DNA of 64,000 nucleotides, from the NCBI RefSeq assembly GCF_902167635.1, contig NZ_CABHMS010000008.1, positions 1-64,000 of the forward strand, written 5' to 3'. This document shows, piece by piece, positions 1 to 64,000 of this stretch; the stretch's first letter is position 1; every line of letters begins with the position of its first letter. The DNA comes from Chitinophaga vietnamensis (GTDB taxonomy: Bacteria > Bacteroidota > Bacteroidia > Chitinophagales > Chitinophagaceae). Below the pieces are notes generated by a model. That model saw only the letters and a list, made by a program, of their open reading frames with translations. It was not told the origin of the DNA and ran no database searches. A program made the position numbers and the translations under genes.

Positions 1-102
1 TCGCGGGGCCCTTCTCTTTTATTTAAAAATAATGTTAAAACTCGCCCCCTGCTGTTACATATTCCCTCTTTCCACGTCTAACAGGTACTAATTAAATCAA
101 AA

Positions 103-108
103 AGGAGG
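103..108 (+). promoter_or_regulatory. Strong Shine-Dalgarno sequence
   Basis: AGGAGG lies 4 nt upstream of the ATG at 113. Most genes in this window lack such a site, as expected in Bacteroidota, so this one stands out and fixes the start codon. Confidence 0.6.
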
Positions 109-112
109 GACC

Positions 113-742
113 ATGAAAAAGCTGGGGTTAATAATGGCCGGTATAGCGCTGATGGCTGCTACGGCCTGTACAAGCACAAAAGTTACTTCATCCTGGAAGG
201 CCAATGATGCGCAACGTCTGGAAAAAGATAACCGCATTATGGTGATGGCGTTAGTGCCCGAAAAAGACCGCACCCTGCGCAGCCAGATGGAAAATTATAC
301 TGTTTCAGAACTACGCAGAAAAGGCTATAACGCCGTGTCTGCGCTACAGGAATATGGTCCGCAAGGATTTGGAAAGATGGGCGAAAAACAGGTGCTGAAC
401 CAAATGAAAGGTAGTAATGTCAACCAGGTGATGACCATCGTGATGCTCGATAAAGGCCGCGAACGCAGTTATGTACCGGGCTATGTTTATCAGCCGTATG
501 GCTACTGGGGCTTCTGGCCCTACTATTCCGCCTGGTATTCCAGGATGTATTCTCCAGGGTATTATACTGTTAACACCAAGTATCAGTGGGAAGGAAACCT
601 GTATGACCTGAACAGCGGACAGCTGCTGTATTCCGTACAATCACGGTCTTTTGACCCGCCTACCACCGAAAGAATGGCGGTGTTGTATGCACAACAGGTA
701 GTGAAAGATATGGCGCGACAGCAACTCCTGGCGCGTAATTAA
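113..742 (+). CDS. Outer-surface or periplasmic lipoprotein, DUF4136-like
   Basis: 209 aa. The N-terminus is a lipoprotein signal: a short basic stretch, a hydrophobic core, then a lipobox ending in Ala-Thr-Ala-Cys with the lipidated Cys at about residue 20. The mature part starts with a Thr/Ser-Lys-Val-Thr-Ser-Ser-Trp segment typical of DUF4136-type Bacteroidota lipoproteins. The middle (about 120-150) is very rich in Tyr, Trp and Pro. Unusually for this window, the start has a clear purine-rich Shine-Dalgarno sequence (AGGAGG at 103-108). It ends in a strong intrinsic terminator, so it is probably monocistronic. No enzymatic motif is seen and the function is unknown; the family assignment is tentative. 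Confidence 0.75.
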   Translation: MKKLGLIMAGIALMAATACTSTKVTSSWKANDAQRLEKDNRIMVMALVPEKDRTLRSQMENYTVSELRRKGYNAVSALQEYGPQGFGKMGEKQVLNQMKGSNVNQVMTIVMLDKGRERSYVPGYVYQPYGYWGFWPYYSAWYSRMYSPGYYTVNTKYQWEGNLYDLNSGQLLYSVQSRSFDPPTTERMAVLYAQQVVKDMARQQLLARN

Positions 743-745
743 CAA

Positions 746-773
746 AAGCGGAAAGTCTGACGGCTTTCCGCTT
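746..773 (+). terminator. Intrinsic terminator after the lipoprotein gene
   Basis: Perfect 10-bp stem AAGCGGAAAG / CTTTCCGCTT with an 8-nt loop, running into a T-tract up to 779. Confidence 0.85.
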
Positions 774-807
774 TTTTTTGTATGTTTAATCCCCTTTTAA
801 TCCGGCT

Positions 808-1350
808 ATGTTCGAAATACCCGTCAGTGAAACAATATACCTGAAGCAGCTGCAACCCCAGGATGCGCCGCTTGTATTCAAGCAGTTGGATGAATCCCGT
901 AAACACCTGCGCAAATTCCTGCCCTGGGTAGATTACAACACTAATGAAGAGCATTCCCTCCGGTTCATTCAACTGATGAAACGCAAAACAGAAGAACAGG
1001 AAGCCGTGGCATTCGGCATCTGGAGCAATCGTCAGTTTTGCGGCGTCATCGACCTGCATGAATGGGATCACCAGTTGCAGAAAGCCGAGATCGGCTACTG
1101 GATCGGTGAATCATTCCAGGGGCAAGGCATTGCCACCGCCGCCTGCAAAGCCTTGATCAATTTCGCTTTCAAGAAACTGCGGTTGAACAAAGTCGAGATC
1201 CGGTTCGTATTGCAAAATGAGCGCAGCGGGCAGATACCCATCAAGCTGGGATTCAGCAAGGAAGGCATTTTGCGGCACAGCGCCAAGCTGCACGGCCAGT
1301 ATGTGGATATGGTAGTAATGGGCGTATTACGGCAGGACTGGAAATACTAG
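808..1350 (+). CDS. GNAT acetyltransferase, RimJ/RimL type
   Basis: 180 aa. The family transfers an acetyl group from acetyl-CoA to an N-terminal or side-chain amine. The acetyl-CoA-binding segment reads I-G-Y-W-I-G-E-x-F-Q-G-Q-G-I-A (about 96-110), the Q/RxxGxG/A motif, followed by a helix and the N-E-R-S-G-Q-I-P-I-K-L-G-F motif near 137-149, typical of the ribosomal-protein N-acetyltransferase branch. The substrate cannot be read from the sequence. The gene converges on the permease gene: their stop codons overlap within the tetranucleotide CTAG at 1347-1350. Confidence 0.85.
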   Translation: MFEIPVSETIYLKQLQPQDAPLVFKQLDESRKHLRKFLPWVDYNTNEEHSLRFIQLMKRKTEEQEAVAFGIWSNRQFCGVIDLHEWDHQLQKAEIGYWIGESFQGQGIATAACKALINFAFKKLRLNKVEIRFVLQNERSGQIPIKLGFSKEGILRHSAKLHGQYVDMVVMGVLRQDWKY

Positions 1351-2813
1351 ACCTCCTGCGAACCCGCAGCCAGCTTGCGTACACGGCTGTTCTTCTTCCC
1401 ATAAGTGTAATAGACGATCATCCCGATACCCATCCATACAATCAATCTCACCCAGGTATCCCATGGCAGAAATACCATCATGCACACGCAGCACAATATC
1501 CCCATGATCGGTACAAACGGCACCCATGGCGTTTTGAAGGCACGTGGCGCATCGGGCATAGAGTAGCGCATCATCCATACGCCGGCGCATACGATCACGA
1601 AAGCGAGCAAGGTACCGATGCTGGTCATCTCCCCTACTACTTTTAAAGGCACCAGCGCCGCAAAAAGGCTGATGAAGACGCAGAACAGGATGTTGGATTT
1701 CCATGGCGTGCGGAAACGGGGATGTATATCCGAAAATACTTTTGGCAGCAGGCCATCTTTCGACATGGCGTAGAACACGCGCGACTGCCCCAGGAGGTCC
1801 ACCAGTATCACCGACGTATAGCCGATGATGATAGCCAGCACAATGATCTGCCCGAGCCATTTGTAGGGCGTGTGCGAGATGGCGATGGCCACCGGCGCGC
1901 CACTGTCTTTGAATTCAGTATAAGGAGCGAGGCCCGTCATCACATGGGAGAAGAGGATGAACAGTACGGTGCAGATGGCGAGAGAGCCAAGGATGCCGAT
2001 GGGCATGTTGCGCCGCGGGTTTTTGGTTTCCTGTGCGGCGGTGCTCACAATGTCGAATCCGAGGAATACAAAGAACACTACGCCGGCGCCACGAAGTACG
2101 CCGGAGAGGCCAAATTCGCCCAGGGCGCCGGTATTGGCGGGAATATACGGATGATGGTTGGCCGGCTGCATATACTGCCAGCCCAGTGCGATGAAAAGCA
2201 ATACCACGCCCACTTTCAGCGATACTACTACTGCATTCCAGATGGCGGAGCCTTTGGTGCCCCGCATCAATATGATCGACATGAGCACTACCACCAATGC
2301 TGCGGGTAAATTGATAATGCCGTGCAACTGCTCGCCAGTGGCCAGTTTGAAGGTTTCAAATGGAGAATGCAGCCAGCGTTCCGGCAGGTAAATATTGTAG
2401 TAGTTCAGGAACTTCACGAGGTAGTTAGACCAGCTGATAGACACGGTGGCTGCGCCCACAGAAAATTCCAGTACAAGATCCCAGCCGATGATCCAGGCGA
2501 AAAGCTCGCCCATAGTGGTATAGGCATAGGTGTAGGCGCTGCCTGCGATCGGGATCATGGAAGCAAATTCGGCGTAACACAAGCCTGCAAAGGCACAGCC
2601 GATGGCCGCTACGATGAACGACAAGGTCACTGCCGGTCCGGCATTGTTGGCGGCGGCCATACCGGTGAGAGAGAACAGGCCCGCGCCAATGATCACACCC
2701 AGGCCGAGCATCACCAGCTGAAAGCCGCTGAGCGTGCGTTTCAGGGTATGGGTGTTTTCCTCGCCAGATTCGGCCAGCAGCCATTTGAGCGGCTTTTTGT
2801 AGTATTGCTTCAT
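1347..2813 (-). CDS. Amino-acid permease, APC superfamily (YfnA/cationic amino-acid transporter type)
   Basis: 488 aa polytopic inner-membrane protein with about 12 hydrophobic segments. The N-terminal cytoplasmic part is followed by the conserved first-helix signature G-x-G-x-I-I-G-A-G-L-F-S-L-T-G near 38-52, and then the G-P-A-V motif, both typical of APC permeases that import amino acids with protons. Length matches the family. A TAnnTTTG -7 box read leftward at 2848-2855 gives a leader of roughly 30 nt and supports the start at 2813. Substrate unknown; basic or broad-range amino acids are likely from the closest family type. Confidence 0.85.
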   Translation of the reverse strand: MKQYYKKPLKWLLAESGEENTHTLKRTLSGFQLVMLGLGVIIGAGLFSLTGMAAANNAGPAVTLSFIVAAIGCAFAGLCYAEFASMIPIAGSAYTYAYTTMGELFAWIIGWDLVLEFSVGAATVSISWSNYLVKFLNYYNIYLPERWLHSPFETFKLATGEQLHGIINLPAALVVVLMSIILMRGTKGSAIWNAVVVSLKVGVVLLFIALGWQYMQPANHHPYIPANTGALGEFGLSGVLRGAGVVFFVFLGFDIVSTAAQETKNPRRNMPIGILGSLAICTVLFILFSHVMTGLAPYTEFKDSGAPVAIAISHTPYKWLGQIIVLAIIIGYTSVILVDLLGQSRVFYAMSKDGLLPKVFSDIHPRFRTPWKSNILFCVFISLFAALVPLKVVGEMTSIGTLLAFVIVCAGVWMMRYSMPDAPRAFKTPWVPFVPIMGILCCVCMMVFLPWDTWVRLIVWMGIGMIVYYTYGKKNSRVRKLAAGSQEV

Positions 2814-2847
2814 TATTACTCTACTGTTTTAGTGGACTAATTGGCCG

Positions 2848-2855
2848 CAAAGGTA
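2848..2855 (-). promoter_or_regulatory. -7 box for the permease gene
   Basis: TACCTTTG on the minus strand, matching the Bacteroidota TAnnTTTG box, 34 nt before the ATG at 2813. No clear -33 TTG was found at the usual distance. Confidence 0.5.
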
Positions 2856-2862
2856 GGATAAA

Positions 2863-2949
2863 AAATTTACGGATTTATGGATTTACGGATTTATGAATGT
2901 GAGGATTGATCAAATTCTCACATTCATAAATCCGTAAATCCGAAAATTA
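2863..2949. repeat. Octamer hairpin element A
   Basis: Left arm reads in 8-nt units from 2871 (GGATTTAT, GGATTTAC, GGATTTAT, GAATGTGA); the right arm is the inverse. Positions 2881-2903 and 2917-2939 are perfect 23-nt inverted repeats. Extending the stem outward by two pairs and inward by four gives about 29 bp with one G-T pair and a 5-nt loop. The element lies directly behind the stop codon of the TIM-barrel gene and upstream of the permease promoter. Confidence 0.8.
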
Positions 2950-2953
2950 TCGA

Positions 2954-3844
2954 TCAGATGTCGCAGATATGAACGCCTTGGCTGAGGGAGGCGATCTTGT
3001 CGGTATGTTTAGGGATGAACTCCTGTGCCACAAAGCCTTTGAAGCCGGTATCATAGATAGCGCGCATAATGGCCGGGTAGTACAGTTCCTGTGTTTCGTC
3101 GATTTCATTGCGGCCTGGTACGCCGCCGGTGTGGTAATGTGCGATGTATTCGTGGTGGTCGCGGATATTGCGGATCACATCTCCTTCCATGATCTGCATA
3201 TGATAGATATCGTATAGCAGTTTGAAGTTGGCGGAGCCGACGGATTTGCAGAGTTCCACGCCCCAGGCGGTGTGATCGCATTGATAGTCGTGGTGATCTA
3301 CTTTACTGTTCAGCAGTTCCATCACGAGGTTTACTTTTTTCTTTTCTGCGTAGCCGATGATGCGTTGCAGGCCTTTGGTGCAGTTTTCGATGCCTTGCTG
3401 ATCGGAGAGGCCGTTGCGGTTACCGGAGAAGCAGATCAGGTTGGTGAAGCCGGCTTTGGCCGTTTCATCGATATAGTGTTTGAAATAAGTTTCCAGTTTA
3501 TCGTGGTGGGCGGGATTGTTGAATCCGCGGGTGATGCCCCATTCCGGTCCGTTGCTGGCCACCATGGCGCAGATGAGGTCATTCTTTTTCAGAATATCAA
3601 AATCTTTAGGGTCCACCAGGTCGATGGAGGTGATACCGATCTTCTTGGCGGCCTTGCACAGGTCGTCCAGTGGTATCGGGTAGCACCAGGCGCAAACGGA
3701 GTGGTTGATCTTTCCTTTTAGTTTTTCATCGACGGCGGCATCGTGGGCGGATACCCGGCCGGCAAGGGAAGATAACGCGGTGGAAGCAACAGCCATTGTG
3801 GCTACTTTCTTGATCATATCGCGGCGCGAATTTTCGTGAGGCAT
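2954..3844 (-). CDS. Tat-exported TIM-barrel protein, hydroxypyruvate isomerase-like (sugar phosphate isomerase/epimerase family)
   Basis: 296 aa from the ATG at 3844 (another in-frame ATG lies at 3868). The 3844 start places a twin-arginine signal, S-R-R-D-M-I-K-K at residues 6-13, followed by an Ala-rich hydrophobic stretch ending near A-G-R-V-S-A, at a normal distance from the N-terminus. Export in a folded state to the periplasm is therefore likely. The body matches AP_endonuc_2-type TIM barrels: E-L-L-N-S near 178, L-L-Y-D-I-Y-H-M-Q near 208-216, a His-Tyr-His triad near 232-236, and a late F-V-A-Q-E-F. Glu, Asp, His and Glu metal ligands are present. The substrate is unknown; the isomerase name rests on similarity only. 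Confidence 0.8.
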   Translation of the reverse strand: MPHENSRRDMIKKVATMAVASTALSSLAGRVSAHDAAVDEKLKGKINHSVCAWCYPIPLDDLCKAAKKIGITSIDLVDPKDFDILKKNDLICAMVASNGPEWGITRGFNNPAHHDKLETYFKHYIDETAKAGFTNLICFSGNRNGLSDQQGIENCTKGLQRIIGYAEKKKVNLVMELLNSKVDHHDYQCDHTAWGVELCKSVGSANFKLLYDIYHMQIMEGDVIRNIRDHHEYIAHYHTGGVPGRNEIDETQELYYPAIMRAIYDTGFKGFVAQEFIPKHTDKIASLSQGVHICDI

Positions 3845-3892
3845 AAAAATCTTGGCTTTAAACGCCATGAATTTAGGTCAAAATCCGGGTAG

Positions 3893-3922
3893 TTGCAAGC
3901 TTGCGATAATGAATTAACTTTG
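3893..3922 (+). promoter_or_regulatory. Promoter of the small membrane protein gene
   Basis: TTG at 3893-3895, 19-nt spacer, then TAACTTTG at 3915-3922: a full match to the Bacteroidota -33/-7 consensus. It excludes a translation start at 3893 and points to the ATG at 3956. Confidence 0.65.
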
Positions 3923-3955
3923 GTAAGTTATTTGTTTAATTACCGAAAAGCGGAG

Positions 3956-4252
3956 ATGGAAATGGACAAAAAGCATATACCCAATTTATGGGTTTGCATA
4001 CTGATGGACCTCCTGGGTTGTGCCAGTTATGCAATCCCCTTGCTGGGCGAAGCCAGCGACGTGATATGGGCGCCGATATCTGCGTTTATCTTCTACCGTA
4101 TGTTTGGCGGTACCCTTGGTACTTTCGGCGGCTTCTTCAACTTCCTGGAAGAGCTGTTCCCGGGCACTGACTTCATCCCTACTTTCACAATTTCCTGGAT
4201 CATCAAGCGCATCATGGCTACAGAAGTGACACCGCCGGGTAAAACAGCTTAA
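3956..4252 (+). CDS. Small conserved membrane protein of unknown function
   Basis: 98 aa. The start ATG at 3956 is set by a good promoter just upstream (-7 box at 3915-3922); a second ATG follows at 3962. Two hydrophobic segments are visible: one at about 10-30 containing L-L-G-C-A-S-Y-A-I-P-L, and a second at about 38-56 rich in Phe and Gly (F-I-F-Y-R-M-F-G-G-T-L-G). A short acidic amphipathic stretch and an I-S-W-I-I-K-R segment follow. The product is probably an integral inner-membrane protein. No family was recognised. The gene stands alone between divergent and convergent neighbours. Confidence 0.65.
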   Translation: MEMDKKHIPNLWVCILMDLLGCASYAIPLLGEASDVIWAPISAFIFYRMFGGTLGTFGGFFNFLEELFPGTDFIPTFTISWIIKRIMATEVTPPGKTA

Positions 4253-4258
4253 GCGCTA

Positions 4259-7057
4259 TTACATATTAATGATGACAGCGCCCGCCGGCGAGGCTACTGC
4301 CGGCGCTTGTTGTGCCGTCGGGAATCTCCTTAAAAAATAAGTGAAGCTGATCATGAAATACTGCTTCAGCGTGTTTGTTCTCACATCTTCAATATAAGTA
4401 CTGTGCGCTGTTCTCATTACACTCACATACTGGCGGAGGATGTCAAAACACTGCAGCTTAACGAGGCCCTGTTCCTTTGACAGCAAGGTTTTGGCGATAC
4501 TGGCATTCCACAAGGTAGAAGTGAGGTTGTAACCCGCGGCACGTCCCCTGCTCATATTACAGGTAACATCGCTGGCGATGATGACACCTTTAGGCAACCT
4601 GAACTTGCCATCTACAATAACAGCATAATCAAAATAGTTGGTAGCAGGCGTAAGCGGCAAACTATAGCGGGTAGTGTTATAGCTTACATTCCCACTTAAT
4701 GCGAGATCCAGCCCGTCCAGCGCCACATAATTAATCCCGATATTTTGCGACAATTGCATATTGCTGCTATGGTTAAGCGTACCATTGATATAATTCACAT
4801 CCCGTACAAAATTCATTGAGGTGGTGGAATTGAGGTTAATGGTTTTTTTCGGCAGTTGCGTCAGTGAAAAAGGAATCAGGGGCACAGAGGTATTAACTGA
4901 TGCCAGCACACTGTAAGCGCCATTTACGTTTTCCGGCCTGCTTACCTGCACGCCGCTATCGAGGCGGGTAGCAGCAATGATCTTGTTGGATGAAAAAGTG
5001 GAGTTTAATGTTACGAATAAGTTGCTGCCCTTTTCTGCATTGAAGCGAGTGTACTGACCCCCGATCATGCTGGTAAATGAAGGCTTCAGATCAGGATTTC
5101 CGAGTTGAATATACAGCGGGTTGCTATGATCCGGAACGGGTTGCAACTGTTGCGCAGTGGGCTGTTGCGACATCCCGGAATAACTGAGCATCAGGCGTGT
5201 GCCTGGAGCCGGGGAGTAGTTGAAGTTCGCAGTTGGAGAGATGTTTATGGCACGTTGCTGTACAATGCTATCCTGGTGCGTTTTAAATGAGTAGATGTTA
5301 TTTTTCAAGTCATTGGCCACTACTCCCATCCCTACGGAATAATCATACTTCGTTTTCTGAGCACGAAAGGAAAGACTGGCATTCTGGTTGACAGTATTGC
5401 TGCCCAGGATATTGCTCAGCGTATCGTTCAGCGTGTTGTAGACCTGTTTTGCGTGATCGTAATCGTAGGCATATCGGGCATTACTACCATGGGTTGATGT
5501 GATAGTATAAGATGCTTGCAGGTAGTGATCTTTGAATATGGGCTCTGAATAGTTGATATAACCGCCTACGCTGTTGTTTTTGTTGCTGATATCATATTGC
5601 TGGTTGAAAATAGTAGTGGTAGGCGTGCTGCTGTTAAAAAAGCGCGTGGTAGACTTGTTAAAGTTCAGCTGGTCGCCATTTGTGTTGACCAGCATCAGCG
5701 TGGCGGCCAGCGACCGCCCTGGTTTTTTGAAGCGGTACATATAGGTCAGGCGGGTTTGCAGATTTTTCGTATGCCCGTCACCGTTATTGAGGGTATTGCC
5801 GGCATTGATGGTATCTTTATGTGCGTTCAGTGTATTATATCCGGAGATACTGTAGTTACTGTTGCTGGTAGAGGAGTAGATGGATTCCAGCATAAGTTTA
5901 CTACTTGCGCTCATATCATAATCCAGGCGCGCCGTCAGGCCCTGGCTGACATTGTGGGCGAGTGTCTGCGAGCCGGAGTTATTCAGGATGGAGCTGTCTT
6001 CCATAAAAGTTTGTTTGACAGATTGCTGGCTCATTTCATTCCGGGTATCGTTGCCGGTGTAGCTGACGTTCAGTCTCATTTTCTTATTGATCTCGCCGTT
6101 AATATTAAAGCCGCCTAAGCAGGTGCGATTGGCGCCGCTTCCGCCAGGGCTGAATATCGCGAATGAGCCGGTGCCGCCCTCCTGTCCCCGGCCATTTACG
6201 TTGTTACCGCCGCCTTGTACAGACACCTGCAAGGTTTGGTACCACAGGTTCAGGTTCATGTTGGCAGAGAAGCGGTCGTTGGTACCATATCCGCCGGAAA
6301 GGCTGCCAAACATACCTTTCAGCCGGTTCTTCTTCACCACAATGTTGATCACCTTCTCCCGCTTTCCATCATCTACCTTGGTAAACTCCGCTTCGTCGGA
6401 CTTTTTATCGATCACCTGTACTTTATCAACAATTTCGGTAGGCAGATTTTTGGTGGCGGCCTGTGGATCGTTGCCGAAGAAGGGCTTGCCGTTTACGAGC
6501 ACCCTGGATACTATCTGGCCATGTGCAGTAATGGTACCGGCGCGGTCTACCGCCACGCCCGGCAGTCTTTTGAGCAGGTCCTCCACCACGGCATTGGGGC
6601 GGGTTTTAAAGGAGCCGGCATTGTATTCTACCGTATCTTTCTTTACAACGATCGGTGGCCGTTCGTCCTGTATTTCCACGGTTTTGAGGTCTACGCCTTT
6701 GCGCAGCATGGCGATATCGCCCAAATCGATAAGGCGTTTGTCTTTATCAATGATGAGGGGTTTGTAGACGGATTTATAGCCCATAAAACTGAGGTAAAGG
6801 AGATAGTTACCATCCTCCAATCCACTGATCTCGAAGCGGCCCTGGTTGTCGCCCATGGCGATAGCGGCCACGGTAGAGTCTTTGACATGCAGTAATGCCA
6901 CGGTAGCAGCCGGAAGTATCTCTTTTGAGTTGTGATCGGTAAGCCGGCCGGTAATCTTTCCTTGTCCGTATACCTGGTAAGCAGGCAGCACAATGCCCAG
7001 GCATAATACTAACAGTACCAATTGTAATTTGTGAATGATGGATCGACTTTCTACCAT
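4259..7057 (-). CDS. Outer-membrane beta-barrel receptor, TonB-dependent-receptor-like (OMP_b-brl_3 type), copy 1
   Basis: 932 aa. A signal peptide (about 1-31) is followed by a carboxypeptidase-regulatory-like Ig fold (about 34-120) that begins G-K-I-T-G-R-L-T-D. Next comes a plug-like domain with L-L-K-R-L-P-G-V-A-V-D and V-N-G-K-P-F-F-G-N-D-P (about 160-200), then a long beta-barrel of alternating polar and aromatic strands. The family sits in the outer membrane and may take up or secrete peptides or other ligands. There is no SusD partner next to it, so it is not a normal SusCD glycan importer. It is a clear paralogue of the next gene, sharing whole blocks such as R-L-D-S-G-V-Q. Confidence 0.85.
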   Translation of the reverse strand: MVESRSIIHKLQLVLLVLCLGIVLPAYQVYGQGKITGRLTDHNSKEILPAATVALLHVKDSTVAAIAMGDNQGRFEISGLEDGNYLLYLSFMGYKSVYKPLIIDKDKRLIDLGDIAMLRKGVDLKTVEIQDERPPIVVKKDTVEYNAGSFKTRPNAVVEDLLKRLPGVAVDRAGTITAHGQIVSRVLVNGKPFFGNDPQAATKNLPTEIVDKVQVIDKKSDEAEFTKVDDGKREKVINIVVKKNRLKGMFGSLSGGYGTNDRFSANMNLNLWYQTLQVSVQGGGNNVNGRGQEGGTGSFAIFSPGGSGANRTCLGGFNINGEINKKMRLNVSYTGNDTRNEMSQQSVKQTFMEDSSILNNSGSQTLAHNVSQGLTARLDYDMSASSKLMLESIYSSTSNSNYSISGYNTLNAHKDTINAGNTLNNGDGHTKNLQTRLTYMYRFKKPGRSLAATLMLVNTNGDQLNFNKSTTRFFNSSTPTTTIFNQQYDISNKNNSVGGYINYSEPIFKDHYLQASYTITSTHGSNARYAYDYDHAKQVYNTLNDTLSNILGSNTVNQNASLSFRAQKTKYDYSVGMGVVANDLKNNIYSFKTHQDSIVQQRAINISPTANFNYSPAPGTRLMLSYSGMSQQPTAQQLQPVPDHSNPLYIQLGNPDLKPSFTSMIGGQYTRFNAEKGSNLFVTLNSTFSSNKIIAATRLDSGVQVSRPENVNGAYSVLASVNTSVPLIPFSLTQLPKKTINLNSTTSMNFVRDVNYINGTLNHSSNMQLSQNIGINYVALDGLDLALSGNVSYNTTRYSLPLTPATNYFDYAVIVDGKFRLPKGVIIASDVTCNMSRGRAAGYNLTSTLWNASIAKTLLSKEQGLVKLQCFDILRQYVSVMRTAHSTYIEDVRTNTLKQYFMISFTYFLRRFPTAQQAPAVASPAGAVIINM

Positions 7058-7112
7058 AATGGCCTAATAATAATAAAGAAACGTGTATAAATCAGGGCAT
7101 ACCGTATAAGCG

Positions 7113-7147
7113 GCAAGGCCCGCAGATACTGTCTCTGCGGGCCTTGC
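7113..7147 (-). other. Long GC-rich hairpin between the two barrel genes
   Basis: Perfect 14-bp stem (7113-7126 with 7134-7147, loop of 7 nt). On the minus strand it lies between the stop of the upstream barrel gene and the start of the downstream one. No U-tract follows, so it is more likely an mRNA-stability or partial-attenuation hairpin than a full terminator. Confidence 0.6.
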
Positions 7148-7168
7148 TGCTGATGCTGCGCGGTATGA

Positions 7169-10027
7169 TCAGAATCGCTCCTGTATCATCCCTCCTCCCC
7201 TCATCCCGCGGGGGAAGTTCATTCTTATATCTCTCATGCCCTTGTTGTCTTTACTATTGGCAAACTTGTTAAGAAAATAGGTGAAGCTGATCATAAAATA
7301 ATTTTGTAAAACATTGCTCTTGACATCTTCGATGTAGTTATCGTTCACGTTACGGGTCACGCTCACGTACTGGTGGAGGAGGTCGAAGCCCTGCAGCTTG
7401 ATAAGCCCCTGCTTCTTCGGGAATACGTATTTGGCAATGTTGGCGTTCAACATGGTGGAAGTAAGGTTATAGCCGGCGGTGCGGCCTCTGCTCATGGTGC
7501 AAGTAACATCGCTGCCGATCATGAAGCCCAGCGGCAGGTTGACATTGAAATCGGCATTGAGCGAGTAGTCGAAATAGTTAGTGTTAGGCGTTTGCGCCAA
7601 CGTATAGCGGGTAGAGTTATAGTTGATGCTACCGCCTGCGGATACATCCAGCAGCTCCTTGTAGGTGTAGTTTACATTCAAGCCTTGCATAATTTGGAAG
7701 CTGTTGGTGTAATTGAGCGTACCATTGGTGATGTTCACATCCCGGCCATAAGAGATGCTGGTGCTGGTGTTGAGGCTCTGGCCCGGCGTTCTCGACAGCG
7801 GGATGGAGTTATGCAGCATACCCTGGATATTGTAATAACCATTTACGTTCACCGGTTTGCTGGTTTGTACGCCACTGTCCAGGCGGGTAGAGTTGATGAT
7901 CCTGTTGGTGATGAAAGAAGCATTCAACACGGCGAACATACCCCTGAATGTGGTATTGTTAAACTGGTTATAGTTGGCGCGTAGCGTGTTGGTGAAAGCG
8001 GGCTTCAGATCGGGGTTGCCGAGCTGGATGTACAGCGGGTTGCTGTTGTCGGGAACAGGCTGTAACTGTTGCACGGTGGGTTGCTGCGTGGTGCCGCTAT
8101 AGTATATGCGTAAGCGTTTGTTTTTAGCAAAGGTATAGTTGAAAGATGCGCTGGGTGCGAAGTTTACCGTACGTTGCTGTATCAGGCTGTCGCGGTTGGT
8201 ACGGTAAGAATGGGTGGTATTATCAAGATTATTGAATACCACATTAAGGCCGAAGGTATAATCATACTTCAGCTTTTGCGTATGCAGGTTGAGGCCTGCC
8301 ACCTGGTTGATGGTGTTGTTCCTGAAAGCGTTGCTCAGCGAGTCGTTCAGCGTATTGTACGTTTCTTTGACATTGTCGAAATCATATGTGTGTTTGGTAC
8401 TGTTGTTATTATATTTTGTGATGCCGTAATTTACTTCCAGGAAGCGGTCTTTGAATACCGGTTCGGTGTAGGTAAGGTTGGCGCCTATGCTGTTGCTGTT
8501 GCCATGTATCTCATTCCGCTGATCGAAGCTGGTATTGCTTTTGGGGCCGTCGCCGTTAAAGAACAGGGTATTGGATTTATTGAAATTCTGTTGGTCGTTC
8601 AGGCCATTGCTGAAGGTGATATTGGTGCTGAGCGTGCGTCCGGGTTTGTTGAAGCGTTTCCGGTACAGCAGGTTGCCACTAAGGGTTTGCGTGTTGCCGT
8701 GCCCGTCGTTGAAGGTGCTGCCGGAGTTGATGGTATCTTTATGGGCGTTCAGCGTTTGATATTGCGAAGAGCTGTAGCTGTTGCCGTTGGTGAATGAATA
8801 CGTGGGGGCGAAGATGAAAGAGTTACTGGAGTCCAGCTGGTATTCCACGCGTGCCGACAGGCGATGGTTGGCATTGTCTGTCAGGTTCTGCGAATTGGAA
8901 TTGTAGTAGATGGAGCTGTCTTTCAGAAAATTCTGTCTGGCGGATTGTTGTCTGAGATCGTTCCTGGTATCGTTAAAGAAATAGCTGCCGCTTACTCTCA
9001 GTTTTTTATTGAGGTCCTGGCTGAAATTGAGGCCGGTGTTCCAGTTGCGGGTGATGCCTGGATTGTTGCTGCTACCGAGGTTTTGCACCATTACGCGGCC
9101 GCCGCCTCTTCCTCCTGGGCCTCGGCCGCCGCTTCCGCTGCCTGCGTTGCTGAAGGCTATCTGGTCCTGGATGGTGTAACCGAGGTTATTGACGTTGTTG
9201 CCGCCTGCGAGCAATGATATTTGCTGGCTTTCGCGGATGCGGTTGAGGCTCATATTTATACCGAAACGATCGTCGGTGCCATAGCCTGCGGTGGCGCGAC
9301 CGAACATGCCTTTCATCTTGTCTTTTTTCACAACGATATTGATGGCTTTTTCGGTCTGGCCATCGTCGATCTGTGTAAACTCGGCCTGGTCGGACTTCTT
9401 ATCGATGATCTGTACTTTATCAACAATATTGGTAGGCAGGTTTTTGGTGGCGAGTTTAGGATCGTTGCCGAAGAAGGGTTTGCCGTTTACCAGCACTTTG
9501 GTAACAGATTGGCCTTGTGCCGTGATGGCGCCATCTTTATCGACGGTAACGCCAGGGAGTTTTTTTAGCAGGTCTTCTACTACTGCATTCTCGCGGGTTT
9601 TGAAGACGTCGGCATTAAATTCCAGGGTATCTTTCTTCACAACGATCGGCGGCTTTTCATCGAGTATCTCTACGCCTTTAAGGTCTACGCCTTTGTGATC
9701 CATGGCGATGTTGCCAAGGGTAACCAGTTTGTTGCCGGCATTGATGGTAACAGGTTTATAGACGGGTTTGTATCCCATGAAGCTGAGGTAGAGGCGATAG
9801 CTGCCATCGTCTATATCACTGATTTCAAAATTGCCTTTGTTATCAGAGATGGCGGTAGCGGCTACAGTAGAATCTTTGGCGTGGAGGAGCACAACGGTGG
9901 CTGCAGGCAAGGCTTCTTTGGTGGTCTTGTCTGTAAGCTGACCTTTAATCTTTCCTTGCTGGGCCTGCGCCCGGGTGTGGATAAGCCCCAGGCACAGTAC
10001 CAGCAGTAATGGTAGCGTTTTATTCAT
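7169..10027 (-). CDS. Outer-membrane beta-barrel receptor, TonB-dependent-receptor-like (OMP_b-brl_3 type), copy 2
   Basis: 952 aa from the ATG at 10027 (an in-frame ATG also lies at 10036). The domain order is the same as copy 1: signal peptide, regulatory Ig-like fold starting G-K-I-K-G-Q-L-T-D, plug with L-L-K-K-L-P-G-V-T-V-D and V-N-G-K-P-F-F-G-N-D-P, then barrel. It differs from copy 1 by a Gly/Arg-rich insert (G-G-R-G-P-G-G-R-G-G-G-R, about 300-312) and by a C-terminal Met/Gly/Arg-rich tail. It follows the GLPGLI gene at 39 nt, probably in one operon; this GLPGLI-barrel order is common in Bacteroidota. Ligand unknown. Confidence 0.85.
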   Translation of the reverse strand: MNKTLPLLLVLCLGLIHTRAQAQQGKIKGQLTDKTTKEALPAATVVLLHAKDSTVAATAISDNKGNFEISDIDDGSYRLYLSFMGYKPVYKPVTINAGNKLVTLGNIAMDHKGVDLKGVEILDEKPPIVVKKDTLEFNADVFKTRENAVVEDLLKKLPGVTVDKDGAITAQGQSVTKVLVNGKPFFGNDPKLATKNLPTNIVDKVQIIDKKSDQAEFTQIDDGQTEKAINIVVKKDKMKGMFGRATAGYGTDDRFGINMSLNRIRESQQISLLAGGNNVNNLGYTIQDQIAFSNAGSGSGGRGPGGRGGGRVMVQNLGSSNNPGITRNWNTGLNFSQDLNKKLRVSGSYFFNDTRNDLRQQSARQNFLKDSSIYYNSNSQNLTDNANHRLSARVEYQLDSSNSFIFAPTYSFTNGNSYSSSQYQTLNAHKDTINSGSTFNDGHGNTQTLSGNLLYRKRFNKPGRTLSTNITFSNGLNDQQNFNKSNTLFFNGDGPKSNTSFDQRNEIHGNSNSIGANLTYTEPVFKDRFLEVNYGITKYNNNSTKHTYDFDNVKETYNTLNDSLSNAFRNNTINQVAGLNLHTQKLKYDYTFGLNVVFNNLDNTTHSYRTNRDSLIQQRTVNFAPSASFNYTFAKNKRLRIYYSGTTQQPTVQQLQPVPDNSNPLYIQLGNPDLKPAFTNTLRANYNQFNNTTFRGMFAVLNASFITNRIINSTRLDSGVQTSKPVNVNGYYNIQGMLHNSIPLSRTPGQSLNTSTSISYGRDVNITNGTLNYTNSFQIMQGLNVNYTYKELLDVSAGGSINYNSTRYTLAQTPNTNYFDYSLNADFNVNLPLGFMIGSDVTCTMSRGRTAGYNLTSTMLNANIAKYVFPKKQGLIKLQGFDLLHQYVSVTRNVNDNYIEDVKSNVLQNYFMISFTYFLNKFANSKDNKGMRDIRMNFPRGMRGGGMIQERF

Positions 10028-10066
10028 AAATAGCATTGACAGCGAAGAGAAAGATAGGGATCGATT

Positions 10067-10831
10067 TTAATTTTGTGGTTGCCGTTGACGGAATTTTTCC
10101 ATTTCCTGTCTTCTGATGTTCCTCATTTCTTCCGGGCTTATTTTCTGTGCGTCGGCGGGCAGGGTAAGCTCGGTGTCGTTAACGGCTTGCAGGTTCACGC
10201 TTTTGGCGGTGAAGCCGCGTTTGCTGCCTTCGGCGGCGAGTACAACGGCGTTGCTGTCGGGCAGGAGGCCGTTGATCGGCGAAAAGCTGAAGGGCAGGTC
10301 GGTGGTGTACCACACGGTGTAGGTATCGTCTTTCAGTTGTACAGTGGCCTTTTTACAGGTGTATCCGGCTATTTTTTTAGTTTTGGAAGAAGGATTTTTG
10401 TCGGGAGTGATGATAAAATCTTCTTCTGTGTAATAGGTTTTCTTGTCATCACCGAAAGTAGAAAATACCAACAGGTATTTTTTATGTTCCAGGTCGATGT
10501 ACTGGGTATTATTACGGCCGGCGAAGGCGCCACCCCGGCGTATGTTGCTGGTATCGGCTCCGGGTCGTGTTCTGGTGAAGCCGGGCATTTCGGGGCGCTG
10601 TGTGGTGAGCTTGCCATTGTTATTGCTGAAAGTGAAGGTTTGATTGAAGGTGATCACATCCGGCATCTCCGGAGCTTCGCCACCATCGCCGCCGCGCTGG
10701 AAGAAGCGCATGCGTTCGGGATCGGTTTTGGCCGTTACTTCATATGCTATCACGCCGGCGCGCTGGGCCATCAGCGGCTGTGCGGCGGGCAGCAGTGCTG
10801 CTGCCAGGAGAAAACAGGTAATGCGGTTCAT
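10067..10831 (-). CDS. GLPGLI family secreted protein
   Basis: 254 aa. A signal peptide of about 22 residues ends at Leu-Met-Ala-Gln. Beta-strand-rich regions follow, with the family hallmarks I-A-G-Y-T-C-K-K-A (about 153-161), the Y-T-V-W-Y-T segment, and S-P-I-N-G-L-L-P-D (about 183-191), the degenerate form of the family name motif. GLPGLI proteins are periplasmic or outer-membrane associated and of unknown biochemical role; they are typically encoded next to OMP_b-brl_3 barrels, as here. Probably the first gene of the operon with the barrel genes. It is divergent from the sensor kinase at 10973, suggesting joint regulation. Confidence 0.85.
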   Translation of the reverse strand: MNRITCFLLAAALLPAAQPLMAQRAGVIAYEVTAKTDPERMRFFQRGGDGGEAPEMPDVITFNQTFTFSNNNGKLTTQRPEMPGFTRTRPGADTSNIRRGGAFAGRNNTQYIDLEHKKYLLVFSTFGDDKKTYYTEEDFIITPDKNPSSKTKKIAGYTCKKATVQLKDDTYTVWYTTDLPFSFSPINGLLPDSNAVVLAAEGSKRGFTAKSVNLQAVNDTELTLPADAQKISPEEMRNIRRQEMEKFRQRQPQN

Positions 10832-10945
10832 GACGGGATGTTTTTATATTACAAAAATCTCCACTCCTGTCCGTTTTTTTGGTTAAAAAGGATTATTTAC
10901 TGTTAATTATTGTTAAGGATATATCCGCTTTCACGGCGGATTGGA

Positions 10946-10953
10946 TAGCTTTG
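10946..10953 (+). promoter_or_regulatory. -7 box for the first histidine kinase operon
   Basis: TAGCTTTG, a TAnnTTTG match, 19 nt before the ATG at 10973. No TTG is present at the usual -33 distance, so the promoter may need an activator. Confidence 0.45.
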
Positions 10954-10972
10954 TCAAGATTAATCATCATTC

Positions 10973-12427
10973 ATGCGCCAAAGAATCAGAAACATCCTGA
11001 CACTGATGTGTGTCTGTATCCTGGGGATCTTCCTCTTCCAGGGCTATTGGTTGTTCAATTCCTACCGCATCCGGGAAGAGCAGTTTGGCAAAGAGATCAA
11101 CGACGCCCTGCGCAGCGCGGTGTTTAACCAGCAGTTCTCTGATGTGCGCCGCTATATCCGCTATTACGGCAAGGATAAAGACTCCATGCGGATGCCTATC
11201 CGCGGCTTTGCCGTGCAGCTGGACGAGATCGGCGAACCTGGCAAAGGCCCCGGTTTTAATGTGCATTTCCGCGGCCCGCGCGATCACGACGGCAAGCCCG
11301 GCCTGCCGCCAGACGAGTTCCGTGGCGACTCACGGGCACGTATATACGCAGATACGCTGGCCCGCCAGATATCTGAATTTCTTATCACCAACCACCTGCA
11401 TAACGATAGCTCCGCACTCAAAAAACTCGATTCGGTATTCAAAGCGGAACTCAACAACCGCCAGATCAATACTCCTTACCGCCTCGATACGTTTCATATG
11501 AGCTACAGCGGCTTTGAAAGGGAGAGCTTCCGCGACAGCATCCGCCGCCGCGAACCAAGGCAAACCCGCAAGATACCTTTCAATCCCGCCAGCAACCTCT
11601 TTGTACAGGCCAGCTTCGATTCTCCCCTGCAATTTATCCTGCAGAAGATGATGTGGACGCTCGTCACCTCTGTATTATTGCTCGCGCTGACAGTAATGAG
11701 CTTCATTTATATGTTGCGCACCATCCTCAAGCAAAAGCGCCTCTCTGAAGTGAAGAACGACTTCATCAACAATATGACCCATGAGCTGAAAACGCCCATT
11801 GCTACCGTGTCTGCCGCCGTGGAAGCCTTGCAGAATTTCAATGCGCTCAACGACCAACGGAAAACACAAGCCTATCTTGATATCTCCCGGAATGAACTGC
11901 AACGCCTCTCTGACCTCGTGGAGAAAGTATTGCATATCGCCGCAGAAGAAAAAGAAGATATAGAACTGTTCAAAGAACCTACGGACCTGAACGAAGTTAT
12001 TGATAACATCCTGTCGAACCACCAGCTCAAAGCCACCAAACCTTTACAGTTACGTTACGACAACCATCTGAAGCATGATACTGTTAATGTAGACAAGGCG
12101 CATCTGTCCAACGCTATCAATAACCTGGTGGACAATGCCATCAAGTATTCCGGCGATCAGGCGCAGGTGTATATCCAGAGCAGTGAAGATGGCGGTATGT
12201 TGCAGATCAAAGTGAAAGATAATGGCATCGGTATCCCGAAAGTATACCAGGATAATATCTTTGATAAATTCTTCCGGGTGCCTACCGGCAACCTGCACAA
12301 TGTAAAGGGTTTCGGGCTGGGCCTCAGCTATGTGAAGAAGATCGTGGAGATGCATGGCGGCACTATCCGCGTTCATAGTGAACCCGATAAAGGCACGGAA
12401 TTTATCATTGCCATTCCGGCCGCGTAA
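10973..12427 (+). CDS. Membrane sensor histidine kinase, RprX-like
   Basis: 484 aa. A transmembrane helix lies at about 8-28, a large extracytoplasmic sensor region at 30-225, a second helix at about 227-247, then HisKA with the phospho-acceptor His270 in N-M-T-H-E-L-K-T-P. A HATPase_c domain follows with its N-box (N-N-L-V-D-N-A-I-K-Y), G1 (D-N-G-I-G-I-P) and G2 (G-F-G-L-G-L-S-Y) intact. It should autophosphorylate and pass phosphate to the response regulator encoded 23 nt downstream. Divergence from the GLPGLI/barrel genes suggests that these are among its targets, but this is inference. The signal is unknown. Confidence 0.9.
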   Translation: MRQRIRNILTLMCVCILGIFLFQGYWLFNSYRIREEQFGKEINDALRSAVFNQQFSDVRRYIRYYGKDKDSMRMPIRGFAVQLDEIGEPGKGPGFNVHFRGPRDHDGKPGLPPDEFRGDSRARIYADTLARQISEFLITNHLHNDSSALKKLDSVFKAELNNRQINTPYRLDTFHMSYSGFERESFRDSIRRREPRQTRKIPFNPASNLFVQASFDSPLQFILQKMMWTLVTSVLLLALTVMSFIYMLRTILKQKRLSEVKNDFINNMTHELKTPIATVSAAVEALQNFNALNDQRKTQAYLDISRNELQRLSDLVEKVLHIAAEEKEDIELFKEPTDLNEVIDNILSNHQLKATKPLQLRYDNHLKHDTVNVDKAHLSNAINNLVDNAIKYSGDQAQVYIQSSEDGGMLQIKVKDNGIGIPKVYQDNIFDKFFRVPTGNLHNVKGFGLGLSYVKKIVEMHGGTIRVHSEPDKGTEFIIAIPAA

Positions 12428-12450
12428 TAATATCTACCTAAAATTCGACT

Positions 12451-13137
12451 ATGGCGAAAGTATTACTGATAGAAGATGAATGGCAGCTTGGCCAGATCGT
12501 GAAAGACAGTCTGGAGATGCGTGGATTCAATATGTTCTATGCCGCCGATGGCAAGGAAGGCCTGCGGCTTTATCAGCAGGAACATCCCGATGTGGTAGTG
12601 CTGGATATCATGATGCCCAACATGGACGGCTTTACGGTTACCTCCGAAATACGCAAGCAAGACAAGCTCACGCCGATCATCTTCCTCACCGCCAAATCAC
12701 AGACGGCCGATGTGGTGAAAGGATTTGAGCTGGGCGGCAACGACTACCTCAAAAAGCCTTTCAGCATGGACGAACTGATCGTGCGGATCAAAGCGCTGCT
12801 GAAGCGTTTCGGCGATCAGCCCGCACAGCGGGAACCGGAAGAAGGCGCCGTAGGCATCGGGCAATACCTGTTCAACTACACCAAACAAACCCTTACCCGC
12901 AATAATGTTACTGAATTCCTCTCCCACCGCGAAGCCGAGATACTACGCCGCCTCTACGATAACAAAAATGAGGTGATGGAGCGCAAAACAGTGCTGCTGG
13001 ACCTCTGGGGCGATGATAACTTCTTCAATGCCCGCAGCATGGATGTGTTTATCACCAAGCTAAGGAGATACCTGAAAGACGATACGCGGGTGCAGATCGT
13101 TAATATCAGAGGGGTGGGCTACAAACTCATCTTCTAA
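12451..13137 (+). CDS. OmpR/PhoB-type response regulator, RprY-like
   Basis: 228 aa. The receiver domain (about 1-120) has the acidic pair Glu-Asp near residue 8-9, the phosphorylation site in V-V-V-L-D-I-M-M-P, the conserved Thr in F-L-T-A-K and the Lys in L-K-K-P-F. The C-terminal winged helix (about 135-228) carries the recognition region N-A-R-S-M-D-V-F-I-T-K-L-R and ends V-N-I-R-G-V-G-Y-K-L. It is co-transcribed with the preceding kinase. Its stop codon overlaps the stop of the convergent LytS gene by 4 nt. Confidence 0.92.
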   Translation: MAKVLLIEDEWQLGQIVKDSLEMRGFNMFYAADGKEGLRLYQQEHPDVVVLDIMMPNMDGFTVTSEIRKQDKLTPIIFLTAKSQTADVVKGFELGGNDYLKKPFSMDELIVRIKALLKRFGDQPAQREPEEGAVGIGQYLFNYTKQTLTRNNVTEFLSHREAEILRRLYDNKNEVMERKTVLLDLWGDDNFFNARSMDVFITKLRRYLKDDTRVQIVNIRGVGYKLIF

Positions 13138-13985
13138 ATGCCGCTGCTTACTTCCGCCATGGCAGGATCTATCTCAAACGTAATGCTCACGCGGGTTCCG
13201 CCGGCCTGCTGCGTTTCTCCGAAGAGGTCTTCTATTTCAATATGGCAATGCGAGTTGAACATGGTGCGGTACAGCTCCATCCTTTCCATGCACAGTTCAA
13301 TACCTTTCGACTGATACCCTGATTTAAGGCCTTCGTTGTTGCGCCTGGAAGCGTGGTGGCGGCCGATGCCATTATCTTCCACTTCGCATAGCAGCAGGTT
13401 TTGCGGCAGGAGGCGCCATTGCACGAGCAGCTGGCGGGGACCATCTTCCTTGTTCATGAGACCATGCCAGATGGCGTTTTCCAGGAAGGGCTGTATCAGC
13501 ATGCCCGGCACCAAAGTGGCGGTGGTGGCTATTTCGGGGTCTATCCGTATCGTATATTCGAAGGCGTTATTGGTGCGGAGCCGTTCAAGGCGAAGGTAAT
13601 ACTCCAGCAGGTCGATCTCTTCTTTGAGGGAGATGAAATGTTTGTCGGACAACACGAGCACCATGCGCAACATCCTGGCGAGGCCGGAGATATATTCATG
13701 TGCGCGGCTATCTTCGCCGGTGATGATCGCATTATGGATGCCGTTGAGGCAATTGAAAAGGAAGTGCGGATTCACCTGCGACTTGAGCGATACCAGTTTG
13801 GTAGCGGCCAGCTGACGCTGTATCCTGGCCAGTTCCGCCGACATATGGGTGGCCCGGCGCGCCAGGGCTTCCTGCTGGTGCAAGGCGGCCTTGTAACGTT
13901 TTCTGTATTGAAGGAAAAGCATCAAAAAGATCACCGCAACGGCCAGCAGGATGATCAGTGCAACAGTGTAGCGCTCCGCAGACAT
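13134..13985 (-). CDS. LytS-type sensor histidine kinase (His_kinase family)
   Basis: 283 aa from the ATG at 13985. There is one N-terminal transmembrane helix (about 8-26), a short coiled coil, then the His_kinase motif Q-V-N-P-H-F-L-F-N with the likely phospho-acceptor His74. The ATP-binding part is intact: P-F-L-E-N-A-I-W-H-G-L and D-N-G-I-G-R. Such proteins normally signal to a LytTR response regulator, but none is adjacent; the nearest is at 35360-36106, where the neighbouring kinase looks defective. Convergent with the OmpR-type regulator gene, divergent from pheS. Confidence 0.87.
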   Translation of the reverse strand: MSAERYTVALIILLAVAVIFLMLFLQYRKRYKAALHQQEALARRATHMSAELARIQRQLAATKLVSLKSQVNPHFLFNCLNGIHNAIITGEDSRAHEYISGLARMLRMVLVLSDKHFISLKEEIDLLEYYLRLERLRTNNAFEYTIRIDPEIATTATLVPGMLIQPFLENAIWHGLMNKEDGPRQLLVQWRLLPQNLLLCEVEDNGIGRHHASRRNNEGLKSGYQSKGIELCMERMELYRTMFNSHCHIEIEDLFGETQQAGGTRVSITFEIDPAMAEVSSGI

Positions 13986-14045
13986 AAGACCAATTCGAAT
14001 GAAAATATACGAATTAAGTAGCAATCAGGAAATCCTGAAGGGGAA

Positions 14046-14075
14046 TTGACCGAAGGTTATAAAAACTTATCTTTG
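14046..14075 (+). promoter_or_regulatory. pheS promoter, consensus -33/-7, ATG almost at the transcription start
   Basis: TTG at 14046-14048, 19-nt spacer, TATCTTTG at 14068-14075. The ATG starts only 7 nt after the last base of the -7 box, so the mRNA should have a leader of about 0-3 nt. Confidence 0.65.
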
Positions 14076-14081
14076 TCGTTT

Positions 14082-15110
14082 ATGGAACAGTTAGTACAGC
14101 AAATAACAGCGTATAAAGAGGAAATACAGGCCTTTGTGCCTGCCACCGCCGCCGACCTGGAGCAATACCGTATCAAATTCCTGGGCACAAAAGGCATTGT
14201 GAAAGCCCTTTTCGGGGAAATGAAACAGGTCCCTAATGACCGGAAGAAAGAATTTGGCCAGATACTGAACGAGTTTAAACAGCTGGCGGAATCCCGCTAT
14301 GAGCAGTTCGGTGAGCTGAAAGAGGCGGCGGGCGCTGATAAAGCTGATATTGACTATACCTTGCCGGCGGCACCACACCGGCTGGGCACCCGCCATCCTA
14401 TCAGCCTGGTGCGCAATAAGATCATCCGCATATTCGAGCGCCTTGGTTTCACCATCGCCGAAGGCCCGGAGATCGAAGATGACTGGCACAACTTCACAGC
14501 ACTTAATCTGCCTGAAAACCACCCTGCACGCGATATGCAGGATACTTTCTTCATCAGCAAAAACCCCGACTGGCTGCTGCGTACACAAACTTCTTCTGCC
14601 CAGGTAAGGGTAATGGAAGCCGGCAAACTGCCGATCCGCATCATCAGCCCGGGACGTGTATACCGCAATGAAACGATTTCCGCCCGTGCACACTGCTTCT
14701 TCCACCAGGTGGAAGGTTTGTACATCGACGAAAATGTTTCCTTCGCCGACCTCAAACAAACGCTGTATCACTTCGTGAAAGAGATGTTCGGAGAGAATAC
14801 CGGCATCCGTTTCCGCCCTTCCTATTTCCCGTTCACAGAGCCGAGTGCAGAGATGGATATCTCCTGCTTCATCTGCGGTGGTACCGGCTGTTCTGTATGT
14901 AAACAAACCGGTTGGGTAGAGATATTGGGTTGTGGTATGGTGCATCCCAAAGTGCTGGCCAACTGTGGCATCGACCCTGAAAAGTACACCGGCTTTGCCT
15001 TTGGTATGGGTATAGAACGTATCACGATGTTGAAATACCAGATCAAAGACCTGCGGCTGTTCTCTGAAAACGATACCCGTTTCCTGGAGCAGTTCGAGGG
15101 TACCGTATAA
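14082..15110 (+). CDS. pheS: Phenylalanine--tRNA ligase alpha subunit
   Basis: 342 aa from the ATG at 14082. With PheT it forms the alpha2-beta2 synthetase that charges tRNA-Phe in the cytoplasm. The N-terminal coiled-coil tRNA-binding arm (about 1-90) is followed by a class II catalytic core with motif 1 near H-P-I-S-L-V, motif 2 F-H-Q-V-E-G-L (about 208-214) and motif 3 G-F-A-F-G-M-G-I-E-R (about 308-317). Length fits the family. pheT is not in this window, as is usual for Bacteroidota. The start is fixed by a consensus promoter only a few bases upstream. The next gene follows after 10 nt. Confidence 0.95.
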   Translation: MEQLVQQITAYKEEIQAFVPATAADLEQYRIKFLGTKGIVKALFGEMKQVPNDRKKEFGQILNEFKQLAESRYEQFGELKEAAGADKADIDYTLPAAPHRLGTRHPISLVRNKIIRIFERLGFTIAEGPEIEDDWHNFTALNLPENHPARDMQDTFFISKNPDWLLRTQTSSAQVRVMEAGKLPIRIISPGRVYRNETISARAHCFFHQVEGLYIDENVSFADLKQTLYHFVKEMFGENTGIRFRPSYFPFTEPSAEMDISCFICGGTGCSVCKQTGWVEILGCGMVHPKVLANCGIDPEKYTGFAFGMGIERITMLKYQIKDLRLFSENDTRFLEQFEGTV

Positions 15111-15120
15111 AAATTGTTGC

Positions 15121-15972
15121 ATGATACAATCCATCGCTGTATGCGGCGCCGGCACCATGGGCGCCGGCATTGCACAGGTAGCGGCTTCCAGCGGATTTAC
15201 CACGATACTGTTCGATATCGAGGCCGGTATGCTCGAAAGGGCCAGGGCCCAGATCGAGAAAAGCCTCGGTGCGGCTCTTGAAAAAGGCCGGCTCACAGCT
15301 GCCGACAAGGAAAGCATCATCCGCAGGATCTCTTTTACTTCCCGCATTGAAGACTGTATCACCGAGGTAGTGATAGAAGCCATCGTAGAAAAGCTCACCG
15401 CGAAAACCGCGCTGTTCAACCAACTGGCCGAGATCAATCACTCCGAAACCATCTTCGCTACTAACACCTCTTCCCTGTCGGTATCTGCGATCGCAGCGTC
15501 TGTTGCGGTAAATCCGTCAAGAGTGGCTGGTATGCATTTTTTCAACCCGGCGCATGTGATGAAGTTGGTAGAGGTAGTAAGCGGTACGCAAACTGCCGCC
15601 CACACCGCAGATACGATATATGCGCTGGCACAGCAGATGGGCAAAACGCCCGTGCATGTGAAAGACTCGCCCGGCTTTATCGTGAACAGGGTGGCGAGGC
15701 ATTACTACCTTGAAGCCATGCGCATCGCGGAACAGGGGCTCGCCGATTTCAGCACAATCGATCATCTCCTTGAAAGCGCCGGGTTCAGAATGGGCCCCTT
15801 CGCCCTGATGGACCTCATCGGCAACGATGTAAACCTGGCAGTATCACAATCGCTGTACGAAGCATTTGATCATGCGCCCCGCTTCAAACCCAATGTACTG
15901 CAAGAGCAGCGCGTAAAGGAAGGCAAGCTGGGAAGAAAAACCGGCCTCGGTTTTTACCGCTATGAAAAATGA
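15121..15972 (+). CDS. 3-hydroxybutyryl-CoA (3-hydroxyacyl-CoA) dehydrogenase
   Basis: 283 aa soluble enzyme oxidising or reducing 3-hydroxyacyl-CoA with NAD(P). An N-terminal Rossmann motif G-A-G-T-M-G-A-G-I-A (about 9-18) is followed by E-A-I-V-E, then the signature G-M-H-F-F-N-P-A-H-V-M-K-L-V-E-V (about 136-151) with the catalytic His, D-S-P-G-F-I-V-N-R, and a C-terminal helical domain ending G-R-K-T-G-L-G-F-Y. Length matches the stand-alone PaaH/Hbd type. It lies 10 nt behind pheS and is probably co-transcribed with it. No other beta-oxidation or butyrate genes are adjacent, so the pathway is open. Confidence 0.9.
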   Translation: MIQSIAVCGAGTMGAGIAQVAASSGFTTILFDIEAGMLERARAQIEKSLGAALEKGRLTAADKESIIRRISFTSRIEDCITEVVIEAIVEKLTAKTALFNQLAEINHSETIFATNTSSLSVSAIAASVAVNPSRVAGMHFFNPAHVMKLVEVVSGTQTAAHTADTIYALAQQMGKTPVHVKDSPGFIVNRVARHYYLEAMRIAEQGLADFSTIDHLLESAGFRMGPFALMDLIGNDVNLAVSQSLYEAFDHAPRFKPNVLQEQRVKEGKLGRKTGLGFYRYEK

Positions 15973-16016
15973 TGTACACGCCTGTTGTATAAAATCCCAA
16001 TTCCAAAAATCATAGC

Positions 16017-16024
16017 TATTTTTG
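16017..16024 (+). promoter_or_regulatory. -7 box for the epimerase gene
   Basis: TATTTTTG, a TAnnTTTG match, 31 nt before the ATG at 16056. No good -33 element is visible. Confidence 0.4.
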
Positions 16025-16055
16025 GGGGTACTTATGTAAAAAGAATTTTCTTCTC

Positions 16056-17036
16056 ATGATCTTGGTAACCGGCGGAACTGGTCTTTTAGGCAGCAACTTA
16101 ATTCGTTCTTTGGTAGAAGCAGGCAAACAGGTGCGTGCTTTGTACCGTAAATCGCCCGCTGCCGGTTTACAGGATATCCAACACAAGATCGACTGGTTTC
16201 AGGCAGATATACTGGATGTATGCGCCCTGGAAGAAGCTATGGCGGGCATTGAGCAGGTATACCACTGCGCTGGCGTAGTATCGTTTACGCCAGGTAATAA
16301 CCAGCTGTATAAAGTGAATGTGGAAGGCACAGCTAACGTAGTGAACCTCGCCATCGACGCCGGCGTGAAGCGGCTCGTGCATGTAAGCTCTGTAGCGGCC
16401 ATTGGCAGGGCCAAAGAAGGCAAGATGATTGATGAGGAATGTGAGTGGGAAGAAAGCAAACATAATTCACAGTACAGCATCAGCAAATACCTGGGTGAGA
16501 TGGAAGTATGGCGCGGCATGGCCGAAGGGCTTGAAGCCGTGATCGTCAATCCTTCCATCATCCTTGGCAGCGGCTTCTGGAATGATGGTTCCAGCGCCGT
16601 ATTTAAAAATGCCTGGAAAGAATTTCCCTACTATACCGAAGGCGTGAACGGCTTCGTGGATGTGCAGGATGTAGTGAAAGCGATGATGCTGTTGATGGAC
16701 AGTACTATAAACGAAGAGCGTTTCATTCTCTCGGGCGATAACTGGAGCTACCGGCAGCTCTTCACCGAAATGGCTACGGCCATGGGCAAGCGGCCTCCCC
16801 ACAAGCTGGCCACTCCTTTCATGACGGGCATCGTATGGCGTATGGAACGCCTCAAATCCATGTTTACAGGCAAGCCTTCCCTGATCACAAAAGAAACGGC
16901 GCATACGGCCCAGCTGAAGGTATATTACCGCAATAACAAGATACTGGATGCCCTTCCTTCCTTCTCTTATACCCCTTTACAAAACACCGTACGCAGGTAT
17001 AGCGAGGCTTTTGTAAAGGATCACTCAACGAAGTAA
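16056..17036 (+). CDS. NAD-dependent epimerase/dehydratase family protein (extended SDR)
   Basis: 326 aa. The N-terminal nucleotide-binding motif is T-G-G-T-G-L-L-G-S-N-L-I (about 5-16), followed by H-V-S-S-V-A-A-I-G near 108-116 and the catalytic Y-S-I-S-K (about 140-144). The layout matches dihydroflavonol-4-reductase-like extended SDRs that act on sugar nucleotides, sterols or polyketide-like substrates; the substrate cannot be told from the sequence. Monocistronic. Its last 12 nt overlap the 3' end of the convergent gene at 17025-17702. Confidence 0.85.
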   Translation: MILVTGGTGLLGSNLIRSLVEAGKQVRALYRKSPAAGLQDIQHKIDWFQADILDVCALEEAMAGIEQVYHCAGVVSFTPGNNQLYKVNVEGTANVVNLAIDAGVKRLVHVSSVAAIGRAKEGKMIDEECEWEESKHNSQYSISKYLGEMEVWRGMAEGLEAVIVNPSIILGSGFWNDGSSAVFKNAWKEFPYYTEGVNGFVDVQDVVKAMMLLMDSTINEERFILSGDNWSYRQLFTEMATAMGKRPPHKLATPFMTGIVWRMERLKSMFTGKPSLITKETAHTAQLKVYYRNNKILDALPSFSYTPLQNTVRRYSEAFVKDHSTK

Positions 17037-17702
17037 CAAGGCTGCGATAGCAGCGGCAATAACGGTTTGCACAGGCTCCTCGATGTCTTTGCTGAACCAG
17101 ATGCGCGGCGTTTTGCCGGGGATCACTGCTGCGATGGTTTGCTTGCGGTAGTGAAACTCATAGCATACATTTTCATAAGAATTGACCACGCCGAAGTAGT
17201 TATGTGCGGTGATACGGTACTCCTGGTCGCCGGAGCGGAGCAGGCCTGCGGGCTTGTTATCGTTCAATTCGAGGTATGATGATGTTTTGAGGATCATTTC
17301 CCAGCGATTTAAAGGCTCATTTTTCACACCATTGAAGAGGGCATAGAAAAGTACGGCATTGCCCTGTAAACGATCTAAATAGGCGGGTAAATCGCGGTTT
17401 GAGAAGGATATCCTGTTGGTGTTCATGGTTTGCACCAGCAGCTTCTCTCCTTTGCCGCTCAGGTGAAAGCTGAAAGGTTTGGAAGGGGTGGCGGCAAAGC
17501 CCACATTCATCTCTTCGTTGATGCCGTTTTTTCTTGAGGAAGTGGTATAAGCGCAGAAAGAGATGGTTTTTGCAGTGAACCAGCCATCATCAATCCGCGT
17601 GCGGCATATGTTGGCAGTATCATAAAGCTCGTCCTTCACCCTTGATTGCGCCTGGGTAAAGATGGCATAGCAACAAAGCAGCAGCAATAAGACGGAACGC
17701 AT
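17025..17702 (-). CDS. Secreted protein of unknown function
   Basis: 225 aa. A signal peptide of about 18 residues ends at Thr-Gln-Ala-Gln, so the mature protein is exported. The rest looks beta-rich and globular, with scattered aromatic residues and three Cys (near 33, 49 and 182). No domain was recognised. The C-terminus is a hydrophobic Ala/Leu tail (about 211-225) ending in Arg, which could be a membrane anchor. Octamer hairpin element B lies directly upstream of the start, between this gene and lpxD. Confidence 0.6.
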   Translation of the reverse strand: MRSVLLLLLCCYAIFTQAQSRVKDELYDTANICRTRIDDGWFTAKTISFCAYTTSSRKNGINEEMNVGFAATPSKPFSFHLSGKGEKLLVQTMNTNRISFSNRDLPAYLDRLQGNAVLFYALFNGVKNEPLNRWEMILKTSSYLELNDNKPAGLLRSGDQEYRITAHNYFGVVNSYENVCYEFHYRKQTIAAVIPGKTPRIWFSKDIEEPVQTVIAAAIAALLLR

Positions 17703-17710
17703 GATCGTGA

Positions 17711-17790
17711 GAATTTATGGATTTGATGATTTACGGATTTAGGGATTTAGATAAATCCGTAAATCATCAAATCCGTAAATCATTAAATAT
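17711..17790. repeat. Octamer hairpin element B
   Basis: Ten consecutive 8-nt units: GAATTTAT, GGATTTGA, TGATTTAC, GGATTTAG, GGATTTAG, then ATAAATCC, GTAAATCA, TCAAATCC, GTAAATCA, TTAAATAT. Positions 17719-17741 and 17752-17774 are perfect inverted repeats; with flanks the stem is 29 bp with one G-T pair. It starts right at the lpxD stop codon. Confidence 0.8.
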
Positions 17791-18727
17791 TTTTCAGTTT
17801 TTCCCACATCTCGGGGATACGTTTGATCCAGGCCAGTTCTTTTTTCTTTTCGCGGGCCTCTTCAGCGGGATAGCCGAAATATACCTTGCCGCCATCGAGA
17901 GAGCTTGGAACACCGCTCTGTGCCAGTACTACAGCATTGCGGCCGATGGTGAGGTCTTTCGATACGCCTACCTGTCCCCAGAGGATCACATTGTCTTCGA
18001 TGTTGGCTTTACCACCTACGCCTACCTGTGCCGCGAAGAGGCAGTTTTTGCCAACGATGGTACCATGCCCGATGTGGATCATATTGTCGAACTTGGTGCC
18101 ACGGCCAATGATGGTATCACCGCTCACGCCTTTATCGATCGTGCAGCCGGCGCCTATCTCCACATCATCTTCGATGATCACGCGGCCGCAGCTTTCGAGC
18201 TTGTCGTACATCACTTCGCGTTCTGCCCTTTTCTTGAAATAGAAAGCATCTGCGCCGATCACGGTGCCTGCATGGATGATCACGTTGTCGCCGATCACGC
18301 TATGATCGTAGATGGTAACGTTAGGATGGATCAGGCAGTTGCGGCCTATGCGCACATGATTGCCAATGAATACGTTAGGTTGTATCACAGTGCCTTCTCC
18401 TATCACTGCGGTATCGCTCACGGCTTTGGTAGCCGGCTCAAAAGGGCGGAAATGTTTTACCAGTTTTACATAAGCACTGAAAGGATCATTCAGTACCAGT
18501 AATGCCTTACCATCCGGACAATCCACCTTCTTGTTGATGATGATGATGCTTGCTGCGGAGTGAAGACTGGCATTGTAGTATTTTTCAAAATCTACAAAAG
18601 AGATATCTCCCGGTGTAACCTTGTGTATTTCATTGATGCCGGTAGCCATCAGCTGGCTGTTGCCAACCAGCTCTGCGCCTATGAGCGCCGCGATTTCTGT
18701 TACGGCAACTGGAGCTTCGAACTTCAT
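17783..18727 (-). CDS. lpxD: UDP-3-O-(3-hydroxyacyl)glucosamine N-acyltransferase, LpxD-like
   Basis: 314 aa from the ATG at 18727. LpxD adds the N-linked hydroxyacyl chain in lipid A synthesis, using acyl-ACP. The N-terminal uridine-binding domain (about 1-105) is followed by a left-handed beta-helix of hexapeptide repeats (I-G-E-G-T-V-I-Q-P-N-V and so on, about 108-285) and a C-terminal helix. The catalytic His is in N-M-I-H-I-G-H. It is shorter than the 340-350 aa of classical LpxD, so it could be the second LpxD-like copy often seen in Bacteroidota. A -7 box at 18762-18769 rules out the longer reading from 18847. Element B begins at its stop. Confidence 0.82.
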   Translation of the reverse strand: MKFEAPVAVTEIAALIGAELVGNSQLMATGINEIHKVTPGDISFVDFEKYYNASLHSAASIIIINKKVDCPDGKALLVLNDPFSAYVKLVKHFRPFEPATKAVSDTAVIGEGTVIQPNVFIGNHVRIGRNCLIHPNVTIYDHSVIGDNVIIHAGTVIGADAFYFKKRAEREVMYDKLESCGRVIIEDDVEIGAGCTIDKGVSGDTIIGRGTKFDNMIHIGHGTIVGKNCLFAAQVGVGGKANIEDNVILWGQVGVSKDLTIGRNAVVLAQSGVPSSLDGGKVYFGYPAEEAREKKKELAWIKRIPEMWEKLKNI

Positions 18728-18761
18728 ATGATCTGAATTATGAAATGAGATTAAAGTGCGA

Positions 18762-18790
18762 CAAAGGTAGTAAATCAACGAGTGTAACAA
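18762..18790 (-). promoter_or_regulatory. lpxD promoter
   Basis: On the minus strand TTG (18790-18788), 18-nt spacer, TACCTTTG (18769-18762); the ATG follows after a leader of about 30 nt. Confidence 0.55.
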
Positions 18791-18920
18791 CGAAAATATG
18801 GCGTTAGATGGATGATGTTTTGCAAGGAGCAGACTGTTGTTATCCACAATTATTTTAGTGATGTGAATAAAATTTTTTGTAAAATTTTTCTTTTGTCATG
18901 AAATTCTTTTTAATATTGTG

Positions 18921-19001
18921 TAGGGAATTTTGTTTCCCTGTACTTACTAACCCATTCACATAATAAGAAAGTCTGATTGTTGTCACGATCAGACTTTTTT
19001 T
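18921..19001 (+). ncRNA. Candidate small RNA with two hairpins
   Basis: An intergenic stretch with no ORF contains a 6-bp hairpin AGGGAA / TTCCCT (18922-18927 with 18934-18939), a single-stranded linker of about 29 nt, and a 12-bp terminator hairpin followed by seven T. A promoter-like pair, TTTG at 18892-18895 and TATTGTG at 18914-18920 (18-nt spacer), sits just upstream. The predicted transcript is about 80 nt. It lies between lpxD (divergent) and hemN (convergent), so neither gene needs this terminator. No known RNA family was recognised. Confidence 0.6.
18969..19001 (+). terminator. Intrinsic terminator of the candidate small RNA
   Basis: Stem 18969-18980 with 18985-18996 (AAGTCTGATTGT / ACGATCAGACTT, one G-T pair), tetraloop, then T-run 18995-19001. 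Confidence 0.85.
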
Positions 19002-19222
19002 ATTGCCCTTGAAACCCGCGTCAATACAGCATTACAGCCAATGGCATTTTTTTCTCTCTATCTATCATCACAACAACATGTATCATTTTTTACAGCTCAA
19101 GGGGTAAGATATGAAAATGGGGGCGGGTCGGTTTTTTCGATTTTTCAGCTTTCAAACGGTGCAAATCTGAAGATCAGGGCAAATTTTTTTTGTTAAAATC
19201 TGCCCTTAACAAAAAAGCAGGC
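19002..19222. other. Intergenic stretch without a recognisable gene
   Basis: Between the sRNA terminator and the hemN stop. It holds a weak 11-bp hairpin with one mismatch (19177-19187 with 19195-19205) that could protect the hemN 3' end, and AT-rich sequence. No ORF or promoter could be supported. Confidence 0.5.
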
Positions 19223-20581
19223 TTAGATAGCTTTGCTGAACAGTTGTGAGTCGGGCAATTTTCGCCATAATCGCGCATCAAATGCCATACATATATTGCG
19301 GATGAAAGGCCTGCCAGCAGGCGTCACCACTACTTTTCCGGGTAACACGGTTACCAGTCCGTCCTTTTCTAGTTCTTTCAATCGCTCCAGCCCTTCAACG
19401 ATCGCATCGCATTGTGTATCGGCTTTATGCCAGGAGGTCTCGAACCTGCACATGAGGTTGTGAATATGACGGCGTAACAACAGATCTTCCGGTGTGAGAA
19501 TGTGACCGCGCACAACAGGAAAATTTCCGCTGTTTACCTGCTCCTGCCAGGCGCTGGTATGCTTCTCATTCTGCACATAGGCGTACCAGTTATCTCCGAT
19601 GGAAGACGCGCCCAGCCCCACTAACAGCGAAGTATGCGATACCGTATAACCCATGAAATTGCGATGCAGTTTACCAGTAGCAGCAGCGGTATGCAGCTCA
19701 TCATCCGGCAGCGCAAAATGATCCATTCCTATCTCGGTGTAACCGTGGGCGGCAAAGCATGTTTTGCCCTGCTCGTAGAGCTGCCGCTTGGCATCATCAC
19801 CTGGCAGGTCTGCTTCGTTGTACTTGCGTTGTCCTACTCCCTTGATCCAGGGCACATGTGCATAACTGTAGAAAGATATCCTGTCGGGCCGCAGCTGCAT
19901 CACCTGGTTCACAGTATTGGCCATACCTGCTGTTGTTTGCAATGGCAAACCATAGATAAGGTCGAGATTGATGGAGCTGAAACCTGTTTCCCTGGCGGCT
20001 TTCACGGCGGCATCTACTTCTTCAAAAGGTTGTACCCGGTTAATGATCTCCTGCACTTTCGGATCAAAATCCTGTATGCCTAAACTGATACGCCGGAAAC
20101 CCAGCGCGTATAATGTTTCAAGATGCGCCCTGGTAGTATTGCCCGGATGACCTTCAAAACTCAGCGACGCCCCGGGGAGTAAGTCGGCATGCGCATAAAT
20201 ACCTTGCAACAAGGCGACCAGGCGCTCGGCGCTGAAAAAAGTAGGCGTACCTCCGCCGAGATGTATCTCGCGGATACGGGGCCGTTCGCCGAAGACAGCT
20301 ACATACATCTGCCACTCCTTCAGCAAGGCTGCGATGTAAGGCCCTTCTACGGTGTGGTTAACCGTAATATGCTTGTTACAGCCACAGTAAGTGCACATCT
20401 TTTCACAGAAGGGAAGATGTATGTAGATACTGATACCCTGTGTGCTATTCGACTCCCGGAACGATTGGCGCAACAGCATTTTCCAGTCGCCGGCATGAAA
20501 GTTTTGTTCATCCCAGTAAGGAACGGTAGGGTAGCTGGTATACCGCGGTGCGGCTACATTGTATTTGCTGATAAGGCTCAT
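19223..20581 (-). CDS. hemN: Oxygen-independent coproporphyrinogen III oxidase
   Basis: 452 aa radical-SAM enzyme of haem synthesis that decarboxylates coproporphyrinogen III to protoporphyrinogen IX without oxygen. The [4Fe-4S] motif is C-E-K-M-C-T-Y-C (CxxxCxxC, about 59-66), followed by C-N-K-H-I-T. The glycine-rich H-L-G-G-G-T-P-T-F (about 107-115) and the G-I-Q-D-F-D-P-K-V-Q segment (about 174-183) are typical of true HemN rather than HemW. Length is right for HemN. It is the last gene of the cco block on this strand, 3 nt after the SafE-type gene. Placement with a cbb3 oxidase fits microaerobic haem supply. Confidence 0.93.
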   Translation of the reverse strand: MSLISKYNVAAPRYTSYPTVPYWDEQNFHAGDWKMLLRQSFRESNSTQGISIYIHLPFCEKMCTYCGCNKHITVNHTVEGPYIAALLKEWQMYVAVFGERPRIREIHLGGGTPTFFSAERLVALLQGIYAHADLLPGASLSFEGHPGNTTRAHLETLYALGFRRISLGIQDFDPKVQEIINRVQPFEEVDAAVKAARETGFSSINLDLIYGLPLQTTAGMANTVNQVMQLRPDRISFYSYAHVPWIKGVGQRKYNEADLPGDDAKRQLYEQGKTCFAAHGYTEIGMDHFALPDDELHTAAATGKLHRNFMGYTVSHTSLLVGLGASSIGDNWYAYVQNEKHTSAWQEQVNSGNFPVVRGHILTPEDLLLRRHIHNLMCRFETSWHKADTQCDAIVEGLERLKELEKDGLVTVLPGKVVVTPAGRPFIRNICMAFDARLWRKLPDSQLFSKAI

Positions 20582-20584
20582 AAA

Positions 20585-21301
20585 TTAAGGTTTATGACAG
20601 TGTTCAAAAACTTTTTCCTGTTGAGGGTGCATCACGGGGCTCACGTAAGGAATGCCGAGGTTCATGCCGCGCAGGATGAGCAGGATGCCCATGATGCCGA
20701 TCATCACCGGCACCGTGCGGCGCAGGCGATTTCGTATTCCCAGGCTCAGCAACTGCCCGAAGCAGGCCACAGCGGTCATGGCAGGCAAGGTGCCGGCGCC
20801 GAATGCAGCCATGAACAGCATGCCGTGCAGGGCATCGCCGGTGGCCACGGCGCCGGCAATACCTAAGTACACCAGCCCGCAGGGTAACAAACCATTTAAG
20901 AAACCTATAGCATATAAGGCGCTGAAGCGTTGCGATTGCAACAATGCGCCCAGTGAAGACCTGATCCTGCCCGTCAGCGCACCGGGCAACTGCGGCCCGT
21001 TGAAATGCACGCCGGCTGCATATTTCAACAATAATATCAACAACAACAGCGTGCCCATAGCAATTGATAGCCATTGCTGCAAACCACCCACATACAAGCG
21101 CTGTCCCAGCCATCCGAAAAGCAGGCCTCCCAGCGCATAAGCGCTCGCACGGCCTGCATTGTACAACAGGATGCCGGTCATCTTTTTCATGCCCGCAAGA
21201 TGCCGCACCGGCAACGTAAGTGCGATAGGGCCGCACATCCCTACGCAATGAAAGCTGCCGGCAAAGCCCAAGAGAAAAGCAGAGAGCAGGAACATCGGCA
21301 T
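20585..21301 (-). CDS. SafE/DsbD_2-type membrane protein of the cco cluster
   Basis: 238 aa, six to seven predicted transmembrane helices. Conserved Cys-containing motifs F-H-C-V-G-M-C-G-P-I (about 17-26) and L-L-P-C-G-L-V-Y (about 139-146) are characteristic of the family named sulfite exporter TauE/SafE or UreH-like. Members encoded inside ccoNOQP/ccoGHIS clusters are thought to help copper delivery or assembly of the oxidase. It overlaps ccoH by 1 nt and hemN follows after 3 nt, so translation is likely coupled. Confidence 0.85.
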   Translation of the reverse strand: MPMFLLSAFLLGFAGSFHCVGMCGPIALTLPVRHLAGMKKMTGILLYNAGRASAYALGGLLFGWLGQRLYVGGLQQWLSIAMGTLLLLILLLKYAAGVHFNGPQLPGALTGRIRSSLGALLQSQRFSALYAIGFLNGLLPCGLVYLGIAGAVATGDALHGMLFMAAFGAGTLPAMTAVACFGQLLSLGIRNRLRRTVPVMIGIMGILLILRGMNLGIPYVSPVMHPQQEKVFEHCHKP

Positions 21302-21738
21302 CAGTTAATGTGAAAGGATTGCTCCTGGTAATAAGCTTTATCGTTCATCGTCCATTGCAGCTTCACTTTGTAGGCGCCCCTGATGAAACGCTCCCTGCCT
21401 ACGCGCTGGCGGCCATTGGCATCAGGTTGCAGGGGCAGCTCAAAATCTCTTCTGGAATCAGAAGGGCGATAGAAACGGATGGTGCCGGAAAGCGCGCGCC
21501 CCCGCAGCTCCTGCGGCAAGGTGATGATAATGCTGTCGCCGGGCTGTGCAATGCTTACTGGCGCCGACAAGGCATCGGCATTGTTACGCCCGTCGATCAC
21601 CTGCTGATACTTCAGCTCTTCGCTGTAGTAGTCGGGCGTTACCATATCAATGCGTGCGCGCATGCTTTTGGTGACCAGCGTGAGCATACCGGCCGCAAAA
21701 ACAATGAAAACGATGGCTATCTTATGTCCCCAGTTCAT
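21301..21738 (-). CDS. ccoH: FixH/CcoH family protein
   Basis: 145 aa from the ATG at 21738 (an in-frame TTG lies at 21747). One N-terminal transmembrane helix (about 3-23, N-W-G-H-K-I-A-I-V-F), then a periplasmic beta domain with the family motif D-Y-Y-S-E-E-L-K-Y-Q (about 36-45). CcoH/FixH binds the cbb3 oxidase and stabilises its assembly. It follows ccoG at 11 nt. Confidence 0.87.
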   Translation of the reverse strand: MNWGHKIAIVFIVFAAGMLTLVTKSMRARIDMVTPDYYSEELKYQQVIDGRNNADALSAPVSIAQPGDSIIITLPQELRGRALSGTIRFYRPSDSRRDFELPLQPDANGRQRVGRERFIRGAYKVKLQWTMNDKAYYQEQSFHIN

Positions 21739-21749
21739 AATGATCAATT

Positions 21750-23135
21750 TTATTCCGCAGGGCCTAAAAAAGTAGTAGGCAGTCCTGCGATTCTGTTATT
21801 ATGTTGATAGATTCCTACGGTAAGGGATGATTTCCGGTGTTGTATGGCGTTTTTAGGTAGAATGATGAAGAAGGTGCCTTCCCCCTGCCCTTCTGCTTTT
21901 ACATGAATGAGCGGCTTGCCTGCGATCTCGATATGGCCGGGCGTATTTTCCAGGCGTAAGGTTAGAGGTATGTCGGCAGCTGTTTTGTTGATCAGTTTGA
22001 TGCGGTACAGGTTGGACACGCTGTCATGCCCGCGTTCCTGGTACAACATACCTGTGGTGCGCATGATAGTGCCGCTCACCGGCTTGCGGCTTATCAGCAT
22101 AAAGGTGATGGCGCCGAGCAGTATGGTGAGAATGGCGGAATAGATGCGTAATCTTGGTGTGAAGCGCAGCGGCTCTTTGTTGGCAATGCCATTCTCGGAA
22201 GCATAGCGGATCAATCCTTTCGGCCGTCCTGTTTTCTCCATCATAAAATCGCATGTGTCTATACATGCAGTGCAGTTCACACATTCCAGCTGGGTGCCAT
22301 TACGTATATCTATTCCCGTAGGACATACGTGTACGCATTGCAGGCAGTCGATGCAATCGCCTTCGGCGCGTTGCGCATCTTTACGGTATTTGCCGCGTGG
22401 TTCTCCCCTTTTGTAGTCGTAAGCAACGAGCACAGAATTTTTATCGAGCAGCACGCCTTGCAGGCGCCCGTAGGGGCAAACGGCGGTGCATACCTGCTCG
22501 CGCATGAAGGCGAACACGCCATAGAACACGCCGGAAAATACCAGGATGGCGGCCAGTCCGCCGGTATGCTCATTCACTGGCCCGGTGATGATCTTTACTA
22601 GTGCTCTTCCTCCAATGATATAGGCAAGAAAGGTATTGGCTATAATGAATGATAAGGCATAGAAAGCAAGATGTTTACCTGTTTTGCGGATGATCTTGTC
22701 CGTATTCCAGGCTTGCTGTTGCAGCCGTTGTTGTTGTGCGGCATTGCCTTCTATCCAGTATTCGATGCGGCGGAACAGCATTTCCATGAAGATGGTCTGC
22801 GGGCACATCCAGCCGCAGAAGAGGCGGCCGAAGGCCATGGTGAACAGCACAACAAACAGAATGAATGTAAGCATAGCCAGCCCGAAGATGAAGAAGTCCT
22901 GCGGCCAGAAGATAGCGCCAAAGAGAATAAATTTTCCTTCTACTACATTCAGCATAAATAAGGGCCTGCCATTTATAGAGATAAACGGCAGGCTGAAAAA
23001 AACACTAAAATAGAAGACGCTGAGAAGGCTGCGGATATTGTACCAGCGGCCTTTCGGCTGTTTGGCGAATACCCACTTGCGCTTCCCTTGTTTATCAACG
23101 GTGGTCAGACTGTCTCTGAATGTGCTGTCGTCCAT
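21750..23135 (-). CDS. ccoG: Cytochrome c oxidase accessory protein CcoG (FixG), Fe-S membrane protein
   Basis: 461 aa. Several transmembrane helices are followed by Cys motifs: C-G-W-M-C-P-Q-T-I-F (about 127), C-T-A-V-C-P-Y-G-R-L (about 216), and a double 4Fe-4S ferredoxin fold C-I-D-C-L-Q-C-V-H-V-C-P and C-V-N-C-T-A-C-I-D-T-C (about 262-302). A C-terminal Ig-like domain (about 350-461) completes the typical FixG architecture. CcoG is a cupric reductase that supplies Cu(I) for the binuclear centre of cbb3 oxidase. It is 3 nt downstream of ccoP. Confidence 0.93.
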   Translation of the reverse strand: MDDSTFRDSLTTVDKQGKRKWVFAKQPKGRWYNIRSLLSVFYFSVFFSLPFISINGRPLFMLNVVEGKFILFGAIFWPQDFFIFGLAMLTFILFVVLFTMAFGRLFCGWMCPQTIFMEMLFRRIEYWIEGNAAQQQRLQQQAWNTDKIIRKTGKHLAFYALSFIIANTFLAYIIGGRALVKIITGPVNEHTGGLAAILVFSGVFYGVFAFMREQVCTAVCPYGRLQGVLLDKNSVLVAYDYKRGEPRGKYRKDAQRAEGDCIDCLQCVHVCPTGIDIRNGTQLECVNCTACIDTCDFMMEKTGRPKGLIRYASENGIANKEPLRFTPRLRIYSAILTILLGAITFMLISRKPVSGTIMRTTGMLYQERGHDSVSNLYRIKLINKTAADIPLTLRLENTPGHIEIAGKPLIHVKAEGQGEGTFFIILPKNAIQHRKSSLTVGIYQHNNRIAGLPTTFLGPAE

Positions 23136-23138
23136 AAC

Positions 23139-24182
23139 TTATTCTTTTTCTCCTTGCGGCGCTTTCGGGTTCGGCGGGTTGCTACCGTGTATGGATTTGA
23201 CGAAGCTGGCCAGCTGTGCGAGCTGTTTGGGAGAGAAATCTTCCTGCCAGGCCTTCATGCCTTTATCCTGTACGCCGTATTTGATCGTTTTAAAAATGTC
23301 GTTGATCTTACTGCCATGCAGCCAGTAATCGTCGGTGAGGTTGGGGCCTACAACGCCCTGCCCTTGCGGGCCGTGGCAGGGAGCGCAGGTAGATACGAAT
23401 ATTTTTTGTCCGGCCTCGAGGTCGGCGGCATCAGTGAGTTGCTTCACATTGTTTTCGTCGATCTTGTTAGCGGCGTTTTTCAGGTATTCCGCTTTGGCGA
23501 TGGCGGCCTTCTCTTCTGCCGCTGCCAGTTCTTCCAGCTGCGTGGGAGCGCTGTGTGATACATAACCACGCCAGAGGTATACCACGGCAAAGCATATACT
23601 GAAATAAAAGCCCCATTTCCACCACGGCGGCGTAGGGTTGTTCAACTCGCGGATACCATCGAAATTGTGGCCCATATCCTCTTCAGCTTCGGTGGCGGCA
23701 TCCAGTGTTTTGGTGTTGTTCACCTTCTCCAGCCAGGATACACGGGGCTTTCCGGGCAGGGCCGCTTTTTCCGGTTTTTGTTTCCGCTTGATGCCTACCA
23801 GGTAACGGAGCATAAATAACAAACTGATGATCACAAACAGTTCCAGAAAGATGACGGAAACGAGCAGCCAGAGGGATGTTTGAGACAGTGTGCCATGGGT
23901 GACCGACTCCTGTGCGGAAGCGCGCTTCGCCGACAAGGCAATGAAACCCAAGGTGAGTAATATTTTGTTCCCCTGCTGTTTCATCTTCTCCCTGAAAATA
24001 TCCATCGCGCCAATCACTGCATTGGCCAATACGCCAATGGCGATGAGCAATGCAATGATCACCACCAGCAAGGTGAGCGCCACAGGATCAGAGAGCTCGG
24101 AGGGTTGAGGACGCCCTTCTGCCACCACCTGGAGGCTGCATAGCAGGCCGGCGCCGAGTATATAAAGAGATTTCAGGTTCAT
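23139..24182 (-). CDS. ccoP: cbb3-type cytochrome c oxidase subunit III (CcoP), single-haem form
   Basis: 347 aa. There are hydrophobic helices at the N-terminus (about 30-50) and near 105-130, then the usual CcoP anchor (W-K-W-G-F-Y-F-S-I-C-F-A-V-V-Y, about 186-201). One cytochrome c domain follows, with C-A-P-C-H-G at about 265-270 and the axial Met in K-G-M-K-A-W. Only a single CxxCH is present, against two in proteobacterial CcoP, and the N-terminal membrane part is longer than usual. Role: electron transfer from periplasmic cytochrome c to CcoNO. Confidence 0.9.
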   Translation of the reverse strand: MNLKSLYILGAGLLCSLQVVAEGRPQPSELSDPVALTLLVVIIALLIAIGVLANAVIGAMDIFREKMKQQGNKILLTLGFIALSAKRASAQESVTHGTLSQTSLWLLVSVIFLELFVIISLLFMLRYLVGIKRKQKPEKAALPGKPRVSWLEKVNNTKTLDAATEAEEDMGHNFDGIRELNNPTPPWWKWGFYFSICFAVVYLWRGYVSHSAPTQLEELAAAEEKAAIAKAEYLKNAANKIDENNVKQLTDAADLEAGQKIFVSTCAPCHGPQGQGVVGPNLTDDYWLHGSKINDIFKTIKYGVQDKGMKAWQEDFSPKQLAQLASFVKSIHGSNPPNPKAPQGEKE

Positions 24183-24203
24183 ATCATGTTACATTTACAG
24201 AGA

Positions 24204-24374
24204 TTATTTTTCATCATTGTCCAGCGGTATACGGCTTACGTGATCTACCATTTGTTTGTCGGCGCTGAAGGCCCACCATGCTGCTGCAACAAAGAAGATG
24301 GTGAATATCAGCAGGGATGCCAGCGGGTAAATACTGACACCTGATATCGACTCGAGGTAATTGATGAATTTCAT
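24204..24374 (-). CDS. ccoQ: CcoQ-like small subunit of cbb3 oxidase
   Basis: 56 aa, found by reading the gap between ccoNO and ccoP. It begins M-K-F-I-N-Y-L-E, has one transmembrane helix (about 15-36, L-A-S-L-L-I-F-T-I-F-F-V-A) followed by W-W-A-F-S, and a charged tail ending D-N-D-E-K. Size, single helix and position between CcoNO and CcoP identify it as CcoQ/FixQ-like, a small subunit that stabilises the complex. The name rests mainly on context, since this subunit is poorly conserved. Confidence 0.8.
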   Translation of the reverse strand: MKFINYLESISGVSIYPLASLLIFTIFFVAAAWWAFSADKQMVDHVSRIPLDNDEK

Positions 24375-24385
24375 GATCCGGTATT

Positions 24386-26530
24386 TTAAAAGTCAGTGTT
24401 AGCGGTAGCTGGCGCAGGCTTGGGCGCTGATTTAATATCTTTCCCCATCCTTTGCAGATAGGCGATCAGCGCTACAATTTCGCGGTCGGGGCCTACCGGC
24501 AGCTTATCCTTTTTCAGGTTGGCGGTGATTGCTGCGGCTTGTTTGTTCAGGTCGTCGATGGCCTTTGTTTCATACCCGTTCGGATAAGGCACGCCCAGCT
24601 TGCGCATCACATTGATCATAGCCGGCGTCTTGCTTTTATCGATGCGGTCTTCAAAGAGCCAGGGATAAGACGGCATGATAGATCCTGGCGACATGGACGT
24701 TGGGTCAAGCATGTGGTTGTAGTGCCATGAATCCGGATATTTGCCACCGATCCGCGCGAGGTCAGGGCCAGTGCGCTTGGAGCCCCACTGGAAAGGGTGA
24801 TCGTATACAAATTCACCAGCTTTGGAATATTCGCCGTAACGAGCTACCTCGTCGCGGAAAGGGCGTATCATCTGCGAGTGGCAGGTATAACATCCTTCTC
24901 TCAGGTAAATATCCCTGCCATGTAATTCCAGTGGTGTATAAGGTTTCACGCTGCTGATGGTGGGGATATTACTTTTTATCAGGAAGGTGGGCATCATTTC
25001 CAGGATACCTCCTATGGCCACTACTACCAGGCTGAATACCACCAGCTGTATCGGCCTGCGTTCGATCCAGTTGTGCCAGTGCGATTTGCCATGTGTGGCA
25101 ATTACTTTGGGCAGAGGCGCCGCTTCGGCCGCTTCATTGGCTACGAAAGTGCCGCGGCGTATCGTTTTTGTGAGGTTCACGATGGCCAGCACCAGGCCGC
25201 TCAGATAGAGGGCGCCACCCAGTGCACGCAGGGCATACATCGGCACGATGGTCGTCACCGTTTCAAGGAACTGGTATTTCAGCTGTCCTTCTTCGGTGAA
25301 CTGTTTCCACATCATGCTTTGTGTGAAGGCCGCCCAATACAGTGGTATCACATAAAAGATAATGCCCAGCGTGCCGATCCAGAAGTGGGTGTTAGCCCAT
25401 TTGCGGGAATATAATTGTGTAGAGAAAAGACGGGGAATGAGCCAGTAGAGGATACCGAAGGTGAGGAAACCGTTCCATCCCAACGCGCCTACGTGCACGT
25501 GTGCGATAGTCCAGTCGGTATAATGGCTGATAGCGTTCACATTCTTCAATGATAACATTGGTCCTTCGAAAGTGGCCATACCATAGCAGGTGAGCGCCAC
25601 CACAAAAAATTTCAGGATGGCATCTTCTCTCACCTTATCCCATGCGCCGCGCAGTGTGAGCAAACCGTTGAGCATACCGCCCCATGATGGCGCAATGAGC
25701 ATGATAGAGAACACTGTGCCCAGCGACTGCGCCCATTCGGGCAAGGCAGTATACAACAGGTGGTGCGGGCCCGCCCAGATATAAATAAAGATCAGTGACC
25801 AGAAGTGAATAATAGACCAGCGATAAGAATACACAGGCCTGTTGGCAGCCTTCGGCACGAAGTAGTACATCAGCCCGAGATAGGGCGTGGTAAGGAAGAA
25901 GGCTACGGCATTATGGCCATACCACCACTGTACCAGCGCATCCTGCACGCCGGCATACCAGGAATAGCTTTTAAATAACCCTAACGGATACTCGAAAGAG
26001 TTGACAATATGCAGCATCGCGATAGCCACCCAGGTACCGATATAGAACCAGATTGCCACATACAGATGTGATTCGCGCCGCCGCAGGATAGTGCCCAGCA
26101 TGTTGGCGCCAAACACCAGCCATACCAGCGTGATCGCGATATCAAAAGGCCATTCCAGTTCGGCGTATTCCTTGCCGGTAGTGTATCCCATGAAGAGGGT
26201 GAGCGCGCCGCCTGCGATAATGGCCTGCCATCCCCAGAAGTGTAACTTGCTGAGCGCATCACTGAACATGCGTGTTTTACAGAGGCGTTGTAAAGAATAA
26301 TAAACACCCATGAAGATACCGTTACCAACGAATGCAAAGATGACGGCATTCGTATGCACCGGCCGCAAACGGCCAAAGGTAGTAGGGGCAAAACCGAGGT
26401 TCATATCAGGGATCACCAGCGCCAGTGCAGCCCAGAGGCCCGCCAGCATGCCGATCAGCCCCCAGAACACACAAGCATAGGCAAACCATTTGACCGTGCG
26501 GTTGTCGTAATAAAATTTTTCGAGTAACAT
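24386..26530 (-). CDS. ccoNO: Fused cbb3 cytochrome c oxidase subunits I and II (CcoN-CcoO)
   Basis: 714 aa. Residues 1 to about 470 are CcoN with 12 helices and the haem/copper ligands in R-P-V-H-T-N-A-V, W-Y-G-H-N-A-V, G-P-H-H-L-L-Y (CuB His pair) and A-H-V-H-V-G-A-L-G-W-N. After a linker (about 470-500) comes one helix and the CcoO domain with a single haem c site, G-C-Y-T-C-H-S-Q (about 573-580), and the axial Met in S-I-M-P-S-Y-P-W. The fusion is usual in Bacteroidota. The product is the catalytic core of a high-affinity, proton-pumping terminal oxidase in the inner membrane. Confidence 0.95.
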   Translation of the reverse strand: MLLEKFYYDNRTVKWFAYACVFWGLIGMLAGLWAALALVIPDMNLGFAPTTFGRLRPVHTNAVIFAFVGNGIFMGVYYSLQRLCKTRMFSDALSKLHFWGWQAIIAGGALTLFMGYTTGKEYAELEWPFDIAITLVWLVFGANMLGTILRRRESHLYVAIWFYIGTWVAIAMLHIVNSFEYPLGLFKSYSWYAGVQDALVQWWYGHNAVAFFLTTPYLGLMYYFVPKAANRPVYSYRWSIIHFWSLIFIYIWAGPHHLLYTALPEWAQSLGTVFSIMLIAPSWGGMLNGLLTLRGAWDKVREDAILKFFVVALTCYGMATFEGPMLSLKNVNAISHYTDWTIAHVHVGALGWNGFLTFGILYWLIPRLFSTQLYSRKWANTHFWIGTLGIIFYVIPLYWAAFTQSMMWKQFTEEGQLKYQFLETVTTIVPMYALRALGGALYLSGLVLAIVNLTKTIRRGTFVANEAAEAAPLPKVIATHGKSHWHNWIERRPIQLVVFSLVVVAIGGILEMMPTFLIKSNIPTISSVKPYTPLELHGRDIYLREGCYTCHSQMIRPFRDEVARYGEYSKAGEFVYDHPFQWGSKRTGPDLARIGGKYPDSWHYNHMLDPTSMSPGSIMPSYPWLFEDRIDKSKTPAMINVMRKLGVPYPNGYETKAIDDLNKQAAAITANLKKDKLPVGPDREIVALIAYLQRMGKDIKSAPKPAPATANTDF

Positions 26531-26538
26531 AGTGTTGC

Positions 26539-26700
26539 TTAATTGGTTTCGGAATGATCTTTTTTATCGTCGAAAAGAATACGATGCGCCGGAGAGAAAT
26601 CATCTTCGAACTGCCCGTTCCGTACCGACCAGATGAAGGCCGCCAGGAACCCGATGGCAACGGTAAGGCTTGCGCCCAGCAAGAGTATGATTACGCCCAT
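26539..26700 (-). CDS. ccoS: cbb3 oxidase maturation protein CcoS
   Basis: 53 aa, read directly from the gap upstream of ccoNO. It starts M-G-V-I-I-L-L-L-G-A-S-L-T-V-A, a single N-terminal transmembrane helix, then F-I-W-S-V-R-N-G-Q-F-E-D-D, the CcoS/FixS hallmark W-(S/A)-x(2)-x-G-Q-F-(D/E)-D. CcoS is needed to insert cofactors into the oxidase. It lies 8 nt before ccoNO. Confidence 0.92.
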   Translation of the reverse strand: MGVIILLLGASLTVAIGFLAAFIWSVRNGQFEDDFSPAHRILFDDKKDHSETN

Positions 26701-26717
26701 GGTAAAATATTTTATCG

Positions 26718-27008
26718 TTACTTGACCAGCAGGAAACGCGCGGTTTCCAGCGCCTGTAAGGCATGTATTTCGTTGGCGCCGAAAGTGAACACATCGCCGG
26801 ATTCCAGCACCGTTATATTTTCGTTCAGCATAAAAGCGATCTTCCCTTCGAGTACCAATATCATTGCATCTGTGGCTGAAGTATGCGGCGGTATCTGCCG
26901 CCCTTGCTGCATCACCACCAGGTGCGCACTGAAACGCGCTGTCTTCAGTACGGCATAACTTTTAACTGGTTCGCTGGTGATCATCTGCAATACATTCATG
27001 GCTTTCAT
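26718..27008 (-). CDS. Small cupin-domain protein
   Basis: 96 aa from the ATG at 27008 (another ATG at 26999). A single cupin barrel: the first motif region has P-P-H-T-S-A-T-D-A-M-I-L-V-L-E-G (about 41-56), and the second F-G-A-N-E-I-H-A-L-Q-A (about 77-87). Two His and an acidic residue could bind a metal, but the first motif is degenerate. It has its own promoter with tandem Crp/Fnr-type sites and is the first gene of the unit that continues into ccoS-ccoNO. Its function is unknown; placement suggests a role in low-oxygen or respiratory-copper physiology. Confidence 0.72.
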   Translation of the reverse strand: MKAMNVLQMITSEPVKSYAVLKTARFSAHLVVMQQGRQIPPHTSATDAMILVLEGKIAFMLNENITVLESGDVFTFGANEIHALQALETARFLLVK

Positions 27009-27063
27009 CTGTACAATTTGCGAAGGTCTTTTGATCGGCTGTAAGCGGCATGGGGCGCCCGTT

Positions 27064-27091
27064 GCGGGCAACACCAGATGGTGTTGCCCGC
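27064..27091 (-). other. Perfect 12-bp GC-rich hairpin in the cupin leader
   Basis: GCGGGCAACACC / GGTGTTGCCCGC (27064-27075 with 27080-27091), tetraloop. It lies between the predicted promoter at 27134-27141 and the ATG at 27008, so it would be in the 5' leader. No T-run follows on either strand. Confidence 0.6.
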
Positions 27092-27133
27092 CCATTTCAA
27101 TACGGGCACTCCTCTTAAATGCTTAGATGATCA

Positions 27134-27198
27134 CAAAGGTAAAATGGCGCTATCGTAGTGGCTATGATATTGCTCAACCTGAAACATGACTTTTGTCA
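27134..27198 (-). promoter_or_regulatory. Cupin-cco promoter with two Crp/Fnr-type operators
   Basis: -7 box TACCTTTG (27141-27134). Dyads TGA-N6-TCA at 27165-27176 (centre about -40.5) and 27187-27198 (centre about -62.5), assuming the -7 box is centred at -7.5. No TTG at -33, as expected for an activator-dependent promoter. The distal site lies in the last codons of the CcoI gene. Spacing is identical to the promoter at 29608-29672. Confidence 0.7.
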
Positions 27199-29603
27199 GG
27201 CTCCTGTGAAGCCGCACTGCGCAACAGTTTGCGACCCTGCCACTCACTCATTGTATAAGTGAGTAACACGATGCTGATAGAGCTGGCAGGCATGAGTATC
27301 GCCGCTGTTAATGGCGATAATACACCCTGCACCGCGAAATACAAACCGGTTATATTATAGAGTACCGATATCCCGAAACTGGCCAGTATAATACGTTTGC
27401 TGGCTTTGCACAATTTGATGAACGCTGGTAACATCGGCAGTTGCCGCGCTTCCAGTATGCCATCGCTGGCAGGTGTGAAGTTGTTGCTGTCTTCCGTCAG
27501 CGAGATGCCGATATCGCTCTGTTTCAATGCCCCGGCATCATTCAGCCCGTCGCCAATCATCATCACTTTTTGTTGCCGCTGTTGCAGGGAGATGATATAA
27601 TCGAGTTTATCTGCCGGCTGCTGATTGAATAATAGGGTAGACTGCCGCCCCATCAGCTGGCGTAGCCAGGGCGCTTCGCGGTTGTTATCACCGGAGAGTA
27701 CGGACAAAGAATATCGTTCTTTCAATTGTTGCATCAAGGGCTGGATACCGCTACGGTAGCTGTTGCGGATGGTGAACAATCCCATCAGCTTTTCGTTGAT
27801 GGATACATATACTACACTGCCCTTGCTCTCCTGCTGCTCATAGGCGCCGGCAAACTCCGCACTGCCAAGCTTTACAAAATGTCCGTTCACCCAGCCACAT
27901 ACTCCTTTGCCGGTAAATTGCTGAAAGTCTGCCACCGCCTGCGCCGCCGGATTGCCGCAGTACGCGCGCACGGCCTCGCTCAGCGGATGCGGCGACTGCG
28001 CCGCTAACGCTGCGATCATCGCCTCTTGCGGCGGCGTCAGCGCAGTGCCATAGTAGATCACTGCTGCACCGGTTTTACCAGTGAGCGTACCGGTTTTATC
28101 AAAAACAATATGCCGGGCGTTGGCCATGTTCTCTATCGCCTGCGCATTGCGCAGATACAAATGGTGCCTGCTGAGAATACGCAAAATATGACCATGAGTA
28201 AAAGAAGCTGCCAATAACAGTGCACAAGGACAGGCAATGATCAATATTGCCGTAACAGCCGGCCAGATGCGGCTCGCATCATGCCATGCCCAATAAACGG
28301 CGCTAAGGGCGGCGATCATCAGCACTACCCAGGTAAAGTGCTGCCCCAGAAGATGTATGAACGAGGCATGTTTTTCTTTGCCCAGCTTCAGTTCATCGCG
28401 GTTCCAAAGGCTGGTGAGGTAACTCTGGGTAACTTCTTTGATCGTCAGTATCTCGATATTACCATCCAGCTGGCGGCCGCCTGCATAAATGATCTCCCCC
28501 ACGGATTTCTTTACTGGCGCGGATTCGCCGGTAACGAAACTGTAGTCGATCAGCGCTCTGCCTTTTACCAGGATACCATCTGCAGGGATCAGTTCATTAT
28601 TATGCAGCAACAAAGTATCGTTGACGTGAATGTCCGGTAATGGCACAGGTACCTGCTGTTCATCGCGGATAACGGTAACGGCTATAGGAAAATAAGCGGT
28701 GTAATCCCTGTCGAACGAAAGGCCCTGGTATGTTTTATCTTGCAGCACCCGGCCTGTCAGCATAAAGAAAACAATACCGCTCATAGAGTCAAAGTAGCCG
28801 GCATGGCCATGCGCGACTTCCACCACGCTACGCACAAAAGTGACGAAGATCGCCAGCACAATAGGTACATCGATGTTCAGGAAGCCGTGTTGAAGGCCCT
28901 TCCATGCTGACCGGTAGAAGGCTTGCGCGCTGTAGAAGAATACCGGCAATGCCAGCGCGAGATTCAGCAACTGGAACAGGCGTGCAGTCTTTTCATCTGC
29001 CCCGGAAAAATATTCGGGAAAACTCAACAGCATAATATTTCCAAAACAAAAACCGGCAACGCCCAACTGGTAGATCATGCTGCGGCTTATGCGTGGCTTT
29101 TTATCTTTAAGGTCCTGCAAACTGATGTATGGCTCATAGCCAATGGCAGTAAGTGTTTCCGCCACTCTTCTCAGCGAGGTTTGTTGCGGGGAGAAGATGA
29201 TCAGCGCTTCTTTCCTGCTGAAATTGACGGTAACGCGTTGCACGCCTTTATTAAGCTGGTGCAGGTTTTCGAGCAGCCACAAACAGGAGCTGCAATGGAT
29301 ATGCGGGATATAGAAGGTGACATGCGTTTGTGTATCATTGCGGAACTGGATGAGCTGTTGCTGTATCTGTTCATCTTCCAGAAAAAGGAATTTATCCTGT
29401 CGTACCGCTATGCGTTGCGTGATGCCCGGCTGTTTGTTCAGATCGTAGTAAGTACAAAGGTCGTGCTGGTGGAGGATCTCGTACACCAGTTTACAGCCTT
29501 CGCAGCAAAAGGTTCTATTTTCCAGCTGGATGCGGGTATCCGGGCAATCTTCTCCGCAGTGGTAGCAGGCAATGCTGGCAGATGTTTCATGTGAGGTAGC
29601 CAT
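27174..29603 (-). CDS. ccoI: Copper-transporting P1B-type ATPase for cbb3 assembly (CcoI/FixI)
   Basis: 809 aa. The N-terminal Cys-rich metal-binding segment has C-Y-H-C-G-E-D-C (about 15-22) and C-C-E-G-C (about 33-37). A heavy-metal-associated domain with C-S-S-C (about 104-107) follows. Transmembrane helices include the ion-binding C-P-C in I-I-A-C-P-C-A-L (about 457-464). The phosphorylation site is D-K-T-G-T-L-T-G, with the S-P-H-P motif and G-D-G-L-N-D-A-G hinge. The double N-terminal metal region is typical of FixI/CcoI, which exports Cu for insertion into the oxidase. The ATG comes 5 nt after a -7 box, so the mRNA is probably leaderless. Confidence 0.93.
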   Translation of the reverse strand: MATSHETSASIACYHCGEDCPDTRIQLENRTFCCEGCKLVYEILHQHDLCTYYDLNKQPGITQRIAVRQDKFLFLEDEQIQQQLIQFRNDTQTHVTFYIPHIHCSSCLWLLENLHQLNKGVQRVTVNFSRKEALIIFSPQQTSLRRVAETLTAIGYEPYISLQDLKDKKPRISRSMIYQLGVAGFCFGNIMLLSFPEYFSGADEKTARLFQLLNLALALPVFFYSAQAFYRSAWKGLQHGFLNIDVPIVLAIFVTFVRSVVEVAHGHAGYFDSMSGIVFFMLTGRVLQDKTYQGLSFDRDYTAYFPIAVTVIRDEQQVPVPLPDIHVNDTLLLHNNELIPADGILVKGRALIDYSFVTGESAPVKKSVGEIIYAGGRQLDGNIEILTIKEVTQSYLTSLWNRDELKLGKEKHASFIHLLGQHFTWVVLMIAALSAVYWAWHDASRIWPAVTAILIIACPCALLLAASFTHGHILRILSRHHLYLRNAQAIENMANARHIVFDKTGTLTGKTGAAVIYYGTALTPPQEAMIAALAAQSPHPLSEAVRAYCGNPAAQAVADFQQFTGKGVCGWVNGHFVKLGSAEFAGAYEQQESKGSVVYVSINEKLMGLFTIRNSYRSGIQPLMQQLKERYSLSVLSGDNNREAPWLRQLMGRQSTLLFNQQPADKLDYIISLQQRQQKVMMIGDGLNDAGALKQSDIGISLTEDSNNFTPASDGILEARQLPMLPAFIKLCKASKRIILASFGISVLYNITGLYFAVQGVLSPLTAAILMPASSISIVLLTYTMSEWQGRKLLRSAASQEPDKSHVSG

Positions 29604-29607
29604 GGCA

Positions 29608-29672
29608 CAAAGGTATCAGCCCGGTTATGGGAGGGCAATGATATGTGTCAAGCTGAAAGATGATAAAAGTCA
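29608..29672 (-). promoter_or_regulatory. ccoI promoter with two Crp/Fnr-type operators
   Basis: TTG (29638-29636), 20-nt spacer, TACCTTTG (29615-29608): full -33/-7 consensus. Dyads TGA-N6-TCA at 29639-29650 (centre about -40.5) and 29661-29672 (centre about -62.5). The distal dyad begins 2 nt beyond the crp/fnr gene. Confidence 0.72.
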
Positions 29673-29674
29673 GG

Positions 29675-30385
29675 TTAATCCTGGAGGTTGGCAGTGCGCA
29701 CGATTTCGTGCATATCGAGCAGGCGTATTTTCTTGCCTTCCAGCTCTATCATGCCATCTTTTTTAAATTCGGAAAGCAGGCGTATGGCGGATTCTGTGGC
29801 GGTGCCTACGAGGTTGGCGATCTCCTCTCTGGAAAGGCGTACGTTGAGGGTGAAGCCATCCGTTTCGAAGCCATAGGTTTCTCTAATGAAAAGGAGTGTT
29901 TCTGCGAGCCGCTCCCGTACCGGTTTCTGGGCCAGGTGAGTGATGCGCATTTCTGCTTTGCGCAGCTCGCTCGACAAGATGCGCATCATCTCGAAAGAGA
30001 GGGCGGCATCGTTTTGCAGGATTTGTATGAAGAGGTCTTTGGGGATGAAGCAGATAGCAGAATCTTCCAAAGCTGTAGCAGTGGCGGTATAGCGCTCGTT
30101 GCTCAGGAGCGCTTTGTAGCCCATGATATCGCCGGCTTTCACCAGGCGGATGATCTGTTCGCGGCCATCGTCGCCGCTGTGCGATAATTTAATCTTTCCG
30201 TCGTTGATACAGTACACGCCAAAAGGATAGGCGCCTTCGTGAAAGATCACCTGCCCTTTCTTGTAAGAAGAGCAAACCTTCGCGGCATCTATCTGGTCAA
30301 GATTGCTGGGTTCCGCCTTACAGAATATAGATGCAAAGCGGTCTTTGCATTGCTGGCATGCTGGATTATGAAACGGAGTACTCAT
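29675..30385 (-). CDS. Crp/Fnr family transcription regulator with N-terminal Cys cluster
   Basis: 236 aa. An N-terminal cysteine group (Cys10, Cys13, Cys22 and Cys38) precedes a cyclic-nucleotide-binding-like beta-roll (about 30-130), a long dimer helix (about 125-152) and a winged HTH with R-L-S-R-E-E-I-A-N-L-V-G (about 183-194). The recognition helix has Glu198 and Arg202 with the same four-residue spacing as Glu/Arg in Crp and Fnr, which read TGA half-sites. Cys10, Cys13 and Cys22 resemble the [4Fe-4S] ligands of Fnr (a fourth could be Cys38 or Cys112), so oxygen sensing is plausible. Paired TGA-N6-TCA sites lie just downstream, before ccoI. Confidence 0.88.
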   Translation of the reverse strand: MSTPFHNPACQQCKDRFASIFCKAEPSNLDQIDAAKVCSSYKKGQVIFHEGAYPFGVYCINDGKIKLSHSGDDGREQIIRLVKAGDIMGYKALLSNERYTATATALEDSAICFIPKDLFIQILQNDAALSFEMMRILSSELRKAEMRITHLAQKPVRERLAETLLFIRETYGFETDGFTLNVRLSREEIANLVGTATESAIRLLSEFKKDGMIELEGKKIRLLDMHEIVRTANLQD

Positions 30386-30396
30386 ATCGTGATTTG

Positions 30397-30428
30397 CAAA
30401 AGTACTAATTTACGGCTCCTTAACCAAA
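30397..30428 (-). promoter_or_regulatory. Promoter of the Crp/Fnr gene
   Basis: On the minus strand TTTG (30428-30425), 20-nt spacer, TACTTTTG (30404-30397), 11 nt before the ATG. No TGA-N6-TCA dyad is seen here, so autoregulation is not indicated. Confidence 0.6.
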
Positions 30429-30440
30429 GTAAAAGCAGAC

Positions 30441-31028
30441 GTGGCGTTTAAATATTATGTAATTTATAAACCATATGAGGTGCTGACAAGGTTTACACCG
30501 GAAGGCGGCAAATCCTGTCTGGCAGACTATTTCAAAGTACCGCCGGATGTATATCCAGTGGGCCGTTTGGACTATGACAGTGAAGGATTGCTGGTGCTAA
30601 CGAACGACAAGGCACTGAACCACCGGGTACTGTCGCCGCGGTATGCGCATGAGCGGGAATACTGGGTACAGGTAGACGGCGCCGTAACTGCTGCTGCGGT
30701 GGCGCAATTGCAGGAGGGTGTACAGATCACGGTAGATGGAAAGCCTTATCATACGCGCCGTTGCAGCGCCAGTATATTTGAAGAAGAACCGCCGCTGCCG
30801 CCGCGTAACCCGCCGATCCGCTTCCGTAAAAGTATTCCTGCGCCCTGGATCAAAATGATACTACGGGAAGGCAAGAACAGGCAGGTCCGCAAGATGACGG
30901 CCGCCGTCGGCTTTCCTACGTTGAGGCTTGTCCGTTATCGCATGGAAAACCTTACCATCGCCGGCATGCAGCCCGGAGAGATGAAAGCGCTCAGTAAAGA
31001 AGAGATATTTAGGGATTTAAGGATTTGA
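30441..31028 (+). CDS. rluE: rRNA pseudouridine synthase, RluE/RsuA family
   Basis: 195 aa starting with GTG. The catalytic motif is G-R-L-D-Y-D-S-E-G-L-L (about 41-51), in which the Asp attacks uridine in the RsuA/RluE class. The late conserved block is L-R-E-G-K-N-R-Q-V-R-K-M (about 137-148). There is no S4 domain and the length is close to RluE, which modifies 23S rRNA (E. coli U2457). The last codons and the stop lie inside octamer hairpin element C, which gives the C-terminus I-F-R-D-L-R-I. Confidence 0.88.
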   Translation: MAFKYYVIYKPYEVLTRFTPEGGKSCLADYFKVPPDVYPVGRLDYDSEGLLVLTNDKALNHRVLSPRYAHEREYWVQVDGAVTAAAVAQLQEGVQITVDGKPYHTRRCSASIFEEEPPLPPRNPPIRFRKSIPAPWIKMILREGKNRQVRKMTAAVGFPTLRLVRYRMENLTIAGMQPGEMKALSKEEIFRDLRI

Positions 31029-31084
31029 GAATTTTCGAATTGGTTCAAATCAAGAAATCCTCAAATCCTCAAATAATCAAATTA
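31005..31084. repeat. Octamer hairpin element C
   Basis: Units ATATTTAG, GGATTTAA, GGATTTGA, GAATTTTC, GAATTGGT in the left arm and AGAAATCC, TCAAATCC, TCAAATAA, TCAAATTA in the right arm. Pairing is imperfect (a 24-bp core of three unit pairs with mismatches). The unit at 31021-31028 carries the TGA stop of rluE. Confidence 0.7.
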
Positions 31085-31090
31085 TTTAAC

Positions 31091-31098
31091 TAGGTTTG
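31091..31098 (+). promoter_or_regulatory. -7 box for yicC
   Basis: TAGGTTTG, a TAnnTTTG match, 19 nt before the ATG at 31118. Confidence 0.45.
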
Positions 31099-31117
31099 TT
31101 GCCAACAAATTTCTATT

Positions 31118-31993
31118 ATGCTGAAATCAATGACCGGCTTCGGAAGGGCAGAAAGCACAAGAGGCGAAACAAGTATTGTAGTGGAGATCAAATCGCTGAA
31201 CGGAAAGCAGTTTGAAGTGAACCTGAAATTCTCTCCTTTGCTCAAACCTTATGAGTTTGATATCCGCAACATCATGCAGCAAACCTTGCAGAGAGGCACG
31301 CTGGATGCCACTATCAATATCCGCCAGAACGGCGCTACCCGCCCGGTCGTGATCAATACAGACCTAGCTAAATTCTACTATCAGTCTATCACCATGCTGG
31401 CCAACCAGCTGGAACTGCCCCAGGGCGATATGCTCAACATACTCATGAAACTGCCGGAAGTGGTATCTCCTGCTACCGAACAGATCACGGAAGATGAATG
31501 GAAAGATGTGGAAGAGACCTTGAGAGCCGCACTGGAAGATCTGGATGCACACCGTCAGGATGAAGGACAGATGCTGGAAGCAGACCTTATTCAGCGTATC
31601 ACCAATATCGAAACCTATATGGTGAAGGTACGCGAGCTGGACCCGCTGCGTAAAGACCGTATCCGTCAACGCCTGGAAGGCTTGTTGGCAGAGCATGTAG
31701 GAAAAGAGAACGTAGATGCTAACCGCCTCGAACAGGAACTGATCTTCTATCTGGAAAAACTTGATATCTCCGAAGAGCTGTCACGCCTGGAAAACCACTG
31801 CCGTTACTTCAGGGAAATACTGAAAGAAACAGATCCTGCCAAAGGTAAAAAGCTTGGCTTCGTACTCCAGGAAGTAGGCCGCGAGATCAATACTACCGGC
31901 TCCAAAGCCAACGATGCCGGTATCCAGCAATGGGTGGTGCTTATGAAAGACGAGCTGGAAAAAGCCAAAGAACAAGTATTAAACGTTTTATAG
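31118..31993 (+). CDS. yicC: YicC/YloC family endoribonuclease
   Basis: 291 aa. The N-terminus M-L-K-S-M-T-G-F-G-R-A is the family signature, followed by the V-V-E-I-K-S-L-N-G-K-Q motif (about 23-33). The C-terminal DUF1732 part has the conserved F-V-L-Q-E-V-G-R-E-I-N-T-T-G-S-K-A block near 247-263. Members are metal-dependent endoribonucleases; in E. coli YicC acts in decay of the small RNA RyhB. It is followed by gldH after 17 nt. Confidence 0.93.
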   Translation: MLKSMTGFGRAESTRGETSIVVEIKSLNGKQFEVNLKFSPLLKPYEFDIRNIMQQTLQRGTLDATINIRQNGATRPVVINTDLAKFYYQSITMLANQLELPQGDMLNILMKLPEVVSPATEQITEDEWKDVEETLRAALEDLDAHRQDEGQMLEADLIQRITNIETYMVKVRELDPLRKDRIRQRLEGLLAEHVGKENVDANRLEQELIFYLEKLDISEELSRLENHCRYFREILKETDPAKGKKLGFVLQEVGREINTTGSKANDAGIQQWVVLMKDELEKAKEQVLNVL

Positions 31994-32010
31994 TAAGGCG
32001 TACACACCAT

Positions 32011-32502
32011 ATGAACAGATTATTCCTGGTAACCGCGGGCTTATTGTTACTGGCTGCTGCCTGCAAGCCGCCTAAAATGGACGCTTACGAGAAGAACCTG
32101 GAAATACCGGGTCATGACTGGTCCTATGACTACAAACCTACCTTTGAAGTAAAGTTACAGCCGGAAGATACTGCCTGGCTCTATAACATCTATGTGAATG
32201 TGCGGCATACCGCCGCTTATCCATACAGTAACGTATGGCTGCTGATCGGCACCAGCTATCCCGGTGATAGCATCCCCAAGGAACAGCGCGTAGAGCTGCC
32301 CCTCGCCGATGCTACCGGCAAATGGGGCACAAAATCAAACCTGGATGATATCTACGAACATCGTATACCCATCCAGCAGCGGGCCATCTTCAATCAGCCA
32401 GGTACTTACAAGTTCACCTTTGAACAAAACATGCGGCAAAATCCGCTCCCCTATGTGATGAGTGTTGGCTTGCGGATTGAGAAAGCCGGCAAACGGCCAT
32501 AA
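32011..32502 (+). CDS. gldH: Gliding motility lipoprotein GldH
   Basis: 163 aa from the ATG at 32011. A lipoprotein signal ends at L-L-A-A-A-C with Cys17. The mature protein has the GldH pattern N-x-Y-V-N-V-R-H-T-A-A-Y-P-Y-S-N-V-W-L (about 63-81) and a C-terminal F-x-F-E-Q-N-M-R-x-N-P-L block (about 138-149). In Flavobacterium johnsoniae GldH is required for gliding and chitin use. A Chitinophaga-type organism is expected to glide. Its stop overlaps the start of the next kinase gene (TAATG). Confidence 0.87.
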   Translation: MNRLFLVTAGLLLLAAACKPPKMDAYEKNLEIPGHDWSYDYKPTFEVKLQPEDTAWLYNIYVNVRHTAAYPYSNVWLLIGTSYPGDSIPKEQRVELPLADATGKWGTKSNLDDIYEHRIPIQQRAIFNQPGTYKFTFEQNMRQNPLPYVMSVGLRIEKAGKRP

Positions 32503-33518
32503 TGAAAAAGATTTTCAATAAAATGCAGGAAGGAAAATCCGTTTCCTTCATCTATTTCCTGGTACTGGCCTACACCATCGCCGCATTGGTATGGTGGGGC
32601 ATCCTGCTGTTCCGGCAAAGTGAACAGATCTCCACTTTCGAAAAACAAAACCTCTCCCTGCGCATCGACAGCCTCGCACAGCCGGTAGCGCACCAGCTGG
32701 AGTTGCAACGCATCAACAAGGAAGAGCATATGCGCTCTTTTAAATACATCGGCGAAGGCACCACCTTCCTCGGCATCATCCTCATCGGCGCGCTGTTCGT
32801 ATACCGCGCCGTCTGGAAATATATGAAACTCAGCCGCCAGCAACAGAACTTCATGATGGCGGTGACCCATGAGCTCAAATCCCCGATCGCCGCCGCTAAA
32901 CTCAATCTTGAAACCATCCGCAAACACAAGCTGGAAGAGGAGAAGCAACTGCGGCTCATCGATAATACCATTCGTGAAACCAACCGCCTTGATCAGCTCT
33001 GCAACAACATCCTGCTCGCTGCACAGCTGGAAACCCACCGCTATCAGCTCTTCAAAGAACCGCTCAACGTTTCCCAACTGCTGGAAGCAGGGATCAAAGA
33101 GCTGGGCGGACGAATTGGCACTCATGACATTCAGGCAAGCATTTTGCCACACGTGTGGATGGAAGGCGACAAGCTGATGCTACACATCGTACTCAGTAAC
33201 CTGGTCGAGAATGCCGCCAAATATGCACCACGCAACACGGCTATCAAAGTGAAACTCTTCGAAGCCGGCAAACAACTGAAGTTGCAGGTACTAGACGAAG
33301 GACCCGGTATCCCCGAAGAAGAACGCGAAAAGATCTTCCTGAAATTTTACCGGGTAGGGAACGAAAACACCCGAAAAGCCAAAGGCTCCGGGTTGGGCCT
33401 GTTCCTCACCGCCAAGATCGTTGAACAACACAATGGGCATATTGAAGTACGCAATAATGAACCCGCCGGCGCCTGCTTTGAAATAACATGGACGGAATAT
33501 TCCGTACAAACTGCGTAA
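32502..33518 (+). CDS. Membrane sensor histidine kinase
   Basis: 338 aa. Two transmembrane helices (about 16-38 and 85-105) flank a short extracytoplasmic segment of about 45 residues. HisKA follows with His123 in A-V-T-H-E-L-K-S-P, then HATPase_c with L-V-E-N-A-A-K-Y (N-box), D-E-G-P-G-I-P (G1) and G-S-G-L-G-L-F (G2). The sensor part is much smaller than that of the kinase at 10973, so a membrane or internal cue is likely. It overlaps gldH by 1 nt and precedes its response regulator by 60 nt. Confidence 0.9.
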   Translation: MKKIFNKMQEGKSVSFIYFLVLAYTIAALVWWGILLFRQSEQISTFEKQNLSLRIDSLAQPVAHQLELQRINKEEHMRSFKYIGEGTTFLGIILIGALFVYRAVWKYMKLSRQQQNFMMAVTHELKSPIAAAKLNLETIRKHKLEEEKQLRLIDNTIRETNRLDQLCNNILLAAQLETHRYQLFKEPLNVSQLLEAGIKELGGRIGTHDIQASILPHVWMEGDKLMLHIVLSNLVENAAKYAPRNTAIKVKLFEAGKQLKLQVLDEGPGIPEEEREKIFLKFYRVGNENTRKAKGSGLGLFLTAKIVEQHNGHIEVRNNEPAGACFEITWTEYSVQTA

Positions 33519-33578
33519 ATTAGATGTGGGATTAAATGACAATTTGACCCCCACCTGACTCAAATCAAACAATAACTT

Positions 33579-34292
33579 ATGATGAAGGAAGCGACCAAGG
33601 CATCAATACTACTGGCGGAAGATGAAGAGAATCTCCAGGAGGCACTGAAGCTGAACCTGGAGCTGGAGGGCTATGAAGTAACTGCCGTCGACAACGGCAC
33701 CGCTGCTCTTAAAGCAGTGAAAAATGAATATTTCGACCTGATCATACTGGACATCATGCTCCCCGAAATGGATGGTATCGCCGTTTGCGAAAATATCCGT
33801 ATTCAGAACAATGAAGTACCCATCCTCTTTCTCAGCGCCAAAAACAGTAGCGCCGACCGCGTACTCGGCCTCAAGAAAGGCGGCGACGACTACATGACCA
33901 AACCTTTTAACCTGGAAGAACTCCTCCTGCGCGTGGAGAAACTGATCGTAAAAAATAAAAAGATCCAGGATAAAGACAGCGTACCCAACGTGTACCGCTT
34001 CGGTAATAACACCATCGACTTCGCCGCACAGGAATGTGTGGGCAAAGATGGCAAACACTATGAGCTCAGTAAGAAAGAAGCCATGCTCCTCAAATTGCTG
34101 ATCGAAAACAAAGGCGAAGTAGTGACAAGAGAAAAAATATTGCAGGTAGTTTGGGGCTACAACGTCTACCCTACTACCCGCACCATCGATAACTTTATCC
34201 TCAACTTCCGCAAATATTTTGAGGAAGACAGCCGCAACTCAAAATACTTCCACTCTGTAAGAGGCGTTGGCTATAAATTCACGGAAGTATAA
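33579..34292 (+). CDS. OmpR/PhoB-type response regulator
   Basis: 237 aa. Receiver domain with Glu-Asp-Glu-Glu near 16-19, the phosphorylation site in L-I-I-L-D-I-M-L-P, F-L-S-A-K-N and T-K-P-F. The winged-helix effector domain ends S-V-R-G-V-G-Y-K-F. It is the partner of the kinase directly upstream. A second ATG follows immediately at 33582. The operon ends at a 16-bp hairpin. Confidence 0.92.
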   Translation: MMKEATKASILLAEDEENLQEALKLNLELEGYEVTAVDNGTAALKAVKNEYFDLIILDIMLPEMDGIAVCENIRIQNNEVPILFLSAKNSSADRVLGLKKGGDDYMTKPFNLEELLLRVEKLIVKNKKIQDKDSVPNVYRFGNNTIDFAAQECVGKDGKHYELSKKEAMLLKLLIENKGEVVTREKILQVVWGYNVYPTTRTIDNFILNFRKYFEEDSRNSKYFHSVRGVGYKFTEV

Positions 34293-34296
34293 ATCA

Positions 34297-34333
34297 CAAC
34301 AGCGGACGACAGCCCACCTGTCTTCCGCTGTTG
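34297..34333 (+). terminator. Terminator-like hairpin after the second kinase/regulator operon
   Basis: 16-bp stem with one mismatch (34297-34312 with 34318-34333), 5-nt loop. The following T-tract is weak (CTTGTTTG). Confidence 0.6.
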
Positions 34334-34476
34334 CTTGTTTGCCAGTTTTCCGTCCATTCTCACCGCTTTCCTGTAAATTTCTGCCTCGTAAGAAATGCCA
34401 CTTTCCATTGGCTCACATTTAGCCGATATTTAAATAATCAATTTGGGAGAGAGGGATCCTCTTGTAAACCTTATAT

Positions 34477-35286
34477 GTGGCACATCGTTACAATGAAATA
34501 GTTTTTGCTGCGGATTGGCCGTACTGGCTGTTTTTCTTGTTTAGCCTCATTACCATCTTCGTTTTTTTCTTCATACGGGAAAGAAAGATCAGGAGCGCTT
34601 CGAAGAAAGAAATAACCATGCACCATACGTTGACTAACCTGGAGCTGCACGCTTTCCAGGCACAGATGGACCCGCATTTTATTTTTAACAGCCTCAATGC
34701 CATTCACCATTATATCCTTACTACCAGTACGGATATGGCCTCGCTATATCTCACCCGCTTCTCCCGCCTGATGCGGCTGATGATCGGCAGCTTTAACAAG
34801 GAATGGGTTTCCCTGCACGATGATCTCGAAGCGCTTGAACTCTATTTACAGCTGGAGCAACTACGCTTCGATCAACAATTCTCCTATCAACTTTGCATCG
34901 CACCGGAAGTGCATACAGCACATACCCTCGTGCCGCCACTGATCATCCAGCCTTATGTACAATACGCGATCTGGCACCGCCTCCTCACCCGCCCCCAGAA
35001 GCAGGGCGGCCACCTGTTGATACAGGTTGGTAAAGACAAGGATCGCTTGCTCATTCAACTGGAAGACAACGGCGTGCCAAGCGCCGAACTCCTCGACGAT
35101 ACCGGCGAACGCCAGGCCGCCGGCATAGATATCGCCTCCGAAAGATTGTACATGATGAGCGAAAAATATCACCTGCAAGCGCGGATCAGCGCACAGCAAG
35201 TAATCGACGAGCCAACAAAAGACAACAGGAACAGGCTCACCATCAGCATGCTGTATATGCCTTCCAGACAATCGATGGCAGGATAA
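34477..35286 (+). CDS. LytS-like protein with degenerate ATP-binding motifs
   Basis: 269 aa, GTG start. One N-terminal transmembrane helix (about 15-34), then a His_kinase domain with Q-M-D-P-H-F-I-F-N-S-L (His67). The ATP-binding part departs from the family: the N-box normally E-N-A-I-W-H-G is here Q-Y-A-I-W-H-R, losing the Mg-coordinating Asn, and the G1 box D-N-G-I-G is D-N-G-V-P. Kinase activity is therefore doubtful. It precedes a LytTR regulator by 73 nt. It may be a signalling scaffold or phosphatase; the intact LytS protein at 13134-13985 could be the real kinase. Confidence 0.83.
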   Translation: MAHRYNEIVFAADWPYWLFFLFSLITIFVFFFIRERKIRSASKKEITMHHTLTNLELHAFQAQMDPHFIFNSLNAIHHYILTTSTDMASLYLTRFSRLMRLMIGSFNKEWVSLHDDLEALELYLQLEQLRFDQQFSYQLCIAPEVHTAHTLVPPLIIQPYVQYAIWHRLLTRPQKQGGHLLIQVGKDKDRLLIQLEDNGVPSAELLDDTGERQAAGIDIASERLYMMSEKYHLQARISAQQVIDEPTKDNRNRLTISMLYMPSRQSMAG

Positions 35287-35359
35287 GCCTTTTGGCCAGT
35301 AATGTTTTATTGCTTAATTTTTCGTTGTAATCGTACCAAGGTCTGAAACAATCTGTCAC

Positions 35360-36106
35360 ATGCGCGCCATTATCGTGGACGATGAGAAACATAGCAGGGA
35401 CGTACTGCATATCATGTTGGAGAAACATTGTCCTGATGTAACGGTGCTGGCAGCCTGTAGTAACGGCGCCACAGCACTTGATGCTATCATAAAACACCAC
35501 CCGCAGCTGGTATTCCTGGATGTTGAAATGCCAGGCCTCGATGGGTTCCAGATGCTGGAAGCCTGCACCGGAGGCGATTTTGCCGTGATCTTCATAACGG
35601 CCTATGATCACTATGCCATGCGGGCCATCCGCCATAGCGCGCTCGATTATCTCCTCAAACCTGTTGATATCAACGAACTCAAAGAAGCGGTAAACAAAGC
35701 CACAGCCGCCTTCGGGCAACGGCCGCGCAAAAAACTGGAAGACCTCATGCAGTTCCTTCAGCAACATGTGAAACAGGGCGAACGCCTTGCGCTGCCCACC
35801 GTTGACGGCCTGCGCATGCTGGTGGTGAAAGATATCCTCTATTGCGCATCCGATGGCGCGCAAACCCATATCTTCCTGCGTTCGCAAGAAAAGCCCGTGC
35901 TGGTATGCCGCACATTGAAAGATGTGGAAGAGTCGTTGACCGACAAAGGCTTCTTCCGGGTGCATCACAGCTACCTCGTGAACCTGTCGTTCATGGATAA
36001 ATATATCAAAGGAGATGGTGGAGAGATCATCATGTGTGATGGCCAGAGCGTACCCGTGTCAAGACAGAAGAAACAGGACTTTCTTTTGCGTATAGAACGG
36101 CTCTGA
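35360..36106 (+). CDS. LytTR-family response regulator
   Basis: 248 aa. Receiver domain with V-D-D-E near 5-8, the phosphorylation Asp in V-F-L-D-V-E-M-P-G-L-D-G, a Thr in F-I-T-A-Y and a Lys in L-L-K-P-V. The LytTR DNA-binding domain (about 140-248) has D-I-L-Y-C-A-S-D-G-A and the family F-F-R-V-H-H-S-Y-L-V-N-L near 200-211, ending P-V-S-R-Q-K-K. It probably works with the upstream LytS-like protein or another LytS kinase. Confidence 0.92.
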   Translation: MRAIIVDDEKHSRDVLHIMLEKHCPDVTVLAACSNGATALDAIIKHHPQLVFLDVEMPGLDGFQMLEACTGGDFAVIFITAYDHYAMRAIRHSALDYLLKPVDINELKEAVNKATAAFGQRPRKKLEDLMQFLQQHVKQGERLALPTVDGLRMLVVKDILYCASDGAQTHIFLRSQEKPVLVCRTLKDVEESLTDKGFFRVHHSYLVNLSFMDKYIKGDGGEIIMCDGQSVPVSRQKKQDFLLRIERL

Positions 36107-36113
36107 CGGCGGA

Positions 36114-36887
36114 TTACAGCACTCTGATAAAAGAGCAGCTCACCCAGCCATTTTTACCATCCGGCATTTCTATCTTACAGAAATCCCTGGTCGCATCTAC
36201 AATGTGCACCTTCATGCCTTCATGCAGTTCAAACATGTCTTTACTGTTATCATCCGGCGCGGCTTTCACCTTGATGTTGTTGTTCATCACAATACCTGCG
36301 TGATGGCTATTGACTGCCAGGTAAGTATCTATCGACATCGTCAGGTATAGCGCGAACAATATGCCCAGCACATAGTTACCCCAGCGCAGGTATTTGTTTT
36401 TCCACCCCGGAACATAGGCATTCAACAACACGCCGGCTATCAATAGCCAGAAGAAAATAATGGCGCCCGCTGCCCATCCGTTAGGACGGTGCAGGTGTTG
36501 CAGGCTAAGCCACCATCGCTGGAAAAATACCAGCGGCAGCTCGTCGGTGAAGCCATTTACTTTTTGATTGGCGATGGCGAGATTATGTTTGATTGCAGCA
36601 TCTTCAGGAGAAAGTTGCAGCGCTTTTTCGTAATTGTAAATAGCATTACCATTTTTGCCGGCTTTGTACCAGGCATTGCCTGCATTGAGGTACAGCGCTT
36701 TTTCGTGATAGCCGGAGTCGATCAGGGCCTGATAAATTTGCGCGGCCTCGGTGAATTTGCTCTGGCGGTACAGATTATTGGCTTCGTCAAAACGTTGTTG
36801 CTGGGCAGCTATCTTGCTGCTGCTAAACAACAGCGCCAGCATGCCTGCGGCCATCAAAAGGGATTTGAGATTTCTTTGGTTCAACAT
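36114..36887 (-). CDS. batE: BatE-like TPR and SH3 domain protein
   Basis: 257 aa. A signal peptide or first helix (about 9-28) is followed by TPR-type helices (about 30-105, with A-L-Y-L-N-A-G-N-A-W-Y-K-A-G and I-Y-N-Y-E-K-A-L-Q-L-S-P). Two transmembrane helices lie near 135-185, and a C-terminal bacterial SH3 domain (about 196-257) ends N-G-W-V-S-C-S-F-I-R-V-L. This is the BatE layout in Bacteroidota Bat operons, implicated in stress tolerance. It lies 18 nt behind batD. The batA/B/C and MoxR genes usually found with it are not here. Confidence 0.8.
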   Translation of the reverse strand: MLNQRNLKSLLMAAGMLALLFSSSKIAAQQQRFDEANNLYRQSKFTEAAQIYQALIDSGYHEKALYLNAGNAWYKAGKNGNAIYNYEKALQLSPEDAAIKHNLAIANQKVNGFTDELPLVFFQRWWLSLQHLHRPNGWAAGAIIFFWLLIAGVLLNAYVPGWKNKYLRWGNYVLGILFALYLTMSIDTYLAVNSHHAGIVMNNNIKVKAAPDDNSKDMFELHEGMKVHIVDATRDFCKIEMPDGKNGWVSCSFIRVL

Positions 36888-36905
36888 TCCGCGTTCGTTA
36901 AATAA

Positions 36906-38837
36906 TTAGTTCTTCAGTGCATTTTCCAGGTTGGTGATGATGCTCACCGCCTGCTGGTAAGTGCCTTGCATTTTGTGGTTGTCGTGCGATGGCGCATACA
37001 GCGCGGTTTCACAATTCTCGATCAGTGAGAACAACTCGGTGGTGTTGCTGCCATTGATGTGGTGGGTGGCGAGTTTATCCTGCACCAGCTGTTTGCTGAG
37101 ATCTGCGAATGGTATTTTCAGTTTATGACTGAGATATCCCCACACGGCGCGGGAAGTTTCTTCGTAGAATGATTTGTCTTTTCCTTCTTTCAAATAGCGG
37201 GCGGCCAGTTCCAGGCGCTTTAAGGCTACCTTGTTGGCGTAGCGGTGCTTCAGCAACGAAGCATTGGTGGTGTTGTAATCTTTCCTGCGCTTGTACAGGA
37301 TAACTGCTGCCGCTGCCAGCAATGGCAATGCCAGCAACAGGTAGAACCAGGGGCTGAGAATGAACCACAGATGTTTCCTTGCCCATGGCAGCGGGCCTGT
37401 TTCGATGTTCACCAGTTCATTTTTGCCAACGCTGAAATCTTGTTTCTCCTGGCGGGTGCGTTTACCCTGATCAATGTGGATCACAAAAGGCGCTGAGCGC
37501 AGTGTTTTGTAGGCATTGGCGCCGGGATCGAAGTAGGAGAACTCCACCGGTGCAATGGTATGATCGCCTGCTTCCATAGGCATCAGCACATATTCAAATG
37601 TGCGGCTGCCGGAAAGCGGGTTGCTGTTTTTCTCAATATTATCAGTCACTTTCGGGTCGTATTTTTCGAACCCGGAAGGGACATCTACTTTAGGCGAGTT
37701 GAGCAGGTTCACATTGCCTTGCCCGCTGATAGTGACTTTCAGCGTGAGTGCCTGATCGGTGTTAAGGTTGGTTTTATCAACGGTGGCCGTCATGCTGAAT
37801 TTACCAACGGCGCCATTATAGCTGGTGGGCCGGCCATCCAGCGGCAGCGGCTTCACGGTTACTTTTACGGGATTGCTCTGAGTTTTATAAGGCACATCCT
37901 GGTATTCTACTTCAGGACGATTGAAAAAATCATCGAAGAAAGGGTCTTTGAAGGCAGGATCGTTGAAGAAGTCTTCAAACGGATCTTTACTGCGGCCATT
38001 GCCACCACCACGTTTGCCGTTGTTCACAAGTTTTACCAGGCGCACCTGGTTGTCTACCTCTACGGGATCGAGTTCCAGCTCGCCGGATTGCAGCGGGAAC
38101 AACAACGTTTTGCGGATGGTAAATACTTTGTAGCGCACGCCATTGATATATTCCTCACCGGCCTGCGGCGGGTTGGGCAGCTCGATATCCTTTGCTGAAA
38201 AGCCTTTGAAGGCAGGCACTTTGGTAACGTTGGAATTAGTGGGCAGGCGTGTAAAGAGTTTATACGTTGCCGTTAGTTGGTCGCCTTCGTAGAGATTGGT
38301 TTTATCTACCTCTACTTTTACAAAAATATTCTTGCGAAGTTTCTCGTTAATATCTTCTCCTTTTTTGAGCACGCCTTCAAGATCATCGCTGCCCTGGGAG
38401 CCGCGGTGCTGCGGGAATGCAGGCGATGGCGCCACCTGTTGCTGCTGCGCCTGGCTGCTGCCTTTCCTGACTTCTATGAGCACCGGATTGGATTTTACCA
38501 CATTGCCATTTACCCTTGCCTGCGCACCGGGAATGGTGAAGCTACCTACATGTTTGGGTTGCAATACATAACTCACCGCAATATATTCCGAGCGCCGGCC
38601 ATTGAAGATAGAAGTACCCTGCATCTGGGAAGGCCCTTGCATGACCTCGAAATCCTTGAAATTTGGCGGATTGAAGCTGCTGATGTTTACGCCATTCTCC
38701 AGCATGAACTGTATCTGAAAAGGTTCATCCTGCGCCACGGTATTACTGCTTACGGTGGTGGTAAAACGAAATTCCTGCGCGTATGCGCAGGCAACGAGTC
38801 CTACCAGCAACAATAAGGAGAGAATACACTTTCTCAT
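36906..38837 (-). CDS. batD: BatD-like protein
   Basis: 643 aa from the ATG at 38837. An N-terminal signal peptide ends at A-C-A-Y-A-Q. Several Ig-like beta domains follow, with F-T-I-P-G-A-Q-A-R-V-N-G (about 104-115) and a Gly/Arg/Phe-rich low-complexity stretch (about 278-310: G-G-G-N-G-R-S-K-D-P-F-E-D-F-F). One transmembrane helix lies near 505-525, then a basic cytoplasmic helical tail. The layout matches BatD/oxygen-tolerance proteins. The -7 box at 38867-38874 rules out the longer reading from 38879. Forms a two-gene unit with batE. Confidence 0.85.
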   Translation of the reverse strand: MRKCILSLLLLVGLVACAYAQEFRFTTTVSSNTVAQDEPFQIQFMLENGVNISSFNPPNFKDFEVMQGPSQMQGTSIFNGRRSEYIAVSYVLQPKHVGSFTIPGAQARVNGNVVKSNPVLIEVRKGSSQAQQQQVAPSPAFPQHRGSQGSDDLEGVLKKGEDINEKLRKNIFVKVEVDKTNLYEGDQLTATYKLFTRLPTNSNVTKVPAFKGFSAKDIELPNPPQAGEEYINGVRYKVFTIRKTLLFPLQSGELELDPVEVDNQVRLVKLVNNGKRGGGNGRSKDPFEDFFNDPAFKDPFFDDFFNRPEVEYQDVPYKTQSNPVKVTVKPLPLDGRPTSYNGAVGKFSMTATVDKTNLNTDQALTLKVTISGQGNVNLLNSPKVDVPSGFEKYDPKVTDNIEKNSNPLSGSRTFEYVLMPMEAGDHTIAPVEFSYFDPGANAYKTLRSAPFVIHIDQGKRTRQEKQDFSVGKNELVNIETGPLPWARKHLWFILSPWFYLLLALPLLAAAAVILYKRRKDYNTTNASLLKHRYANKVALKRLELAARYLKEGKDKSFYEETSRAVWGYLSHKLKIPFADLSKQLVQDKLATHHINGSNTTELFSLIENCETALYAPSHDNHKMQGTYQQAVSIITNLENALKN

Positions 38838-38866
38838 ACAAAATCTGAGCATCATAATTATGTCAA

Positions 38867-38874
38867 CAAATTTA
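38867..38874 (-). promoter_or_regulatory. -7 box for batD-batE
   Basis: TAAATTTG on the minus strand, TAnnTTTG match, 29 nt before the ATG at 38837. Confidence 0.45.
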
Positions 38875-38945
38875 ACCAAAGCCGCTCCGGAAGCGGCGTT
38901 CAGGGCCGTTAAAAGTTAGTTAAAAAATTATGAATATATGTGGGC

Positions 38946-39647
38946 TTATATATCGCCTAATACAGGCCTGAGCAGGATTTCCTCTACTACTGTTTGTGGC
39001 GCAAGACTGTAGGCAGACCATATCACACTGGCGATATCTTCAGGCGGCATCATCCTGTCGGGCGGCGCATCAAAGCCATCCCACGATGCAGTAAGTGTTG
39101 GCCCCGGACTTACACCGGATACACGGATATTATGCGGCATCAGCTCCTGGCGCAGGTTACGGCTGAAGCCCAGCAAGGCATGCTTGGTGATACTGTAAGA
39201 GCCTCCATTGTGATACGCTCTGTGGCTGGCGGTGGAACAAAGATTGAAGATATATCCGCTGCGACGCGCTATCATGGCGGGCAACAGGGCCCTGGTAAGA
39301 TAATAGGCGCTGTAAACATTCACCGCCATCAACTTTTCAAGCAGGCCATCGGCCTCTTCATGGATAGCGCCCGGCGTGAAAATGCCGGCATTGTTCACCA
39401 GTATATCCACCGCCGGAAATATTTTATTCAGCTGAGCTGCGAAATCCAGCACGTGTGATTTATCGCCCATATCCACCTGCATGGCGTACACCTTCACCGC
39501 AGGGTTCTCCGCCTGTATGGCTACCCTGGCGGATTCCAGCGCTTCGGCATGGCGCGCGCATATCGCTACATGACAGCCCTCCTTTGCCAGCCGCATCGCC
39601 ACCGCCTTACCGATGCCCTTGCTGGCACCTGTGATCACTGCATTCAT
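38946..39647 (-). CDS. Short-chain dehydrogenase/reductase
   Basis: 233 aa classical SDR. The NAD(P)-binding motif is T-G-A-S-K-G-I-G (about 6-13), then N-N-A-G-I (about 89-93), the catalytic Ser region N-L-C-S-T-A-S and Y-S-I-T-K (about 155-159). S-P-G-P-T near 185 matches the family. The substrate is unknown. It is transcribed towards batD; a small GC hairpin at 38881-38897 lies beyond its stop and may end its transcript. Confidence 0.87.
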   Translation of the reverse strand: MNAVITGASKGIGKAVAMRLAKEGCHVAICARHAEALESARVAIQAENPAVKVYAMQVDMGDKSHVLDFAAQLNKIFPAVDILVNNAGIFTPGAIHEEADGLLEKLMAVNVYSAYYLTRALLPAMIARRSGYIFNLCSTASHRAYHNGGSYSITKHALLGFSRNLRQELMPHNIRVSGVSPGPTLTASWDGFDAPPDRMMPPEDIASVIWSAYSLAPQTVVEEILLRPVLGDI

Positions 39648-39732
39648 ATTTTTCGTTGATTAAAACGGTAAAATAATGAATTTAATGTAACGCACAACAC
39701 CCGCCGCCGCCATCCATCTGGCCGGTATTTCG

Positions 39733-39740
39733 TACCTTTG
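39733..39740 (+). promoter_or_regulatory. -7 box abutting the HAD gene start
   Basis: TACCTTTG ends 6 nt before the ATG at 39747, implying a leader of 0-3 nt. No -33 TTG at the usual spacing. Confidence 0.5.
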
Positions 39741-39746
39741 CGCATC

Positions 39747-40442
39747 ATGAAATACAAACATCTTTTCTTTGACCTGGATCACACCCTCTGGGACTTTGAA
39801 ACAAATGAACAGGAAACACTACTGGAGCTATATCATCACCATGCCCTGGAGAGCCGCGGAGTACCTACATTTCAGGCGTTCTCCACCGCTTATGTAGGTC
39901 ACAACGAACGTTTATGGGAACGCTTCCGTAAAGGACTCATCACCCGCAATGACCTGCGCTACAAACGCTTCCGCCATACCCTGCTGGATTTCAAGATCGG
40001 CGACGAAGCCCTGAATGTGGCCCTGGCCGACCAATTCCTGGATATATTGCCTACCAAAACAGCGCTGTTCCCTGAAACAAAGGAATCGCTGGACTACCTG
40101 GCCGCGAAAAATTATCCTATGCACATGATCACTAACGGTTTCGAAGCTACGCAGTTGCTGAAAATGAAAAACGCCGGTATTGATCATTATTTCACGCATA
40201 TCATCACTTCCGAGATGGCGGGCAGCCTTAAGCCTTATCGCGAAATATTTGATTACGCCATCGCCAAAGCCGCTACCACAGCGGAAGATAGCGTTATGAT
40301 CGGAGATGCGATGGAGCTGGATATCAAAGGCGCGCACGCCGTAGGGATGGATCAGATCTATTTCAACCCGGCGAAGCCGCCGGTGGATTTTACGCCGACC
40401 TACACGATCGGCCATCTGAAAGAATTGAGAGAAATTCTTTAA
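39747..40442 (+). CDS. HAD-superfamily nucleotidase, YjjG type
   Basis: 231 aa from the ATG at 39747. HAD motif I is F-F-D-L-D-H-T-L-W-D-F-E, which with the following helical cap is typical of YjjG-family noncanonical pyrimidine nucleotidases. Motif II lies in I-T-N-G-F-E, motif III is the Lys in S-L-K-P-Y, and motif IV is M-I-G-D-A-M-E-L-D-I-K-G. The enzyme probably removes phosphate from (modified) pyrimidine nucleoside monophosphates in the cytoplasm. The gene ends at a bidirectional terminator. Confidence 0.9.
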   Translation: MKYKHLFFDLDHTLWDFETNEQETLLELYHHHALESRGVPTFQAFSTAYVGHNERLWERFRKGLITRNDLRYKRFRHTLLDFKIGDEALNVALADQFLDILPTKTALFPETKESLDYLAAKNYPMHMITNGFEATQLLKMKNAGIDHYFTHIITSEMAGSLKPYREIFDYAIAKAATTAEDSVMIGDAMELDIKGAHAVGMDQIYFNPAKPPVDFTPTYTIGHLKELREIL

Positions 40443-40450
40443 CATAAAAA

Positions 40451-40483
40451 AAGATCGCCCTCACCGTAAGTGAGGGCGATCTT
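40451..40483. terminator. Bidirectional intrinsic terminator
   Basis: Perfect 14-bp stem (40451-40464 with 40470-40483), 5-nt loop, with an A-run on the left and a T-run on the right. It serves both the HAD gene and the convergent small-protein gene. Confidence 0.92.
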
Positions 40484-40496
40484 TTTTAAGAAGATA

Positions 40497-40721
40497 TTAT
40501 TGCGCTTTCTTCGCGGCTGCGGCCACTCTCAGGTTGGCTGTTTTCGACGGCTGCTGGCAGCAGCTCTTGCCTTTCTGTTTGCAGTTGGCGCTGCAGTTAG
40601 CCTGCTTTTCGGTTTTCGCTTTCTTGTCGGATTTATCGGCAGCATTGCCTTTGCTGTCCTGTGCCGAAACGGTGGCTGCTGTGAATAACAATGCAGCAGC
40701 AAGAGAGAGAACGCTTTTCAT
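40497..40721 (-). CDS. Small secreted Lys- and Cys-rich protein
   Basis: 74 aa. A clear signal peptide (about 1-20) ends A-T-V-S-A-Q. The mature part is about 54 residues, highly basic, with a cysteine cluster C-S-A-N-C-x(6)-C-C near 43-55 and an Ala/Lys-rich tail. The Cys pattern could bind a metal or form disulfides. No family recognised. It has its own terminator and lies 16 nt behind psd on the same strand, so it may also be read through from psd. Confidence 0.65.
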   Translation of the reverse strand: MKSVLSLAAALLFTAATVSAQDSKGNAADKSDKKAKTEKQANCSANCKQKGKSCCQQPSKTANLRVAAAAKKAQ

Positions 40722-40737
40722 ACAATATTTTTTGTGA

Positions 40738-41391
40738 TTAGATTTTTGCGATCACGGTTTGTGCACCTTTCACCACCTGTTCCAGCTTCACAGTTACTTC
40801 TGTGCCCAGCGGCAGGTAAAGGTCTACACGGGAGCCGAATTTGATGAAGCCCATCTCATCGTTCTGGTTTACCTGCATGCCCGGTTTCAGGTAGTTCACG
40901 ATCCTGCGTGCCAGCGCGCCTGCGATCTGGCGAACGAGGATATCGCCTTTGTCATTGCCGATCACAACGGAGTGCCTTTCGTTTTCGGTAGATGACTTCG
41001 GATGCCAGGCCACCAGGTACTTACCGGCATGGTATTGTGAAAGCTTCACTTCCCCGCTGATGGGGTTCCTGTTCACATGCACATTGGCAGGACTCATGAA
41101 GATGGACACCTGCAGGCGTTTATCTTTAAAATACTCTGGTTCAAATACTTCTTCGATCACCACTACTTTACCATCGCAGGGAGAGATCACGAGCTCCTCT
41201 CCTGTAGTGGCTTGTCTTGCCGGCACCCGGAAGAAAGATACGATAAACAGGAAAAAGATCACGGATACGATCAGCAGGCCCCAGTGGAGGGCGGGCATAT
41301 GGCCAAACCAGTAGAAAACGGCGCCGTTGATGACCGCCAGGACAAGGAATACAAGAGAAATGGTAGCAAATCCTTCACGATGGATCTTCAT
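40738..41391 (-). CDS. psd: Phosphatidylserine decarboxylase proenzyme
   Basis: 217 aa, the short form of the family. It converts phosphatidylserine to phosphatidylethanolamine at the inner membrane. The N-terminal hydrophobic helices (about 10-50) are followed by the conserved F-M-S-P-A-N-V-H-V-N-R (about 97-107). The self-cleavage site is Gly186-Ser187 in K-F-G-S-R-V-D, where Ser187 becomes the pyruvoyl group. It belongs with cdsA, 85 nt upstream, in phospholipid synthesis. Confidence 0.93.
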   Translation of the reverse strand: MKIHREGFATISLVFLVLAVINGAVFYWFGHMPALHWGLLIVSVIFFLFIVSFFRVPARQATTGEELVISPCDGKVVVIEEVFEPEYFKDKRLQVSIFMSPANVHVNRNPISGEVKLSQYHAGKYLVAWHPKSSTENERHSVVIGNDKGDILVRQIAGALARRIVNYLKPGMQVNQNDEMGFIKFGSRVDLYLPLGTEVTVKLEQVVKGAQTVIAKI

Positions 41392-41476
41392 TGTTTTGTT
41401 TATTAGTTATCTGTTTATTGGTTTAATCGCAGTGCGAAGTTACTTCAATTCAAAAATTTCAGCATGTGAATTTCTG

Positions 41477-42358
41477 TCAGCCCATCATCAAGCAATGAAC
41501 ATACAGCCAGGCGAAGGGGGCGGCCAGCAGCATGGAGTCGAAGCGGTCAAGGAAGCCGCCATGGCCGGGCATGATATTGCCGGAGTCCTTGACGCCGGCC
41601 ATCCTTTTGAGTTTAGACTCTATCAGGTCGCCTACGGTGCCGAAAATGGCGGCAATGCCAGCCAATGCCAGCCAGTGTTGCAGTGTCAGGTAGCCGCCCC
41701 AGAAATGGCCATAAACGCCGGCAGCGGCTACAGCCAGTATCATCCCGCCCAAAGTACCCTCGATGGTTTTCTTGGGAGAGATGGCCGGTGCAAAGGGCGT
41801 ACGCCCGATGAGCGAGCCCACAATATAGGCCATGGTATCATTGATCCAGATGAAGATGATGAGCAGCAGGGGGATCAGCCATCCCGGTGCGGTGCCTACA
41901 TCCGCAGCCGTGTAATGGATATCGGCGGCATTGAGCCGGATATTCACCAGCAGGCTGAAAGGAACCGTTACGTATAGCAGGCCCATGGCGGAATAGCCGA
42001 TATTCTTCAGCGAGAAGTTTTTGCTGAACAGGATCTCGCCGAGGGGGAGCACCATCAGGAAAATCACGGCCAGCCACCATCCGAGGATGCCCGCAGAGAT
42101 ACCGTTCAGCACGAAGTAGCTGCCGGTGAAGGCGGTCATTACGGCGCAACTGGCCACCAGCACGCCATTGCGGTGCCAGCTGCTGGCAGTGTTATAGTCG
42201 GTGTCTATCAGCCGGACAAGTTTGAAATATTCCCGCAGGGCGAAAAAATTCACCAGGAAGAACAACAGGAAAAACGTAAAAGGACTCCACAGGATTCCGC
42301 CCAGCATCACTGCCACAAAAACCAGCGCCGAAGCTGTGCGGGTGAAAAATGTCTTCAT
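41477..42358 (-). CDS. cdsA: Phosphatidate cytidylyltransferase
   Basis: 293 aa polytopic membrane enzyme making CDP-diacylglycerol from phosphatidate and CTP. About eight helices. The C-terminal signature S-K-L-K-R-M-x(3)-K-D-S-G-N-I-M-P-G-H-G-G-F-L-D-R-F-D (about 250-275) is complete. Together with psd downstream it covers two steps of phosphatidylethanolamine synthesis. It is preceded by the DUF2007 and CPBP genes on the same strand. Confidence 0.94.
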   Translation of the reverse strand: MKTFFTRTASALVFVAVMLGGILWSPFTFFLLFFLVNFFALREYFKLVRLIDTDYNTASSWHRNGVLVASCAVMTAFTGSYFVLNGISAGILGWWLAVIFLMVLPLGEILFSKNFSLKNIGYSAMGLLYVTVPFSLLVNIRLNAADIHYTAADVGTAPGWLIPLLLIIFIWINDTMAYIVGSLIGRTPFAPAISPKKTIEGTLGGMILAVAAAGVYGHFWGGYLTLQHWLALAGIAAIFGTVGDLIESKLKRMAGVKDSGNIMPGHGGFLDRFDSMLLAAPFAWLYVHCLMMG

Positions 42359-42427
42359 GTATGTACCGCTAATCGTTTAAACAAAATTGATGGCGCAAAA
42401 GTGTATAAAATAACCCGTAGGAGCAAA

Positions 42428-42676
42428 TCACTCCTCGTTCAGCTCAAATGTGTCGCCCATGGGCGGGTTCTCGTGTTGAGCCACCAGCTCGCGGGCGGCT
42501 TCCGCCTGCGAGGGATGCACATACAGTTCCACCTGCTTCATCAGCGATACGCTGAAAGCGGACGACTGTTTGTTGATCAGCACTACATGGATGTCATGTT
42601 CCTGTAACATGCCTTTTACCACTTCTGCCTCGAAGGCGCGGTCGCTCGAAAATACTTTTACCCAATCCTTTTCCAT
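42428..42676 (-). CDS. DUF2007 family protein (putative signal-transducing protein)
   Basis: 82 aa. The start W-V-K-V-F-S-S-D-R-A-F-E-A-E-V-V-K-G-M-L and the middle V-L-I-N-K-Q-S-S-A-F match the small DUF2007 ferredoxin-like fold, related to the ACT/PII type. The function is not known. It sits between the CPBP protease gene (21 nt upstream) and cdsA, a frequent arrangement in Bacteroidota. Confidence 0.85.
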   Translation of the reverse strand: MEKDWVKVFSSDRAFEAEVVKGMLQEHDIHVVLINKQSSAFSVSLMKQVELYVHPSQAEAARELVAQHENPPMGDTFELNEE

Positions 42677-42697
42677 ATGCCTGTTTTTAAAAATGAA

Positions 42698-43609
42698 TCA
42701 TTTGATGTTTTCTTCCGGCCTGAGCACCATGCCGGGTTCGGCCTTCTGGGCCAGCCGGTAGAACAATATAACCCCAACGGCTACACTGAGCACCACATAG
42801 TACCATCCCGGGGTGCTCTCCTTATTAGGGTCGCTGTGCGTAAAGCCATGCTGGAAGAGGTATACGAGCACCACCTGCATGCCGTTGTTGACAAAGTGCG
42901 CCAGGATGCTCAGCCACAGGTTGCCGGTAACGAGATAGATAGCGCCAAGTGTGAAACCCAGTGCTATCCTGGGTATGAAGCCGAGGATCTCGCCATGGAT
43001 GGCGCTGAAGATGATGGCGGTGAACAGTACGCTGAGCCATCTCATCCTCGTCATGTTGATCATAAGTCGTTGCAGTACGCCACGGAAACAGAGCTCTTCT
43101 GCGATGGCGGGCACCAGCCCGATGAGGATCAGGTTGAAGAACAGATCGGTCGCCGAAGGCATGCGCAGCATCGCTTTAGTGAGCATTTCGGCTTTTTCCT
43201 GGAGCAGGCGGGCCTCTTTAGGAACATGCCACGACTGGTTCCAATCGCCCAGCACAGCGGCTACGGCGAGCGTGCAGAAAAGCAGGAGCGTGGCCCTGAT
43301 CGCCTGTGACAAGCCAGGGACGCGGCTCAAGCCACAGTATGCCAGTGGCTTCGGCTGCCATAGCCAGGCGAAAAGCAGCGGCGCCACTAAATAAACAACG
43401 ATGCTATAAAAAAATTGTGTTATTTTCAGATAGCCGACAAGTTTAGGATTGCTTAGGTCGCCATCCTGAATGTCGTTGATGGTAAACCCGGTCAGAGAAG
43501 GCAATACAGTATTTAGCAACAGTAGATAGATCATCATGAACCCGATGAAAAAAAAGATGAAAACTACAAACTGTAATAAGGTGGGATACTTCCTGAGATA
43601 ACCGGCCAT
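42698..43609 (-). CDS. CPBP family intramembrane metalloprotease
   Basis: 303 aa with about eight hydrophobic segments. The Abi/CAAX protease motifs are in order: E-E-L-C-F-R-G (about 172-178), F-S-A-I-H-G (about 202-207) and the H-F-V-N-N-G (about 238-243). The Glu-Glu, Arg and His residues bind the metal and water. Substrates in bacteria are mostly unknown. Confidence 0.88.
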   Translation of the reverse strand: MAGYLRKYPTLLQFVVFIFFFIGFMMIYLLLLNTVLPSLTGFTINDIQDGDLSNPKLVGYLKITQFFYSIVVYLVAPLLFAWLWQPKPLAYCGLSRVPGLSQAIRATLLLFCTLAVAAVLGDWNQSWHVPKEARLLQEKAEMLTKAMLRMPSATDLFFNLILIGLVPAIAEELCFRGVLQRLMINMTRMRWLSVLFTAIIFSAIHGEILGFIPRIALGFTLGAIYLVTGNLWLSILAHFVNNGMQVVLVYLFQHGFTHSDPNKESTPGWYYVVLSVAVGVILFYRLAQKAEPGMVLRPEENIK

Positions 43610-43759
43610 AAAGATTTACTGTGTTTATTTTGCGTAAATTTACAGCGTGAAATTAAGCATTGCAGTAACAGTAACTGTCAGCTCTCCCGCTGCAATCATG
43701 AAATTTATATAAGTTAATAAAATAATAACTACCGCCAAACAGGCTACGGTTCTCAATTT

Positions 43760-44827
43760 ATGGTGAAGATAGGAAATATTGAACTCGGCGAATTCCCCTT
43801 GCTGCTGGCACCCATGGAAGATGTGAGCGATCCTCCCTTCCGCGCAGTGTGTAAGGACAATGGCGCTGATCTGATGTACACCGAATTTATTTCTTCTGAA
43901 GGGCTTATCCGTGATGCTATCAAGAGCAGGCAAAAACTGGATATCTTCGATTACGAACGCCCGGTGGGCATACAGATATTTGGTGGAGATGAAGAACCGC
44001 TGGCCATGGCCGCACAGATCGTTGAAGCTACCAACCCCGATCTGCTGGATATCAACTTTGGCTGCCCCGTGAAAAAGGTGGCCTGCAAAGGCGCCGGCGC
44101 CGGCATCCTCAAAGATGTTCCCAAAATGGTAAAGCTCACCGCAGCAGTGGTAAAGGCCACCAGGTTGCCCGTTACCATCAAAACACGCCTCGGCTGGGAC
44201 GATGACACCAAGAATATCGAGGAAGTAGCTGAAAGACTTCAGGACGTTGGCATCCAGGCGCTGACCATCCACGGCCGCACCCGTACCCAGATGTACAAAG
44301 GCAGCGCCGACTGGACCCTCATCGGAAAAGTAAAGAACAACCCGCGTATCAAGATCCCGATCTTTGGTAACGGTGACATATGTACGCCGGAACAAGCCAT
44401 CGCCGCCAGAGCCAAATACGGCGTCGACGGCGTCATGATAGGACGCGCCGCCATCGGCTATCCCTGGATCTTCCGCGAGATCAAGCATTTTATGAAAACT
44501 GGCGAACATTTAGCTCCGCCAACTGTTTTGGAAAGAGTGGAAGTATGTAAAAAACATCTGCATAAGTCTGTAGCCTGGAAAGGCGACATCGTAGGAATCC
44601 TTGAAATGCGCCGCCACTACACAAATTATCTGAAAGGACTGCCACATATCAAAGAATTCAGACAACAATTAGTAACTTACAAGACCTTAGCAGAGATAGA
44701 AGAAGTATTAGACGCGATCGTAGTACAGTACAAGGATCATATTTTCGAGAGGACATCTTCCCCAATGGCCGAAACTGATTTTCTACCGGCCAATACTGAA
44801 ATGGCCGGTTGTAACGTTTACGGATAA
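43760..44827 (+). CDS. dusB: tRNA-dihydrouridine synthase
   Basis: 355 aa. FMN-dependent reductase that makes dihydrouridine in tRNA D-loops. The N-terminal half is a TIM barrel with L-A-P-M-E-D-V-S-D (about 14-22). The catalytic Cys is in N-F-G-C-P-V-K-K-V (about 97-105), followed by the second signature T-I-H-G-R-T-R (about 171-177) and G-N-G-D-I (about 202-206). The C-terminal helical domain holds the R-H-Y-T-N-Y segment (about 286). Closest to DusB-type enzymes. Confidence 0.9.
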   Translation: MVKIGNIELGEFPLLLAPMEDVSDPPFRAVCKDNGADLMYTEFISSEGLIRDAIKSRQKLDIFDYERPVGIQIFGGDEEPLAMAAQIVEATNPDLLDINFGCPVKKVACKGAGAGILKDVPKMVKLTAAVVKATRLPVTIKTRLGWDDDTKNIEEVAERLQDVGIQALTIHGRTRTQMYKGSADWTLIGKVKNNPRIKIPIFGNGDICTPEQAIAARAKYGVDGVMIGRAAIGYPWIFREIKHFMKTGEHLAPPTVLERVEVCKKHLHKSVAWKGDIVGILEMRRHYTNYLKGLPHIKEFRQQLVTYKTLAEIEEVLDAIVVQYKDHIFERTSSPMAETDFLPANTEMAGCNVYG

Positions 44828-44872
44828 ACGCTATCGCCCCCGAAAAACAAAACATATAAAAACTACTTTCAC

Positions 44873-45442
44873 ATGACCACAATTAAAAATCTGAAAAACG
44901 AAGTCTGGAAAGACTTACAGATTAAAAACAAATCTGCCCTGCGGAAGAAATACGCCGTGTCTAACATGGGGAGAGTGATCAGTTATCATGAAAGTACAGA
45001 AGATGGTAAGCTACTCACGGGTTCTACCGTGGAAGGCTATACGGTTTTGAACGTAAAGCCCGCCGATAGCTACCAGTCACTCTACCTGCACCGCGAAGTG
45101 GCCAAGCTCTTTGCCAAAAGACCAGGCCGCGCCCACAGGTATGTGATCCATCTCGATTACGATAAAAAGAACAATAAAGCATCCAACCTTCGCTGGGCTA
45201 CCAAAGAAGAGATGGAAGAACATCAACAGAACAGCCCGGCCAAAAGAGCCTATAAAGAAAAGCAACGCAACCGCCTGAAAGGCCTGAAACTCAATGTGAG
45301 CAAGGTAAAGAACATCAAGCGGATACTCAATAAGCCCGGTAAAAAAACCATGAAACAGATCGCCGAACAGTTCGATATCAGCGAAATGCAGCTCTATCGC
45401 ATCAAAAGCGGCGAAAACTGGGCACACGTAACAGCGGATTAA
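44873..45442 (+). CDS. NUMOD4/HNH-like protein with C-terminal helix-turn-helix
   Basis: 189 aa. The N-terminal part, V-W-K-D-L-x(10)-Y-A-V-S-N-M-G-R-V, is a NUMOD4 module as in HNH homing endonucleases. The HNH-like region (about 100-125) reads V-I-H-L-D-Y-D-K-K-N-N-K-A-S-N-L-R-W; it keeps the His and the N-L-R-W block but has lost the first Asn and the Gly of the usual N-H-x-D-G-N. The C-terminus (about 145-189) looks like a Hin/NUMOD1-type HTH, M-K-Q-I-A-E-Q-F-D-I-S-E-M-Q-L-Y-R-I. Probably a DNA-binding protein derived from a homing endonuclease. It follows dusB at 45 nt and has its own terminator. Confidence 0.75.
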   Translation: MTTIKNLKNEVWKDLQIKNKSALRKKYAVSNMGRVISYHESTEDGKLLTGSTVEGYTVLNVKPADSYQSLYLHREVAKLFAKRPGRAHRYVIHLDYDKKNNKASNLRWATKEEMEEHQQNSPAKRAYKEKQRNRLKGLKLNVSKVKNIKRILNKPGKKTMKQIAEQFDISEMQLYRIKSGENWAHVTAD

Positions 45443-45485
45443 TGCCTGGTTTGCCAGGAATGATCATAAATATGATGTTGTCTGA

Positions 45486-45517
45486 CAAAGGCCATACGCA
45501 ATGCTGTATGGCCTTTG
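45486..45517 (+). terminator. Terminator of the NUMOD4 gene
   Basis: Perfect 12-bp stem CAAAGGCCATAC / GTATGGCCTTTG, 8-nt loop, followed by TTATTTT. Confidence 0.8.
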
Positions 45518-45525
45518 TTATTTTG

Positions 45526-45597
45526 GAATTTATGGATTTACGGATTTATAAATTTGGGGCTTCCTCCAAATCCGTAAATTCATAAATCCGTAAATCT
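45526..45597. repeat. Octamer hairpin element D
   Basis: Left units GAATTTAT, GGATTTAC, GGATTTAT, AAATTTGG; loop of 8 nt; right units CCAAATCC, GTAAATTC, ATAAATCC, GTAAATCT. The four unit pairs fold in register with scattered mismatches. The right arm encodes the last residues (R-F-T-D-L) and the stop codon of the helicase gene. Confidence 0.75.
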
Positions 45598-48500
45598 CAC
45601 CATATTTTCCAGCATCCTGCGGTAGTGGCCACTTTCCAGCAGTACGGGCTCATAGCCCATCAGGATCACCTGTTTTCGTGCACGCGATAACGTTACTAGC
45701 AGCTTGCGGTCTACCTCTATCTCTTCCTCTTCCCATTTGAAGCGCCCCAGGCATTGAAGCGTCTGTACCTGCGCGGCATGATACACCGCCAGCGATACAA
45801 CGATGATATCGTTCTCGGAGCCCTGGAAGCGTTCCACCGTATCTATATTAATATCCTGTAATCCCTGGTCATCGGCCAGCAGCTCGCGTATCAGGCTGAT
45901 CTGTGTACGCCAGGGCGTTACCACTCCTACGGTATCCTTACTAAAAGCCGGCCCATACTGCATTTGCAGGTATCGCAGCAGATCCGCTACCCTGGTAGCT
46001 TCTGTGGTATTCATTTTGGAAGTAGGCTCATAAGGACTGGGGATGAACACCTTCCGGCCCGCCCCCAGCGCACGTTGCCATCTCTCGCCATTGCTGACTG
46101 GCGGCGTAAAGGCCTCCTGCTGTGCCTCCCTGCCGGAAGCCAGCTGCCCCGCATAATAATGATTCACCAGCGCAGCGATATGGTCGTGCATCCTGAAATG
46201 TGTGTTCAGCATACCCCAGGCATGGCGCCAGTGCTGCGTTTTACAGCGCTGCATCAGCCGCTCGAAAATAGACGACCGCAGGTCATGGAAACCCAACTCC
46301 CGCAAGGAAGCATCTTTTACTGTACAGAAATATTCCTCCTGCGCCACCACCGGCGGCAACTGGTTCTGATCGCCGATCAGGATGAACTTACGGAAAGGCA
46401 CCAGCAATCCCAGCAACTGCGGCTCGGTGAGCTGCGATGCCTCGTCGGCGATCAGGGTATCGGCAGGAATCCCCATCATCAGCAGCTGCTCCAGGCGGGT
46501 AGCCATGGTAGCCACAGTACCCACAAATACGCGATGACTGGTAACGAAGCTGCGGGCCTCGTCCAGCTGGCCTTTCAGGCAATATTGCCGCAGCTGTTGC
46601 GCCGAACCCGCACTACGCCCTCCCATACGGAGATAGCTAATCTGCTTTGCATCGAGCTTATGGCAGATCTCTTCCACCGCCTTGTTGGTAAAGGCCACAA
46701 TGATCACATGGTGCGCCCTGTTCACCATCTCCCCTACTATCGCCGTGAGCAGGGAAGAAGTTTTACCCGTACCCGGCGGGCCTTGCAGCAGGTAGTAGTC
46801 CTCTGCCTCCAATGCCTGCTGCACAATGGTTTGCTGGTTTTGATTGAACATCACCGGCGCCGTGCCGGTCAAGGCTTTGCTGCGGGGCGCTTCGAGACCC
46901 AACAACATATCCGTGCGGCGCCGGTATTGTGGCAGCAACACATAGAACAGCGATGATGCCGCCATCCAGTAATTGGATTCATAAATATCATGTTCGATGA
47001 TCCACTCATCATACTGACGGAGGAAATCCATCGTGATCTGACGGTTATTGAGGGAGAAGACAAGCTTGTCTTTCCCCAGCTCGTCTATGCGGCCCTTCAG
47101 CAGCTGTTGCTGCAGGGGCGCCAGTTCCGGGCCGGTACGGGGATAGATCACGGCGGTATCTCCCACCCGGAAGTTATGACTAACGGGCACGGTTATATCA
47201 AAATGAACGGCGCTGCTGCTGGTATCAAACTCGCGGAAATGCAGTCCGCGTATGATGTTGAAACGGGCGGTCTTTTCATTTTCGGGTTGCAGCCAGAGGG
47301 CGGCGAAGCCGTCGGCATCATCTTCCCGGTGCACCTCGGAGAACATGCCGCATTTGGCCTGGAGGTATTCGCGCAGTATGAAAGAGAGGAACTCGCAATA
47401 GTAGGCCCTGGCCAATGCGGGCGCATCTTGCCATGATCTTTCAAAGGCGAGGAAATGTTCTGCACTGAAACCCGGCAGCCCGCTGGCAGCCGCGCTGGTG
47501 ATGGCAGAGAGCGCGCCATATTCGCCGGATGCCAGCCGCAGGAGCATGGCCACTACTTCATTGCGGAGGTGCAGCAGGTTGTTTTCGGTGGCATGGGTAC
47601 TGCTCACGTTGCGCAGCGGCTGTGCCGCCGCAGCAGAATACAGGATGGCCGAGCTGCCCTTCCTTTGCCGCCCGAAGGCCGAACGCAGCAGCAGGTTATA
47701 GCCCACTACCTGCATCTCGTGGTTCTTCCAGGTATTGAAATCCGGCGCCTTGCCGCTTTTTAACTCGAAGATCTCCTTGCGGTGCGGGTCTTTATCGTCT
47801 TCCGCCATCAGGTCAAGACGCCCTTGCAGGCCATATTGCGCCGAGAAAAAGGTGGGCTCTATACGCACCGGCTTCGCTTTCAGGTCCTGCACGGTACTGT
47901 GCAGGTTGCCCCAGTGCGATTGCCGGATATCGCGGAACATGTCATTGATCTGCTCACGGCCGTAAGCGGCCGCCTGTAGCACATTTTCGGCTACGGCCTC
48001 TACAAAGGAAGATTTAAAATCGATCTCACTGTTCCGCAACATTTCATCCAGCAGGGCATTGACGAGGTTGCCCCGGAAGGCGGCCGGACTGGATTTTTGC
48101 GGCACAAGCTTTTTAACGAGATATAATAATTTGTTGAAACCTTTGCTGGTGAAACATTCTGCAAGATCGCTGATATCGATCAGCAGGTCGGGCTCCAACA
48201 CCAGCTGGCTCTCGGCGGTGGTTACATAATCTGTTTCGTTGCTATCCTGGCGGCAATGCAGTACGTGAATGGTATCATAAGGACGTAACAGTCCGTGCAA
48301 AGCCGCCACAGTAACGGAATCCATATCTTGTAGTAATAACCGGAAATCTCCCTGTTCATCATTCTTCACCTCCAGTGAAAAACTGTATCTCCCCTTCGAT
48401 CCGGTCTGCAAAGCGCTGCTTGCGGTGATCATGCATTTCAGCAGCGGAATGGTAGCAGGCCTTTGTTTTAAATTTCTGGATAAGATATGACTGCCCGTTT

Positions 48501-48870
48501 CCTGGTAAATGGGTGAAAGCGTGGCGGGCGCCAGGGTGTTGAAAAACCATGAAACGGCCTCTGATAGCGCTTTTATGCAAAGTACATGTTCTTCCGGTTG
48601 TAAGGGGAAAAGCGAGCGTGTAGCCCTGGCCGTTAGGATGCGCAGTGCGGTGAGCTGCTGGTGGATATCCGGCGGCACCACCTCCTTATCGAAGTAGAAC
48701 TGCATGCGGGCGAAGAGGTTGCCGAAAGAGCGGTGCTCTTCCCGCGTAAGCTCGCGGAAAAGGCTCTCCAGTATCAGCTTGTAAAACCTGATCTTGTCTT
48801 CCGGTTGTTGTATATGATGTGCCTCCAGTATCCTTGCGTAAAACGCCGCTGCTTTATGTGATGCCCGCAT
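45580..48870 (-). CDS. Dna2-like nuclease-helicase (PD-(D/E)XK plus superfamily 1 helicase)
   Basis: 1096 aa. An N-terminal region without known domain (about 1-300) is followed by a nuclease core with Asp353 in G-R-L-D and Glu369-Leu-Lys371 (E-L-K), the PD-(D/E)XK signature. An OB-like stretch lies at about 540-620, then an SF1 helicase: Walker A G-P-P-G-T-G-K-T (697-704), D-E-A-S-Q-L-T (motif II), G-D-Q-N-Q-L-P-P (III), T-P-W-R-T-Q, T-V-E-R-F-Q-G-S-E (V) and L-S-R-A-R (VI). No Fe-S cysteine set was seen around the nuclease. A role in DNA repair or end processing is likely. The stop codon lies in octamer element D. Confidence 0.85.
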   Translation of the reverse strand: MRASHKAAAFYARILEAHHIQQPEDKIRFYKLILESLFRELTREEHRSFGNLFARMQFYFDKEVVPPDIHQQLTALRILTARATRSLFPLQPEEHVLCIKALSEAVSWFFNTLAPATLSPIYQETGSHILSRNLKQRPATIPLLKCMITASSALQTGSKGRYSFSLEVKNDEQGDFRLLLQDMDSVTVAALHGLLRPYDTIHVLHCRQDSNETDYVTTAESQLVLEPDLLIDISDLAECFTSKGFNKLLYLVKKLVPQKSSPAAFRGNLVNALLDEMLRNSEIDFKSSFVEAVAENVLQAAAYGREQINDMFRDIRQSHWGNLHSTVQDLKAKPVRIEPTFFSAQYGLQGRLDLMAEDDKDPHRKEIFELKSGKAPDFNTWKNHEMQVVGYNLLLRSAFGRQRKGSSAILYSAAAAQPLRNVSSTHATENNLLHLRNEVVAMLLRLASGEYGALSAITSAAASGLPGFSAEHFLAFERSWQDAPALARAYYCEFLSFILREYLQAKCGMFSEVHREDDADGFAALWLQPENEKTARFNIIRGLHFREFDTSSSAVHFDITVPVSHNFRVGDTAVIYPRTGPELAPLQQQLLKGRIDELGKDKLVFSLNNRQITMDFLRQYDEWIIEHDIYESNYWMAASSLFYVLLPQYRRRTDMLLGLEAPRSKALTGTAPVMFNQNQQTIVQQALEAEDYYLLQGPPGTGKTSSLLTAIVGEMVNRAHHVIIVAFTNKAVEEICHKLDAKQISYLRMGGRSAGSAQQLRQYCLKGQLDEARSFVTSHRVFVGTVATMATRLEQLLMMGIPADTLIADEASQLTEPQLLGLLVPFRKFILIGDQNQLPPVVAQEEYFCTVKDASLRELGFHDLRSSIFERLMQRCKTQHWRHAWGMLNTHFRMHDHIAALVNHYYAGQLASGREAQQEAFTPPVSNGERWQRALGAGRKVFIPSPYEPTSKMNTTEATRVADLLRYLQMQYGPAFSKDTVGVVTPWRTQISLIRELLADDQGLQDINIDTVERFQGSENDIIVVSLAVYHAAQVQTLQCLGRFKWEEEEIEVDRKLLVTLSRARKQVILMGYEPVLLESGHYRRMLENMVRFTDL

Positions 48871-48957
48871 CCACGCAATATAAGGAATACAATAGTGTTT
48901 GCATCAATGGGCCATTTGTTTTACCTTTTGGGGGATTTATAGTGTAAACATTTTTTT

Positions 48958-49755
48958 ATGTCATCCAAAAAAATAGCCATTATAGGTGGTGGGAACCTGG
49001 GCTCGGCCATCGCCCAGGGATTGCTGAAGAGCGGTTTTTCAAAGGCCGGTGATATCATTGTCACCAAGCGCAATACCGGTACGCTCGGCGCCTTGCAGGA
49101 AGCGGGGGTACAGATAGAGAGAGATAATGCGAAGGCGGTGCGCGGCTCTGAAGTGATTGTGGTAGCGTTGAAGCCATATAACGTTCGCGAGGTATTGCAG
49201 GAGATCAAAGCATCTTTCGACCCGTCTAAACAGATATTGATCAGTGTAGTCACCGGCGTTAGTATCGACGACCTGGAACAGATCACGCCGGGAATGGCCG
49301 TGGTGCGGGCGATGCCCAATACGGCGATCGCGATCCAGGAATCCGTGACCTGTATCTGTTACAAGAACGCCAGCGAGGAGCAGGTGGCCTATGTAACCAA
49401 TATGTTTAACCAGCTGGGCGTAACGGTGAGCATCGACGAAAAGCTGATGGATGCGGCTACTGTGCTGGGCGCCTGTGGCATCGCTTATGCGCTGCGTTTT
49501 ATCCGGGCGAGCATACAGGGCGGTATCGAGATCGGCTTCGACGTACGCACTGCCAGCCTCATCGCGGCACAAACGGTGAAGGGCGCGGCAGAGCTGCTGA
49601 TCAGGGAAAACCGTCATCCGGAAGAAGAGATCGACAAGGTCACCACCCCCAAAGGCTGCACCATTGCAGGTTTGAACGAAATGGAACACCAGGGCTTCAG
49701 CTCTTCCCTTATCAAGGGCATCACTGTTTCCTATAACAAGATTGTGAAAGGCTAA
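48958..49755 (+). CDS. proC: Pyrroline-5-carboxylate reductase
   Basis: 265 aa. Last step of proline synthesis: reduces pyrroline-5-carboxylate with NAD(P)H. N-terminal Rossmann motif I-I-G-G-G-N-L-G-S-A-I-A (about 7-18), V-V-A-L-K-P (about 70-75), R-A-M-P-N-T (about 118-123). The C-terminal signature runs from T-P-K-G-C-T-I-A-G-L (about 230-239). Family length is about 265-275. Its stop codon overlaps the convergent sixA-like stop by 4 nt. Confidence 0.95.
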   Translation: MSSKKIAIIGGGNLGSAIAQGLLKSGFSKAGDIIVTKRNTGTLGALQEAGVQIERDNAKAVRGSEVIVVALKPYNVREVLQEIKASFDPSKQILISVVTGVSIDDLEQITPGMAVVRAMPNTAIAIQESVTCICYKNASEEQVAYVTNMFNQLGVTVSIDEKLMDAATVLGACGIAYALRFIRASIQGGIEIGFDVRTASLIAAQTVKGAAELLIRENRHPEEEIDKVTTPKGCTIAGLNEMEHQGFSSSLIKGITVSYNKIVKG

Positions 49756-50246
49756 TCCTTACGCGGGTAGTCGAAGAAGAGGAAATGCTTTTTGGCGCGG
49801 TCAAAATCTTTCCACGACGGGGTATCGGCTTCGATAGCGAATATGCCGGAAGTAGGTACGTTGTCGATCCTGATCTCTTCGGTAAGATAATTAGCGAAGT
49901 CGGTGATACCGGGATTGTGTGCGAAGATGGCTACTGCGTTGAAGTCGTCATCGATTTTGGTGATCACTTTCAGGAATGTGGAAGCGTAGCATAAATAGAG
50001 TTCTTCTTCCAGCAGGATGGCCTGTTTGGGGTATTTCCATTCGCCGGCCATGATTTTAGCGGTGGTGCGGGTACGTTTCGCAGGACTGGAAATGATCAGT
50101 TCTGGCACCATTCCGCGCACAATGAGGCGGTTAGCCATTTCCGGGGCATTCATTTTTCCTCGTTTGTTGAGAGGCCGGTCGAAGTCATCCATGTCTGGAT
50201 CGTTCCAGCTGGATTTTGCATGGCGAATGAGGAGCAGTGTTTTCAT
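49752..50246 (-). CDS. SixA-type histidine phosphatase
   Basis: 164 aa, histidine phosphatase superfamily. The phospho-acceptor is in L-I-R-H-A-K-S-S-W (about 6-14), with the following D-R-P-L-N-K-R-G, and the second catalytic His in F-A-H-N-P-G-I (about 108-114). SixA proteins dephosphorylate phosphohistidine in phosphorelay or PTS proteins. Convergent with proC. Confidence 0.88.
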   Translation of the reverse strand: MKTLLLIRHAKSSWNDPDMDDFDRPLNKRGKMNAPEMANRLIVRGMVPELIISSPAKRTRTTAKIMAGEWKYPKQAILLEEELYLCYASTFLKVITKIDDDFNAVAIFAHNPGITDFANYLTEEIRIDNVPTSGIFAIEADTPSWKDFDRAKKHFLFFDYPRKD

Positions 50247-50365
50247 GGGCTGAAAACCAATTGTTCGGAACGAAAATACAAGATTTTACAGGAAGTTAAT
50301 GGCTTGGCGTCAAATGATGAATTGGGGCGGGCGTATTTAAGATAAAATTAACATGGAACTTATAT

Positions 50366-50409
50366 TTATTTCATTGCGTTGCCGGCATGCCGGCAACGCA
50401 ATGAAATAA
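50366..50409. repeat. Perfect 44-bp palindrome behind the purF-like gene
   Basis: Every base from 50366 to 50387 pairs with 50409 to 50388 and there is no spacer; the centre is GCATGC. It starts 2 nt after the purF-like stop. In RNA it forms a hairpin of about 20 bp with an AT-rich base; no strong T-run follows. Probably a terminator or 3'-end protecting hairpin. Confidence 0.85.
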
Positions 50410-50411
50410 GA

Positions 50412-52259
50412 TTAATAACCTCTTTCGTTCTTTCCTTCCATATAGTTCATGAAGGCCTTGTTTACTACACGGTTACCGCCCGGAGTGGGGTAATTACCGG
50501 TGAAGTACCAATCGCCCAGGTTGTTGGGGCAGGCTTCATGCAGGTTTTCTACGGATTGATAGATCACTTCTATTTTTGCGCCGATACCTTGTGGTGTCAG
50601 TATTTCCGCGATCTTGGCGGAGATTTCTTCCGGTGTGAACGGCTTGTAAATATTCTTCACTACGTTTTGTGCGTGCAGGGTGTTGGTGCGCTGTAATTCT
50701 TTACAGAGGCCATAGGCTTCCTGCAGGATGTGTTCTTTGCCCTGTTCTTTCAGCAGCGCGATGGCAGCCTGGAATGCAACGAAGTCGCCCATCTTGCTCA
50801 TATCGATGCCATAGCAGTCCGGGTAGCGGATCTGCGGAGCAGAAGAAACAATGATGATCTTCTTGGGTCCGAGACGGTCGAGCATCTTTACAATGCTTTC
50901 TTTCAGCGTGGTACCACGAACGATGGAGTCGTCGATCACCACCAGGGTATCTACACCGGGTCTCACGGTACCATAAGTGATATCGTATACGTGCTGCACC
51001 ATCTCGTTCCTGCTGGAATCCTCTGTGATAAAAGTTCTCATCTTCACGTCCTTGATGGCGATCTTATCGATGCGGATGCGGCGGTTCACCATTTCGGTGA
51101 GCTTTTCTTCATCAAAATCGTTACCCCAGGAAAGGATACGTTCTACCTTTATTTTGTTGAGATAATCTTCCAGTCCTTTCAGCAGGCCATAGAAGGCTAC
51201 TTCCGCTGTATTGGGGATGAAAGAGAAGATGGTATTACGGAGATCGTTATCGATTGCTTTGAGCACGGTACCGGAAAGGTTGCGGCCCAGGGCAGTACGT
51301 TCTTTGTAGATTTTCTCATCATTACCACGGGAGAAGTAGATCCTTTCGAAGCTGCAAGCCTTGCGTTCTTTCGGCTCCAGTATCTGCTCAACGGAGTATT
51401 CGCCGTTTGGTTTTACGATGAGGGCGTTGCCGGGCATCAGCTCCAGCACTTCATTTTCGCCAACGTTGAAAGTGGTGCGGATGGCGGCTCTTTCAGAAGC
51501 GGCCACGATCACATCATCGTTGATATAATAGTAAGATGGACGGATGCCGTGCGGATCGCGGATCACGAAGGCATCACCGGTGCCGATGAGGCCACCGGCG
51601 TGGTAACCGCCGTCGAATAAAGAAAATGCCTGTTGAAGGATGTGTTTTACGTCGAGACCATTGCGGCGAACTTCATCTTCTTTTGTGAGGAAGTGGTGTA
51701 CTACTTCCAGCATGGCCGCGAGGTCGGAATTTTTATGTGTTTCTCCGGGTTCTACATTTACGAACTTGAAGAGCTCATCTGCATTTACCAGATTGAAATT
51801 GCCTGCCATGGCGAGGTTGCGGGCAGGGATGGTGTTGTAGCGTACAAAGGGGTGGCACAGTTCTGCATTGTTCTTGCCCTGGGTGGCGTAGCGGAGGTGC
51901 CCCATCAGCAGCTCTCCCAGGAATTTGATGTGCCCTTTCATCAGGCCCGGATATTTGGTGATCTCAGGCTGGTATTTTTCTATTTCCTGTACCTCATCGC
52001 GGATCTTTCCAAAGATGTCCCCGATGGCTTGTGGAGCGGCGCTCCGGACACGATGCATAAAGGGAACTCCAGGTTCTGTGTCCAGCTTTACCGTAGCAAC
52101 ACCAGCGCCATCCTGGCCTCTGTTGTGCTGTTTTTCCATGAGCAGGTACAGTTTGTTCAGCCCATAGAAAACGGTTCCATATTTTTGTTGGTAATAAGAG
52201 AACGGTTTTCTTAATCTTATAAATGCCAGTCCGCATTCATGCTTGATCGCATCACTCAT
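50412..52259 (-). CDS. purF: Amidophosphoribosyltransferase (PurF family)
   Basis: 615 aa from the ATG at 52259. Transfers ammonia from Gln to PRPP in the first step of purine synthesis. The class II glutaminase domain has a Cys at residue 9 (H-E-C-G-L-A-F), which is not N-terminal, so propeptide removal is implied. The N-R-G-Q-D-G-A-G block follows at about 50. The PRT domain has V-V-I-D-D-S-I-V-R-G-T-T (about 455-466). About 100 aa longer than E. coli PurF, as in the Bacteroidota long form. A -7 box at 52278-52285 confirms the start. Confidence 0.88.
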   Translation of the reverse strand: MSDAIKHECGLAFIRLRKPFSYYQQKYGTVFYGLNKLYLLMEKQHNRGQDGAGVATVKLDTEPGVPFMHRVRSAAPQAIGDIFGKIRDEVQEIEKYQPEITKYPGLMKGHIKFLGELLMGHLRYATQGKNNAELCHPFVRYNTIPARNLAMAGNFNLVNADELFKFVNVEPGETHKNSDLAAMLEVVHHFLTKEDEVRRNGLDVKHILQQAFSLFDGGYHAGGLIGTGDAFVIRDPHGIRPSYYYINDDVIVAASERAAIRTTFNVGENEVLELMPGNALIVKPNGEYSVEQILEPKERKACSFERIYFSRGNDEKIYKERTALGRNLSGTVLKAIDNDLRNTIFSFIPNTAEVAFYGLLKGLEDYLNKIKVERILSWGNDFDEEKLTEMVNRRIRIDKIAIKDVKMRTFITEDSSRNEMVQHVYDITYGTVRPGVDTLVVIDDSIVRGTTLKESIVKMLDRLGPKKIIIVSSAPQIRYPDCYGIDMSKMGDFVAFQAAIALLKEQGKEHILQEAYGLCKELQRTNTLHAQNVVKNIYKPFTPEEISAKIAEILTPQGIGAKIEVIYQSVENLHEACPNNLGDWYFTGNYPTPGGNRVVNKAFMNYMEGKNERGY

Positions 52260-52277
52260 GCCAGAAAATTGAAGACG

Positions 52278-52285
52278 CAAAGTTA
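52278..52285 (-). promoter_or_regulatory. -7 box for the purF-like gene
   Basis: TAACTTTG on the minus strand, with a TTG 22 nt upstream (52310-52308), 18 nt before the ATG. Confidence 0.5.
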
Positions 52286-52311
52286 CGCTAAAAAAATAAG
52301 AATAAAACAAC

Positions 52312-52341
52312 ACGGCCGCCTGCGATGTAGCAGGCGGCCGT
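52312..52341 (-). terminator. Terminator of the surA-like gene
   Basis: Perfect 12-bp GC-rich stem (52312-52323 with 52330-52341), 6-nt loop; on the minus strand it is followed by a T-rich tract (GTTGTTTTATTC). Confidence 0.8.
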
Positions 52342-52369
52342 ATTGCTTTATTCTCATTTACTTATTTAG

Positions 52370-53752
52370 TTATTGCTTTGCCAGTTGCGACATCCACTGG
52401 CTGATGTGCTTGCAATCTTTATATTCCGGATCTACGTGTACGTAGAACGTTGGTATCTTTTCAATCAGCCATTTATTGATGGCTTCTGCACGTTTGATAT
52501 CCAGGGTACGTTGCTGGATACGGGAATAGTCGTCCGTAAGATTTTCCCTATGCGGATGTGTACGTGTTTTCAGGTAAACGATGCGGGTAGAGGTACGGCC
52601 GTTTTCGTCTGTAAACTGTACGGGTTTTGATATCTGGCCTGGTTTCAGGGAATCCAGCATCATCAGGATGTCTTTCTCGGAAGGATCATCCAGCTGATCG
52701 ATGGTGATCAGTGTACCATCGCCGGTTTTGGACTGAAGCATACCGCCATCGAACTTGGCGCTGGGGGCATCGCTGTATTTGGCTACGGCTTCAGAGAAGG
52801 TGTAGCGGTTCGCCAGGATGTTAGTACGGATACTATCCAGCTTGGCGAGGCATTGGCTCAGATCGGACTTGGTTACTGCCGGTCTTACCAGGATATGTTG
52901 TACGGTTACGTTGTCGCCCTGACGCTTCAGCATCTGGATGATGTGGTAGCCGTGTTGTGATTTGATGGGAGAAGATATTTCGCCTTCTTTCAAACGGAAA
53001 GCTGCCGCGAGGAAGTCGGGATCCCAGGTGTTTTTGTCGTTACGGTTCAGCACATAAACGCCTTTATTGTCCTTAACGCCCGGATCTTCCGAGTAGAGGA
53101 TGGCGAGAGAACCGAAGTCGGCTTCTTTGTTGATCACCCGTTTTTTAAATTCCAGGAGCCGGTCGATGGCATATTGGTCCATTTCGCGGGTGGCTTTGGG
53201 AGAGATGATCAGCTGGCCTATTTCCAGTTCGGATTCGTAGAATTTGAGACTGTCTTTAGGGATGGCGTCAAAATAGCGCTTTACTTCAGACGGCGTCACT
53301 TTTACCGGTTCGATGATTTTGTTGCGCATGGCTTGTGCCAGCAGTCCTTCCCTGATGGGGGTGCGGAAACGTTCGCGGAGCTGGTAAACGGAGTAGCCGG
53401 TGATTTCTTTCATTTTCTCTTTGGAGCCGTAGAGCTGTTCGAAGTAGCGGATACGGTTTTCCATCTGTCCTTCTACGTCGCCGTCGCTGACAGGCAAGCT
53501 GTCGCGTTCGGCCTGGAGTACCATCACCTTCTGGGAGATCAGCATTTCCATGGTTTGGCAGGCGGCGCTGGCAGGGATGTTGCCGTCTACAGAGTTGCGC
53601 TGCTGCTCGGCAAGTGCGCCATCCATATCAGATTTAAGGATGATCTTTTCACCCACGATACCGATGATTTTATCTGCCACCATTTTCTGCTGGGCCGAAG
53701 ATGCTTGCCATAACAGCAAAGCGCCTGCGGATAATGCCAAAAGTTTCTTCAT
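52370..53752 (-). CDS. SurA-like periplasmic peptidyl-prolyl isomerase
   Basis: 460 aa from the ATG at 53752. A signal peptide (about 1-21) ends at A-S-S-A-Q. An N-terminal SurA-like helical domain (about 25-165, with M-E-M-L-I-S-Q-K-V-M near 75) is followed by two parvulin domains (about 170-280 and 285-390); the first contains the S-Q-H-G-Y-H-I-I-Q-M motif (about 272-281). A C-terminal helix completes the chaperone core. The product probably escorts outer-membrane proteins such as the barrels encoded at 4.3-10 kb. Confidence 0.88.
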   Translation of the reverse strand: MKKLLALSAGALLLWQASSAQQKMVADKIIGIVGEKIILKSDMDGALAEQQRNSVDGNIPASAACQTMEMLISQKVMVLQAERDSLPVSDGDVEGQMENRIRYFEQLYGSKEKMKEITGYSVYQLRERFRTPIREGLLAQAMRNKIIEPVKVTPSEVKRYFDAIPKDSLKFYESELEIGQLIISPKATREMDQYAIDRLLEFKKRVINKEADFGSLAILYSEDPGVKDNKGVYVLNRNDKNTWDPDFLAAAFRLKEGEISSPIKSQHGYHIIQMLKRQGDNVTVQHILVRPAVTKSDLSQCLAKLDSIRTNILANRYTFSEAVAKYSDAPSAKFDGGMLQSKTGDGTLITIDQLDDPSEKDILMMLDSLKPGQISKPVQFTDENGRTSTRIVYLKTRTHPHRENLTDDYSRIQQRTLDIKRAEAINKWLIEKIPTFYVHVDPEYKDCKHISQWMSQLAKQ

Positions 53753-53769
53753 ACAAAAGCGGTAAAGTT

Positions 53770-53777
53770 CAAAAATA
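53770..53777 (-). promoter_or_regulatory. -7 box for the surA-like gene
   Basis: TATTTTTG on the minus strand, 17 nt before the ATG at 53752. Confidence 0.4.
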
Positions 53778-53846
53778 ACCAATTAAAGATCAGCTGTGTA
53801 GTTATTATCGACGGATTTAACAAAAGTTTAGATGAGGCAGGAAAAA

Positions 53847-53880
53847 ATACAGCGAAGAGCCGGGTGGATCTTCGCTGTAT
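53847..53880 (-). terminator. Terminator of the rimP-nusA-infB operon
   Basis: Perfect 12-bp stem ATACAGCGAAGA / TCTTCGCTGTAT, 10-nt loop; on the minus strand a run of T follows directly. Confidence 0.9.
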
Positions 53881-53929
53881 TGCTATGGAGGCCGGATTTA
53901 AAAGCGGGTAGCCGTTAAATGGAGGCCTG

Positions 53930-56900
53930 TTATAATGTTCTTTTTACTTCTACTTCTTCGAAACCTTCGATGATATCTTCCGGTTTCAGGTCGTTGTAAC
54001 CGCGGATACTCAAACCGCACTCCATGTTGGAAGCTACTTCCTTCACGTCGTCTTTATAGCGTTTCAGTGATGCGAGTTCGCCGGTGAACACTACGATACC
54101 ATCGCGTACCACGTTGATGCGGGTATTACGGGTAAGTTTGCCGTCGAGTACAAAGCAACCTGCAACGGTAACTTTGTCGAAGCGATAGGTTTCGCGTACG
54201 GCCACGTTGCACACCACTTTCTTCTCGATCTTCGGTTCCAGCATACCTTCCATTGCGCTCTTGATCTCTTCGATGGCGTCGTAGATGATAGAGTAGTTGC
54301 GGATTTCGATATTTTCCTTTTCCGCCAGCTTGGCTGCCTGTGAAGAAGGACGTACCTGGAAGCCGAGGATGATCGCATCGGAGGCGGTTGCCAGCAATAC
54401 GTCGGATTCGGTGATCTGGCCTACGGCCTTGTGAACGATGCTGATCACGATCTCTTCGGTAGACAGTTTCTGGAGGGAGTCGCTCAATGCTTCCACAGAA
54501 CCGTCGAAGTCGGCTTTGATGATCAGGTTCAACTGTTTGAAGTTGCCCAGTGCCAGTCGGCGGCCGATCTCGTCGAGTGTGATGTGTTTCTTCGTGCGGA
54601 TACCTTGTTCGCGAACGATCTGGGCGCGGCGGTTGGCCACTTCTTTTGCCTCGGATTCGTCTTCAAACATTTTGAATTTCTCACCAGCTTGTGGCGCACC
54701 GTTAAGACCCAATACCTGTACAGGTGTGGATGGTCCGGCTTCGTCCATTTTCTGGCCGCGTTCATTGAACATGGCTTTGATCTTACCGTAGAAGGAGCCG
54801 GATACGATGGTGTCGCCCTGACGGAGCGTACCATTCTGTACCAGCAGAGAGGCTACGTAGCCGCGGCCTTTATCCAGAGAGGCTTCCACGATACTGCCGG
54901 AGCCTTCGCGGTTCGGGTTGGCTTTGAGTTCCAGGAGTTCTGCTTCGAGCAATATTTTCTCGAGGAGTACGTCGATATTCAGGCCGCTCTTCGCAGATAT
55001 TTCCTGGCTTTGGTATTTACCGCCCCAGTCTTCTACGAGGAGGTTCATGCCGGCCAGTTGTTCTTTGATCTTTTCCGGGTTGGCGCCTTCTTTATCAATT
55101 TTGTTGATAGCGAATACCATCGGGAGGCCTGCGGCCTGAGAGTGAGAGATCGCTTCCCTGGTTTGCGGCATGATGGCGTCATCTGCTGCCACTACGATTA
55201 CGGCGATATCCGCCGCTTTGGCGCCGCGGGCGCGCATCGCGGTAAACGCTTCGTGACCGGGGGTATCGAGGAAGGTGATCTTTTTACCGTTGGCAGTGGT
55301 TACCTGGTAGGCACCTATGTGCTGGGTGATACCACCTGCTTCACCCGCTACCACATTGGCGCTGCGGATATAGTCGAGCAAGGAGGTTTTACCATGGTCT
55401 ACGTGACCCATGATGGTCACGATTGGCGCGCGTGGTTCCAGGTCTTCTGGTGCGTCTACATCTTCTTCCTCTTCATTATCTTCAGCAGCGTCGAGGCCGA
55501 TGAATTCCACTTCGTAGCCAAATTCGCCGGCCACGAGTTCTATTACTTCCGCGTCGAGGCGTTGGTTGATAGACACCATGATACCGAGGCCCATACATTT
55601 GGAGATCACTTCTGCGAAGCTCACGTCCATGAGGTTGGCCAGTTCGCTTACGGAAACAAATTCCGTTACCTGGAGCTTGTTGTTTTCGGCTCCCTGTGCC
55701 GCTTTCTGGCTGGCTCTTTCCTCGCGTTTTTCCCTGCGGTGTTTGGCTTTCACGTTCTTACCGCGTCCGCCGCCACCGAGTTTGGCCATGGTTTCCTTGA
55801 TCTTGTTCTGGATCTCGTTTTTGTCGATTTCTTTCTCTTCAACAGGGCGTTTTTCTTCGTGACGGTTTCTGTTGAATCCGCCGCCCTGGCCGGGTCTGTT
55901 GAAGTTACCCTGACCGCCGGGTCTGTTATGGCCGCCATGCTGGCCGCCGCCCTGGCGGTTGAAGTTAGCGCCGCCTTGCTGGCCACCTTGGCGGTTGCCA
56001 CCCTGGCCGGCGGGTCTGTTGTGCTGGCCGCCGCCTTGTTGGCCGCCAGTATTTGCGCCGCGGTTGCGGTTATCGCCGTGCTGACCATGTTGGCCGCCGT
56101 GTTGGCGGTTGCCGTGCTGGCCGCCGGCGCGGTTATCACGGTTATCGCGATTATCATTACGTTGGCGATGTTCGCCCGGAGCGCCACCTTCCTTATGGCT
56201 GCCGCCTTCTTTGAAGTCGCGTGGCTGGATGGGTTCCGGTTTCTTTTCAACGATGATACGTTTACGTTTACGTTTTTCGTCGCGGTTAAAGTTGCTTTTG
56301 TTGTTATCGCGTCTGTCGGATTGTACCGGCAGATCGATTTTTCCGATCACTTTAGGGCCGGTAAGTTTTTCGGCCTGGATGTTTTCGATCACCGCGCCGG
56401 CTTGTTCATCCTGTGATGCAGGAGGAGTTTGGTTGCTGGAATCGGCGGCAGGTGTTGGCGTGGCAGTGCGATGTTCATCCCTCTGTTTTGCCGGAGTATC
56501 AGCTGTTTCTCTGATAGCAGCAGCCGGTTTTGCCTCTTGTAATACTTCTTCCACTTTTTTAACTACAGGTTTATCTTCAACCGGTGCGGCTTTTTCCGTG
56601 TTATGTGTCGTATCGGTCAGGTCTGTTTTCGCTTTCTCTGCTACCGGAGCGGGGGCTTTTTCGGCCTTCTCCGTTTTGTCGGCTTTTTCGGCCGGCGGTA
56701 TTTTCTCTGCTGCTGGCGCCTGAGGAGTGGCTACGGGAGCCGGTTCCGGTTGTTTTTCCGCTGTTGGTGTTACGGGAGCTGCCGGCGCCGGTTTTTCTTC
56801 TTTCGGTGCGGCGGCTTCCGGTTTGGCGGGAATTTCCGGTTCAGGAGTTTCCTTTTTGGCGGGAGCAGGTTTTTTCCGGTTCAGGGCGTCGAGGTCGATC

Positions 56901-57466
56901 GTGGTGATTACTCGTGGGCCGTTGATCCGTGGTGATTCTGTTTTTACTACTTCCGGTTCTGTGGGAGGTGCGGGGGCTTTCTGCGTTTCTGGGGCGGGAG
57001 GTGCCGCAGTTTTTTCCGCTTTAGGAGCCGCTTCCTCTTTTTCGGTGGCCGGAGGGGTGGGAACGGTAGCCTGAGGGGCCGGGGTTTCCTTTACGGGTTC
57101 CGGTTTAGGCTCAGGTTTAGGTTCGGGTTTGGGAGCTTCCGCTACGGGCGCTGCCTCTTCTTTTTCTTTGGTAGTCGTCTTTTTCGCCGCAGCCTCCGCT
57201 TCCTCTTTCTCTTTCTTCTTCATCGTTTCTAACACGCTTCCTTTGGGCAGGGCTATCTGGTCGCTTTTGCGTTTGTTAGCCTTGTCCTGTTGGAATTCCG
57301 ACTGCAGCGCTGTGTACATAACAGCCGTAAGGCGGGCATTTGGCGAACCAAAGCCACCCATATCGAAGCCTTTATTGGAAAGAAAATCGATCAGGGTTTC
57401 CTTACCAATATTAAACTCTTTGGCTGCGGCCAGCAATCGTGGTGTGTTGTTTGTTGTTTCAGGCAT
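53930..57466 (-). CDS. infB: Translation initiation factor IF-2 with a very long N-terminal region
   Basis: 1178 aa from the ATG at 57466, where the product begins [16 protein letters not shown], the usual Bacteroidota IF-2 start; an upstream in-frame reading to 57610 would overlap nusA. IF2_N (about 1-50) is followed by a Pro/Ala/Glu/Lys-rich stretch (about 92-342), then a Gly/Gln/His/Asn/Arg-rich segment (about 418-535). A second IF2_N comes next, then the GTPase: G-H-V-D-H-G-K-T (687-694), D-T-P-G-H-E and N-K-I-D, and domains II-IV. It places initiator tRNA on the ribosome. Confidence 0.95.
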
Positions 57467-57491
57467 ATTGTATTTTGGGCCTCCCCTGTTT

Positions 57492-57510
57492 CCCGTTTCT
57501 TTAAAACGGG
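57492..57510. other. Hairpin in the nusA-infB gap
   Basis: CCCGTTT / AAACGGG (57492-57498 with 57504-57510). It lies in the 130-nt space between the nusA stop and the infB start. On the operon strand there is no T-run after it, so it should not stop transcription there. Confidence 0.5.
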
Positions 57511-57596
57511 TTGTTTTTTTACGTTTAAACAATAACTCGAAAAAATCAATTCCCCTTCTTATAAGCCCTTTACCTGGGAAGGGTTCTGGCTGGGCT

Positions 57597-58844
57597 TTAT
57601 TCTTTGTCAAACTCTTCCTGTAATATTCTTCTTACATCCTGCACTGTCTCTTCTTCCAGATCAGAACGGCGTACCAGTTCTTCTGTGGTCAGCTCCAATA
57701 CGCTGCGGGCAGTATCACAACCTATTCGTTTCAGCTCATCTATGATCCATTCTTCGATTTCGTCGGAGAATTCTTCGAGATCGATATCAAATTCGGCCTG
57801 TTCCTGTTCTTCATCGCGGAATACGTCGATTTCGTAGCCGGTGAGTTCGCAGGCCAGTTTAATGTTAACGCCTTTTTTACCGATGGCCAGTGATACCTGG
57901 TCGGGTTTCAGGTAAACGGAGGCGTATTTGTTTTCGTTATCCACTTCCATGCGGCTGATCCTGGCGGGCGTGAGGGAGCGCTGGATGAGCAGCTGGATGT
58001 TGGTGGTAAAGTTGATGATGTCAATATTTTCGTTCCTGAGTTCACGAACGATGCCATGGATGCGGCTACCTTTCATACCTACGCAGGCGCCTACCGGGTC
58101 GATACGGTCATCGTAGGATTCTACGGCCACTTTGGCTCTTTCGCCGGGTTCACGGACGATTTTTTTGATCACGATCAGGCCGTCAAAGATCTCGGGCACC
58201 TCAATTTCCAGCAATTTAGCCAGGAAGGATGGATGTGTACGGGAAAGAATGATGAGTGGGGCATTATTTTTCAATTCCACTTTTTTCACCACCGCTCTCA
58301 CGTTCTCCCCTTTTTTGAAATAATCAGTGGGGATTTGTTCGGCTTTGGGCAAAATTAATTCATTCCCTTCATCATCAAGCAATAAAACTTCTTTTTTCCA
58401 AACCTGGTAAACTTCCCCAGTTACGATCTCGCCGGCTTTGTCGGCGTATTTTTTCACGAGGATGTTCTTTTTCAGGTCGCCGATGCGGGCAGACAGCGTT
58501 TGTTTAGCCGCCAGGATGGCCCTGCGGCCGAAGTCCATGATCTCTACTTCTTCGTAGAGGTCTTCACCTACTTCCAGGTCCGGCTCGATGCTGATCGCTT
58601 CGGTATATGCAATCTGTGCATTATCATCTTCCACTTCCCCGTCGGCCACGATGGTACGACGGCGCAATATTTCCAGGTCGCCTTTCTCAGTATTTACAAT
58701 CACGTCAAAATTCTCATCAGAGCCATACTTTTTCCTCAGCAGTGTTTTGAACACATCTTCCAATACCTTCATCAACGTAGGGCGGTCAATGTTTTCCGCC
58801 TCCTTGAACTCGGTGAATGACTCAATCAGGTTAATACTAGCCAT
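57597..58844 (-). CDS. nusA: Transcription termination/antitermination factor NusA
   Basis: 415 aa. N-terminal RNA-polymerase-binding domain (about 1-125), S1 domain (about 130-200, [11 protein letters not shown]), then two KH domains with [11 protein letters not shown] (about 252-262) and [12 protein letters not shown] (about 322-333). A short acidic C-terminus follows ([14 protein letters not shown]), without the two E. coli AR repeats but with one helix-hairpin-like segment (about 375-415). It lies in the conserved order rimP-nusA-infB. Confidence 0.95.
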
Positions 58845-58860
58845 GTTTAGTTATTATATT

Positions 58861-59325
58861 TTAAAACACGATGCACACCTTCGTGTGCTTGATTTCATTT
58901 AATTGTATGTCGGTTGATTTCTTTTCCTTCTTTTTGCCGATAGTTTCCTCGATGGTGATCATATCGTCTGTCACTGCCAGCAAGGTACCTTCTTTAGCGG
59001 TACCGTCCAGCAGGGTCACTTCTACTTTGCGGCCAATGTTTTTCAGGTATTGACGGTGCAATTTAAGCGGCTCATCCAGTCCGGGAGAAGATACTTCCAG
59101 AGAGAAATCGTTGTCGGGGAACAGCGCGGCTGTTTCCAGCAAAGGGTATAAAGCACGGTTAAACGCCACCAGTTTATCTACCGGTACGCCTTTATCTCCG
59201 TCTAAAAAGAGCTTTATATTGTTGGTGGGTTTAATTCTGATATCGACCAGAAAGTTGTCGGGATCATTTGCCAGCAGCCCCTCTGCCAGTTCCCGGATAG
59301 CTGTTATCACAAGTTCGTTTGCCAT
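58861..59325 (-). CDS. rimP: Ribosome maturation factor RimP
   Basis: 154 aa from the ATG at 59325. Needed for 30S subunit maturation. The N-terminal domain carries the D-F-S-L-E-V-S-S-P-G-L-D-E-P-L signature (about 81-95), followed by an SH3-like C-terminal domain (about 100-154). It is the first gene of the operon with nusA (16-nt gap) and infB. A 10-bp hairpin occupies most of its 5' leader. Confidence 0.93.
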   Translation of the reverse strand: MANELVITAIRELAEGLLANDPDNFLVDIRIKPTNNIKLFLDGDKGVPVDKLVAFNRALYPLLETAALFPDNDFSLEVSSPGLDEPLKLHRQYLKNIGRKVEVTLLDGTAKEGTLLAVTDDMITIEETIGKKKEKKSTDIQLNEIKHTKVCIVF

Positions 59326-59335
59326 ACAAAAAGCG

Positions 59336-59391
59336 CGAAGGGGACAATATCTCGTCCCCTTCGTTTGAATCATTTTTCCTACGCAAAATTA
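59336..59391 (-). promoter_or_regulatory. rimP operon promoter and leader hairpin
   Basis: -7 box TAATTTTG on the minus strand (59391-59384). The transcript would start near 59378 and fold a perfect 10-bp hairpin CGAAGGGGAC / GTCCCCTTCG (59336-59345 with 59354-59363) ending 10 nt before the rimP ATG. Could modulate translation of the operon. Confidence 0.55.
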
Positions 59392-59489
59392 GGATTTTAT
59401 TTTGATTGAAAAACTATTTCTTTAACTTGTACATAAATATTTATTGCGGATTACGCGGGCATTTCAGAGATATTTGCAGAAAAAATAAT

Positions 59490-59786
59490 ATGTTTGGGCA
59501 GATGAAAACAGCATGGTGGCGAAAGATTAACCTGGAGCTGATTGCCTGGCCCAGCGGCCTGCTGCTATTGTTCTTCCTGCGGCCCGACGAAAAAGCCCCG
59601 AGCCTTTGTTTACTGAAACAAGCCGGCATCCCCTTTTGCCCCGGATGCGGGCTCGGACACGGGATACATTATTTCCTGCACGGACAGTGGCGCGAAGCTA
59701 TCCATCATCACTGGCTGGCACCTGTTGTAGCCATTATGCTGATGTACCGGACCATACAACTGCTGCGGCAGCATTTTGCCGACTAA
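59490..59786 (+). CDS. DUF2752 small membrane protein
   Basis: 98 aa from the ATG at 59490 (a second ATG at 59502). Two hydrophobic segments (about 17-32 and 75-92) flank the family motif F-C-P-G-C-G-L-G-H (about 49-57), with conserved Cys-Cys-His. The function is unknown. It is followed after 12 nt by a TM2-domain gene, a pairing that recurs in Bacteroidota. Confidence 0.82.
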   Translation: MFGQMKTAWWRKINLELIAWPSGLLLLFFLRPDEKAPSLCLLKQAGIPFCPGCGLGHGIHYFLHGQWREAIHHHWLAPVVAIMLMYRTIQLLRQHFAD

Positions 59787-59798
59787 ATACACACCATT

Positions 59799-60149
59799 AT
59801 GACAGAGTTTTCATTTGCCCTATTACCTGGTATTGAACCAGAAGAGTTAATGTGGTTGCAGGAGCTGACCAAAGGCTACAGCAACGAAGACAAGCAACGT
59901 TTCCTGGCGCTGTACCAGTCGAGGCGTAAAGACCCGCAGGTCATACTGATATGCAGTTTGATCGGGCTGGTGGCCGTTGCCGGCATACAGCGTTTTCTCC
60001 TGAACCAGATCGGCATGGGGATATTGTATCTTTTCACCTTGGGCTTCTGCTTTATCGGCAGCATTGTGGATGCGGTGAACTATCGCAAGCTGGCCTGGGA
60101 GTTCAACAAACAGGAAGCGCTGAAATCCGCTGCACTGCTGGGTTTATAG
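59799..60149 (+). CDS. TM2 domain-containing membrane protein
   Basis: 116 aa. The N-terminal cytoplasmic part has an acidic/basic helix (about 1-45). The TM2 module has two helices, A-V-A-G-I-Q-R-F-L-L-N-Q-I-G-M-G-I-L-Y and F-C-F-I-G-S-I-V-D-A-V (about 55-95), joined by a short turn; the usual G-x-H-R-F-Y-L-G is here G-I-Q-R-F-L-L-N. A charged C-terminal tail follows. The function is unknown. Confidence 0.82.
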   Translation: MTEFSFALLPGIEPEELMWLQELTKGYSNEDKQRFLALYQSRRKDPQVILICSLIGLVAVAGIQRFLLNQIGMGILYLFTLGFCFIGSIVDAVNYRKLAWEFNKQEALKSAALLGL

Positions 60150-60224
60150 GTATCGCGCCTTTCCGGAAAGTTAAAGAAAGCTTAAAATGAGGCAGATTTT
60201 CCAGTGGCGGAATAGATATTCTGC

Positions 60225-60232
60225 TACCTTTG
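60225..60232 (+). promoter_or_regulatory. -7 box abutting the DUF4834 gene start
   Basis: TACCTTTG ends 7 nt before the ATG at 60240. A leader of 0-4 nt is expected. No -33 TTG is present at the usual distance. Confidence 0.5.
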
Positions 60233-60239
60233 CTTCATT

Positions 60240-60497
60240 ATGTTGAAATTAATACTCTATATATTTTTCGGTTATTTGCTGTACAAGCTGGTGTTTGATT
60301 TTATCATACCGGTGTACAGATCCGCCAGGCAGGTGAGGCAACAGATGGGCGATATACAGCAACGTATGCGACAACAGTTTGAAGAGCAACAGGCCGCGCA
60401 GCAAGGCTATTCACAGCAACAGCAGCAGTCGGCCCCGCGGCCTGCGCCGAAATCTGACAAAGGAGATTATATCGATTTTGAAGAGATAAAAAATTAG
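60240..60497 (+). CDS. DUF4834 small membrane-anchored protein
   Basis: 85 aa. One N-terminal transmembrane helix (about 4-24, I-L-Y-I-F-F-G-Y-L-L-Y-K-L) is followed by a basic segment, a Gln-rich coiled coil (about 30-66) and a terminal D-Y-I-D-F-E-E-I-K motif, which is the conserved end of the DUF4834 family in Bacteroidota. The function is unknown. Its mRNA is probably leaderless. Confidence 0.82.
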   Translation: MLKLILYIFFGYLLYKLVFDFIIPVYRSARQVRQQMGDIQQRMRQQFEEQQAAQQGYSQQQQQSAPRPAPKSDKGDYIDFEEIKN

Positions 60498-60501
60498 TTG
60501 G

Positions 60502-60530
60502 AAGGCCGGTTATCGCAACCGGCCTTTTTT
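60502..60530 (+). terminator. Terminator of the DUF4834 gene
   Basis: Perfect 10-bp stem AAGGCCGGTT / AACCGGCCTT, 5-nt loop, six T. Confidence 0.92.
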
Positions 60531-60534
60531 ATGC

Positions 60535-61161
60535 TTATGCCGTTTGCGGCCTGAAAATATCGAGGATGGTTTTGGGCGGCTGCAGGTGAATGGTGTGCAA
60601 ACCCACTGCCCTGGCGCCTTCTATATTAGGCAGGGTATCGTCGATGAAAACAGTTTCTCCGGCCTTGAGGCCATTTTCTTCCAATACATACAGGTAGCTT
60701 TCCTTGTCCGGCTTACGGTAGCCGATATCATGAGAAAAATAAGCTTTGTCGAAAAACGCCGCCAGTGAGGGGATGCCGCGGGTATCCTGTAATATCTTGT
60801 TGAAGGCTATTTCGTGAAAAGCATTGGTATTGCTCAATAAATAGAGGTTATACTGTTGGCGTAGCTGTTGGAGTAGCTGCAGGCGCGCCAGGGGGAAGTC
60901 GAGCAGCATGGCATTCCAGGCGTCTACGATCTGCGCGTCGGTAACGCCTGCGGGCACGTGCTGGCGCATTTCTGCGAGAAATTCCTCCATGCCGACATGC
61001 CCTGTTTCCAGTTTGTTGAACAAATCAGAGCCGTGGAATTGCGTGTACAGCTCATGAAAATGCGCCACGCCCAGGGCGGTGAAAGCATCGCTGGTGCGCT
61101 GATAGCTGATGTTGAGGATCACGCCGCCGAGGTCGAAGATGATATTTTTAATGCCTTGCAT
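60535..61161 (-). CDS. HAD-superfamily phosphatase (subfamily IA)
   Basis: 208 aa. Motif I is F-D-L-G-G-V-I-L-N (about 10-18), in which the second Asp of the usual DxD is replaced by Gly, as in the HAD-IA variant 3 / YihX group. Motif II is the Ser-Asn-Thr in L-L-S-N-T-N, motif III the Lys in R-K-P-D, motif IV F-I-D-D-T-L-P-N. YihX-like enzymes act on sugar phosphates such as glucose-1-phosphate; the substrate here is unknown. Confidence 0.87.
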   Translation of the reverse strand: MQGIKNIIFDLGGVILNISYQRTSDAFTALGVAHFHELYTQFHGSDLFNKLETGHVGMEEFLAEMRQHVPAGVTDAQIVDAWNAMLLDFPLARLQLLQQLRQQYNLYLLSNTNAFHEIAFNKILQDTRGIPSLAAFFDKAYFSHDIGYRKPDKESYLYVLEENGLKAGETVFIDDTLPNIEGARAVGLHTIHLQPPKTILDIFRPQTA

Positions 61162-61304
61162 ATGATCAGAATGAATTACAAAGAAAGCAGTTTTTCTGTA
61201 AGTATAGGCGTGACCGTTATCTCATTAAAATATTTTTAGGATAATTCGGGAAAATAATTAATTTTGCCGTCCCTCGAAAAGAGGGATTTTAGTTCTTCGG
61301 AACG

Positions 61305-61378
61305 GCTCCTATAGCTCAGTTGGTTAGAGCACCTGACTCATAATCAGGGGGTCCCAGGATCATGCCCTGGTGGGAGCA
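61305..61378 (+). tRNA. tRNA with CAT anticodon (Met or lysidine-Ile) and an unusual T-loop
   Basis: Full cloverleaf: acceptor GCTCCTA / TGGGAGC with one T-G pair; D-stem GCTC/GAGC; anticodon stem CCTGA/TCAGG with loop CTCATAA (anticodon at 61339-61341); variable loop GGGTC; T-stem CCAGG/CCTGG; discriminator A78. CCA is not encoded. The T-loop is ATCATGC instead of the near-universal TTCRANN; positions 54 and 58 are A and T, the reverse of the usual T-A pair. A terminator follows at once. Confidence 0.85.
61359..61373 (+). repeat. Direct repeat copy 1, inside the tRNA 3' end
   Basis: ATCATGCCCTGGTGG, spanning the T-loop, the T-stem 3' strand and the start of the acceptor strand. An identical copy lies at 61837-61851. 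Confidence 0.8.
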
Positions 61379-61387
61379 CAGAACTGG

Positions 61388-61421
61388 AAAGGCTTTTAGC
61401 GGAATGGCGCTGAAAGCCTTT
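61388..61421 (+). terminator. Terminator of the tRNA gene
   Basis: 14-bp stem with one G-T pair (61388-61401 with 61408-61421), followed by TTT. Confidence 0.8.
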
Positions 61422-61486
61422 TTCGTTTGATACAATTTGCCGTTTTGCGGGCTCTTACAAAGGAATGGCAGGCGCGCGGGACTCAC

Positions 61487-61823
61487 TTACTGCCTTTTTG
61501 GGGCAACATCAATTTCTGTTGCAGCAATTGGAGTTACTTTTTCAGTTGAAGTCCATACCAAAAAATACTCGAATTTCTTGCTATCGGGAGTACAACCGAC
61601 AATATACTCGCCAGGATCAAGGCTACTTTCACGGACGTAATATTCACCACAAACCCGAATGTCATTTTTTACCAGAGCACGACCTATTGTTATAAATTCC
61701 TGGCCTTGAGGTTCTCGCCATTGCTGATTATATCTTTCTGAAAAAGTACTATCATGAAAAATCGTCCAAGGAGAAGTCTACCTGCAAAAATTTTCTCCAT
61801 TCTCCAGAAAAAAGAAAGTGCAT
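61487..61823 (-). pseudogene. Frameshifted small gene remnant
   Basis: On the minus strand an ATG at 61823 opens a frame M-H-F-L-F-S-G-E-W-R-K-F-L-Q that stops after 21 codons, while the next frame continues H-D-S-T-F-S-E-R-Y-N-Q-Q-W to a TAA at 61487. Dropping one base from the A5 run at 61757-61761 joins both into one protein of about 111 aa with normal composition, e.g. Y-Y-V-R-E-S-S-L-D-P-G-E-Y and E-Y-F-L-V-W-T-S-T-E. The frame also stays open upstream through the tRNA-derived repeat, so it may be the 3' part of a longer gene. Lower GC than its neighbours. No family recognised. Confidence 0.55.
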
Positions 61824-61836
61824 GGCACGAATTGGT

Positions 61837-61851
61837 ATCATGCCCTGGTGG
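61837..61851 (+). repeat. Direct repeat copy 2 of the tRNA 3' end
   Basis: ATCATGCCCTGGTGG, 478 bp from copy 1, followed by AGCA as in the tRNA apart from one missing G. It is followed 11 nt later by a terminator hairpin resembling the one behind the tRNA. Confidence 0.8.
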
Positions 61852-61862
61852 AGCATGAGAGA

Positions 61863-61897
61863 AAAACAGCTTTCAGCATTTTGCTGAAAGCTGTTTT
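61863..61897 (+). terminator. Strong hairpin behind the duplicated tRNA end
   Basis: Perfect 16-bp stem (61863-61878 with 61882-61897), 3-nt loop, A-run left and T-run right: works as a terminator in both directions. Confidence 0.8.
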
Positions 61898-61927
61898 AAT
61901 TAACTACCGTTTTTTAGGAAAGATTTA

Positions 61928-61960
61928 ATTCATACTCTATTCATACTCTATTCATACTCT
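61928..61960. repeat. Three tandem copies of an 11-bp unit
   Basis: ATTCATACTCT repeated three times without error, followed by a decayed copy (ATCCATGC). It lies 70 bp from the 3' end of the metallopeptidase gene. Confidence 0.85.
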
Positions 61961-62030
61961 ATCCATGCTTGAAACAGGGAGTATACTGCTAGTATCCATA
62001 GTGTTAAGATCTTTCTTACCTGGTCTGTTT

Positions 62031-62933
62031 CTACTTATACAATGCTTTCAAAGCTACTACATCATAAGCAGTGAAAGGCCTGTTGGTGCCGTCACTGCAA
62101 GCCAGCATCCAGCTTTTGGCATCCGGATCTGCGGGCGTGCCGGGGATCTGGATGGCGCCTACGCCGGCATCGCCTTCGTTGGCGGGGGGCACATTATAGC
62201 CGAACATTCTCAGGAATTGTTCCCAGGAAGTATAGCCGCAACTATAGTGACGATCCATATAATCGGAGTGGCGGAAGCCAATAGCATGGCCTATTTCGTG
62301 GGCAACCACGGTCGTAAATTCGCCGATATTGCTATAGCTGTTGGTGTAATATTTATTATTCAATTTGATAGGAGTGGCAGGATTGCCTGCTGTATCGGGG
62401 AAACCTGCAGATTGACCGAGAATCGTATAGCCGTCGGGGGTAGTGCCAAGGTCTTCACCGATGATGGTGATGTCGGGCGATTCGGTAGGGGCAACCCGTT
62501 TAAAGGTAAGTCGCAACCCTTGCGCATTGTAGCGTGCAACGGCTCCGTCGGTTGCTACTTTGAACAGGGAATCGGAAGTGCCGGCATTAACGGCCACTTT
62601 GATAACCCTCGGCAGGCCGCCGACCAGATTGGTAGTACGATACTGTTCCGTTTTGGGACCTTTCGTTTGGATCGCCTGTATGCCAGAGGCGAAGCGATCC
62701 AGCTGTTGATTGGTAACGAAGATGTCTCCTTCTACAATAAATCCACCATTCACCTTTCTGGCATAAGTAGGCGAAAAGCCGGCCTGTGCAATCCTGATCT
62801 GATCGGCTTTGCTTACATCGGTGCTAACGGCAGGGGGCTGAGAGGATTGGCCCGTGTTATTTTTTTGACAGGCGGTGAAAGTAAGGGTTGCACAGCATAA
62901 GGGCAACAACAGATTTTTTAGTGCTCTTTTCAT
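62031..62933 (-). CDS. Dual-action HEIGH metallopeptidase, M57-like lipoprotein
   Basis: 300 aa. A lipoprotein signal ends F-T-A-C with Cys21 and is followed by a Gln/Ser/Asn linker. The zinc motif is V-V-A-H-E-I-G-H-A-I-G-F-R-H-S-D (about 211-226), the HEIGH type with a third His as in metzincin-like M57 proteases; a Met-turn-like segment is Y-M-D-R-H-Y. The family is found as secreted or surface proteases in myxobacteria and Bacteroidota. Transcribed alone. Confidence 0.87.
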   Translation of the reverse strand: MKRALKNLLLPLCCATLTFTACQKNNTGQSSQPPAVSTDVSKADQIRIAQAGFSPTYARKVNGGFIVEGDIFVTNQQLDRFASGIQAIQTKGPKTEQYRTTNLVGGLPRVIKVAVNAGTSDSLFKVATDGAVARYNAQGLRLTFKRVAPTESPDITIIGEDLGTTPDGYTILGQSAGFPDTAGNPATPIKLNNKYYTNSYSNIGEFTTVVAHEIGHAIGFRHSDYMDRHYSCGYTSWEQFLRMFGYNVPPANEGDAGVGAIQIPGTPADPDAKSWMLACSDGTNRPFTAYDVVALKALYK

Positions 62934-63338
62934 AAACTTGTTTTTTGATGATGGGTTAAAAAATGAAAAAACAGTTACAGTACGCGTGATAATGCGCGCA
63001 TTCAGATTTGCTTGACTAATAAATATGTGATCTCCTGTTATTGCTCTCAGCAGAAAACAACAGGAAACGCATGCATGGCAACGGACCCAGGATACAAGTG
63101 GCTAATGTGCGGTTGTTACAAACTCATAAAACAAGATTTTGTGTTGATACGCTATGCTCTTCTGACTTCTAGTTGGTAAGGATATCTTACAAGGAATAGT
63201 GCTATGGGCTAAATTTTTATCTCGACTAATCAAATATATTAAAATATGCATCTCCTTACAAATAATTTTTTGAGTGATGGATTCGTATAGTCGTCACCGT
63301 ATTAGTTTGTACATTACATTTGTCGTAAAACCCGCAAT
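62934..63338. other. 405-bp intergenic stretch without a recognisable gene
   Basis: AT-richer than its surroundings. It must hold the divergent promoters of the metallopeptidase and the acetyltransferase. Only the -7 box TACATTTG at 63315-63322 (16 nt before the acetyltransferase ATG) could be supported. No ORF, repeat or hairpin of note. Confidence 0.5.
63315..63322 (+). promoter_or_regulatory. -7 box for the GNAT gene
   Basis: TACATTTG, TAnnTTTG match, with the ATG at 63339. Confidence 0.45.
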
Positions 63339-63791
63339 ATGATTTTCAGAAAAGCCGTACGCGAAGATCTGCCTGCCATCATCAAAATGCTGACCACTGA
63401 TAACTTTGGCGCTGCAAAAGATATTGCCACCGACCCCCTGCCAGCCCTTTACTATGAAGCTTTTGATAACATCAGCCGCAACCCCATGCAGGAACTCATC
63501 GTAGCAGAAGACGAAAACGGCGAAGTGGTAGGCACCTTACAGCTTACCTTTATACAATATGTGGCGCACCAGGGCGGTATCCGCGCACTGGTGGAGCATG
63601 TACGTGTGAGAGAAGATAAACGCGGTCAGCGGATCGGCGAAAAGATGTTCCAATGGGTGATAGAAAGATCACGCGAGAAAGGAGCTTACCTTGTGCAACT
63701 CACTTCGGATAAGCGCAGGAAGGATGCAATCAGGTTTTATGAGCGGCTGGGCTTCAAGGATTCGCATGCGGGAATGAAGCTGGTGCTTTGA
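63339..63791 (+). CDS. GNAT family N-acetyltransferase
   Basis: 150 aa. The fold starts I-F-R-K-A-V-R-E-D-L-P-A-I, with the acetyl-CoA motif V-R-E-D-K-R-G-Q-R-I-G-E-K-M (about 90-103) and the terminal A-I-R-F-Y-E-R-L-G-F (about 129-138), typical of small-molecule or antibiotic-type GNATs. The substrate is unknown. Confidence 0.87.
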   Translation: MIFRKAVREDLPAIIKMLTTDNFGAAKDIATDPLPALYYEAFDNISRNPMQELIVAEDENGEVVGTLQLTFIQYVAHQGGIRALVEHVRVREDKRGQRIGEKMFQWVIERSREKGAYLVQLTSDKRRKDAIRFYERLGFKDSHAGMKLVL

Positions 63792-63913
63792 TCTATAGCA
63801 CGTTTGTTGTATGGCTTTTTATAAAGGAAAGGACTTTCTTTATAGTTGTTAATCCTGTGTGTATACGTTGTAGTTTTTTCAGTTAATATTTTATCGATCT
63901 TAATCCCGAAGCT

Positions 63914-63970
63914 ATGAAGAGCGCTTTGTTCAGCCTGATTGTTGTGTGTTTTTTTCCGACGGGTCTTTAA
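63914..63970 (+). CDS. Possible start of a secreted-protein gene, perhaps frameshifted
   Basis: 18 codons from the ATG at 63914 give M-K-S-A-L-F-S-L-I-V-V-C-F-F-P-T-G-L and a stop. The first 14 residues look like a signal peptide. A run of seven T (63949-63955) precedes the point where the frame is lost; with one T fewer the frame stays open to the window end. It may be a real gene cut by the window edge and by a frameshift or sequencing error. Weak evidence. Confidence 0.3.
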   Translation: MKSALFSLIVVCFFPTGL

Positions 63971-64000
63971 GAAACCGAAATCTCATTCCACGGTGTTCAA

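Follow-up and report, generated by a model that had tools for sequence, protein, structure and literature searches.

Octamer-built hairpins abutting stop codons form a dispersed family in Chitinophaga vietnamensis, REP-like in placement and distinct in make-up

The genome of Chitinophaga vietnamensis, a soil bacterium, carries a family of intergenic hairpins whose arms are built from tandem 8-nt units and their inverse. These elements lie mostly at or within a few bases of a stop codon, their presence at orthologous gene junctions is lineage-specific, and they are separate from the RAYT/REP family of the same genome. The best reading is that they are REP-like in placement, but are not REPs. 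We give about an even chance to their being dispersed non-autonomous palindromic repeats, added at gene 3' ends and with arms reshaped in whole units.

Four such hairpins had been described by an earlier note in the window, the whole stretch of 64,000 nt analysed here (contig NZ_CABHMS010000008.1), and all four were found at the positions given there, 31005-31084 being the weakest. They are listed together with an ordinary hairpin used for comparison:

2863-2949, no strand assigned: element A, octamer hairpin with arms at 2873-2907 and 2913-2947, located 3' of the gene 2954-3868 (- strand).
17711-17790, no strand assigned: element B, octamer hairpin with arms at 17713-17741 and 17752-17780, its edge at the stop codon of the gene starting at 17783 (- strand).
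31005-31084, no strand assigned: element C, weaker octamer hairpin with arms at 31015-31034 and 31055-31074, containing the stop codon (31026-31028) of the gene 30441-31028 (+ strand).
45526-45597, no strand assigned: element D, octamer hairpin containing the stop codon (45580-45582) of the gene 45580-48870 (- strand).
45485-45518, + strand: ordinary terminator-like hairpin outside the octamer family, adjoining element D (fold run over 45490-45530).

According to the inverted-repeat search, the arms have 35 nt with 91% paired positions in element A, 29 nt with 97% (one mismatch) in B, 20 nt with 90% and 20 nt between them in C, and 28 nt with 86% in D. The predicted RNA folds show z-scores against shuffles of -8.8, -9.4 and -5.6 for A, B and D, respectively, whereas element C, the weakest of the four, has a marginal fold (z = -1.9, with equally good folds in 11 of 200 shuffles). 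The elements were also said to start at or near a stop codon, and this agrees with distances of 12 nt in A and 0 nt in B, and with the presence of the stop codon within the units themselves in C and D; element D encodes the last residues of the protein from its gene. An octamer doublet with up to three mismatches is found 25 times in the window, whereas dinucleotide shuffles contain 3.9 on average and never more than 8; 24 of the 25 matches fall in elements A-D. Rfam, at the gathering score, reports only a tRNA over the 64-kb window and no match for the octamer hairpins. Other strong inverted repeats of the window, not of the octamer type, are located at 50366-50409, 52289-52364 and 40447-40487, the first being a perfect palindrome with 22-nt arms and no loop.

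The exact 15-mer GGATTTAYGGATTTA has 153 matches in the 6.31-Mb genome, and the reversed control pattern none. Elements were studied in a sample of 1.66 of the 6.31 Mb, which contains the window, positions 1-400000 and 700001-1097710 of contig C1, 1-400000 of C2 and 320001-720000 of C3; all stretches except the window were picked once the first 100 places of the exact 15-mer were known and are element-rich. A register-based detector, which accepted an octamer as a unit if it agreed with GGATTTAY at 6 of its 8 positions, found 93 clusters: 90 with at least three units, 85 of them with at least four. The three clusters with fewer than three units were removed before counting, and two of the 90 elements have no gene on one side. 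Reversed sequence as a control gave 46 clusters and was rejected as unusable because GGATTTAGG reads identically backwards; Markov-2 simulations were used instead, and showed 0-7 clusters with at least three units and none with at least four. Since the sample is element-rich, covering 26% of the genome but accounting for 82 of the 153 exact 15-mers, the genome total, roughly 170 by 15-mer share to 340 by length, should lie nearer 170. The GGATTT arm always comes first in the two-armed elements (67 of 90), and the other 23 show units on one strand only. One gene, near position 541852 of contig C3 (G000:C3), is followed by about four head-to-tail repeats of a complete octamer element.

With genes positioned by a dicodon gene caller trained on this genome, not by annotation, none of the 90 elements lies within a predicted gene. 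The neighbouring genes of 88 elements are oriented "++" in 33, "+-" (convergent) in 28, "--" in 22 and "-+" in 5, while random placement puts a mean of 25.8 between divergent genes. Among the 3'-facing edges, 78 of 111 are at most 10 nt from a stop codon (median 5 nt), in contrast to seven of 65 5'-facing edges at most 10 nt from a gene start (median 69 nt). When elements were placed at random, on average 3.9 of 81 3'-facing edges came as close as 10 nt to the stop, and no more than 11 did so in any of 200 runs. The proposal of a 3'-end family, made from four elements, was thus borne out genome-wide, both in number (153 exact 15-mers, 90 elements) and in placement outside genes and rarely between divergent ones. 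In several elements the stop codon is inside the outer unit, e.g., ATATTTGA ahead of GGATTT, and octamer stems start at a median of 3 nt from the stop compared to 22 nt for ordinary hairpins. Located at gene 3' ends, the elements would break neither coding sequences nor promoters, and we propose that they are tolerated there because of this.

The placement at gene 3' ends, with 28 of 88 elements between convergent genes, and the very stable predicted folds of A, B and D are also consistent with selected 3'-end RNA structures, acting as bidirectional terminators or exonuclease barriers and built from other units in other species for the same job. Stable bacterial intergenic stem-loops generally favour convergent regions and the 50 bp after the stop (PMC1590033), and ordinary hairpins hold the same gene ends in some relatives; however, many orthologous ends are without any long hairpin, and element D duplicates a standing ordinary hairpin. 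At least five T in the next 8 nt follow eight of 53 octamer hairpins, compared to 41 of 140 ordinary ones (Fisher p=0.06). With one stem definition, the mismatches of octamer stems in tandem context lean to G-U (42:29; binomial p=0.15), but when all stems are detected in the same way, G-U and A-C are about equally frequent, 45:41 in tandem and 22:20 in convergent context, unlike ordinary hairpins, which lean to G-U (34:19 in tandem). The difference in G-U bias between octamer and ordinary hairpins reaches p=0.22 in tandem alone and 0.023 pooled, in a test that is noisy, as ordinary convergent hairpins show 24:8 although the strand is arbitrary there. This evidence against an RNA-maintained stem is only suggestive, and we regard selection for RNA structure as a possible account of the family, though a rather unlikely one. 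The suggestion that the elements terminate transcription is weakened, rather than overturned, by the missing T-tract enrichment and the unclear G-U bias, and further by the ordinary terminator-like hairpin already beside element D, seen by eye in many relatives.

Self-identity of the family averages 0.73 at lag 8 and 0.79 at lag 16, compared to 0.17-0.44 at lags 1-7, and the higher value at lag 16 is expected if unit types tend to alternate. The short direct array reflected in the lag-8 identity is accompanied by inverse units in the 67 two-armed elements. The 8-nt register noticed in the window therefore holds over the wider family, although of the GGATTTAY consensus only ATTT is constant: each unit consists of ATTT and a linker of 4 nt, which varies (e.g., ACGG, ATGG, TTTG and ATTG). 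ATTT occupies positions 3-6 in about 99% of 775 detected units, a proportion favoured by the detection itself, whose threshold was set on agreement with GGATTTAY. When the two arms of the same element are compared, 154 of 247 linkers agree (the vocabulary would predict 14%), and single linker differences stay within the common vocabulary in 42 of 54 (0.30 expected). In the 67 two-armed elements, with a median stem of 45 nt, 208 of 3231 paired positions are mismatched; mismatches between arms amount to 11 of 1052 in ATTT and 153 of 1052 in the linkers. Arm coupling, constant ATTT with varying linkers and some arm-length differences of whole units are thus direct observations. The inner cores of the 90 elements belong to the GCGGAGAT type in 13, TGGCG in six, GTGAGAATTT in five, GTGGAAA in five and TTTTGTTGTTT in two, while 59 show none or another. 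Furthermore, the word GCGAAGAT/ATCTTCGC is shared by hairpins whose arms are of different types: it lies within 26 of the 197 long hairpins, all classes included, of the sample and within six of 83 of the relatives' loci. The view that the elements are not simple copies of one sequence stands in that the octamers differ between copies, but some copying is apparent from the shared GCGGAGAT-type core and the recurrence of others.

On the reading of dispersed copies that we prefer, each copy would have at its centre either an inner core hairpin or just a plain loop, with tandem octamers on one side and their inverse on the other. Additional copies would join gene 3' ends at or a few bases from the stop codon, sometimes supplying it; later, the arms could gain, lose or exchange whole 8-nt units with the palindrome kept, and once transcribed the hairpin may, as a secondary effect, cap the 3' end of the mRNA. 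As cores recur at unrelated loci (13 of 90 for the GCGGAGAT type), the vocabulary is shared among them, and orthologous junctions are found filled and empty, we infer that copying at the DNA level into gene ends is the best explanation of how the elements were installed. Later in-register slippage or exchange is suggested by indels of unit size and by differences confined to the vocabulary: arm-to-arm indels are multiples of 8 (8, 16 or 24 nt) in 10 of 28 cases, and the 18 of other lengths count against whole-unit reshaping. No copy was seen appearing or vanishing within the species, the relatives compared not being close to it, and the transposase search, limited to the Y1_Tnp family, found no enzyme for the octamer elements. 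Direct repeats of at least 5 nt at loose offsets are found in 13 of 80 elements (nine of 1000 shuffles reach 13); as regards the constant-length target-site duplication that a MITE of a known transposase would carry, in none of the 80 do they abut both palindrome ends, and none has 7 nt or more. The rarer mismatches in ATTT are not predicted by purely selfish decaying copies, unless these are young or linkers are exchanged by unit. Alternatively, a binding factor that selects for ATTT at 8-nt intervals would explain the clean ATTT equally well.

The two arms of an element are far more alike than different elements are, the own partner being the best match of the left arm over all other elements in 44 of 67. 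Together with the 10 of 28 indels of whole units and the species-specific units of 7, 8, 9-10 and 11 nt, this would fit a local origin without mobility, in which the tandem units come from slippage and quasipalindrome correction, by template switching in replication, makes the palindrome perfect; that imperfect palindromes can be perfected in this way has been discussed (PMC4060949). A local origin leaves unexplained why numerous unrelated loci share a single vocabulary and identical inner cores, and why stop codons are preferred; we judge it unlikely.

The long hairpins of the sample were divided by sequence class and compared by the distance of their 3'-facing edges to the stop codon:

Octamer class: 106 edges, median 2 nt, 74 at most 10 nt away.
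Heptamer AATTACG class: 17 edges, median -1 nt, 14 at most 10 nt away.
GGATT 9-10-mer class: 34 edges, median 1 nt, 27 at most 10 nt away.
GCAAAG class: 6 edges, median 17 nt, 2 at most 10 nt away.
Other long hairpins: 103 edges, median 12 nt, 49 at most 10 nt away.
RAYT-type REP class: 16 edges, median 73.5 nt, 1 at most 10 nt away.

According to these distances, tight stop abutment is common to three unit-built families and absent from the RAYT-flanking repeats. Heptamer-unit hairpins (AATTACG/AATTAAG) abut stops, for example at positions 33628, 142379, 962811 and 1095583 of C1, and several relatives have similar ones at the corresponding ends of genes. Hairpins with GGATT every 9-10 nt (CTCAGGATTATAATGATTGAAAGGATTACCAGGATTTTTTT type), with a median arm of 74 nt, also abut stops; examples are at 138229, 1007785 and 1088848 of C1 and 463383 of C3. 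The single family that the earlier note recognised is therefore real and genome-wide, but is one of several unit-built, stop-abutting families in this genome and in relatives.

The Y1_Tnp search of the genome gave a single match, a REP-type (RAYT-like) transposase gene (L041, G000:C4:220711-224055) flanked by palindrome arrays of the form CTACCAATAT..CGCCCC..GGGGCG..TTGGTAG, an arrangement that looks like a classical RAYT/REP in Chitinophaga. This match, and the fact that REPs elsewhere adjoin 3' ends and may themselves provide the stop codon (PMC3733652), would allow the octamer elements to be REPs mobilised by the RAYT of their own genome. We consider this highly improbable and rejected the RAYT as their driver: it is flanked by a different palindrome, of another repeat family that does not abut stops (one of 16 3'-facing edges at most 10 nt away compared to 74 of 106 for octamers; Fisher p=1.4e-6), and no GTAG tag is seen by eye at the ends of the octamer elements. 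The octamer elements, which the earlier note had likened to REPs in placement and not in internal periodicity, are not the RAYT/REP family of this genome.

Orthologous gene ends in relatives were compared at five element sites: A, B, C, D and position 893660 of C1. For the product of 31118-31993, 61 loci were available, mostly from named Chitinophaga species and with 75-93% identity. Automatic hairpin classes are rough: L195 is labelled octamer but shows a 9-10-nt spacing by eye, L184 and L191 are listed without hairpin though visibly unit-built, and L204 (9-10-mer by eye), L275 and L277 (both heptamer-like by eye) are labelled ordinary. At site A, the automatic classes of 30 genomes, including C. 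vietnamensis, are octamer-type in seven, ordinary in five and without an arm of at least 14 nt in 18. By eye, among the loci listed for site A, a very short spacer without hairpin is found in L187, L190, L192, L197 and L198, ordinary terminators in L199, L200, L202 and L205, 9-10-mer hairpins in L195 and L204, and other unit-built hairpins in L184, L185 and L191. Site B, with 25 loci, shows the octamer hairpin of C. vietnamensis, the heptamer AATTACG in five, two more periodic hairpins, ordinary hairpins in eight and none in nine. At site C, with 43 named loci besides C. vietnamensis, long hairpins are present in four (L086, L092, L104 and L108), with different units by eye, and one-armed remnants are seen by eye in L087, L088, L089, L096, L100 and L131; many others of the 43 have no comparable sequence. 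Four Chitinophaga loci, L103, L107, L110 and L111, show 11-nt-unit hairpins (AACCCATATAT) at similar places, near position 8170.

At site D, only C. vietnamensis has an octamer hairpin among 30 loci; five show ordinary hairpins and 24 no arm of at least 14 nt. The protein ends there, by eye, in ENMVRFTDL compared to EMTRGQL in the relative L216, and among the loci listed a shorter ordinary hairpin is seen by eye in many relatives and still adjoins element D. At position 893660 of C1, the C. vietnamensis hairpin has 56-nt arms between two convergent stops, and 22 of 25 loci lack an arm of at least 14 nt near the stop; L283 has a different hairpin with 50-nt arms, and L284 half an octamer array by eye. 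In the convergent pair 35360-36106/36114-36854, the gap is at most 8 nt in 31 of 41 loci, and in seven of 41 a heptamer-type hairpin with arms of at least 16 nt lies exactly between the stops. Across 849 gene ends in relatives' loci, 109 have a hairpin with arms of at least 16 nt; the arms are periodic in 34, of which 23 have period 7, and the hairpin starts at most 12 nt from the stop in 22 of these 34, compared to 28 of the other 75.

In relatives, the corresponding gene ends are thus empty, occupied by an ordinary hairpin or occupied by a hairpin of 7-, 8- or 9-10-nt units. Since related species show hairpins of other units at these ends, something seems to keep installing such structures. 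A transposase-free process across Chitinophagaceae might write palindromic tandem-unit hairpins at stops, with unit length (7, 8, 9-10 or 11 nt) and vocabulary specific to the lineage, both arms written together and the classes overwriting one another, as a self-renewing punctuation of gene 3' ends; we hold this to be distinctly doubtful.

A looser 15-mer is found in five of 59 genomes: C. vietnamensis, three of 35 relatives of the same genus, and one from another family of the order. In a locus of this other family (L034, G044:C131:10599-13613), tandem TAAATCCA and CACAATCC octamer arrays are present in one intergenic region, with no obvious inverse arm. The hairpin pattern, searched phylum-wide, gave 39 matches in C. 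vietnamensis and none in 394 other genomes, a draw containing no other genome of the genus. The single match in viral contigs, L253, was discarded as a chance match inside an ORF by eye.

One genome holds three sequence-unrelated unit-built families at stops and RAYT-flanking repeats away from them, while relatives refill the ends, which offers a natural comparison of stop-adjacent palindromes as target preference, tolerated residue or 3'-end device. Any mechanism must reproduce the period-8 arms, the constant ATTT and the coupled, vocabulary-limited linkers. In most discussions, extragenic palindromes figure as products of RAYTs or as terminators, and short tandem heptamer repeats are known as STRR. 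Titles and abstract openings in the literature contained no recognised description of octamer-armed hairpins at stop codons, and a literature search for literal 14-15-mers of the family found none.

Like intrinsic terminators and AT-rich stem-loops, the octamer elements are found after stops and between convergent genes (PMC1590033); unlike intrinsic terminators, their stems are long and unit-periodic, closer to the stop (3 compared to 22 nt) and without T-tract enrichment. The LSSR and TAACTGA repeats resemble them in having many intergenic sets, a short unit in register (odd-length in their case) and a patchy taxonomy (PMC4679880), and so do STRR. However, LSSR and TAACTGA repeats are direct arrays mostly just upstream of start codons, with one inverted case among 170 in the BOGUAY genome, whereas octamer direct units are matched by inverse units and follow stop codons (PMC4679880). 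With GTAG/CGTC-tagged and RAYT-associated REPs, the elements share the nature of many-copy intergenic palindromes (90 in 1.66 Mb, none in genes) at unidirectional and convergent sites, the proximity to ORF 3' ends and the occasional supply of the stop codon (PMC3733652, PMC2817692). CGTC REPs likewise have no known dedicated transposase. They differ from REPs, repeats of 20-40 bp, in arms of tandem 8-nt units with a median stem of 45 nt (PMC3733652, PMC2817692), and from RAYT-associated REPs in having no GTAG/CGTC tag by eye and not flanking the RAYT gene (PMC2817692). Finally, the P6b stem of the Nostoc tRNALeu intron is likewise based on a repeat, with either of two motifs, and at this one site one repeat class has several times independently given way to another (PMC4476775). 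It concerns a single intron site and the octamers a dispersed family at gene 3' ends, and this replacement of repeats is the nearest evolutionary analogue of the octamer hairpins (PMC4476775).
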